Positions 1 through 32,628 of a stretch of 32,628 bases of DNA are shown here, in pieces. Source of the stretch: a virus. Numbering within the stretch: position 1 is the stretch's first letter; every line of letters starts with the position of its first letter. A program made the translations under genes and the position numbers. The notes under the pieces were generated by a model. That model ran no database searches, was not told where the DNA came from, and worked only from the letters and a program-made list of their open reading frames with translations. The stretch is from positions 1 through 32,628 of the IMG/VR virus record IMGVR_UViG_3300017963_000558; one strand, written 5' to 3'.

Positions 1-1
1 T

Positions 2-151
2 GATTTTGACGAAGAAATACCAGTTAGATTTGTATTCCGTGATGCACACGGAAGTACAACATATCATCAATATGTGGATACGATAACATTTATCAATGGG
101 AAGCTAGGAATTGAAATGAACAGTCTAAGTGATAAAGAACTTGCCATTTGA
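2..151 (+). CDS. C-terminal end of an unknown protein (partial)
   Basis: An open frame enters from the left edge and ends at TGA 149-151, giving the last 49 residues of a protein (starting DFDEEIPVRF, ending SDKELAI). The composition is ordinary for a soluble protein: acidic, with aromatic residues spaced through it. There is no motif I recognise. It lies 15 bases upstream of the serine recombinase on the same strand, so the two may be co-transcribed. The true start is outside the window. That this is a real gene rests on the uninterrupted frame, its protein-like composition and its tight spacing to the next gene. Confidence 0.5.
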   Translation, partial: DFDEEIPVRFVFRDAHGSTTYHQYVDTITFINGKLGIEMNSLSDKELAI

Positions 152-166
152 ACCAAGGATAACACC

Positions 167-901
167 ATGACAAAGCAAGCAATTATCTACACCCGATTTT
201 CTCCGCGTCCAAACGCGCAAGAATGTAATAGTTGCGAGAAGCAAGCGGAGCGTTGTGTTACATATTGGAGGGCAAAGGGCTATGGGCCATGTACTGCAAT
301 TTACATGGATAAGGACGTATCCGGTGGGGAATTAAACAGGCCGAGGCTTAATGCCGCAATAGCAGCATTAAATCCTGGTGATGTTTTAATCGTGGACAGT
401 AGTGACCGTCTAGCGCGAGATATGTTGGTGAACCTGACTATCAGGTACCAAGTAGAACAAGCCGGCGCAACGATTGAATTTGCGGACGGCTCCCCACAAG
501 CCATAACACCGGAAGGCAAGCTATTTCAGAACATCCTTGCTGCCTTTGCTGCTTATGAACGCGACCGTATTCGCCTGAGAACAAAGAAGGGGCTGGAGAA
601 AAAGCGTAAGAACGGAGAGCGTACCACTGGCAAGATTCCGATTGGGTGGCAAGAAGACCCGGAAGACCCTAAACGACTTGTGGTATGCGAACAAGAGCGT
701 AAGGCAATTAAATTAGCGTGTGCAGCTAAAGCTGTTACGGGCACTACTTCTGATTTAATTGCTCAACAATTAGATAATGAACTTGGCCCTTGTCGTGGCA
801 ATCCCTGGAGTGCCCGCACAGTCCGCAAGCTAATCAAGCGCCATGCTTTCTGGGCCGACCCAGTGAATGGCGATTCTGCTCTTGAACCTCAGCACCCATG
901 A
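167..901 (+). CDS. Serine recombinase (resolvase/invertase family), 244 aa
   Basis: A site-specific recombinase that would cut and rejoin DNA through a phosphoserine link. The N-terminal catalytic domain (about residues 1-140) has YTRFS at 8-12, where Ser12 is the expected nucleophile and Arg10 its partner. The DSSDRLARD segment at 77-85 carries the conserved Arg pair (81 and 84), and the long linking helix begins near AAYERDRIRLRTKKG (129-142). A GKIPIGW segment at 155-161 and a short helical DNA-binding region follow. The protein ends there, so it lacks the long zinc-ribbon and coiled-coil tail of large serine integrases. An AAGGA ribosome site lies about 9 bases before ATG 167. Family assignment is firm. 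Whether it integrates the element, resolves multimers or inverts a segment cannot be told. The element also has a tyrosine integrase at 16361-17509. Confidence 0.9.
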   Translation: MTKQAIIYTRFSPRPNAQECNSCEKQAERCVTYWRAKGYGPCTAIYMDKDVSGGELNRPRLNAAIAALNPGDVLIVDSSDRLARDMLVNLTIRYQVEQAGATIEFADGSPQAITPEGKLFQNILAAFAAYERDRIRLRTKKGLEKKRKNGERTTGKIPIGWQEDPEDPKRLVVCEQERKAIKLACAAKAVTGTTSDLIAQQLDNELGPCRGNPWSARTVRKLIKRHAFWADPVNGDSALEPQHP

Positions 902-910
902 TGGTATAAT
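882..910 (+). promoter_or_regulatory. Sigma70-type promoter for the 48-aa gene
   Basis: A perfect TATAAT lies at 905-910, with TTGAAC at 882-887 exactly 17 bases upstream. The -35 box overlaps the last codons of the serine recombinase gene. Transcription would start near 917 and give a leader of about 40 bases before ATG 959. This suggests the small gene is expressed independently of the recombinase. The boxes are seen directly; activity is inferred. Confidence 0.65.
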
Positions 911-958
911 GTGCTCAACTTGATTTACCCCTGTTATTTAATGAAAGGGAAAATAACA

Positions 959-1105
959 ATGGAAAATCCCCGAAATGAAGCAGTAGAATTACTCTGTCAT
1001 TATTTTGAGCAGGTTGGACTTGCAATAACTGATGATGTAGAAGATGAAATGCTCAAGATTGTAAATGCAATCATTGACGCAGCAAGATTAAATCCTAGAA
1101 AATAA
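959..1105 (+). CDS. Small acidic protein of unknown function, 48 aa
   Basis: ATG 959 is preceded by AAAGGGA about 9 bases upstream. It is preferred over an in-frame ATG at 911, which lies at the predicted transcription start and has no ribosome site. The 48-residue product (MENPRNEAVE...) is acidic in the middle (DDVEDEM) and looks mostly helical, with no motif I know. It has a dedicated consensus-like promoter at 882-910. Its stop is followed after one base by the stop of the convergent gene at 1107-1280, so there is no room for a terminator between them. A small regulatory or inhibitor protein is possible, but that is a guess. Confidence 0.55.
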   Translation: MENPRNEAVELLCHYFEQVGLAITDDVEDEMLKIVNAIIDAARLNPRK

Positions 1106-1106
1106 T

Positions 1107-1280
1107 CTAAGTTGACTTATACGTCATTATCAACCCGCAGTTATCGCACGTTTCTGGATAATTTTCAGGTTCATTAGGCATCCATATATCAAGTTCAGCC
1201 GTGTCATCTTCTTGGTAGCAAGAATAACAAAGAACTCTACTATCCATCATAATTACTGGCACACAGGCTTGTGTTTCCAT
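1107..1280 (-). CDS. Small zinc-ribbon-like protein, 57 aa
   Basis: The last gene of the leftward early operon. The 57-residue product has two CxxC pairs, CYSC (18-21) and CDNC (45-48), separated by an acidic stretch; this is the layout of a small zinc ribbon. The start ATG overlaps the stop of the methyltransferase gene as TGATG, a typical translational coupling arrangement. Another in-frame start (ATG-ATG, encoding MMDSRV) lies 10 codons inside. I cannot name a function. Small zinc ribbons like this are common fillers at the ends of phage early operons and may bind nucleic acid or host proteins. The coding call rests on the overlap, the four paired cysteines and the clean open frame. Confidence 0.6.
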   Translation of the reverse strand: METQACVPVIMMDSRVLCYSCYQEDDTAELDIWMPNEPENYPETCDNCGLIMTYKST

Positions 1281-1999
1281 CACTCAATCTCCATCCCATG
1301 CTCCCTTGCAATTGCCTTGCAATACTCCCGGTTTGATTCAATCAGAATACACCTTCGTTTAATTCGCTTGCAGACGCGCAAGGTGGTCCCTGTGCCCGCG
1401 AATGGATCAAGTACGGTATCACCTTCTTTCGTGCTAAGCTTTATACACCGCTCAATTAGGCCCTCGTGAAGCTGCGTAGGGCACCACGAGCGGCGTTGCT
1501 TTGAGTTGCCTGTAACGCGCGGGAAATTGAACACATCACCGGGCACTCTGCCACGCGGGTCGGCGCGCTTGTCGCCATTCTTTTGCCGCCAAGATTCCAC
1601 GCGAATCTGATCGGGATAGAGCACGGCGTCTTCGTGTGCGAGGCGCATAAGTGGCCGATGATTGTTTCCCAAATCATTCTGATTATGCTGCCCAAAAGTG
1701 AAGATTTGCACGCAGGACTTGGCTTTAATGTAGGACTTGAAGTTACATAATCTATTTATTATACCGCCAATTTCAAACATCCATTTGGAGTTATATGAAA
1801 TCCACGTTATATTTGCCGTAAATGTAAACCTAGCTATACAATCTGATAGCCATTCCAAGTATCGCCCGCTGGGCATGTTGTCATTATAATTTCCATAACA
1901 AAGCCCCAAGTTGTCAGGCGGATCAGCAAAGATACAGGTTACTTTGGGGAGCTTGTCAATAATCTTTAAGCAATCATCATGTATTAGTCTGTGGGTCAT
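1280..1999 (-). CDS. DNA methyltransferase (amino-methylating, beta-type motif order), 239 aa
   Basis: Transfers a methyl group from S-adenosylmethionine to an exocyclic amino group in DNA (N6-adenine or N4-cytosine). The catalytic motif IV, DPPD, is at 26-29 and the AdoMet-binding motif I, DPFAGTGTT, is at 198-206 near the C-terminus. That order (IV before I) is that of beta-class enzymes. A WCPTQLHEGLIERCI segment at 172-186 fits the motif just before motif I. ATG 1999 (MTHRLIHDD) is chosen over an in-frame start 24 codons upstream because GGAGGG precedes it at good spacing and it limits the overlap with the SprT-like gene. There is no restriction enzyme next to it, so it is an orphan that may protect phage DNA from host restriction. 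The target sequence is unknown. Confidence 0.88.
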   Translation of the reverse strand: MTHRLIHDDCLKIIDKLPKVTCIFADPPDNLGLCYGNYNDNMPSGRYLEWLSDCIARFTFTANITWISYNSKWMFEIGGIINRLCNFKSYIKAKSCVQIFTFGQHNQNDLGNNHRPLMRLAHEDAVLYPDQIRVESWRQKNGDKRADPRGRVPGDVFNFPRVTGNSKQRRSWCPTQLHEGLIERCIKLSTKEGDTVLDPFAGTGTTLRVCKRIKRRCILIESNREYCKAIAREHGMEIE

Positions 2000-2321
2000 C
2001 TTTTGCCCTCCCATAATCCCATTCGTCCCAAGCGCGATATAACTTTGCGTAACACAAGCCCCACTCATCACTGTGATCTTCTACACAGTCTGCGCCGAAC
2101 CAAGTAAGAGCATGTGCATATTCATGGAGAATTGTATCAATTCGTTCACTAAATGCCTTTTTGCTATTGATCCGTATTAGGAAACGATGATTTTTGAAAA
2201 TACAATCTCCACTGAGCCCCTTCAATGACTGCGAACAGATAGTCACAGGGTAGCGCGGGGGGAACTCTCGTCGTAGCCAGTTGATTGTTCGTAGCCATTT
2301 CTGAAGCGTTGTTAGTTTCAT
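1977..2321 (-). CDS. SprT-like zinc metallopeptidase domain protein, 114 aa
   Basis: The zinc-binding protease signature HEYAH is at 66-70, followed by a third candidate ligand in EDHSDEWG (His83). The arrangement HExxH, about a dozen residues, then H resembles SprT/Spartan-type metallopeptidase domains, which in cells cut proteins crosslinked to DNA. Small stand-alone versions occur in phages, but their role there is not known to me. ATG 2321 is chosen because it follows the upstream stop as TAAAATG; an in-frame ATG at 2357 would overlap the HAD gene. The 3' end overlaps the methyltransferase start by 23 bases. An alternative is an unrelated gluzincin-type fold that shares only the HExxH. 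Confidence 0.7.
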   Translation of the reverse strand: MKLTTLQKWLRTINWLRREFPPRYPVTICSQSLKGLSGDCIFKNHRFLIRINSKKAFSERIDTILHEYAHALTWFGADCVEDHSDEWGLCYAKLYRAWDEWDYGRAKDDPQTNT

Positions 2322-2322
2322 T

Positions 2323-2916
2323 TTAGTATGGTCGTACGAATGGCCTAAGTAGCTCATTAAAAGAATCTCTTAAATACTTCATAGTATTCTTACCATGCAA
2401 TGAATTCCATGGCCTTGGGACAAGAATCGCTTGTCCGCCGTATTTTGAGAATTCATTGACATTCTTATCACTATCATCAATTAGTAAGGCATTAGGATGA
2501 GCGCACAAATGTTTTGGTGGACCAATTAAATACTGTCGATGTAACCATTTTGGACAGTGCTTGTAAATCCATTCCATTTTGCCTGCTGCGCAACCGGGAT
2601 CAAGCACTGGAGAAGTAAGAATACAAATGTTCTCTTTACCAACCAAGGCTTCACAGTTATCAAGAAGCCACTCAAATTCATCTGATACTGGGAAATTTGC
2701 CCAATCTTCGCGGTTGAATATATCCCAAAATTCCTTCCTTGTTAATATGTTGTTGGGTCGTAGCCAATTTGCTGCATTTAGAATATCCCACCCAACTTTC
2801 TCATAATAACAATTAAGGGCCTGCTGTGTTACCTTGCAGCCGACATGCTCAAGTGCCTGCACAGTAAACTTGTTCAATACATCATCTAAATCAAGGAAGA
2901 TTCGCTTTAGTTGCAT
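2323..2916 (-). CDS. HAD-superfamily phosphatase, 5'(3')-deoxyribonucleotidase-like, 197 aa
   Basis: Begins with the HAD motif I, FLDLDDVLN at 7-15, in which Asp9 would be the nucleophile and Asp11 the acid/base. Motif II is ILTSP in the middle, and LLIDDSDKN near the C-terminus gives the metal-binding acidic pair. The DLDDVLN wording and the roughly 200-residue length fit phage and bacterial 5'-nucleotidases that remove phosphate from deoxynucleoside monophosphates. Such an enzyme could shift nucleotide pools, which agrees with the neighbouring Nmad1-like gene. ATG 2916 is chosen over a TTG at 2922 because CGAGGAA lies about 7 bases before it. It overlaps the upstream stop as TAATG. Confidence 0.75.
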   Translation of the reverse strand: MQLKRIFLDLDDVLNKFTVQALEHVGCKVTQQALNCYYEKVGWDILNAANWLRPNNILTRKEFWDIFNREDWANFPVSDEFEWLLDNCEALVGKENICILTSPVLDPGCAAGKMEWIYKHCPKWLHRQYLIGPPKHLCAHPNALLIDDSDKNVNEFSKYGGQAILVPRPWNSLHGKNTMKYLRDSFNELLRPFVRPY

Positions 2917-3263
2917 TAACAATTCCTCGTTAGAATGGGAGATTTTTCTAATTGCTCTTCATGCACAATAATACACAATAGCGAATATACCGCGTTATCC
3001 ATAAGGGTATCCTTGAAGCTTTCTTCCTTCACTTCAAAAGTCTTTGTCTTTGCGAAGGTCTTTAGTCGCCCCCACTTGTCCATAAGTCGAACCAGGATGC
3101 TCTTCCACGCAGGAATTCCAATCTCTTCAGATGCCCGAAGATTGGATAGTGGATCGTCGCCTGCATAATCATGGTTCTTGCGACTGTGAAGATCAGCCAT
3201 TTCTTGAAGCAATTCATAGAATCGTGGGTGGCCATGGTAGCTGGCGGTTTTGAGTTGCGCCAT
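2916..3263 (-). CDS. Nmad1/DUF1599-like protein, 115 aa
   Basis: An all-helical-looking protein with KNHDYAGDDPLSNLR near 29-43, then WKSILVRLMDKWGRLKTF, then a late helix with KDTLMDNAVYSLLC. This order (H/N-DY, then R-DK-RL, then D-A-Y) matches my memory of nucleotide modification associated domain 1 (DUF1599). That family is distantly related to MazG-type nucleotide pyrophosphohydrolases and is found in phage modification islands. A role in nucleotide metabolism or base modification is inferred from the family only. An AGGAGA site precedes ATG 3263. The stop overlaps the next gene as TAATG. The gap upstream contains a TTGCG-rich low-complexity segment (3298-3345). Confidence 0.6.
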   Translation of the reverse strand: MAQLKTASYHGHPRFYELLQEMADLHSRKNHDYAGDDPLSNLRASEEIGIPAWKSILVRLMDKWGRLKTFAKTKTFEVKEESFKDTLMDNAVYSLLCIIVHEEQLEKSPILTRNC

Positions 3264-3297
3264 TGGATATTTCTCCTGAAGGTGTAATTGAAAATAG

Positions 3298-3345
3298 TTG
3301 CGTTGCGTGGCGATGTGTCGTGTCGCGGAAAAATGAGACGCGTTG
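3298..3345. repeat. TTGCG-rich low-complexity segment, copy A
   Basis: Begins with TTGCGTTGCG at 3298-3307 and continues as G/T/C-rich, near-periodic sequence with many TCG/GCG steps. On the minus strand it reads CGCAACGCAAC just before an A/T-rich stretch and the ribosome site of the gene at 2916-3263. Copy B (3951-3990) has the same order upstream of another gene. It is not a perfect tandem array. Confidence 0.5.
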
Positions 3346-3350
3346 TGCTG

Positions 3351-3923
3351 TTACTTTTTTTCCCATTTATGACTTTTAACTTTATATTGACCATAAACTC
3401 CGCGATTTTCTGGCCTCCATCGACCGATTCCTACGGCTACTCCAGCATATTCTACAACTTCCATGAAAATTGATTCTGGTATAGCTTTTCCAACAACTAG
3501 CACTTCAAGTTCACCTTTCCATTCTTGAATCGTTGGATATGCTCGCCACACTCGCCCACTGGTTTTCATTCGGGTAGGCTGACTATGGGCAAATATCCAT
3601 TCGCACTTAATGGCAGGGTCTTTAGGCTTAAAAGGCAAGATTAAACTTTGAGCAATTTGTACTTCTGTTTCAAAATGCTTGGTATACTTTTCATTTTTAC
3701 TATCTGCCTTTTGGATACCAAGCAATTGGGCAGCCTTAATAATACTTAGTTTGAATGCCATGGCGGGAATGAATACATGCCCTGATTGGCTAACATTTAG
3801 ATGGTCACGCCAAGTACGTTCTTCAAATTGCTGATGAGTTTCCTGATCGGTTTTTTCCGCCATGCGTGCTCTTGATTGCGAATAGGGAGATGAGCTAACA
3901 AGTTGTAATGTTGCAATGTACAT
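3351..3923 (-). CDS. Conserved-looking phage protein of unknown function, 190 aa
   Basis: A 190-residue soluble protein with a mixed alpha/beta look. The C-terminal region GVAVGIGRWRPENRGVYGQY (about 162-181) is a pattern I have seen at the ends of uncharacterised proteins in phage early and recombination regions. The central part has TIQEWKGELEVLVVG, which looks like paired beta strands. ATG 3923 is preceded by CAGGAG. TTGCG-rich low-complexity segments lie in the gaps before it (copy B) and after it (copy A). No catalytic motif is evident, so I cannot assign a reaction. Its place between replication and nucleotide genes suggests an early DNA-metabolism or anti-host role, but that is inference. 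Confidence 0.7.
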   Translation of the reverse strand: MYIATLQLVSSSPYSQSRARMAEKTDQETHQQFEERTWRDHLNVSQSGHVFIPAMAFKLSIIKAAQLLGIQKADSKNEKYTKHFETEVQIAQSLILPFKPKDPAIKCEWIFAHSQPTRMKTSGRVWRAYPTIQEWKGELEVLVVGKAIPESIFMEVVEYAGVAVGIGRWRPENRGVYGQYKVKSHKWEKK

Positions 3924-3950
3924 AGTAAAACTCCTGTTGGGTTAAAAAAG

Positions 3951-3990
3951 TTGCGTTGCGTTGCGGTGCATTGAGGCGCGCCAAGAAGAG
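3951..3990. repeat. TTGCG-rich low-complexity segment, copy B
   Basis: Three perfect tandem TTGCG units at 3951-3965 are followed by GTGCATTGAGGCGCGCC and AGAGAGGCGTTGTT. It aligns with copy A in order and in position relative to the following ribosome site. Together with copy C (4020-4060) it forms a dispersed family. Confidence 0.55.
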
Positions 3991-3998
3991 AGGCGTTG

Positions 3999-4211
3999 TT
4001 ATCTTTTCCTTTCTAGCCAAGGAAATGTTTCGTGAGAAGTTGCATTGCGTCGAGATGCGAGAAGGGGAGATGAAGTGAGATGAGTCGCAAAGGTTAATAT
4101 TTCCACGCTATTTCCGGGACGTGGTGCTGCTTTCTGGTTGCTGATGGCCTTACATCTTTCAAGTTCGGCCATCCATTCGGAAATAGTTGTATCAAGAAAA
4201 CTATCGCTCAT
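3999..4211 (-). CDS. Small protein of unknown function, 70 aa, possibly decayed at its 3' end
   Basis: ATG 4211 directly follows the stop of the metallophosphoesterase gene (TAGTAATG), which supports a real start. The first 20 or so residues (MSDSFLDTTISEWMAELERC) look like a normal helical protein. The last 30 (ATHLTSSPLLASRRNATSHE...) are encoded by the same TTGCG-type low-complexity DNA that is intergenic elsewhere (copies A and B). The C-terminal half may therefore be read-through into non-coding sequence after an ancestral gene lost its end, or the repeat may have invaded the gene. No function can be given. Confidence 0.4.
   Translation of the reverse strand: MSDSFLDTTISEWMAELERCKAISNQKAAPRPGNSVEILTFATHLTSSPLLASRRNATSHETFPWLERKR
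4020..4060. repeat. TTGCG-rich low-complexity segment, copy C
   Basis: Contains TTGCATTGCGTCGAGATGCG at 4040-4059, a degenerate form of the TTGCG pattern in copies A and B. Unlike those, it lies inside an open frame (3999-4211). Confidence 0.35.
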
Positions 4212-4213
4212 TA

Positions 4214-5068
4214 CTACACAGAAGGTTGTTCTGTTTCGGGTCGTTTGAGATTCCAAATTTTATGACGAGTAAATACATCTTCATCGCCAGAACGCACGAG
4301 TGTTCCGCCAATTTGAGGGAGAGCCTGCCGGCCACCAACTATTTTGTAGACAAAAGGTGTCTTAGCTTGCCATCCGGCCGTGGTGCATGATGTACCAAAA
4401 CCGTGCGATGTTTGAAAGCGCGTTTCGATATTACGGTGCCGATGGGATCGCACTACCACATCTGGGGGTCGATTATTCCAACGGGCCGATTCTACAAATG
4501 CTTGTTCTATTTCTTTTTGGATAGCTGATGATTCGTATGCCAAACTACCTGCTGTTCCAATGTGGTGTGTAATATGGACGAGTCCAACTCCAACTTCGAT
4601 CCATAATTCCCATCTAGCATAACGACCTTCTTTGTCGGGTATGGCATTTAATTCCTCCGCTAAGCGTTCTTCTGTTTCGCCAGAAGGCCCCACGTGCGCT
4701 TCTGTGCCTCGAATGTGATAATACCTACCTTTACATGCTTCTATAACTGGCTTTAAGATTGCCTTGGCAATTCGTGCTTGATCGGTAAGATTATGACTTA
4801 CTTGTGTAACAGCCTTATGGTGCCGACCATCAATGGCATCGCCGTTTAGTACCACTGCATAAGACTCCCCGCGAGTTACCTGTGGAACCCACTCATTCCA
4901 AAATCTTTGCCAACAATTCCAAATATCCGCCTGTAGCGACGTATGTTTATAAATTGCGCCATCATCAAGAGTTACTTCAGGCGGACATAATCCAAGCCGG
5001 CAACCGCAATGTAAATCTGACACTACAATCAAATTATTAAGCGGCTTGATTTTCTTTTTTCGTGACAT
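4214..5068 (-). CDS. Calcineurin-like metallophosphoesterase, 284 aa
   Basis: The standard metallophosphoesterase metal-binding blocks appear in order: VVSDLHCG near 15-22 (D-x-H), VLNGDAIDG near 72-80 (GD), IRGTEAHVG near 118-126 (in place of GNHD/E), HITHHIG near 169, and RSHRHRN near 206-212 (GHxH-like). The GNHE block is changed to GTEAH, which removes the usual Asn metal ligand and may alter activity. Such enzymes hydrolyse phosphomonoesters or diesters; phage members can be nucleases or phosphatases, and the substrate here is unknown. AGGAGG precedes ATG 5068, the best ribosome site in the region. It is followed by the small gene at 3999-4211, with only two bases between the stop and the next ATG. 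Confidence 0.82.
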   Translation of the reverse strand: MSRKKKIKPLNNLIVVSDLHCGCRLGLCPPEVTLDDGAIYKHTSLQADIWNCWQRFWNEWVPQVTRGESYAVVLNGDAIDGRHHKAVTQVSHNLTDQARIAKAILKPVIEACKGRYYHIRGTEAHVGPSGETEERLAEELNAIPDKEGRYARWELWIEVGVGLVHITHHIGTAGSLAYESSAIQKEIEQAFVESARWNNRPPDVVVRSHRHRNIETRFQTSHGFGTSCTTAGWQAKTPFVYKIVGGRQALPQIGGTLVRSGDEDVFTRHKIWNLKRPETEQPSV

Positions 5069-5077
5069 TCATTCCTC

Positions 5078-5347
5078 CTAATTAGGTTCATCATAGTAGC
5101 CAACTTCAGGGTGGCATAATAAACAAATTTCTGTCTTTATTAACCCTCCGCAAGTCTCACATTTATGTTCTTTTGCTCTTTTAATCTTAGGTATAAAACG
5201 ACGTGGACGAATATCAGGGGAATCCTTAATTGCCTTGACAGTTCCCTTGGAAATTCCAACTTGTCTTGCAATTCGTCTATTGGATAACTTGGTTTTAAGC
5301 AGGGAGCGTACTTTTATCTCAACTGCCCTCGGAATCATTTTCGGCAT
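5078..5347 (-). CDS. HTH plus zinc-finger small DNA-binding protein, 89 aa
   Basis: The N-terminal half holds a helix-turn-helix of resolvase/transposase type: KTKLSNRRIARQVGISKGTVKAI (about 18-40). The C-terminal half holds a Cys cluster CETCGG...CLLCH that could bind zinc. Together they suggest a small sequence-specific DNA-binding regulator. ATG 5347 is chosen because AGGAAA lies about 8 bases upstream; a GTG two codons earlier and an ATG three codons later are alternatives. It overlaps the 3' end of the RusA-like gene by 29 bases in another frame. The target is unknown; an early transcription regulator or replication accessory is plausible. Confidence 0.65.
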   Translation of the reverse strand: MPKMIPRAVEIKVRSLLKTKLSNRRIARQVGISKGTVKAIKDSPDIRPRRFIPKIKRAKEHKCETCGGLIKTEICLLCHPEVGYYDEPN

Positions 5348-5732
5348 TAACACATTTCCTGATAGTCAACTCCACTCGTGGATATAATGAGTCAAAAAGA
5401 AATAGTGGCATTCTGCGTTCCATATGTTCATAGTCGTCATCAATTACCAATCCAGAATCCACAATGCCATCATAAGCAGCTTTTAGCGAAGCCACGGCAT
5501 TATCTTGATCCCGTCGATGCTTTGTTGGAAAGAAAAATTTAGCTGCAACTGTCACTTTTCCCCATGGCTTAGTTTCGATAGATTCAGCTTCTATTGCCTC
5601 TTGCGCCAATTTTCGGTATCGTTTAATTGCTGCTGCCTTGGTAAATCGGCCACCTGGAGTGGCAACTGCGCAATTTGGCGACAGTACCTTAACTGGCAAT
5701 GGAAGTATGATCGTAACTGATTCGGGGGTCAT
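5319..5732 (-). CDS. RusA-like Holliday junction resolvase, 137 aa
   Basis: Expected to cut four-way DNA junctions formed during phage recombination and replication. The key RusA pattern is present as RDQDNAVASLKAAYDG (about 74-89), followed by VDSGLVIDDDYEH (91-103). This supplies the spaced acidic residues that bind magnesium in the RusA dimer. The N-terminal ILPLPVKVLSPN also fits the family start, and 137 aa is close to the usual 120-140. ATG 5732 overlaps the stop of the primase gene as ATGA. It works logically with the nuclease, helicase and annealing-type genes of the same operon. Confidence 0.85.
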   Translation of the reverse strand: MTPESVTIILPLPVKVLSPNCAVATPGGRFTKAAAIKRYRKLAQEAIEAESIETKPWGKVTVAAKFFFPTKHRRDQDNAVASLKAAYDGIVDSGLVIDDDYEHMERRMPLFLFDSLYPRVELTIRKCVNAENDSEGS

Positions 5733-8035
5733 TCTGAATGCCTTCGATAATTCTCAACAGTCCAAAAACAAGTAGCCGGCGCCCCTTTGTTGGTCTTTTT
5801 AATTTGTGCGATAATTTGTTCAGCTTCCACAAGATCAGCAAGTAACGCAGTGCGCTCTTTGTTGTTTGTCCATTGAGAAGCGCGTGTTAAATCGCGCTTC
5901 CAACAACCATCAGTGCCATGTTTTTCTATAATAGTGACAAGTTTTTGTTTTTTTGCGTCAATATGGCTTGTTGTAATTGTTGGAACAATCTCGCTTCCAA
6001 AACTTGATAGTAAATAACGCACGAGTCGGCAAGCATATTCTGCAATGGAGGTGGTAATTTCCGGGGCTTGAAAATTCTCGCTAGCAGCACAAATCAGCGC
6101 TATTCTACGGGCGTTCTCTTCGGCCTTTGCCCATAAGCAAGCCAGCTCCGGATTGGATTGTCCATGAGTGATAGATTCGCCATCAAAGGCCAAGAAAAGC
6201 TTCTCAGCATCAGGAGTTCTTGGAACGATTATTTGCTCTGGTGGCGCTACATTGCCCGTCTGTGTATTAACAAACGTGTCAATGCTTCGACCGTCTGTAA
6301 TTGTGATTTGCCGTGTAGCCCAAGCGGTAACTTTTTCGCATATTTCAGGTGGCGGTGGAACATCACAACCGTGTCGTTCCTTGGGCGGATTATCATGCGA
6401 CAAGAAAACAAGGCATCGGCTCAACCATCCATCCTGAAGTTCTTCGGGAGTAACACCGGAACTGAATCGTTCCGGTGTGGATGTGCCGTAAATGCAGCAG
6501 CAAGGCTGAATAATGGTACGCTGTCTATCCATGTCGGCATATTCACGACCTTTGTAAATACTGCCACTAGCCGAGTAGAGCTTCATCAGTAGCGGAACAA
6601 TACGCACATGATGTTGGCTGATACCAGAGCGAATATGTGACAATAAGTAACCAATTTCATCCCAGAGAAAAAGGCTGGCAGGATGTAATGACATGCGCTC
6701 TTCGATTGCAGCATCAGAAGCCACGTCACTGCCACCAAGAAGATCAACACAACCAGATGCCTCGCATAACTTACGAATTTGATTGGGTGCATGAGCCTTG
6801 CCGGCCGATGACGGGGCAATTCCCATGCAATAGAGATTCGTTCTGCTTCCGAGTGAGTCACGAATTTTGCGGCCGAACAATACACCAAGGAATGGAAGAA
6901 CGCAAGCTAATGTGAGAAGAGGTTGCGGTTTAATGGCTGTTGTGTTAATCCATTCGCAAATTTCACCTAGTAATCCAGTTGGTTGGGTAAGGAAGGTTAA
7001 GTCCTTTGTGTTGGAGGATGGCTTTTTTATAATCCAATAATCTATACCGACTGATTGTGTATTAGGAGGTTGGGTACTAAAGAAACCACCAAGAGTTTTA
7101 TCTGACTCAGATGTATTTACATTAAGCAATGCATTAACATCTATGTCAATATTCGGTTGAATTGCATAACTCTCGTCTTCTAGTAGCCAACCGCGCGGCT
7201 TATCGGGCGCAAGCTTCTGTGCTTCCGAAACTTTACGTCGGAAGTCCTTATCATCTTTCGTAATGCTTAAATCCCAAGGCGGTACACAGCGCGGGTTGTA
7301 CTCCCTAGTCAGGAGGTCAAGTGCTTGGCTGTCAGATAGCAGGAAGCCGTGGACCATGGCCACAGCCGCCCAGAGAAGCTTGTCGTGCCCCCTCTGCCCC
7401 TGGATAGCCGGATCGCACTCGGCCAGATATAGGGAAGCTCGCTGGAGAATATCAGCCGAGGCAGGCGCCGTAGAGACTACGTCATGCGCCCGTAAGAGCG
7501 GTGTCTTTGTCCACGGCGCCTGCTTACTCGGCCGAAGGAACTCGGGGAATTCGGCTGGCTCCCGCTCCCAAGGAGCGCACCCTTGTGCCCATACATACTT
7601 TCCTCCGTTGGGATGAACTGAAGGGGCGGCTACCACATAATATCCATTACCACGAATGTCAATTCCTGGTCGAAAACTATTCCTGTTGGCTGGTGAATCA
7701 TCGGTAAAATAGAAAGCATGAAAGCCGCCGCGCGGCGTATTCTGCTTGATTGTCTCAGGTAATGCCGGAAATTCCTTTAGCGATTCATGTCCATTTACAT
7801 CACCAGCTTCAGTTACATCCACATCCACCACGTAGATGTTACTTGCCTTACCGCAGGCAATAGCGATATTCGCATTCGGCCACTTTTCCCACCAAGTGCG
7901 TATTTGCACTTCATCTGCCGTGGCGTCTTTGACGCCATGCGTGCCAGGAAAAGGAATCTTCTGGCATGGCATAAGTGGAAAAACCTGCCAGCCAAGAGAA
8001 GCATATTTCAGGGCGTAATCGAGAAATTGGGTCAT
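5729..8035 (-). CDS. Primase-polymerase fused to a DUF3987-like ATPase, 768 aa
   Basis: The N-terminal third is a bifunctional primase/polymerase (prim-pol) domain. VVDVDV near 69-74 holds the two metal-binding Asp (71, 73), and RGGFHAFY near 102-109 holds the conserved His. Such domains start DNA strands and extend them. After a linker (about 270-340) comes a P-loop ATPase domain like DUF3987. Its Walker A region GIAPSSAGKAH (about 404-414) has Ala-His after the invariant Lys instead of Ser/Thr. Walker B is LFLWDEIG near 455. The whole resembles phage and plasmid replication initiator/helicase fusions. It is probably the central replication protein here; no separate DNA polymerase is seen. 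ATG 8035 follows the upstream stop as TAAATG. Confidence 0.87.
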   Translation of the reverse strand: MTQFLDYALKYASLGWQVFPLMPCQKIPFPGTHGVKDATADEVQIRTWWEKWPNANIAIACGKASNIYVVDVDVTEAGDVNGHESLKEFPALPETIKQNTPRGGFHAFYFTDDSPANRNSFRPGIDIRGNGYYVVAAPSVHPNGGKYVWAQGCAPWEREPAEFPEFLRPSKQAPWTKTPLLRAHDVVSTAPASADILQRASLYLAECDPAIQGQRGHDKLLWAAVAMVHGFLLSDSQALDLLTREYNPRCVPPWDLSITKDDKDFRRKVSEAQKLAPDKPRGWLLEDESYAIQPNIDIDVNALLNVNTSESDKTLGGFFSTQPPNTQSVGIDYWIIKKPSSNTKDLTFLTQPTGLLGEICEWINTTAIKPQPLLTLACVLPFLGVLFGRKIRDSLGSRTNLYCMGIAPSSAGKAHAPNQIRKLCEASGCVDLLGGSDVASDAAIEERMSLHPASLFLWDEIGYLLSHIRSGISQHHVRIVPLLMKLYSASGSIYKGREYADMDRQRTIIQPCCCIYGTSTPERFSSGVTPEELQDGWLSRCLVFLSHDNPPKERHGCDVPPPPEICEKVTAWATRQITITDGRSIDTFVNTQTGNVAPPEQIIVPRTPDAEKLFLAFDGESITHGQSNPELACLWAKAEENARRIALICAASENFQAPEITTSIAEYACRLVRYLLSSFGSEIVPTITTSHIDAKKQKLVTIIEKHGTDGCWKRDLTRASQWTNNKERTALLADLVEAEQIIAQIKKTNKGAPATCFWTVENYRRHSE

Positions 8036-8230
8036 TTACTCTCTTGTTTGTATATTCTTTGCGTAAGCATGTTTAAGTGCATAGCGTCTTGCATCTGCAT
8101 AGCGGCGAAACTTTTTACATGGAATATAAGGCGGTATTCCATTTTCATCATTAAAATACACATACCAATGTATTGCACCAACTAAGCTATATCGTTGAAT
8201 TACAATAGTGATATTTGGATTCTTTTTCAT
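8036..8230 (-). CDS. Small basic protein of unknown function, 64 aa
   Basis: Lies in a 5-base gap after the helicase stop and abuts the primase start, so it is almost certainly part of the operon. The product is rich in Tyr, Arg and Lys. It has a beta-like first half (ITIVIQRYSLVGAIHWYVYF) and a helical basic second half (KKFRRYADARRYALKHAY). The look is that of a small nucleic-acid-binding or helicase-loader-like accessory, but there is no motif I can name. The ribosome site is weak (AAGAAA). Confidence 0.6.
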   Translation of the reverse strand: MKKNPNITIVIQRYSLVGAIHWYVYFNDENGIPPYIPCKKFRRYADARRYALKHAYAKNIQTRE

Positions 8231-8235
8231 ATTTC

Positions 8236-9840
8236 TTAATTCACTGGTTGATTATACCCCACAATCTCATAATACTTTCCTTTCCGCCGGACAGTAATTG
8301 TCTTTGTCCATTCAAGAATTTCTTGGGTAAGAAAAAGATTTTCAAGCGCTTCATTTGCAGTGACCTTCTTCTTCTGAACTCCAAATCGTTTGGCCCACCA
8401 ATCCTGAGCTATTTGACCGGCAATTCCCGGATGATCAAGGCACACCCATTCTCGGAACATAGAGAGCCCGCAACGATACTGCACGCGAATACTATCAGGC
8501 GAACCTTCTTTTTGGTGTCGATTAACATAGACAGCATCGACTTTATGTGTTTCCGGCTCACTTGAGAGAATGGATTTTCCAGATACTTGAGTACCATGTA
8601 ACCGCTTTTCTTTTTCGACTTGTTCAAGTCGTTCTATTTCTTGTTTAGGAATTTCCCAGCCGCATGCCGGGCATATCCTAATAGCTTTAGAAAACGACTC
8701 TCGACAAGTGGCACAAACTGCCATGACCGTTGGCGCTCCCCCAATGAGATCAATGGGCCCATGCTCTTCGATGCATCCGGCAAAATCGAGAACGAGGCAA
8801 TCGTTAATCGAGGGATGACAACGCAAGCCTCTTCCAACCATTTGTGAGTATAAACCGGCAGAGAGTGTAGGCCGTAATAGGACGATACAGTCGATGTGCT
8901 GCGCATTAAATCCCTCAGTGTAGACGTTCACATTACAAATAGCTCGGATATGACCAGCTTTGAAATCACGAACAATTCGATCACGTTCATGTTGTTTTGT
9001 TTTACTTGTGACATAAGGTGCATAAACACCATGTATGCGCAGTGCTTCCGATACTCGCTTACAATGTTCAATGTCCACACAAAAGAATATGATTGCCCGG
9101 CGTTTCTCGGCATTTATAATTCGCGTAGCCTCGCTAATGGCTTTATGAACAATATCACTTCGATCAACGGCCTTGGCCAGGCTTTTAATAACATAATCAC
9201 CGCCTGAATTTCGCTTGACTTCCTTTAGTTCCGGTTGCGTTTCGCCAACCTTTGAGCGCAGCTTACATAAATAACCAGCATCAATGAGATCAGTAACCTT
9301 TGCCTCATAGCATATCTCGTTAAGGATATGGTCTTTATGGCAAATTTGCCCGCCGGCCATACGATAAGGTGTTGCCGTCCAACCTATCACCTTCAGTTTC
9401 TTGCTGAACCTTCGGCTTTCGTTAATGAAGGTTCGATACTTTCCTTCGCCCTTAAATGGAATGCGGTGCGCCTCATCGACCATAATCACATCCCACGGCG
9501 TAAATTCCCCTGCACGCCTATAGACAGAATCAATGGAGGCATACAAGATATTGGCGTCGTAATCGCGCTGTTTTAGCGCAGCAGAAAAAACACCAATATC
9601 TCCATCGGGATAAAGTCTCCAAAGCTCCCCTGCGTTCTGTTCGATCAATTCCTTTCGATGTGCTAGAATAATGCAACGGAACCACGGTGCAGCTTCCTTC
9701 CATGCTTGAATGGTCCACGCAATCATCAATGACTTTCCGCTCCCGGTGGGCAGCACTACACACGGATTTGTTTCCTTTAGGCGAATATGCGCATCAAGCG
9801 CTTCAAGGGCTTCTTGCTGATAAAGGCGAGGAACTAACAT
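8236..9840 (-). CDS. Superfamily II DNA/RNA helicase with a C-terminal zinc ribbon, 534 aa
   Basis: Complete SF2 helicase set: Q-like RLYQQEAL (5-12), Walker A PTGSGKS (31-37), motif Ia LAHRKEL, DEAH box (122-125), motif III GWTATPYR (153-160), and in the second RecA fold TEGFN and QMVGRGLR (motif VI). A zinc ribbon CATCRES...CPACGWE follows, then a 130-residue tail. The layout resembles phage helicases of the UvsW/Ssl2-like group that remodel forks or recombination intermediates. ATG 9840 lies inside the end of the small gene at 9834-9977. It sits between the PD-(D/E)XK nuclease and the primase, which fits a replication/recombination role. The exact substrate is not visible from sequence. 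Confidence 0.9.
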   Translation of the reverse strand: MLVPRLYQQEALEALDAHIRLKETNPCVVLPTGSGKSLMIAWTIQAWKEAAPWFRCIILAHRKELIEQNAGELWRLYPDGDIGVFSAALKQRDYDANILYASIDSVYRRAGEFTPWDVIMVDEAHRIPFKGEGKYRTFINESRRFSKKLKVIGWTATPYRMAGGQICHKDHILNEICYEAKVTDLIDAGYLCKLRSKVGETQPELKEVKRNSGGDYVIKSLAKAVDRSDIVHKAISEATRIINAEKRRAIIFFCVDIEHCKRVSEALRIHGVYAPYVTSKTKQHERDRIVRDFKAGHIRAICNVNVYTEGFNAQHIDCIVLLRPTLSAGLYSQMVGRGLRCHPSINDCLVLDFAGCIEEHGPIDLIGGAPTVMAVCATCRESFSKAIRICPACGWEIPKQEIERLEQVEKEKRLHGTQVSGKSILSSEPETHKVDAVYVNRHQKEGSPDSIRVQYRCGLSMFREWVCLDHPGIAGQIAQDWWAKRFGVQKKKVTANEALENLFLTQEILEWTKTITVRRKGKYYEIVGYNQPVN

Positions 9841-9977
9841 TCTTCAGATTCAATAAGATCATCAAGGTCTGCTAATACATCCCGAAGATCATTAGCTACA
9901 TCATAAAACAATTCTTTTTCTCTTAGGTCTTCAGCAAGCTTTTCCAATAAGCGAGCTAGTTCACTGCGAAATTTCAT
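9834..9977 (-). CDS. Small acidic helical protein, 47 aa
   Basis: The frame starts with ATG 9977, which overlaps the nuclease stop as TAATG and has AAAGGAACC upstream. It ends at TAG 9834-9836, just inside the helicase gene. The product is a single strongly charged helix with heptad-like Leu spacing (RLLEKLAEDLREKELF, then DLRDVLADLDDLIE), so it may form a short coiled coil. Both boundaries are coupled to neighbours, which argues for a real gene despite its size. It might be an accessory to the nuclease or helicase, but that is only positional inference. Confidence 0.65.
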   Translation of the reverse strand: MKFRSELARLLEKLAEDLREKELFYDVANDLRDVLADLDDLIESEEC

Positions 9978-11302
9978 TAGTTGGTTCCTTTCTCTCTAAT
10001 CTCAGCCACTTTTTCGTCAGGCCAAGCAATTACTATACGATTACCTGGCAACTCAACTGCATTGTAATACAACATAGTACATTGTGTAATTGGCTTTAGG
10101 TCTACAAGTTTTTCGGCATAAGCATCCGACCATGCTTGCAATAATTCATTAGCCGGTCCTTTCCAAATGGTCTGCGAACTGTGCTCTGGGTAGCGATTTA
10201 GAATGTCTTCTTGATAGTCTGTAACAATGCCGCCAAAGAGACTCTTGACGGTTTTCATTGTCTCGTTCCCCAGGAGTGAAGCTGGAATTTCTCTTAATTC
10301 TGTGCTGCTGTAACAGCCGTATGCAGGGCCAGTTTTCCATGTGGTGCCATCCTTATTGGTGAATTCAATGAAATCATTACCAGCATCATCCTGCCCAGAG
10401 TCAGTTGATTCTGCGAAGGGTATTAAGCCAGGAAGAACAAGATGATTTTTACATATTTCATCACACGATATTGGAGCATTTTGCTTTTCACAATGCCACC
10501 AAGGTTTTCCATCTAACGATTCTCGTATTATTGGCGTTGCGTGACAGCATTGACGGCAGGAAAGGGATGGAACAAGTAGTGCAGGTTCATTATTACTTCC
10601 ACCCCAGCAGATTTGTCGTGCGTCACACCAGTTACATTGATAATAATCTGATCTGTCAGAAATTCGATTACGTGGCTCTGATATGGTAATAATTCGATGC
10701 GCTTTTTCCATAAGCTGTTCTGCTTCAGTTTTATCATATCGAATACGCTCCGAATGCAAATCATCGGTATCTTTATTTTTTGCAAGATACAGCGCTCGTT
10801 TCATACCGCTTAAGTGCATATAGATCATCATTTGCGCATAATGCTGTGGTTTAGATGCCTTGACGCTTTCCTTGGCAAGTTTCCGAAATGAGCTTGCATT
10901 ATGAGTCTTAAATTCCAAGACATGCCATGTCTTGGGTGCCTCGGGGATACCAAGAGCACAGCCATCCATGTGGCCAGAGAAATGTCCACCAAAAGCCGAA
11001 ACAGCAAATTGCTCGCCATCTTGATCGCAGTCGTGAACTTCGCAGCCGATCATGCGTAAGTCATTCACAAAACGCTCTTCTTCTCGGTCGCCAGTTTGCA
11101 GGAGCCGATACATTCGGCCATCAAACCTTGGACGGCAACATTGACGAAAACAATACCATAGGTATCGCTCACATGGATGACCAATAATTGACGCGCCAAG
11201 ATAGCCACGTACAGGCTCCGCCTCGGCGGTCTTCTTGTATTGTGCAAAGATTGCCGAAACAGTCTTGGATTGCTGTGGAATGTATTGGGTGAGATCAGTC
11301 AT
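9977..11302 (-). CDS. PD-(D/E)XK nuclease of RecB/Cas4/YqaJ type, 441 aa
   Basis: The nuclease core is clear: GHMDG at 110-114 (Asp113), WHVLEFKTHN at 126-135 with the E-x-K pair (Glu130, Lys132), and QHYAQMMIYMH at 153-163 (Q-x7-Y). Upstream GDREEERFVNDL supplies an expected acidic helix. Paired cysteines downstream (CNWC and more, about 225-285) suggest a bound metal or iron-sulfur cluster as in Cas4/AddB-like nucleases. The C-terminal 150 residues (ETMKTVKSLFGGIVTDY and on) form an extra domain I do not recognise. Probably the phage exonuclease that makes single-stranded ends for the DUF669-like and AAA_24 recombination partners encoded just upstream. Start and stop are both coupled as TAATG. 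Confidence 0.8.
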   Translation of the reverse strand: MTDLTQYIPQQSKTVSAIFAQYKKTAEAEPVRGYLGASIIGHPCERYLWYCFRQCCRPRFDGRMYRLLQTGDREEERFVNDLRMIGCEVHDCDQDGEQFAVSAFGGHFSGHMDGCALGIPEAPKTWHVLEFKTHNASSFRKLAKESVKASKPQHYAQMMIYMHLSGMKRALYLAKNKDTDDLHSERIRYDKTEAEQLMEKAHRIITISEPRNRISDRSDYYQCNWCDARQICWGGSNNEPALLVPSLSCRQCCHATPIIRESLDGKPWWHCEKQNAPISCDEICKNHLVLPGLIPFAESTDSGQDDAGNDFIEFTNKDGTTWKTGPAYGCYSSTELREIPASLLGNETMKTVKSLFGGIVTDYQEDILNRYPEHSSQTIWKGPANELLQAWSDAYAEKLVDLKPITQCTMLYYNAVELPGNRIVIAWPDEKVAEIREKGTN

Positions 11303-11502
11303 TATATTTCCAATGAATGTACTTTAATTTCTTCAATACAATCTCTTGCAAAATCTACAATTCGCTTTGAAGTTAATGGTCGTGAATGTGTTGAAGTTCC
11401 TCTGTTGAAAAATGAAAGGATCGCCGGATTGCCGATCAACGCTACAACACATTCGCGCAATTCGTGCCGATTTTGTTTTAGACGTTCAAGTTCTGATTGC
11501 AT
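11302..11502 (-). CDS. Small protein of unknown function, 66 aa
   Basis: Coupled at both ends: its ATG overlaps the upstream stop (TAATG at 11502) and its own stop overlaps the nuclease start (TAATG at 11302). AAGGAAG precedes the start. The sequence begins with a basic helix (MQSELERLKQNRHELRECV) and ends with a second helix (RIVDFARDCIEEIK) around a short loop. No motif is recognisable. Its position directly before the nuclease suggests a partner in recombination, on context only. Confidence 0.65.
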   Translation of the reverse strand: MQSELERLKQNRHELRECVVALIGNPAILSFFNRGTSTHSRPLTSKRIVDFARDCIEEIKVHSLEI

Positions 11503-11909
11503 TATTCTTCCTTTTCTTTGGCGGGCTTCACAGTAACACTTGGTTTTCGTGGCGTGACAGTGACATGCTGCGATAAGGCATTAAATATGCCAGGGTCATT
11601 TTGCCTATACCACTCATAACCTTGTATATCAAGCTCGTGAGTAGTTTTTGATTTAATAGGAGGCGGAGAATCACCCCAAATTCCGAGTTTGCAAACTCCT
11701 TCAAGATCAGCCTTATAACTCAATCCACGCTTGACTGTAATTTTCGCTCCATTCTTGAGCGTTATTGTTTTTTGTCCATCTGCTTTCGATGGGATAAGGC
11801 TCGCAATTTGATCCTCAAGTGCAATTCGCTTCTTTCTCGCAAGGTCTTCTCCGATTTTCGCAAGGCGAAATTCTGCCGCTAGTTCCCACAGCTTATCGTC
11901 AATGTTCAT
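11502..11909 (-). CDS. Phage early protein, DUF7173-like, 135 aa
   Basis: ATG 11909 (MNIDDKLWEL) is chosen over an upstream in-frame start because GGGGA precedes it and the overlap with the membrane protein gene becomes short. The N-terminal half is a long charged helix (RLAKIGEDLARKKRIALEDQI), followed by SLIPSKADGQKTITLKNGAKITVKRGLSY. That beta hairpin, with the pattern GxKT(I/V)-x-GxKIT(V)KxGLxYK, recurs, as I remember it, in small proteins next to phage recombination nucleases. The end VTVTPRKPSVTV also fits that group. Function unknown; likely an accessory of the nuclease/annealing system. Confidence 0.6.
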   Translation of the reverse strand: MNIDDKLWELAAEFRLAKIGEDLARKKRIALEDQIASLIPSKADGQKTITLKNGAKITVKRGLSYKADLEGVCKLGIWGDSPPPIKSKTTHELDIQGYEWYRQNDPGIFNALSQHVTVTPRKPSVTVKPAKEKEE

Positions 11910-12114
11910 TTTTTCCCCATCTAATAAAGTTCCGAACTGCCACACATCCCATTACTACTTCAATGAAGATCAAGTCAGGCTTCGCAAGTCTTATACCTTC
12001 GCTCACCCAAAATAATCCGCCAGTGAACGTTATCAAAAACGCCCAGCGCCGCTTGTGACCTAATTGCCAAGCACCAAGAATAATCAAAACATTACCTATC
12101 CAGCCAAGGGGCAT
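11899..12114 (-). CDS. Small inner-membrane protein, 71 aa
   Basis: Mostly hydrophobic, with two to three membrane segments: WIGNVLIILGAWQLG (5-19), WAFLITFTGGLFWVSEG (24-40) and LIFIEVVMGCVAVRNF (48-63), separated by short charged loops (GHKRR). AAGGAA precedes ATG 12114. It overlaps the start of the next gene by 11 bases. The fold resembles single repeats of PnuC- or YgjV-like membrane proteins, but I would not assign transport. A membrane protein in a recombination operon is odd; superinfection exclusion is one possibility. Confidence 0.65.
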   Translation of the reverse strand: MPLGWIGNVLIILGAWQLGHKRRWAFLITFTGGLFWVSEGIRLAKPDLIFIEVVMGCVAVRNFIRWGKNEH

Positions 12115-12146
12115 ATCATTCCTTAGAAATCCGCTTGCCTTAATTG

Positions 12147-12320
12147 TTACTCCAAAATAAATAGTTTACGCAATTCAGCCTGAGACATGCGCTTGGGTGG
12201 CAGCTTCTTCGGGGGCGTAGCTTTCTCTTCCCCCGAAGGCTTCCGTGCCTTCTTTGCCATCTTCTGGCGATACAATTCCATGCGCTCTTCTTTCGTATCG
12301 CCTCTTCGTTTAATGTTCAT
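12147..12320 (-). CDS. Small, strongly basic protein, 57 aa
   Basis: ATG 12320 follows the DUF669-like stop as TAAAATG, and the frame stays open to TAA 12147. The 57-residue product is packed with Lys and Arg, has a helical start (KEERMELYRQKMAKKARK), a Pro/Lys-rich centre (ATPPKKLPPKR) and a short helical end (SQAELRKLFILE). It looks like a nucleic-acid-binding tail protein, perhaps an accessory of the DUF669-like protein encoded immediately upstream. No family is recognised. Confidence 0.55.
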   Translation of the reverse strand: MNIKRRGDTKEERMELYRQKMAKKARKPSGEEKATPPKKLPPKRMSQAELRKLFILE

Positions 12321-12321
12321 T

Positions 12322-12867
12322 TTAATTCTTGCGATCCCACGGTCGGCTTTGTTGTTGTGGCGGCGTTATGCCTGTACAATGCGCCGGTGGTGTCGCATTA
12401 AGACGTGACCCTTGGGGCACTTGCTTGGCTGGCACCTCAGAGGGCGCCGAATAAGTACGAACGAAATTCTGATCCCCCTTCACTTTCACATGAGCAACCG
12501 TTACTTGATCTGCAAGCTGAGCCGTATCGGTTAATTTGGCAATTCCCAAACTTCTCCCCAATGCAGACAACTTTTGCAGTCCAATTCTTACACATTCCGC
12601 ACTTGGATTGTCGATGTTGATCCTATCCCAGAGCTTCCAATTCTTATATTGACCATCTACCACGGTAAGTGGCAATTCAATGTAATGACCGTTCCCCGCC
12701 TTGGTTTGCTTCACTTCAGCAATTCCAATTAACGTCAAATACTTCTCTGGCGGAAGAATTCCAAAATCATCTTGAGGTTCTACATTTTCCGGCAAGAAAC
12801 CAGAAGCCTCAAAGAAGTCGGTAAGGTTTCCGTAATCATCCATGCTCATTTGTTCAGGTGGATTCAT
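12322..12867 (-). CDS. DUF669-like phage recombination / single-strand-binding-like protein, 181 aa
   Basis: The central region LPPEKYLTLIGIAEVKQTKAGNGHYIELPLTVVDGQYKNWKLWDRINIDN (about 38-87) follows the pattern of DUF669 proteins: a beta-rich domain with K-T-K-x-G-x-G-x-Y and W-x-L-W/N-D-R-x-x-I. These are encoded beside phage recombinases and are thought to bind single-stranded DNA. The next part (CVRIGLQKLSALGRSLGI) also fits. The C-terminal 40 residues are Pro/Gln-rich and probably flexible. ATG 12867 has GGAG about 9 bases upstream. The AAA_24 ATPase lies two genes upstream and the nuclease several genes downstream, which makes a complete recombination set. Confidence 0.75.
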   Translation of the reverse strand: MNPPEQMSMDDYGNLTDFFEASGFLPENVEPQDDFGILPPEKYLTLIGIAEVKQTKAGNGHYIELPLTVVDGQYKNWKLWDRINIDNPSAECVRIGLQKLSALGRSLGIAKLTDTAQLADQVTVAHVKVKGDQNFVRTYSAPSEVPAKQVPQGSRLNATPPAHCTGITPPQQQSRPWDRKN

Positions 12868-12911
12868 GTTGAATTACTCCAAAAGGTTAATAGAGATAGT
12901 TGACACAGTTA

Positions 12912-13148
12912 TTACTCACAAATAATCTTGCCGATTATTCTTTTCACTCGATACTCTTCTGCTCTAGCTTGCTTTTGCGGGGGATAATTTATGCATGTTG
13001 AATATGCAAAATCGCCAACTCTAAATCTTAATTTTCCCAACACATCCCCATAAGGATTACATTCAGCAAAAGTCCACTCAGGAATGTCAGCCAATGTTTT
13101 TACTTCGTCGTGATGTTCGTAAAGGATACGAAAACTAGGAATTTGCAT
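12912..13148 (-). CDS. Small protein of unknown function, 78 aa
   Basis: Starts at ATG 13148, directly after the stop of the ATPase gene (TAAAATG); the ribosome site AAAGGACAAT overlaps that stop. The product has beta-rich character in its second half (GKLRFRVGDFAYSTCINYP, then EYRVKRIIGKIICE), like a small barrel domain. The same AAAGGACAAT leader precedes the two paralogous small genes at 14781-15334, whose proteins also look like small beta barrels, but the similarity between the proteins is weak. No function is assigned. Confidence 0.6.
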   Translation of the reverse strand: MQIPSFRILYEHHDEVKTLADIPEWTFAECNPYGDVLGKLRFRVGDFAYSTCINYPPQKQARAEEYRVKRIIGKIICE

Positions 13149-13149
13149 T

Positions 13150-13968
13150 TTATTGTCCTTTCTGAAGTTTTGCGTCTACGGCGTCTTGAAAGTGTGACCA
13201 ACAATCTTTTGGGTCTGGGGAATTACCAAGTGAAATCTCGTATGGCAATCGACCGAAAACGCCGCGGCCACCGCCGGGGTGCGCCGGTCGCTTTTGCGTA
13301 TATAAAAAACGAGAGCCAGGAGCTACATCAATGCCTCGTTTCTTTACATTATCCTTATGAAAGCCAAGCTTTTCTTCCTGCACAACAACCTTTGTATTAC
13401 AAAAAAGAATACTATCAGCCCAGCGGTAAAAAAGACTAGCGGTTTTTTGGTGAACATCCCATTGATACTGATCGTATGACTGTCCATTTGGATCATCGAA
13501 GCGCTTGATCTTCACATGCCCAATAAGAATAGATGCCATGTTCTTACACGAACGCAAGGCATCAAGAGTTTCTGCAATTTGTCTCCACACAACAGTTGCT
13601 TTATCATGGCCAACGCCAAACTGAAGTGAACCTTCGTTGATACTTTCTGCTCTATTTTCTTCGCATATTTCAGCATATATAATTGGCTCCAGTGAACTTG
13701 CTGAATCAATCACAACAGTTTGATAGGAATGATCTTCCCTGCCAAGTGCATATAACCATCCCAAAACTTCTCTTGCTGATCCACAGACATCAGGAGTTTT
13801 TCCTACTTTTAATTCATCAATTCCTTCCTCCCCCTGAATCGGTAGAAATATAGGCGAATCGGCGCCAGCAGCAAATGTTGACTTGCCAATCTTCTCAACA
13901 CCAAGCAAGATGATACGTGGTGCTCTTAGTCGCGTTTCCTCTGTAATGGAACTTAGATCAAAAGCCAT
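13150..13968 (-). CDS. AAA_24 / Sak4-like RecA-fold ATPase, 272 aa
   Basis: A RecA-like ATPase with Walker A GVEKIGKST at 23-31, preceded by a strand PRIILL, and a Walker B-like VVIDSASSL near 85-93. ILIGHVKIKRF later supplies a sensor-like position. The short IxxGxxKxGKST start, the QGEEGIDEL segment and the length of about 270 are typical of phage AAA_24 proteins, which include Sak4 single-strand annealing proteins. It would load on DNA ends made by the nuclease at 9977-11302, together with the DUF669-like protein. AAGGAA precedes ATG 13968. Confidence 0.82.
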   Translation of the reverse strand: MAFDLSSITEETRLRAPRIILLGVEKIGKSTFAAGADSPIFLPIQGEEGIDELKVGKTPDVCGSAREVLGWLYALGREDHSYQTVVIDSASSLEPIIYAEICEENRAESINEGSLQFGVGHDKATVVWRQIAETLDALRSCKNMASILIGHVKIKRFDDPNGQSYDQYQWDVHQKTASLFYRWADSILFCNTKVVVQEEKLGFHKDNVKKRGIDVAPGSRFLYTQKRPAHPGGGRGVFGRLPYEISLGNSPDPKDCWSHFQDAVDAKLQKGQ

Positions 13969-13978
13969 TTGTATTCCT

Positions 13979-14299
13979 TCATTGTAAGGTCAAGTGTATA
14001 TGTTTGGTTCCGTGTGGAATAGTAACTTCCACTGGTGAAGATTCGACTGCTGGAATTACACAACAACAGAAGTGCTCTTGTGAAAACAATATAAAATCAC
14101 TATATTTTATATCAACTAGCATAATATCATTAGTCCCACATACATCATTGACCCTATTAGTTGGGTATTTTCCCGATAAAGCAAGTACCCGAAAATGACG
14201 ATTACGCAATAAAGAGCCGCAACCATTCCGCATTACACCTTTTACAAGCGACACACTGTAAGAACCATCTCTTACTTCCACAATGTCATTGACTTTCAT
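13979..14299 (-). CDS. Small beta-rich phage protein of unknown function, 106 aa
   Basis: Begins MKVNDIVEVRDGSYSVSLV, then has RNRHFRVLALSGKYPTN and NDIMLVDIKYSDFILFSQEHF. This order, a small barrel-like start followed by a 'DI-L-F-Q-F' region, recurs as I remember in short phage proteins of unknown role. GAGGT precedes ATG 14299. It sits at the promoter-proximal end of the early operon, where small host-takeover proteins are common. No catalytic residues are seen. Confidence 0.6.
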   Translation of the reverse strand: MKVNDIVEVRDGSYSVSLVKGVMRNGCGSLLRNRHFRVLALSGKYPTNRVNDVCGTNDIMLVDIKYSDFILFSQEHFCCCVIPAVESSPVEVTIPHGTKHIHLTLQ

Positions 14300-14308
14300 T
14301 CTCTTACC

Positions 14309-14515
14309 TCACTTTTGATAAAGAACAGATGAGTCTCCAGGTTGTTCTCCAAAATCATCACTCAATAAGCGCATTCCATTATGGAGTCTGATTCCATAAC
14401 ATGCCTTGCGAAGCCCCACCCACGCTTCCATCCGACATTCTCTTCCACAATATTCTTGGCCCTCATGCGAAGCATTAAATGGCGAATTACACCAAGAACA
14501 AATGCTTTCATACAT
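14309..14515 (-). CDS. Small zinc-finger protein, 68 aa
   Basis: Four cysteines in a compact CSWC...CGRECR arrangement (6-9 and 23-27) predict one zinc site in the first 30 residues; the rest is a short basic and then acidic tail. The start overlaps the end of the excisionase-like gene, whose last codons supply a GGGGA very close to the ATG, so the exact start is uncertain. Probably a nucleic-acid or protein-binding accessory. Confidence 0.55.
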   Translation of the reverse strand: MYESICSWCNSPFNASHEGQEYCGRECRMEAWVGLRKACYGIRLHNGMRLLSDDFGEQPGDSSVLYQK

Positions 14516-14780
14516 TCCCCATGTTCCTTCGCCGGTTCCGCAATCGTGCGTTGCGCTCGTGTCGAGTTTCTTGCTTCCGGGAATCCAAGAACATTTGAAG
14601 GTCCATATCGGTAATTCTCCGATGAAGCTTTTTGCTGCATGGTGAAACAGACACTTCTACATATGCTAGCTCGTGACGTTTCAAGAGGCCCAAAACACTA
14701 CGTTCTGAAATTTGAAGAATTTCAGCAACTTCTTTGGGAGTATAAAGCTTTGGATAATAATGAGGATTTGAACTATCCAT
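14508..14780 (-). CDS. Excisionase-like HTH protein (MerR/HTH_17 type), 90 aa
   Basis: The segment LYTPKEVAEILQISERSVLGLLKRHELAYVEV (12-43) is the winged helix-turn-helix seen in phage excisionases and MerR-type small regulators: 'ytpkEvAeiLqiSersV...l...l.~~ki'. A basic C-terminal tail (RKQETRHERNARLRNRRRN) would contact DNA. The family includes Xis proteins that turn the integrase toward excision, and a tyrosine integrase is encoded 1.6 kb upstream. A transcription regulator of the early operon is an equal alternative. ATG 14780 follows the stop of the broken paralogue as TAAATG. Confidence 0.75.
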   Translation of the reverse strand: MDSSNPHYYPKLYTPKEVAEILQISERSVLGLLKRHELAYVEVSVSPCSKKLHRRITDMDLQMFLDSRKQETRHERNARLRNRRRNMGNV

Positions 14781-15050
14781 TTATTTGTTCTTGGCAATTA
14801 CCAAACATTCATTATCATTAAGAATACGTACAAAACAATCTCCGTATTCTCCATGATTCTTGTCTCCAAAAAAATCAGACCACCCGCTTTCCTATGGTAG
14901 GCCAATTGTAATAAGATGTTTTCCATATCGTTGCACGATTCTACCTGCACACGTTTCCCATATCCATTGAGTAATTACAGCTACCTGACCGTCTTTTAGT
15001 TTAGTAACAGGTATTACACCTGAAAGTTCTGTACTTAGTTTAACTGGCAT
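14781..15050 (-). pseudogene. Tandem paralogue of the next gene, interrupted by an amber codon
   Basis: From ATG 15050 to TAA 14781 the reading frame holds 89 codons that align along their whole length with the intact protein of 15080-15334. Shared blocks are MPV-L, VIP, KDGQ, RIVQRYG-HLI-IG-P, W(S)D/NLF, C(F/Y)V-I and LV. Codon 53 is TAG (14892-14894), just after IGLP where the intact copy has IGRPFGRW. TAG serves as a normal stop for several other genes here, so recoding is unlikely. Either the gene is a recent pseudogene making a 52-residue fragment, or this is a sequencing error. The ribosome-site region is duplicated with the gene. The remaining frame after the stop is still well conserved, which points to a recent event. 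Confidence 0.8.
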
Positions 15051-15066
15051 TGAATTGTCCTTTTGT
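15040..15066. repeat. Direct repeat copy 1: start region of the tandem paralogues
   Basis: A 27-base stretch identical to 15324-15350. It covers the ATG, the AAAGGACAAT ribosome site and the first codons of the two paralogous genes, and marks the duplication that created them. Confidence 0.85.
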
Positions 15067-15079
15067 GTTGCATTTCAAT

Positions 15080-15334
15080 CTATTGATTATTAGTAACTAT
15101 CAAGTGTTCGCCATTTTCAATTATATGCACGTAACAATTATCATGTGGATGACTAAAGAGGTTAGACCAACGTCCAAATGGACGACCAATTTCAATAAGA
15201 TGTGTACCGTATCTCTGAACAATTTTTCCTACATGCATATATGAATTCCATTCAATAATTTCACATATCTGCCCATCTTTCATTTCATGCAAAGGTATTA
15301 CAAGTCTTTTCGTGTGTTCTAAGTTAACTGGCAT
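15080..15334 (-). CDS. Small early protein, intact member of a tandem pair, 84 aa
   Basis: First gene of the leftward early operon, about 100 bases after the candidate promoter at 15443-15470. The product begins MPVNLEHTKRLVIPLHEMKDGQ and continues with a beta-rich body (GKIVQRYGTHLIEIGRPFGRW, then NCYVHIIENGEHLIV). KDGQ followed by strand, turn and strand suggests a small SH3-like or barrel fold. The tandem neighbour at 14781-15050 is a clear paralogue with a nonsense codon. AAAGGACAAT precedes ATG 15334. The role is unknown; first-expressed genes in phage operons often bind host proteins. Confidence 0.7.
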   Translation of the reverse strand: MPVNLEHTKRLVIPLHEMKDGQICEIIEWNSYMHVGKIVQRYGTHLIEIGRPFGRWSNLFSHPHDNCYVHIIENGEHLIVTNNQ

Positions 15335-15350
15335 TGAATTGTCCTTTTGT
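15324..15350. repeat. Direct repeat copy 2: start region of the tandem paralogues
   Basis: Identical to 15040-15066. It contains the ribosome site and start codon of the intact copy. Confidence 0.85.
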
Positions 15351-15543
15351 TTTGTAGGTTAGAAAAAGTCATGGCGTGTCGGACTGGTTATTACCGACTC
15401 TCCCCTTAGCTGGCTTCGCCAAGATACCTAGAGCGACTTTCCTTTATAAAGTCACCGCCATGAGTTACAATTTGGACGGCTTTCAATCCCCGAAGAAAGC
15501 CAATCCACGCAAAGGGGATACCCCGATCCTATCACGCCGGGGT
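15351..15543. other. Intergenic leader rich in inverted repeats
   Basis: Several short inverted repeats lie here: GTCGG/CCGAC (15378-15382 and 15394-15398), TGGC-TTC-GCCA near 15411-15421, GACTTT/AAAGTC around 15435-15453, GGCTTTC/GAAAGCC (15478-15484 and 15495-15501) and ACCCCG/CGGGGT (15520-15525 and 15538-15543). No open frame fits. It could be a structured 5' leader, a regulatory RNA or a cluster of protein sites. No known riboswitch class is recognised. Confidence 0.45.
15443..15470 (-). promoter_or_regulatory. Candidate early promoter
   Basis: On the minus strand TTGTAA (15465-15470) and TATAAA (15443-15448) are 16 bases apart. The -10 box matches 5 of 6 consensus bases and the -35 box 4 of 6. 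Transcription would begin near 15435 and leave a leader of about 100 bases before ATG 15334. It is the best candidate in this intergenic region for driving the early operon. The -10 box lies in a small inverted repeat (GACTTT...AAAGTC). Confidence 0.5.
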
Positions 15544-15572
15544 GTCAGAATTCTGACTGAGAATGGTCAGAA
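15544..15572. promoter_or_regulatory. Operator-like site with three GTCAGAA half-sites
   Basis: A perfect palindrome GTCAGAATTCTGAC at 15544-15557 is followed by an inverted third half-site GTCAGAA at 15566-15572, so TTCTGAC and GTCAGAA also form a spaced pair. It ends immediately before the stop of the winged-helix-like gene and lies upstream of the early promoter. Likely bound by the winged-helix protein or the Cro/CI-type repressor encoded next to it. Confidence 0.6.
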
Positions 15573-15974
15573 CTAAGATTGGCTGATTTTTTCAAGAATG
15601 ACAGCAGATTGCCGTGTAAAACAAGTCCACGGTATCCCTGCGTCGATCAGCCAAGAAGAAAGGCGAGAAGCCGCCTGATAGATTGCATTATCACTAATGC
15701 GCTTGCCCCAAATTACATCCTGAAGCTCCTCAAAAGTAACACGATTACGAATATTCAGGTAATGCAAGAGAGAATAAAGAGTGGGCGAGAGACGTAAGCT
15801 ACTTTTACCCCAATGCACAGTATGGGAATCTGGGGAAAATTGCAACCTAAGAGGTAGATCATTGGTATCTTGTAAGGAATTAACAGGTAAATCTATTAGT
15901 AACAATCCATCATCGCGCCGAATTCCAGTCCTAATCGCTTCAAGGGCATCCTGATCTGTCAGGAGAAATTGCAT
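15573..15974 (-). CDS. Winged-helix-like regulator, 133 aa
   Basis: The C-terminal part LRLSPTLYSLLHYLNIRNRVTFEELQDVIWG (about 60-90) followed by AIYQAASRLSSWLIDAGIPWTC (about 97-118) resembles the OmpR/PhoB-type winged helix. There, 'L-T-x-x-E-x-x-L-L-x-x-L' leads to the recognition helix 'V-x-x-x-I-x-x-L-R-x-K-L', and a hairpin VILE would form the wing. The N-terminal 55 residues are not a receiver domain and are unassigned. It is encoded between the repressor and the operator-like site at 15544-15572, so control of the early operon or of lysogeny is the likely job. ATG 15974 has AAAGG about 11 bases upstream. DNA binding is inferred. Confidence 0.55.
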   Translation of the reverse strand: MQFLLTDQDALEAIRTGIRRDDGLLLIDLPVNSLQDTNDLPLRLQFSPDSHTVHWGKSSLRLSPTLYSLLHYLNIRNRVTFEELQDVIWGKRISDNAIYQAASRLSSWLIDAGIPWTCFTRQSAVILEKISQS

Positions 15975-16038
15975 ATAGGCGCATACCTTTAGCGCAAAAA
16001 GATAAGAAGAAGAAAAAAAGAAGAAAAGCTAAAGATAA

Positions 16039-16299
16039 CTATTGTAAGTTATCCGGCGGAATCTCTTTGAAAAGCATTTCAAGTTCACAATCAAGTGCCC
16101 TTGCAATACTCTCAATAGTGGATAGCTTAACATCAGCAAAACGACCACCCAACAAATTGGAAATAGTTGACTGAGCCAGTCCGGTACGCTCTGCCAATTC
16201 CATTTGAGTCATATCACGTTCAAAAAGTATTCGACGGATACTCTTTCGTAGTTTCGGGTCAAGGGGCATGAACAGAGTTCCTACTAATAAGTTTTCCAT
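16039..16299 (-). CDS. Cro/CI-type (XRE) repressor-like protein, 86 aa
   Basis: An XRE helix-turn-helix covers MTQMELAERTGLAQSTISNLLGGRFADVKLSTIESIARALDCELEMLF (about 30-77). It has the usual 'Q-x-x-L-A-x-x-(3)-G-x-(4)-I-S-x-(5)-G' pattern and a helix that packs against the domain. It is a single-domain protein without the peptidase tail of LexA-cleaved repressors, so it may be Cro-like, or a repressor relieved in another way. GGGAGGG lies about 8 bases before ATG 16299, just after a near-consensus promoter at 16317-16345. It probably regulates lysogeny by binding the site at 15544-15572 or its own promoter. Confidence 0.85.
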   Translation of the reverse strand: MENLLVGTLFMPLDPKLRKSIRRILFERDMTQMELAERTGLAQSTISNLLGGRFADVKLSTIESIARALDCELEMLFKEIPPDNLQ

Positions 16300-16316
16300 T
16301 ACAAAGCCCTCCCTTT

Positions 16317-16345
16317 AGTATAGAGCATAGGAAACATGGTGTCAA
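16317..16345 (-). promoter_or_regulatory. Near-perfect sigma70 promoter of the repressor gene
   Basis: On the minus strand TTGACA (16340-16345) and TATACT (16317-16322) are separated by exactly 17 bases. The -35 box is perfect and the -10 box matches 5 of 6. The start would be near 16310, leaving only about 10 bases before ATG 16299; the GGGAGGG ribosome site lies right at the transcript start. This is the strongest promoter seen in the window. Confidence 0.8.
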
Positions 16346-16360
16346 GACAAAAATGCAAAA

Positions 16361-17509
16361 TCAGCTTCCCCCCCCCAGGAGCCACCCACACACCACATTG
16401 GCAACTACTTGAAGCCTTGCTAGCTCGTGAAGATTAAGCTGCTTGTATACCCGCTTCTGGAGGCTCTTGCTTGTGTGCCCCATTGTCAGGTCGATCATGG
16501 CCTGATCGGGTACAAGGTCAACGACTGTGGCGTAGGTGTGGCGTAGGGAGCCAAGACTAACGCCCAACGACCGATTGCCGTCCAAGACGCGATTGAAGGT
16601 CAGGGAAAGCTCCCTCCCGCCCGGTGAATACCGGCGCCGAGATCGTGACAACAGCAAGCATCGCTCAGATGCACTGGCCGACTTGCGGTGGTCACGCTGG
16701 TAATCTTGGATAGCCTCGACTGTCTCGGGCCACAAGGCTGCCATACGGCGGCGCTTCGTCTTGACACGACGGAAATCATGGTACGGTATTTTGCCGTCCA
16801 AATGCAAATGATCTAGCGTGATTGCAACTGTATCGCTGGGATAGAAGCCGCAGTTGATCCCAAGCAAGATAGCGACCTTCAGCTTGGGTTTCGCAGCCGC
16901 CAGTGCAGTAAGAATAACGTCTCGGTCGAGGAAGCGACAGCTACCGTTCTCTTCTTGCTCGGCTTCAATGGCAGTGACGGAAGGCACAGCGAACCTAGGG
17001 CCGTAACGAATATCGCAATCGAATAGCTCCATCTTGCGGCCCCAATTGAAGACGGCCTTCGTGGCAATGATGAAGTTTCGTTGCGTGCGAAGGCTATATC
17101 TGTTATTCTCCAAGTGCCTTTCCATCACTGTGAAATGCTCAGGCTTCAGGGCCTTGACTGGCAAGCCGACCACCATGGATTGCTCAAAGAGCCTTCGCAC
17201 GGCGCGGTAGTCCCCTCGGGTTTTGCACGCAAGCTTGCCAGCCACGATTCGATCATCAACGTCGGCCAGATGCTTATCGAGCAATTCCCTCACAGTAATA
17301 CTGTGCTCGTGAGTGGGCGGAATCTCACCCGCCAGTAGATAGTCCTTTTCGCGCAGCCAAAGCCGAAGCGCCGCGTCTCGGTCTTTCAACGGGCCGAAGT
17401 AATAGACCTTCCCGCGAACCTTCTTGCTCCAGTACCCCCTTGGATGGACAGTGAGCGGGAAGTCGGGGTGCGCTCGCTTCCAGAGGCGATGCTTCTGTAG
17501 GTCAAACAT
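16361..17509 (-). CDS. int: Tyrosine integrase of planctomycete type, 382 aa
   Basis: Recombines phage and host attachment sites. The N-terminal arm domain has YWSKKVRGKVYYFG (26-39), and the core SAM-like domain spans roughly 70-170. The catalytic domain has GINCGFYPSD (217-226), Lys250, GSLRHTYATV (320-329) with Arg323, MGHTSKS (343-349) with His345, and Tyr355 in VYKQ as nucleophile. The place where most integrases have the first catalytic Arg (TGLR-x-x-E) reads INCGFYPSD, and the HxxR His is Gly320. From memory, both changes are shared with integrases common in Gemmata-like Planctomycetes and need not mean loss of activity. A run of nine G lies just before the stop. ATG 17509 is chosen; the region upstream (17510-17854) is gene-free. 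Confidence 0.88.
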   Translation of the reverse strand: MFDLQKHRLWKRAHPDFPLTVHPRGYWSKKVRGKVYYFGPLKDRDAALRLWLREKDYLLAGEIPPTHEHSITVRELLDKHLADVDDRIVAGKLACKTRGDYRAVRRLFEQSMVVGLPVKALKPEHFTVMERHLENNRYSLRTQRNFIIATKAVFNWGRKMELFDCDIRYGPRFAVPSVTAIEAEQEENGSCRFLDRDVILTALAAAKPKLKVAILLGINCGFYPSDTVAITLDHLHLDGKIPYHDFRRVKTKRRRMAALWPETVEAIQDYQRDHRKSASASERCLLLSRSRRRYSPGGRELSLTFNRVLDGNRSLGVSLGSLRHTYATVVDLVPDQAMIDLTMGHTSKSLQKRVYKQLNLHELARLQVVANVVCGWLLGGGS

Positions 17510-17570
17510 CGAATTCTCCTAATCAAGGATATGCTATTAAACATAGAGATGCTTACTTTTGGTTTGCCTT

Positions 17571-17592
17571 TGCGGGTGTACTGCGGGTGTAC
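17571..17592. repeat. Perfect tandem repeat, 11 bases twice (TGCGGGTGTAC)
   Basis: Two identical adjacent units spaced one DNA turn apart, about 60 bases upstream of the integrase start. This spacing is typical of cooperative protein binding. Confidence 0.7.
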
Positions 17593-17781
17593 AAAATTTC
17601 TCTCGATCAGGAATAGTGCTGCAATTCTAGGCATTTTCGGACTTGCCCCTGCGGGCTGATGCCCAGCCGGTATATTTTTCCGCAAACAACCTAAGTTCCT
17701 ATAGTTTATTACGTTACGACATGAGGACAAAGTGGGTTACCTGAAGAAAATTGCCTTAATAAGCCTAAAAAAAGCAATCCG

Positions 17782-17812
17782 GGTGTACATACACCTGGAG
17801 GCATGGTAGAAT
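17782..17812 (+). promoter_or_regulatory. Palindrome overlapping a weak promoter for the zinc-ribbon gene
   Basis: The palindrome GGTGTACATACACC (17782-17795) covers the position where a -35 box would be for the -10-like TAGAAT at 17807-17812. A protein bound here would block that promoter. The -35 match is poor, so an activator is also possible. Confidence 0.4.
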
Positions 17813-17854
17813 TATGCGATCTGATTTCACCCTCCATTACCCAGGAGAACCATT

Positions 17855-18127
17855 ATGATGGCTGCTAAGAAAAAGTCAACCCGTGGTCGCAAGACGTGCC
17901 CCGCCTGCGGAGAAACTACCGGCGCCCGGACGCGAACTTGCAAGTGCGGGCACGAGTTCCAGATTAAGACCCACAAACAATCTGTGCGCGGTCCTCTTGA
18001 CTACTCGCTTGAGGAACTTGAGAATCTAGTAAAGGCCAAGAAGGCCGTAGCAGAGCCGTTAGCCAAGCTAATCGAGAAGCACGGTGCAGAGGTTGTGTTG
18101 GCTGAAGCTCAGCGCCTTGCACAATAA
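17855..18127 (+). CDS. Zinc-ribbon protein with charged helical tail, 90 aa
   Basis: The only plus-strand gene between the integrase and the late region. Residues 15-35 hold CPAC and CKC with GHEF (a 'KTCPACGETT...RTCKCGHEF' ribbon), a fold that binds one zinc. The rest is a charged region and a helical end rich in Lys, Ala and Glu (LEELENLVKAKKAVAEPLAKL, then GAEVVLAEAQRLAQ). The AGGAGAA site before ATG 17855 is good. With its own candidate promoter/operator and a terminator directly after it (18130-18151), it looks like a separately regulated cassette expressed from the prophage. The function is unknown; DNA binding is likely. Confidence 0.75.
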   Translation: MMAAKKKSTRGRKTCPACGETTGARTRTCKCGHEFQIKTHKQSVRGPLDYSLEELENLVKAKKAVAEPLAKLIEKHGAEVVLAEAQRLAQ

Positions 18128-18129
18128 GA

Positions 18130-18151
18130 AAGGCCGTACAGAAGCGGCCTT
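18130..18151. terminator. Bidirectional terminator hairpin between convergent genes
   Basis: AAGGCCG (18130-18136) and CGGCCTT (18145-18151) form a perfect 7-bp stem with an 8-base loop, two bases after the zinc-ribbon stop. On the minus strand a T-rich tail (TCTTATT) follows, so it suits ending the late operon better than the plus-strand gene. Confidence 0.7.
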
Positions 18152-18173
18152 ACACAGAAGTAACAAGTAAGAA

Positions 18174-18410
18174 TTAGTCTACTTGGTCGTTATCTCGCCT
18201 TGCAAGATACGCCAAGAAGGCGTCCCTTTGGTCCTTTAGGGCTGCTGTGTGGGCTGGAAAAGTGCGCGTAAGCATCCACCATACCGTCCAGGCTAAGACC
18301 AGTAAGGCGCCTCCCTGAAGTATCTCGGATGCCAATGGCATCCCGACTGGCATATCAGCCGCGAAGATCATTGAAACTACAGCAATTAGTCCATAAGCTG
18401 GCACGCGCAT
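18174..18410 (-). CDS. Small membrane protein, possible holin or lysis accessory, 78 aa
   Basis: Two hydrophobic stretches, VPAYGLIAVVSMIFAAD (3-19) and ILQGGALLVLAWTVWWML (30-47), are followed by a polar helical tail (KDQRDAFLAYLARRDND). Small two-segment proteins with such tails are common next to phage lysis genes as holins, antiholins or spanin-like helpers. It is coupled to the protease-thioredoxin gene by TAATG and is the last gene of the late operon before the terminator. A lysis role is inferred from context. Confidence 0.6.
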   Translation of the reverse strand: MRVPAYGLIAVVSMIFAADMPVGMPLASEILQGGALLVLAWTVWWMLTRTFPAHTAALKDQRDAFLAYLARRDNDQVD

Positions 18411-19387
18411 TATTTAGGCCCTTCTGCGCTATAGAATTCCAATAGCTCCTGAACACTTTTCACGCCAGACATCACTTCGCCACGTTGATTCACATAAGCC
18501 GGCAGGGCATTGATTCCATATAGCTCTGCAAACGCAACATTGAGGTCATAATCAATCACCTGTATATCTGAGCACGAAGTCCTAAGCTCCTCAATAACAG
18601 GTTTCATCTGTTGACAATATTTGCACCAATCAGCAGAAAACATCAAATTCCCCGTTAGGCTTAAACTTCCAAGGTCAGTAGAATTAACAGCGTAACCATT
18701 CTTTTCAGTTGCACCCCAAAGCACCCCAACAATTTTTCCATCCTGGAAAATTGCCGAGCCACTTCGTCCGCCCTTCGGCGGTGGGACAAACATGAAGCTC
18801 TGTTTGGGCTTTTCGTTCATTTTAGTTACATGCCCTTCAAAAAGTGATTGCCAACTCAATCCGGGGCAGCCAACAGACATGATGGGATTATTTGGGTTTG
18901 GTCCATCAGGAGAAATTGGAATAGCCACTGGTAACTCACCTTCCTTAAAACTTTCGACAGGAATTACAATTACAGCAGCATCGACACTGAGAATCTTAGA
19001 AACCTTTCCAGTGTATTCGCCGGTGATCCTCCCATCAATCCAAAACTCAGCGATAAATGCCTTCGTTCCCTCGACAACATGCCGGCAAGTAAGAACATAC
19101 ACATACTGATCGTCAATTCTGAAACACGCACCAGAGCCGCCCGAACCGCCACCACGTATACGACAAGCGGAATGCAGATATTTATCTAAATCTACTTTCT
19201 CTGGATTAACAACAGATCGCTGGACGAAAGGAAGCGAAGGTGGAGCAATTTCGATTTGTGGAAATAATTCCTCTGTAACTTCATCTTGTGAATGAGAATA
19301 AATTACAGGAACTAGAAAAGGTAATGCGCAAAACGTCACTACCACAAGCCAACTAATTACGTAAATTATAAACGGTGTTTTCTTCAT
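18410..19387 (-). CDS. Membrane-anchored trypsin-like protease fused to a thioredoxin domain, 325 aa
   Basis: A signal anchor (FIIYVISWLVVVTFCALPFLVPVI, 6-29) is followed by a trypsin/HtrA-like domain. It has His103 in TCRHVVE, Asp136 in SVDAAVIV and Ser209 in GGRSGSAIF, which is a complete catalytic triad. From about 245 a thioredoxin-fold domain follows, with WCKYC (Cys255, Cys258) and a later cis-Pro segment INALPAYV. Both domains would face the periplasm. ATG 19387 (MKKTPF) is chosen for its AAAGG site 8 bases upstream. It sits between a holin-like gene and a small membrane gene, where an endolysin would be expected. Possible roles are cutting or maturing envelope proteins during lysis, or protecting and folding virion proteins. 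No phage precedent for this exact fusion is known to me. Confidence 0.85.
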   Translation of the reverse strand: MKKTPFIIYVISWLVVVTFCALPFLVPVIYSHSQDEVTEELFPQIEIAPPSLPFVQRSVVNPEKVDLDKYLHSACRIRGGGSGGSGACFRIDDQYVYVLTCRHVVEGTKAFIAEFWIDGRITGEYTGKVSKILSVDAAVIVIPVESFKEGELPVAIPISPDGPNPNNPIMSVGCPGLSWQSLFEGHVTKMNEKPKQSFMFVPPPKGGRSGSAIFQDGKIVGVLWGATEKNGYAVNSTDLGSLSLTGNLMFSADWCKYCQQMKPVIEELRTSCSDIQVIDYDLNVAFAELYGINALPAYVNQRGEVMSGVKSVQELLEFYSAEGPK

Positions 19388-19400
19388 GGGCATTGCCTTT

Positions 19401-19646
19401 CTACTTGACCGACGTAATAGGTTCCTTGCTGATAGTGCGCAAAAGCACATTCACAATAGCCAGTCCAGCCGCAAGCCAAGGCGCAATAGGTGTCGGCAGG
19501 AATGAAACGCTACCAGCCGCACTTAGCACAGTCGCAAGCCCACCCAGCGTGTTCACCCAAAATGTCTTGGACCGCAGAAGTCCCTTGCCCAACACGGGCT
19601 TCCCTTCAGCAATTCTCTCGTTACGAATGTCTCGCAAAATTCCCAT
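19401..19646 (-). CDS. Holin-like small membrane protein, 81 aa
   Basis: ATG 19646 is chosen over an in-frame start six codons upstream because GAGGAGA precedes it. A basic N-terminus (MGILRDIRNERIAEGKPVLGKGLLRSK) leads into two hydrophobic segments, FWVNTLGGLATVLSAAGSVS and WLAAGLAIVNVLLRTIS, and a short end (KEPITSVK). The 'SKTFWVN-LGG...A-VN-LLR--SKEPI' pattern resembles small phage holins that set the time of lysis by opening the inner membrane. The adjacent genes are the protease-thioredoxin gene downstream and the ejection protein upstream. Confidence 0.7.
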   Translation of the reverse strand: MGILRDIRNERIAEGKPVLGKGLLRSKTFWVNTLGGLATVLSAAGSVSFLPTPIAPWLAAGLAIVNVLLRTISKEPITSVK

Positions 19647-19729
19647 AGTAAATCTCCTCTTCAAAAGTTAAATTGGCCCCATCTTCAGTGTACTTACCTA
19701 ATGCTTCTGTAAGTACCTTTTTGCCCACC

Positions 19730-22700
19730 CTACTTCTTGGGGGCACGTACTGATTGCATTGTAATCCTGTTTTCTCGGTTTTCACGATTCCAATTTCCGA
19801 CAAGTCTCGTTGCTTTAGCGCGCTCCCCTCTCCGCCAGAGCTTCTGCGCTTCTTTCCGTGTTGCCGTTTCAGTGTCTTTATAAGCACTTACGCCAACACC
19901 AAGAGCCGCCAAGCCACCGGCGGCAACTCCAGCCACAGCACCCTCTTCCTTCCATGCTTCGGCAGTATCTTCAAGCACTAAGGGCACAACGGAACGTCCT
20001 AATGTTTCAAGTCTTGTAGTCTTTTCACCAACTGCCGTTTCTCCGGCCACCAATTCAATAGGAATAGTTACAGCCGGCGATAGCTTAAATGCAGCAAATC
20101 GTCCAATAATTTCCAGCGGATCAAAATCCTTAATGAATGCCCCAGTAGCTAATTTGGTTATCAGCCGCATTGGCTGCTGGAAGCCGCCCCAAATATCAAC
20201 GCGCATATTGCCAGATCGAATCTTTCCCCAGTCGGGGTCTTCTGGGTCTAGGAATTCAACATCGGCACCAGCCAGATAAGCCAAGAACAACACCATCATT
20301 CCAGTAGACGCCGTTTTGGCCATATCTTTTGCAATCTGGTTGCGAACACGAGGCACTTTCCAATATCGCACAATTGTCCAGGGTGTTTCTATCCGACTTA
20401 CAGCGAACTTAGGTGAAAAGAATGCAACCTGCAAGTAATCACTAACGGCACCAAACCGCCCAAGGTGCCCTAGTCCGGTTGACACATTAACATAATCAGC
20501 AAATGCTCGCATTTCTTCCTGTGTAGTATAGGGATGGTTTGCAATAAATTGATCGAAAGCGCTTGCGCGCATAAGATTACTGAATGCAGTTGCATGGCGA
20601 CTCGATGCACTCATTAGCCATCCAAATGGATTCTGCTTACCGAAGATTTTCATTCTTTCAACAAAACGTGCCCTGAAAATTTCCGACCTTTGCCTGGCGT
20701 CTAGCGAGCCAGCATCCATAATGACCAACCCAGATTGCTCATATAGAACGGCATTTTGTGAATTCAATATTATGTTGTTAATTTCAAATGCACTATGTTC
20801 AGAAAAGAAAGCTTGCAGCGAAGGGCCAAATGCCTGCATTGCTTTTATTGGATGATTGACTACTTGAACAAAACACTGGCGCATTGTAAATGAAACATCT
20901 GCCGTAGCTTTTACTGACTTAGCACTGAATACGAATTCTTTCAATACCTTCCCAGTTGTCCACGGGGCAGTATCTTCAATGGCCTGTAAAATTTCCTGAC
21001 GTTTCTTTGCAATTTCTATTTGCTTGCGCTCTAACTGACGATTTACAAGCTTCCTAACTTGCCTCCGTGGAGGAAGATATTCACCAGTCCGCAATTGTTC
21101 ATTTAATTTGGCAAGCTCTTCGTCAGCCCGTATCTCCATACTGACTTGCCTGATTTGGTCTTGAATGTCGGCAAGTTCAGGGGGAATTTCTCTTGGTGCT
21201 CTTTTAAGCTTCGTTCTGCCATTTACAAGCTGATCCTGGAGAATATTCAGTCGCTCAATAGCCCTGACCACCTTGGCTTCGTCCATTTCTGTTTTGTAAT
21301 ATTCCATTCTGAGTTTAGTAAGCTTTTTTCCTAGCGCTTTAATTTCAGGATCAACAGGTTGTCGTTTCTGAGTTTTCTCGGCAACTCCTTGTGCCATTTG
21401 GTCTATTTCAACATGCATCCTGGCAAGCGACTGGAACTTAGCGACTTGTTTTTGCGCATGAGAACGTGCCTGCGCTTTTGCCTTTGGGTTACGAGAGATT
21501 AGAGCCTGATATACATCGTGGTCACTGAGATTCAAGTCTGGTAAGTCCTGGCGTAAATTTTCAATAACTTCAACAAGCGAGCCAGTGCCCTTCTTGATAT
21601 AAGCAATGCCCAGCCGTCCAATAAGGTAAGTCCCCTCGGCAGTTACCCCCGTAATGTCATTCACACGAAGGCCTATTTGCCGAATCTGATCCTTAATGTC
21701 TGCTATTTCCTTATCTGCCTTTTCGCGGATTTTGCGACCAATTTCCTTCCTTGGCTTGTAAGCATTAAGAACTTTTTCGGCAAGCGCTTTGTCTCGCGCC
21801 TCGTCGGCAATACGTTCTGCCTCTTCTAATTGCTCCCTGACCTTTACCAATTCAGCATGTTCCTTCGCAAGACGCGCAGCCAACTTGCGTTCAGTTTGTG
21901 TAAGTTCCCCCCCCTTCGGCCCCTTGGCGGCCTGCATTCGATTAAGTATCTTAACGATACTAAAATCTTCTCTATTCATTCGTAAGCGACCAAATCCAAG
22001 AGCCCGTGCCGTTTCACGCCTTGAGTACCTAGCCGCTGTTGTAATCATATCAAGATGATCTATAATGCCAGGTGTTTTGTGTATACCTTCAGCCCCTACA
22101 GTCCATGCGCCTTCAATGCGGGCCGTGGCTTTGTCAAATGCTTCTTGATTCTCTGCCGCAGCAGCCTTTGCTTGTTCTTCCCATGCAGCATCTAGTTCAT
22201 TTAACAACTTACCTTCTTTTAGCAATAATGCTGCACTTTCATGTGTGGTAAGCATCTTTCCAGTTTTAAGTGCTTCCTGGGCTATTTCCATTGCCCGTTC
22301 ATCCCCCCTGCTGGTGGCAACTTCATCCATGACAATATCTCTGTGCTGGACTTCCTCTTCAGTCAATTCCGGCCGATGAATATATTGGCGTATCTTATCA
22401 GTTTCAACTTTATTAAGAGCAATTACCTTTTCGTTAGCTTCTACTTCCTCCACAGGCACTCCAGGAGCTTCCTGAGCGGCTTCTGGCGCCAATGGTGTTT
22501 CTACCGGCCCAGGAGCTAAATCTTCCTGTACAGCCGCCGTAGGCTCCGCAACGGGCGTCTCCGGGGCTTGTTCCGGGGCTGGCCCCGCCTCTGCCTCTAA
22601 GCGGGCCTGTTCTCTGGCACGAAGATCGGCCGCAATGGCCTGAACGGCTTCTTGCCTCACTTTACTTGGGGGTATCGTTCCATCCTTTTTGGCAGGTAGC

Positions 22701-23692
22701 TTCCATTGCTTCCACTGTTTCCGAGAAGGTGTCTCATTGGCATCTGCTGCTGCTATAATCTCATTCGCAATTGCCACTTCACGCCCTGCCTTAACGGAAC
22801 GGACAAGATCAGGAGCACTACCAATGCCGGCAGCAATGAGAGTTTGGACTGTGGTTTCAGCTACAGTTTGCCGCAAACTTTCTGGACTTAAAGCATCAGA
22901 ATCGACTTCTGCGACCGCCGCAGCAACATTATGTCCTATTTCAGTTACCAACTCTTCTGGTAACTCTTGGCCTACTGTAATTCCCAGCTTCTTTAGGCCC
23001 TCTTTCAATCCAACCGCAACAATAGACTTTTTGCCGGCCACTGCACTTTCCACGCCTCCAAGTCCCAATCGCTGCATAACGGTAGCCGGCAAGCCTTCAA
23101 TTACACCTTGCGTCACTGCATAGCCAGCCAGGTCGCCACCTTTTAGGCCAGCGTCCCTGCCGGTAGTAATTGCACGGTTTGTCTCTTGTCCAGCAGCAGT
23201 GCCAATGGCAGCGTATGGCCCACCAACCATGCCAGCGGCATACATTGTCGTCAAGGATCGTCCAGCGCCGCGAAGGCCGCTTTGAAGAATGTCAGGAACA
23301 ATACCGCCTTTTTCCTTTTGGCGTTGAACTTGTTCTACTGCTTCTGCGAAACGATTCATTCGGTCGGCATATTCTCCCTTGCCAAAAAGTCTTGCAATAG
23401 GAGAAACAATGTCCGCCCCGGTCTCAATGGCATACGCCTTAACACTAGGAAGAATGGATTCACCAAGTTCCTTGGTCGCTTGGGCCATTGTAGCTTCTTG
23501 CTCGTATTTCCGCCATGATTCTTCCTGTTCCCAAGCAGGCATCATTCTGGATGGAGCTTCCTTTTTTTCCGGCTGAAATCTTTCAGCAAAAGCAAGCACT
23601 TTTTCATCAAGTCCACCAGACTGCCCATTAAGCATGGCAGTATCAGTACCAAGTCGTAAAGTAAAATCAAGTATATCCGTGCTCAGCGGCAT
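19730..23692 (-). CDS. Large polyvalent/internal virion (ejection) protein, 1320 aa
   Basis: By far the largest gene here. About residues 90-330 are Gly/Ala-rich helices with membrane-like character (SLTTMYAAGMVGGPYAAIGTAA). Residues 365-420 are a Pro/Ala/Glu linker, 450-900 are long charged coiled coils (KLAARLAKEHAELVKVREQLEEAERIADEAR), and 920-1250 form a compact domain with SGNMRVDIWGGFQQPMRLI and LSPAVTIPIELVAGE, resembling large polyvalent protein domain LPD38. Such proteins are packaged in heads of T7- or N4-like phages and pushed into the host to form a DNA channel. No transglycosylase motif is evident to me. Coupled by TAATG to 23692-24753. Start ATG 23692. Confidence 0.7.
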   Translation of the reverse strand: MPLSTDILDFTLRLGTDTAMLNGQSGGLDEKVLAFAERFQPEKKEAPSRMMPAWEQEESWRKYEQEATMAQATKELGESILPSVKAYAIETGADIVSPIARLFGKGEYADRMNRFAEAVEQVQRQKEKGGIVPDILQSGLRGAGRSLTTMYAAGMVGGPYAAIGTAAGQETNRAITTGRDAGLKGGDLAGYAVTQGVIEGLPATVMQRLGLGGVESAVAGKKSIVAVGLKEGLKKLGITVGQELPEELVTEIGHNVAAAVAEVDSDALSPESLRQTVAETTVQTLIAAGIGSAPDLVRSVKAGREVAIANEIIAAADANETPSRKQWKQWKLPAKKDGTIPPSKVRQEAVQAIAADLRAREQARLEAEAGPAPEQAPETPVAEPTAAVQEDLAPGPVETPLAPEAAQEAPGVPVEEVEANEKVIALNKVETDKIRQYIHRPELTEEEVQHRDIVMDEVATSRGDERAMEIAQEALKTGKMLTTHESAALLLKEGKLLNELDAAWEEQAKAAAAENQEAFDKATARIEGAWTVGAEGIHKTPGIIDHLDMITTAARYSRRETARALGFGRLRMNREDFSIVKILNRMQAAKGPKGGELTQTERKLAARLAKEHAELVKVREQLEEAERIADEARDKALAEKVLNAYKPRKEIGRKIREKADKEIADIKDQIRQIGLRVNDITGVTAEGTYLIGRLGIAYIKKGTGSLVEVIENLRQDLPDLNLSDHDVYQALISRNPKAKAQARSHAQKQVAKFQSLARMHVEIDQMAQGVAEKTQKRQPVDPEIKALGKKLTKLRMEYYKTEMDEAKVVRAIERLNILQDQLVNGRTKLKRAPREIPPELADIQDQIRQVSMEIRADEELAKLNEQLRTGEYLPPRRQVRKLVNRQLERKQIEIAKKRQEILQAIEDTAPWTTGKVLKEFVFSAKSVKATADVSFTMRQCFVQVVNHPIKAMQAFGPSLQAFFSEHSAFEINNIILNSQNAVLYEQSGLVIMDAGSLDARQRSEIFRARFVERMKIFGKQNPFGWLMSASSRHATAFSNLMRASAFDQFIANHPYTTQEEMRAFADYVNVSTGLGHLGRFGAVSDYLQVAFFSPKFAVSRIETPWTIVRYWKVPRVRNQIAKDMAKTASTGMMVLFLAYLAGADVEFLDPEDPDWGKIRSGNMRVDIWGGFQQPMRLITKLATGAFIKDFDPLEIIGRFAAFKLSPAVTIPIELVAGETAVGEKTTRLETLGRSVVPLVLEDTAEAWKEEGAVAGVAAGGLAALGVGVSAYKDTETATRKEAQKLWRRGERAKATRLVGNWNRENRENRITMQSVRAPKK

Positions 23693-24753
23693 TAGGCGCC
23701 TCCAAGTTGTTTTTTATATTGTGCAAGAATTAGTTTTGCTTGCTCAATTGCTTCGTTCATTCTTGGCGAAATTTCTTCTCCATTTTCAATTCGTTTCTGT
23801 ATTCCTCGCATGAATGCCTGTGCAGTCTTAACGTAACCCGGAAGGTCTTCATCTTCCTTTTTGTATTCTGCCACGTTACGCGCCCAGCTAATTAACTCAC
23901 GCGGAGCCGCTTGCTCCCATCCTTGTTCTGCCGGTGGAACCATGGCTGCCTCGCCTCTTTGCTGCGGTCCGTAAATCCGAAACATGGCTTCCTCGACTTC
24001 TGCACCTGTGCGGTGTCGTTTTTCACCAGTTGGTATACCTGTTGGATCAAGTTTATCTACTAATTCAAGGGAAAGCTTTGTTCTCGTTGCGCGCATTTCC
24101 TTTTCGTATGCCGTTACTGCCTTAGCTTGCTCCAGTTCCATTGCTTGCTGATGTTTTTCTGCCCTTCCTTCTGGTGTATCGGCAAACTTAATTCGCACCA
24201 CTGGACTGCCATTACGATCATAACCTATAAGGTCTCCAGTTTCAGGGTGACGCCAAATATCTCGCGGCCCCTTGCCAGGTTCAAATACTTCCTTATTGGG
24301 ATCAGGCGGAATTACATCTTTATCAATGCCTAATGACCGAGCAATCAAAGTACGATCCGCTCGTATTTTTTCTTCCTCAGAAAATGCAGGATTTGCCTTG
24401 AGGTCTTGACGCGCCTTTTCAATCATTGCAATATCTTGTCGTGCCTTTGCGGAATACCTACGCTCCCAACCTTCCGCTTCCGCCTTCGCCTGCAATTCCA
24501 TTTTCTCAGCTTCGTACTGCAATTGCTCTTCGGGAGTTACCCGCGCCCTACGAGTTTTTGGGCCGCCCCAGAGCCGCCGATACCACGGTACTCGCTCGTG
24601 GCGAATTCCTCCGCCTCCGCCACCGCCTGATGGAGTTCCACTGGGCTGCACCCTGGGAACCTCAGGAACCCTTTGCTGCCCGGCTCCGGCTAATGCCGCC
24701 AAAGCTACAAGGGCATCTATAGTTTCACCACCATGTTTTACTGTAATTGGCAT
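23692..24753 (-). CDS. Internal virion-like structural protein, 353 aa
   Basis: An N-terminal hydrophobic segment (ALVALAALAGAG, 14-25) is followed by a Gly-rich hinge (GGGGGGG near 43-49). Then come long charged helices (EEQLQYEAEKMELQAKAEAEGWERRY, and SAKARQDIAMIEKARQDL) and a small globular part (KFADTPEGRAEKHQQAMELEQ and on). It is encoded between the 1320-aa ejection-type protein and a Gln/Ala-rich protein, all coupled by TAATG, which is how podovirus internal-core genes are usually arranged. No enzyme motif. Assignment rests on context and helical, low-complexity composition. Confidence 0.6.
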   Translation of the reverse strand: MPITVKHGGETIDALVALAALAGAGQQRVPEVPRVQPSGTPSGGGGGGGIRHERVPWYRRLWGGPKTRRARVTPEEQLQYEAEKMELQAKAEAEGWERRYSAKARQDIAMIEKARQDLKANPAFSEEEKIRADRTLIARSLGIDKDVIPPDPNKEVFEPGKGPRDIWRHPETGDLIGYDRNGSPVVRIKFADTPEGRAEKHQQAMELEQAKAVTAYEKEMRATRTKLSLELVDKLDPTGIPTGEKRHRTGAEVEEAMFRIYGPQQRGEAAMVPPAEQGWEQAAPRELISWARNVAEYKKEDEDLPGYVKTAQAFMRGIQKRIENGEEISPRMNEAIEQAKLILAQYKKQLGGA

Positions 24754-25451
24754 TAGCTTATCCTCATATTACCAAGTGCATTCATCATTCCACCACCAAT
24801 TCCACCTTGGCCAAGCGCTTGAGCTAAAGCCAAAATTACGTCAGACCTTGGATATTCATCAGTTCTGCGCTCCATGATTCCCAATCGAGTTCCCTGTCTG
24901 GGCTGCGCCATTTGCCCCATTACACCCAAGCGCTGCTGTAACATTTCATCAGCAAGACGGTTAAGTGATTCTTGTGTTCCACGTCTAACTCCAGCACGCA
25001 TAGTTGGCGCTACCGTTGTGCCGGCCATACCCTGTCGGGTTAATTGCTGCATGATATTCGATTGTTCCCTCATTCCCTCTGCACGAATATCAGCCGCTCG
25101 CTGCCCAGTTGTTTGGCCAACCGTGCCAAGCATCCTCTGTTGGACGGCTGCCTGTCGTTGGCGCTCTAAATCAGCAATATTAAGCATTTGACGATAGCGC
25201 TGTTCATTAGCTGCCCTGGCCTGCCCCCATCCTCGATTATATTGACTTACTAAACTAGACAATCCACCAGCGGCTTTTTGCGCGGCTGCCTGCTGCTGAG
25301 CATATAGCCCCTTTTGCCATTCCCATTGCTCTTCAGCCATCTTTTGCTGCAATGCAGCACCAGCATCAAATGTATTTATCCATCCCCCTGGGCCACTTTG
25401 CCTGGAATAACCATAACCACCAAATGTCGGCATTATACTACCTGTCGGCAT
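24753..25451 (-). CDS. Gln/Ala/Gly-rich internal virion-like protein, 232 aa
   Basis: Low-complexity helical protein rich in Gln, Ala, Met and Arg, with a Gly-rich start (FGGYGYSRQSGPGGW) and end (LGQGGIGGGMMNAL). Such proteins are common as inner-core or tail-inside parts of podoviruses, next to large ejection proteins. There are two possible starts, ATG 25451 (MPTGSIMPTF) and ATG 25433 (MPTFGG), because an 18-base unit containing the ATG and the preceding bases is duplicated (25425-25460). The stronger ribosome site AGGAG serves the upstream one, which I use. Coupled by TAATG to the next gene. Confidence 0.6.
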   Translation of the reverse strand: MPTGSIMPTFGGYGYSRQSGPGGWINTFDAGAALQQKMAEEQWEWQKGLYAQQQAAAQKAAGGLSSLVSQYNRGWGQARAANEQRYRQMLNIADLERQRQAAVQQRMLGTVGQTTGQRAADIRAEGMREQSNIMQQLTRQGMAGTTVAPTMRAGVRRGTQESLNRLADEMLQQRLGVMGQMAQPRQGTRLGIMERRTDEYPRSDVILALAQALGQGGIGGGMMNALGNMRIS

Positions 25452-25460
25452 TATACTACT
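25425..25460. repeat. 18-base tandem duplication of a translation start
   Basis: Units 25425-25442 and 25443-25460 differ only at the last base. On the minus strand each carries AGTAGTATAATGCCGACA or its GG variant, so the start codon and upstream spacer are duplicated in frame. Confidence 0.85.
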
Positions 25461-25702
25461 CCTTTGAAAAAAGCTTGTTCAATTTATGTTGTCTTTCAGC
25501 ATATCCACAATCAACACCCAATCTTTCAGACACTACATTTACTACCTTATTCACTCCTATAGCGTCTGTAAATTTCGCTATATAATCTCCTAACCCTCTG
25601 GCTTTTTTATCTGGAGTCCATTCACTGAATTCATTGCTCTTCAGCCATTCCCGGTGTTCTTGCTACTCTAGCTCCAGGTATCATTAGATCATATAGTCCC
25701 AT
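25456..25702 (-). pseudogene. Small virion-region gene split by a +1 frameshift (81 aa if joined)
   Basis: ATG 25702, preceded by AGAGGG, opens a frame reading MGLYDLMIPGARVARTPGMA that stops at TGA 25631-25633. The +1 frame is open from just after TAG 25663-25665 to TAG 25456-25458. It reads QEHREWLKSNEFSEW, then KKARGLGDYIAKFTDAIGV, ending CGYAERQHKLNKLFSKE. That frame has no good start of its own. The end resembles short phage proteins ending C-G-x-x-x-R-x-x-x-L-N-x-L-F that I have seen near virion genes. The shift must lie between 25634 and 25662. It may be programmed, a mutation or a sequencing error. The next gene starts 4 bases after its stop. Confidence 0.65.
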
Positions 25703-25789
25703 TATTGCCCTCTTTAATTATATATAACATCAAATATGTAAATAGAGCCCGACATTCTAATAGTCTGCCATTTTATTGTCCCTTTGTTA

Positions 25790-26956
25790 TTATGGATTAA
25801 CTACTGTTACTTCTCGTGTTGCACCGTCAATTGTTAGCCATTCAACTTTAGGAACCCAATCTAAATTCCCTTCTCGACATTCAACTGTTACTTGTTTTGT
25901 CCATGTATTTTCTAACATACCATTTGAATCATACATTTTAAGAGAAAAATCCAAGATTACATCACCACCGCTCCAGTTTAAGTAAACTGAATACTGTACT
26001 GAATATGTCAAAGGCTCCCAAGGGAGAACCCAATAAGGCTTAAAACGAACGGCTTTAATTACTATTTGGTTTCCGTTACATTCACCAATTAACCAATCCT
26101 TGGGATATGGAACCCCATTTTCATCCACCATATCATAATATGGCGCTAAAGCTTGTCCGTCAGCAGTAGGGGTCCTAATTTCAAATTCATCTGAACTTTC
26201 TGGACTTGCACCATGGGCAAAATACCACTTAGGATCATCAGGATACCAACCAGGTGGTATATCACTATCACGATTATTCCAAAAATAATGGTAAACTCTT
26301 GCATAAGGTGTCGTATGAAGCTCAATACTATTACCAAAATGTAATGATGCTCCAAAAATATTTTCGAGCTTAGCTTGTTCAGGATCGTCATTTCTATGCA
26401 ATGGACCACGTCCCTGAAAACCAGTCATTGTAAGTGTCAATATCGCGTATGGTTCTCCCGCTTCTATTACAACTTCAATTTCTACATAAGCTTCTTCTGC
26501 AATTTCAAATACAGTAAAAGGCTTACTTTGTGCAGTTAAAATAACTACTCTACCTACATCATCAGCAGATACATCAAAAAGAAAAGTTGGCTCAGAACCC
26601 CAATAAGTTTCCCCTTCTGAATAATTTTGAGTTACAGTATCTTGGTAATTTGCATCCTCACTAAGTTTCAACTGAACACGAGCTTTTGTATCTGACCATT
26701 TAGCAGTCCAAAAGATTTGCCCATCTGGCTGCCCGGTTACAAAAGTATCATGGTCTATAAGATTAAGAGTAATGTTTCCAACTTCCATTCCCGGAACCAT
26801 TATAGCAGGTGCCGTAAGGTCCAAAGCATAAATAGGTATATACCCCGGCGGGCATGGCCCCGGAAATATCCAGTTCACGTTCCAACCTGCGGGCACATCC
26901 ACACCTTCAACCAGTGCGGCCGAAACAGCAGGTTTAGCAACGTAAGCACCACTCAT
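25790..26956 (-). CDS. Virion-like protein of unknown function, 388 aa
   Basis: ATG 26956 overlaps the tail fibre stop as TAATG and is preferred over an upstream in-frame start. The product is beta-rich, with many Trp and Tyr (YWGSEPTFLFDVSADDVG, WNNRDSDIPPGWYPDDPKWYF, YSVQYSVYLNWSGGDVIL), no hydrophobic membrane segment and few Cys. It lies directly after the tail fibre in the operon, so a tail-tip, fibre accessory or chaperone function is plausible. The start GWNVNWIFPGPCPPGYIPIYAL is Pro/Gly-rich. I do not recognise a fold; a cell-surface binding protein is one possibility. Confidence 0.55.
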   Translation of the reverse strand: MSGAYVAKPAVSAALVEGVDVPAGWNVNWIFPGPCPPGYIPIYALDLTAPAIMVPGMEVGNITLNLIDHDTFVTGQPDGQIFWTAKWSDTKARVQLKLSEDANYQDTVTQNYSEGETYWGSEPTFLFDVSADDVGRVVILTAQSKPFTVFEIAEEAYVEIEVVIEAGEPYAILTLTMTGFQGRGPLHRNDDPEQAKLENIFGASLHFGNSIELHTTPYARVYHYFWNNRDSDIPPGWYPDDPKWYFAHGASPESSDEFEIRTPTADGQALAPYYDMVDENGVPYPKDWLIGECNGNQIVIKAVRFKPYWVLPWEPLTYSVQYSVYLNWSGGDVILDFSLKMYDSNGMLENTWTKQVTVECREGNLDWVPKVEWLTIDGATREVTVVNP

Positions 26957-29802
26957 TAGATAAACCACCCTGATATTTGTATATCAATTTGATCGGCACC
27001 ATTTGACCAATACTCTATTTTTCTATTTGAATCAACAAGTACAATCGAAGCCAAGTTTGACCATGTATTTGCCGCTTGCACGTTACATTGCATAATACTA
27101 GCCGAATCACCTTTTTGTCTTATATATATTGATTTGTCAACAGTAGAATTATAAATTCTAACTCTAACTACGGCAGCATAAGAACCAACCGGAACAATAC
27201 TACTTAAGTCAAGATCACGAAAAGTGCTATCGTGTATTAAATCACCTTCATCAAAATCCCATGGAGGGTCAGACCTCCCAACATATCCAGCATTATTTGT
27301 GAGTGTCGTTCCTGAAATTCCAGCAGCAGTACCAGCCAATGTCAACCACTTACAAGCTGTTTCTCCATCATCCCAGAAGAGAATACGATCCTCTCCCGGA
27401 TCAGTCAGAGCTTCGATTCCTAAATGAGAAAGTGCAAGCGTAACGTAATCCCCACCATCTGTGTAACTAAGCCCCGTACTGGATCGCAGAACACCGTCAT
27501 TTGAAGCTGCACCCAAGTAGCCAGGCGTTGCGCCGGCGTCTATTCCCACGTATTTATCTGCGCCGGCCGCAAGTGCAGTCTCAAACTCAGAGAATGTAAT
27601 CTTTCGATTAGCTTCCGCTGTGGCATCATAAAATGCCAGTGTATCAGCGGCAGCAATTGCAGCTTCGCCAGTCAGGCCGTTAATATCCAGGGAAAGAGTT
27701 CTGGTTGAATTAATGGTCCCTCCGCCCGTTAAGCCGCTTCCAGCCGTGATTGAAACGCCAGTATGGTCTACATGCTTATTGGCATCGTAATTAGTAATTG
27801 CATTATGATCTATGTCAGTGGTTAAATTATGAGTATTAGTGATAGAGGCATGGTCAATGTCCGTCGTTAAATTGTGAGTATTAGTAATAGAAGCATGGTC
27901 AACATCTGTCGTTAAGTTGTGGGTATTTGTAATAGAATCATGGTCAATGTCTGTAGTTAAGTTGTGCGTGTTCGTTGTGGCATCGTGGTCCACATCAGCA
28001 TCGTTAATCATGGACGCATCAATATGCCCTTCGGCATCTAGTATAATTGGCTTACCAGCATCAGCAGCGCCAGCACTTGTGTCAATAAAGTCACCTATTG
28101 GTAGATAACGAAAATCTCCGGGGCCAGATTCATCAAGCGTAGCAGACCTAAGAATCTTTCCGCTACTTGTTCCGCCAGCAAGTGCAATACCATCACCAAT
28201 ATCTGCTACTGATTCAACATAATTAGCCATAATCCCAAGACTTATCCAAGTGGCGCCCCAATCAGTTGACCGAAGAATAAGCCCAGAATTCGACGTGCCT
28301 GCTATAAGTATTCCACCGCCAAGACTGGCAACACAGTTTATACTTACCTGGCTAGCTTGCTGTCCAAGATCAGTCCATGTTACGCCATAATCAATTGATC
28401 TAATGATTTTTCCACCAGAATATCCACCAGCTAACACAATACCATTTCCAGCATATGCTATTCCATAAATACGTGTCATGCTTCCTTGCTGCCCAAGATC
28501 ATCCCATGTTGCGCCATAGTCAGTTGACCTGAGAATCTTTCCATATTCCGCAGTACCAGCCAAGACAATTCCATTTCCAATATTGCAAAGTGAATAGATT
28601 ATTGATTGACTATATTGAGGGCCTAAAAGTGACCATGTAGCGCCATAATCTGTAGATCGCCAGATACGTGCTCCATTGCCGCCTGCAACCACAATTCCCC
28701 CACCAACATAACATAATGCGTATATAGTAGATGCGTCCGTTAATACACCAAGATCAGTCCATGTTACTCCATGGTTAGTTGTGCGCAAAATTTTTCCATT
28801 ATTTGTACCAACAACAGCAACTCCACTTCCAATATTACATGCAGAACAAAGATATGTTGCCGATCCTTGCTGCCCAAGATCATCCCATGTTGCGCCATAG
28901 TCAGTTGAGCGTAAGATTTTTCCACCAGACCCAGTAGCAGCAATAACTATTCCATTACCTAATGAACACATATCCTGAATAGTATAGCAGCTATGTTGTG
29001 TGCCTAAATCAGTCCATACCAATCCAGCATCGCCACCTACACCACCGCCAGGATCGCCAGCGCCACCACCCCCACCACCACTAGACACACCACTAGAAGT
29101 AGTCAAGAAATTTAAAAAAGTAAGTTTTTTATTTGTAGCAGTTTCAGTAATATCCCAAAATGGAATGAAATCACCAACTTCAATAGTGGCGCTATCTAAA
29201 CCGTTAATGTTAAGGTCAAAAGTCCTATTGGCCGAAATATCTCCACCGCCCGACAAACCACTTCCTGCTGTTAATGTCACGCCCGTATGGTCGATGTGCT
29301 TGTTGGCATCATAATTCGTCAATTGATTATGGTCTATATCAGTCGTTAAGTTATGTGCTCCCGTAATAGAAGCATGGTTAATGTCGGTCGTGAGATTATG
29401 AGTATTCGTTATTGCGTTATGGTTAATATCTGTCGTGAGGTTGTGTGTGTTTGTAGTGGAATTATGGTCAATGTCGGCATCGTTGAGCATCGTAGCATCA
29501 ACTTGTCCATCGGCGTCAAGTTTAATAGGCTTGTTCGCATCACCTGCGCCCGCAGACACACTAAGATGTTCTGATTCAGTGAAGTATCTGTTATCAAGTT
29601 GTCCTGCATCTAATTCTGTCTCCGTATAATATCGTGCATCCCCACGAGTATTGTTATGGTATTGCGTATGATCGTCATCGGTAAGCCCCTCTAAGTCGCC
29701 ATGGTCCCGCTCTTCTAATGTTTTCACATCCTTGTCCAATCGCTGGAAAGCCTGACGTACTTCAGTTCTGCTTTCGGGATGTGGAATTCGCCTATTTGCC
29801 AT
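26956..29802 (-). CDS. Tail fibre with repeat modules and a seven-bladed propeller, 948 aa
   Basis: The start is fibre-like (LTDDDHTQYHNNTRGDARYYTETEL near 40-64). Residues 110-170 and 602-680 each hold several 12-residue units of the form (I/T)TNTHNLTTDI(D/N)H. Each set is followed by a Leu/Ser-rich segment with SGL(S/T)GGG and a sequence ending INGL, so the whole block is duplicated. Between them, after a Gly-rich linker (240-260), residues 261-556 carry seven repeats with GKILRSTDYGATWDDLG, the sialidase/sortilin/Ycf48 signature, so they should fold as a seven-bladed beta propeller. The C-terminal 240 residues end with a beta domain (SIYIRQKGDSASIMQ and on). Host receptor binding is the likely role. 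His in each repeat could bind metal. Start ATG 29802, coupled as TAATG. Confidence 0.85.
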   Translation of the reverse strand: MANRRIPHPESRTEVRQAFQRLDKDVKTLEERDHGDLEGLTDDDHTQYHNNTRGDARYYTETELDAGQLDNRYFTESEHLSVSAGAGDANKPIKLDADGQVDATMLNDADIDHNSTTNTHNLTTDINHNAITNTHNLTTDINHASITGAHNLTTDIDHNQLTNYDANKHIDHTGVTLTAGSGLSGGGDISANRTFDLNINGLDSATIEVGDFIPFWDITETATNKKLTFLNFLTTSSGVSSGGGGGGAGDPGGGVGGDAGLVWTDLGTQHSCYTIQDMCSLGNGIVIAATGSGGKILRSTDYGATWDDLGQQGSATYLCSACNIGSGVAVVGTNNGKILRTTNHGVTWTDLGVLTDASTIYALCYVGGGIVVAGGNGARIWRSTDYGATWSLLGPQYSQSIIYSLCNIGNGIVLAGTAEYGKILRSTDYGATWDDLGQQGSMTRIYGIAYAGNGIVLAGGYSGGKIIRSIDYGVTWTDLGQQASQVSINCVASLGGGILIAGTSNSGLILRSTDWGATWISLGIMANYVESVADIGDGIALAGGTSSGKILRSATLDESGPGDFRYLPIGDFIDTSAGAADAGKPIILDAEGHIDASMINDADVDHDATTNTHNLTTDIDHDSITNTHNLTTDVDHASITNTHNLTTDIDHASITNTHNLTTDIDHNAITNYDANKHVDHTGVSITAGSGLTGGGTINSTRTLSLDINGLTGEAAIAAADTLAFYDATAEANRKITFSEFETALAAGADKYVGIDAGATPGYLGAASNDGVLRSSTGLSYTDGGDYVTLALSHLGIEALTDPGEDRILFWDDGETACKWLTLAGTAAGISGTTLTNNAGYVGRSDPPWDFDEGDLIHDSTFRDLDLSSIVPVGSYAAVVRVRIYNSTVDKSIYIRQKGDSASIMQCNVQAANTWSNLASIVLVDSNRKIEYWSNGADQIDIQISGWFI

Positions 29803-32135
29803 TACAGTATTCTCCGGCTGCCCGCTTCGGTAACCACAGCAGTAATTTGTTCAAGTGCCCACTTACGACCAGAGGCGCCAGTTAATGTCAACAAAGCTGC
29901 CTGCCCTCGACCGCCTGAATATGCAGTTGCATTTATGCCGGCTACCCACGTTCCAGTGCCTTGCGTACCTGCTATCGCTGTTGCCTCAAATGTCAATGCT
30001 GGACATACGGCCCACGTCACATTTCCGCTGTTTTCAGCTATTTCAGCATCTAGTGAAGTAAGAATTCCAACCTGCCCATCAGGCGCCAATGGAATTGGGC
30101 CTATGTCCACATACGAAGAAAAAGCCGTACCACAGTCTGTTTCTGCCAGCCCACTAAAGCGGCGCAACTTCCCATCGCGGCAACCAAGAATCACCCCGGA
30201 ATCTTCAATGGCTGTAGCTTGTAAGTTACAGGTAGCAGTTGGCTCGTAATTGGTAGGTAATGTAAACGGCCAAAATGTCTTACGTTCCCAATCCATCCAC
30301 CAGTGAATCCTTGCGTTTGACGAATCCGGCGTAAGATAAATATGCACGCCACGATCTTGAATGTCATACTCAAGTAGCACAGTGGTCGTGTCCGGGTCGA
30401 AGTTCAGAAGCTCTTGCGGCAGCACTTCACGCGACATGGAAATTGGCATCGAATCTCCACCCGGAGGCAGAACATAAATGCCGTCCAAGGAAAGAAAGAT
30501 AAGCTCCCCAGCCGGGCCCCAGCACCATGCGTGCCTGCCCACAATTCCTATTGTGTGGGAAAGAGCATCAAGGCTCGCTCCGTAAGCCGGATCACCGCGC
30601 ATTCGCCACAGTGAATTACGACAGCCCAAGATCAGATAATCATCGTGATAGGAGACAAGTGCCGTAATTGCCTCTCCGGGCACGCCAGCTTCACTTGACG
30701 TACCAGCTACCGCTCGCTGGCTATCCTCTTGCGAATAATCCCAGTCAGTCTCAGTGCTCTGTCTTGCCGCATACCAGACATGTGGTGCAATTTCGGCACC
30801 GGCCAAAAAGAGCCGGTCAAGGTGCCGGCAAATCAATGGATTCCCCGTAGGCACCTGCCCGGCAGTGGCCGTGAGAATAGAAAGCGTATTTGCAATTGGA
30901 TCGTATATCTTGGGTGCTCGTTCAATACGAAATGAGCATGTCCCATCACCCGGCTCCGAAGCCAGTGTGAGATTGTTTCCAGAACGAGTTGTGATTTTAT
31001 ATGTTCCGGCTGTCGTACTTCCACCCACGTTACTAATTACAACCACATCATCATAATTTGGCGAAGCAATGCTTGACGGCCATGACTCGTAAGTTTCGGA
31101 CGTGAGAACTGCCCCAGATACGATACCATCTGTGCCAGTTGCCTTCAAATCACCATGATCGGCGATGTAAAGTTTCTGCCCGCTTTGGACGGCAGTTAAA
31201 GAAATATCGTCCCTGACGCTCAAGTTACTGCTTACTTCCGCCATTCGACCATACGGAGTCTCTTTATATATATCGCCACCAGCGGACCCCACGAGCATTG
31301 AACGTAACGGCGTAACTGTTCCGGTCGAATAATACTGCACCCGAAACACGTTCACTAAACACAAGCCACCGTCAACAGTACATTCCATACCAAAACCGAC
31401 ACGGCTCCCGGTATGAGCGCCAACTGTGCCGGTTAGAATTTGAGTGCCGTGCCAATACACAGTAACAGTAGTGCCGCTAATTGTTGCAGTCAGCCAGCCG
31501 GGTTGTGCTGAGCTAATCGTGCCAGAGTCGGTATCTACAGTTGTTAGTACACCAGTAACATACGACTTCAACGTTGCACTATACGACCCATCGCTGCCAG
31601 TCATGGTAATTTCCACTTTAACTCCGTCAGTCGCATAAGCCGGAGTTGTATTATCCATACGGAAATACAATTGATATTTACCGTGATGTGCTCCGTCCCA
31701 TGGTGCAATAAAAACCTCTACCGTATAGCTTTCTGAAGTATCAATGGTCAGCGCATCTCGCACTACAGCAGCATCATCTACACTGGTATCTACAGATGCC
31801 ATGGATTGAAGGATATTCGGAACATCCGAAGCCCAGCTTGCCTGAGTCCACGCTGCTGCCAATGACGATCCGCCAAACGTGTCGGACCAAGCAGTGAAAC
31901 CGTCACCTGGAGCAAGAACCATTGGAACCAGGAATCGCACGTTTGATCCAATATCATCCTGGGAAAATTGAATAAGCCCCGGCCGACTCCCGCCCCGCTC
32001 CCGGCTTTCCAATGTGCTCACTGGCCTGACGTTCTGACAATCGGGTGTCGTATATGGTGGCTGCTGGCGATGAGCCGCCTTACGATCCAAGCCGCCTAGC
32101 GGGAACTGGATTCGTAGTTGTCTTTTTCGTCCCAT
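29802..32135 (-). CDS. Tail nozzle-like protein with an inserted lectin-like domain, 777 aa
   Basis: ATG 32135 (MGRKRQLRIQF) is chosen because GGTGGA precedes it. The start PLGGLDRKAAHRQQPPYTTPD (12-32), then RERGGSRPGL (45-54), fits podovirus tail tube/nozzle proteins. About 82-272 is an extra beta-rich domain (FGGSSLAAAWTQASW..., YQLYFRMDNTTP, VTVYWHGTQILTG) resembling laminin-G or concanavalin-like lectins. After it the ordered beta repeats resume (DIYKETPYGRMAEVSSNL, DRLFLAGAEIAPHVWYA, LSLDGIYVLPPGG). It would form the tail tip or tube with a sugar-binding addition. The assignment is from memory of motifs, so nozzle identity is moderate, and the insert as lectin-like is inference. Confidence 0.65.
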   Translation of the reverse strand: MGRKRQLRIQFPLGGLDRKAAHRQQPPYTTPDCQNVRPVSTLESRERGGSRPGLIQFSQDDIGSNVRFLVPMVLAPGDGFTAWSDTFGGSSLAAAWTQASWASDVPNILQSMASVDTSVDDAAVVRDALTIDTSESYTVEVFIAPWDGAHHGKYQLYFRMDNTTPAYATDGVKVEITMTGSDGSYSATLKSYVTGVLTTVDTDSGTISSAQPGWLTATISGTTVTVYWHGTQILTGTVGAHTGSRVGFGMECTVDGGLCLVNVFRVQYYSTGTVTPLRSMLVGSAGGDIYKETPYGRMAEVSSNLSVRDDISLTAVQSGQKLYIADHGDLKATGTDGIVSGAVLTSETYESWPSSIASPNYDDVVVISNVGGSTTAGTYKITTRSGNNLTLASEPGDGTCSFRIERAPKIYDPIANTLSILTATAGQVPTGNPLICRHLDRLFLAGAEIAPHVWYAARQSTETDWDYSQEDSQRAVAGTSSEAGVPGEAITALVSYHDDYLILGCRNSLWRMRGDPAYGASLDALSHTIGIVGRHAWCWGPAGELIFLSLDGIYVLPPGGDSMPISMSREVLPQELLNFDPDTTTVLLEYDIQDRGVHIYLTPDSSNARIHWWMDWERKTFWPFTLPTNYEPTATCNLQATAIEDSGVILGCRDGKLRRFSGLAETDCGTAFSSYVDIGPIPLAPDGQVGILTSLDAEIAENSGNVTWAVCPALTFEATAIAGTQGTGTWVAGINATAYSGGRGQAALLTLTGASGRKWALEQITAVVTEAGSRRIL

Positions 32136-32205
32136 AATTCCACCTATGAAAAACGGCGACCCTGCATTAAGCCGGATCGCCGGAGTGTTTACCAATCAAG
32201 CCGGC

Positions 32206-32628
32206 CTAGGAAGTTTTCCCCTCATCATCCAAAAACAGCTTAGGAGTGCCGTCTTCGTTGCGGAAAGATTCTTCCTCTTTGGCCGTCCGAAGCTTAAGGA
32301 AAAACGGCTCTAACACTGCAAGGTCATTGACCGTCAACGATTCGTCCTTCTCATCAACCGTATCTACTACTTCCTCAAAATCCAATGCACACAATGGAAG
32401 ATCAGACTCTTGCAATAGAATTTCATTAAACCTCGTTCCATAAGCTAAAGACTCTGGAGTATTCGGCTCGATCTTCGCACTTTCACCTTCCTTAGTGTTA
32501 GTCAACTCGTGTATCAAAGCCACGCGCTGTCTCTCAATAATGTCATACTCTGCCGACACTTGCTGAGTGTACTTGAGAATCTTATACGCCAGCTTCGGGC
32601 GCATGTTGATTTTCGACAATTTCTGCCA
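32206..32628 (-). CDS. Late phage protein running off the right edge (partial)
   Basis: The minus-strand frame is open to the window edge. Reading in, it gives WQKLSKINMRPKLAYKILKYTQ and on, ending FLDDEGKTS at TAA 32206-32208. A TTG at 32619 or the ATG for MRPKLAYK could be starts, but the frame continues further right, so the gene is probably longer. The sequence is helical and acidic (DFEEVVDTVDEKDESLTVNDLAVLEPFFLKL). Similar short proteins are often encoded next to tail tube genes, but I cannot name it. Confidence 0.6.
   Translation of the reverse strand, partial: WQKLSKINMRPKLAYKILKYTQQVSAEYDIIERQRVALIHELTNTKEGESAKIEPNTPESLAYGTRFNEILLQESDLPLCALDFEEVVDTVDEKDESLTVNDLAVLEPFFLKLRTAKEEESFRNEDGTPKLFLDDEGKTS

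Follow-up and report, generated by a model that had tools for sequence, protein, structure and literature searches.

On the evidence of gene content and sequence, phages repeatedly carry a unit in which a peptidase is paired with a thioredoxin fold; the trypsin-like protease fused to thioredoxin that we describe here is its one-chain version. The fusion is encoded in the window, i.e., the whole stretch of DNA analyzed (32,628 nucleotides), a 32.6-kb IMG/VR virus record that is probably a fragment and in which neither a terminase nor a portal was seen. The original prediction holds as an observation once its strand is supplied, and its interpretation holds in part. The main new points with respect to it are the host phylum, a fusion of reverse domain order in host chromosomes, a phage peptidase-plus-thioredoxin cassette and a cysteine pair in the protease. 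The fusion may be a redox-gated envelope protease, for which we infer a use at lysis, a tentative reading that we hold at slightly less than an even chance.

An exported protease-thioredoxin fusion kept among phages

The fusion gene codes for 325 amino acids on the minus strand (19387..18410, ATG at 19387 and stop codon ending at 18410). The protein reported at 18410-19387 by the original prediction is real, but its strand had not been given; the plus strand of this interval is rich in stop codons. Alternative in-frame ATGs are located 5′ of the start at 19393 and 19450, and an AAAGG sequence just 5′ of the start fits the ATG at 19387. A frameshift or a chance open reading frame was ruled out, as the reading frame is kept in six other phage contigs.

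The catalytic triad and the WCKYC motif proved to be where they had been predicted, and both domains have Pfam matches above cut-off. Residues 1-30 (19298..19387, minus strand) form a signal peptide or signal anchor and contain the single strong hydrophobic segment of the protein (residues 7-25). The Trypsin_2 (chymotrypsin-fold) domain, delimited at residues 75-235 (18683..19165, minus strand) by Pfam, alignment and Foldseek on a weak model, matches the Pfam profile over residues 86-222 (E 8.8e-13; 49.6 bits against a curated cut-off of 27.6) and contains His103 (19081-19079), Asp136 (18982-18980) and Ser209 (18763-18761) in the order expected of the family. The short thioredoxin domain at residues 245-320 (18428..18655, minus strand) matches its own profile over residues 249-304 (E 2e-7; 31.4 bits against a curated cut-off of 23.5) and contains both the CxxC of WCKYC (Cys255, Cys258) and the cis-Pro (Pro296) of thioredoxins. 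No known muralytic or wall-peptidase domain was found in the protein using Pfam, so that it lacks the domain content of a phage endolysin. The AlphaFold2 model of the fusion, built from five sequences, was poor (pLDDT 51); the Foldseek comparison with the PDB that had been suggested earlier did point to DegS, DegP and MarP as the nearest folds of the protease, but has supporting value only on such a model.

The six other phage contigs that carry the fusion (L002/L003, which are two contigs, L004, L005, L009 and L219) encode homologues with about 50-58% identity to the window protein where measured. In all six, the fusion adjoins the same 78-residue-type small membrane gene and has the same neighbors as in the window. 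His103, Asp136, Ser209, the CxxC cysteines, Pro296 and four further cysteines of the protease domain are invariant among the aligned phage homologues; the latter are Cys101 (19087-19085), Cys174 (18868-18866) and the phage-specific Cys75 and Cys88. While the version in the window has a signal anchor, the homologues from L002, L004, L005, L009 and L219 begin with a lipobox (LPGC, FAGC, LMGC) and are predicted lipoproteins. By these sequence signals, the fusion is exported and tethered outside the cytoplasm.

No named phage carries the fusion according to tblastn against INPHARED, where the fusion, the integrase and a 797-residue structural protein returned matches to the thioredoxin domain only, or none. 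A search of plasmids with the fusion gave one weak thioredoxin match only, and the contigs of our genome collection scanned with it contained no relative. The Sak4-like ATPase and a relative's terminase led to distant named phages only. A Band_7/SPFH-like gene was also observed in the early region of relatives (L054:3238-3825, L055:3460-4029).

Gene neighborhood and the search for an endolysin

The minus-strand order around the fusion is a gene for a 1320-residue protein (19730..23692), a gene for an 81-residue membrane protein with its own GAGGAG ribosome-binding site (19401..19646), the fusion, a gene for a 78-residue membrane protein (18174..18410) whose start overlaps the fusion stop (TAATG at 18410) and, directly 3′ of the latter, a hairpin resembling an intrinsic terminator (18130..18151). 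L002, L007 and L005 have stronger hairpins at the corresponding position, with a GC-rich stem of 9-11 bp; in L002 and L007 the stem is followed by T's. The TAATG overlap and the terminator after the next gene indicate that the fusion, as last but one gene, closes a late operon set apart from the downstream tyrosine integrase (16361..17509, minus strand, domain profile), which we used to find relatives. Judging from this layout, the fusion gene would be expressed late, in a temperate Planctomycetota phage. Of the original interpretation, a phage gene, export and a late-operon position are supported.

We take the 1320-residue protein for an internal virion protein or an injection protein, and its L005 homologue carries LPD38. 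A HEIGH zinc-protease-like motif was seen in the large virion-like proteins of L002 (4872-9413), L004 and L009 (105-3572), and none in the window version. In L005, an extra secreted protein of 194 residues (9050-9634), absent from the window, is encoded after the small membrane gene and before the integrase. The window itself encodes a serine recombinase (Resolvase domain, 167-901, plus strand) besides the tyrosine integrase, and a tail-fiber-like protein (26956-29802, minus strand) in which units of the DHNSITNTHNLTTDIDH type recur alongside BNR repeats.

Both flanking small membrane genes, one of which had been called holin-like, do exist, but neither matched a known holin, endolysin or spanin family in family profile searches. 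The 81-residue protein, of which L219 has a close homologue at the equivalent position, is holin-like by position and size only, and the 78-residue membrane gene is kept in all fusion-carrying phage relatives and also in L014. Looking for the fusion beside holins in other phages, as had been proposed, recovers six contigs with the same neighbors, although these match no holin family; the operon layout and terminator fit late co-transcription.

The observation that no endolysin is visible holds for the window (Pfam) and for its complete 52-kb relative L005. The contig of L005 (52,362 bp) has an exact terminal overlap of 123 bp and a methyltransferase gene continuous across its ends, which together indicate a complete genome. 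Pfam revealed no lysozyme, amidase, glucosaminidase, M15/M23, CHAP or NlpC family among the predicted proteins of L005, and no lysis family is present among its PHROG matches listed (25 of 41 families); no recognizable endolysin was found at the Pfam level in the 53-kb relative of L009. An endolysin elsewhere in the full genome, which the original prediction had named as evidence against itself, is therefore not recognizable in a complete relative, and this result counts for a role in lysis. Alternatively, these phages may have an endolysin too divergent for recognition. With regard to spanins, the lipoprotein homologues of the fusion adjoin a small membrane protein, but no spanin-like sequence was identified; the hydrophobic segment at residues 7-25 of the window protein invites comparison with SAR (signal-arrest-release) endolysins, but the relatives have a lipobox.

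A variable slot and a peptidase-plus-thioredoxin cassette

The large virion-like protein is the fixed left neighbor of a variable slot that extends to the integrase. In relatives that have the same large protein and integrase and lack the fusion, other secreted enzymes fill this slot, namely a C92 permuted-papain amidase (Pfam), a papain-like lipoprotein and a membrane protein with a thioredoxin fold devoid of CxxC. The slots of L013 and L016 contain a CxxC thioredoxin in addition, and that of L023 a papain-like protein and a membrane thioredoxin. The lipoprotein family displays an invariant pattern of Gly-Ser-Cys, His and Asp/Asn (Asp-Asn), which provides a lead for its provisional labeling as papain-like or C39-like; the members tested had no Pfam, NCBIfam or PDB sequence match. 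The thioredoxin fold of the CxxC-less membrane partner is supported by a structure model and Foldseek. Designation of the 242-residue protein of the relatives as a thioredoxin failed from its sequence and was accepted only after the model and Foldseek, whereas the PHROG name "enoyl-CoA hydratase-like" for the C92 protein was judged a misnomer in view of Pfam C92.

A scan for the papain-like family yielded 130 viral loci, of which 80 were kept. Uncultivated viruses very commonly carry this lipoprotein family (L139-L218), whereas INPHARED phages lack it. Papain-like and thioredoxin-fold genes are at most 3 kb apart in 76 of the 80 loci, the thioredoxin-fold gene being mostly directly downstream, and in the four exceptions the contig ends 21-789 bp from the papain-like gene. 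No thioredoxin match was found more than 3 kb from a papain-like gene in 494 kb of flank. CxxC thioredoxins occur in 36 and C92 proteins in 39 of the 80 loci. C92, papain-like and thioredoxin-fold genes are absent from the sequence covered of fusion-bearing phages, and the phage trypsin type is absent from the papain-like loci. In L178 (5493-8581), a C92 amidase, a stand-alone secreted trypsin-like protein, a papain-like protein and a thioredoxin-fold membrane protein are encoded in one run, such that all parts of both cassette types meet in one phage.

The pairing in 76 of 80 loci, together with the shared slot between virion protein and integrase, argues that the window fusion is the one-chain form of this cassette. 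Both combine a peptidase with a thioredoxin fold; the cassette differs from the fusion by its separate genes, its cysteine peptidases and a thioredoxin-fold partner that often lacks CxxC. As far as we searched the literature, no description of a phage cassette made of C92, papain-like and thioredoxin-fold proteins was found.

The location of the cassette bears on its function. Lambda-type lysis genes often stand just before the terminase. In L143 and in the prophage of G401, a terminase-like gene directly follows the cassette, which counts for lysis; in L207 and L210, by contrast, the cassette lies among head genes, which counts against a lysis position. The latter arrangement, together with the place of the fusion directly downstream of a large internal virion-like protein, would fit a packaged or tail enzyme that opens the envelope during DNA injection; however, all phage homologues have a signal peptide or lipobox that would send them through the membrane and not into the virion, which makes an entry role highly improbable.

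The main rival of lysis is superinfection exclusion or lysogenic conversion, in which a tethered protease-thioredoxin made by the lysogen would act in the periplasm, where it would destroy or remodel a receptor or a protein of an incoming phage. This alternative draws on the temperate nature of the phage with an integrase beside the slot, on an exported or lipid-anchored product, on slot contents that differ between relatives as cargo genes do, and on a related secreted family in the host. We nevertheless consider it unlikely, given that the gene lies on the late-gene strand with tight spacing, a TAATG overlap and a terminator before the integrase, that L219 has kept the slot with no integrase found beside it, and that the pairing of peptidase and thioredoxin is kept across very different phages, which is less expected of cargo.

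Host phylum of the phage group

Since searches with the fusion and the integrase were poor, identification of the host relied on the profile of the 797-residue structural protein. Among 392 Planctomycetota genomes, this profile matched a single one (G393, E 1.6e-96), within a prophage whose terminase, portal and capsid are likewise related. In the G393 prophage, the gene for the large virion protein is followed by those for a papain-like protein and a thioredoxin-fold protein (31% and 29% identity to those of L013, respectively). The papain-like family was found in two more Planctomycetota genomes, adjoined in each by a thioredoxin-fold gene. Over the genome collection, the integrase profile matched only three Planctomycetota MAG contigs, with 28-33% identity. 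The presence of a related prophage in a Planctomycetota chromosome makes Planctomycetota a well-supported host phylum, by sequence relationship, for the phage group, and we infer the same phylum for the window itself. The Planctomycetota prophage mentioned above that has papain-like and thioredoxin-fold genes just before a terminase-like gene is located at about 7327000-7339000 of G401:C1 (L223).

Reverse-order fusions in Planctomycetota chromosomes share a cysteine pair with the phage protein

Full-length secreted proteins in which thioredoxin precedes trypsin are encoded by 40 of the 392 Planctomycetota genomes (about 10%, counted from the matches listed; e.g., L042, L046 and L050), whereas no match covering the two domains in the order of the phages was obtained in any of the 392. 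Both types are exported, combine the same two domains with a short thioredoxin starting at the CxxC strand, and share TCxH, GC and GRSG signatures including the same two cysteines. The host proteins differ by their order (thioredoxin, trypsin, then a long tail) and chromosomal location, their protease domains are only about 25-30% identical to those of the phages, and the two thioredoxins have 32% identity. The phage fusion thus belongs to the protease sub-type of the host family, with a Cys before the catalytic His and another in the GC motif, but does not have its domain order. A branch with 100/99 support separates phage and host thioredoxin-linked proteases from 29 ordinary host Trypsin_2 domains, in a tree for which the program warned of long branches.

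Two claims of the original prediction can be appraised in this light. Acquisition from the host is consistent with the grouping of the protease with planctomycetal thioredoxin-trypsin proteins, but not readily with their opposite order. A fusion common in host chromosomes and without a phage link had been named as evidence against the prediction; the domain pair is indeed common there, but the phage architecture was not found. An envelope quality-control or folding factor of HtrA or Dsb type, which would assist the infected cell or lysogen with phage membrane proteins as the chromosomal thioredoxin-trypsin would, could account for HtrA, DegS and MarP being the nearest folds and for the grouping with a protease family of about one tenth of Planctomycetota genomes. 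The location of the fusion at the end of a late operon argues against such a factor, and unrelated peptidases in the same slot of relatives fit cutting better than folding help; we regard it as quite improbable.

A Cys two residues before the catalytic His and a Cys in the GN motif are present in all 25 thioredoxin-linked proteases (6 phage, 19 host), whereas none of 53 other host trypsin-like proteases has Cys at either position. In the 29 top-scoring ordinary Trypsin_2 proteins among the latter (four genomes), the first position is occupied by Asn and the second by Asn, Ala or Ser; 24 further, lower-scoring ones likewise lack Cys at both positions. In either domain order, the presence of a thioredoxin is therefore accompanied by a dithiol beside the active site. 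Survival of the pair through a domain rearrangement suggests a working link between the thioredoxin and the protease, in which the thioredoxin would set the redox state of the protease via Cys101 and Cys174. Shared ancestry accounts for part of this association, and the pair may be inherited and not kept by function.

Discussion

The fusion resembles several known systems without coinciding with any of them. It shares with HtrA, DegS and MarP (Trypsin_2, PF13365) the fold, the triad order and a membrane-anchored periplasmic placement, but these have no thioredoxin domain and no phage operon, and at the TNxH and GN positions the host proteins tested have Asn instead of Cys. A disulfide related to activity, as we propose for the fusion, is known from MarP, a membrane serine protease of the periplasm (PMC4992679). 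The thioredoxin domain has the WCxxC and cis-Pro of thioredoxins (PF00085) and of periplasmic thioredoxin-like reductases, but it is short and follows a protease domain. Among SAR endolysins, P1 Lyz has been described as disulfide-controlled in works cited by PMC9025707; such enzymes likewise have an N-terminal anchor, a periplasm-facing enzyme and cysteine control, the last of these in our model only for the fusion, which differs by its protease fold, its own thioredoxin and the lipobox of its relatives.

A redox-gated protease acting at lysis could operate as follows. The protein would be exported and anchored to the inner membrane on its outer face, or to a membrane by lipid in the relatives, as its sequence indicates, and made late according to the gene layout. 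It would wait in the periplasm inactive or partly active, depending on the state of Cys101 and Cys174, until redox state or membrane integrity changes: once the inner membrane is opened by the small membrane proteins, cytoplasmic reductant would reach the thioredoxin, which would switch the protease. The protease would then cut envelope proteins or mature a host wall hydrolase, and the envelope would give way; the thioredoxin might also reduce disulfides of envelope substrates. Redox chemistry would not be universal in this group, as the thioredoxin-fold partner lacks CxxC in most cassettes. A trypsin-like fold is not expected to degrade peptidoglycan. Since peptidoglycan has now been shown in Planctomycetes (PMC4432640), the protease alone would be insufficient, and an unrecognized or host wall hydrolase would be needed. 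The envelope of Planctomyces has also been reported to be made of cysteine-rich protein stabilized by disulfides (PMC3035269). A bolder and rather doubtful proposal is that Planctomycetota phages carry an undescribed envelope-breaking system of peptidase and thioredoxin, whose one-chain form in the window would be a redox-switched protease with its own reductase that breaks a disulfide-stabilized wall protein instead of relying on a classical endolysin.

We found no description in the open-access literature of how phages escape from Planctomycetota. The conserved peptidase-plus-thioredoxin-fold cassette, present as one chain in the window, provides concrete candidate genes for this step. If the protease is redox-gated, it would represent a new way of timing an envelope enzyme, with a logic close to that of disulfide-controlled endolysins. 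If it does act on a disulfide-stabilized protein layer, this would bear on the long dispute over the planctomycetal wall.
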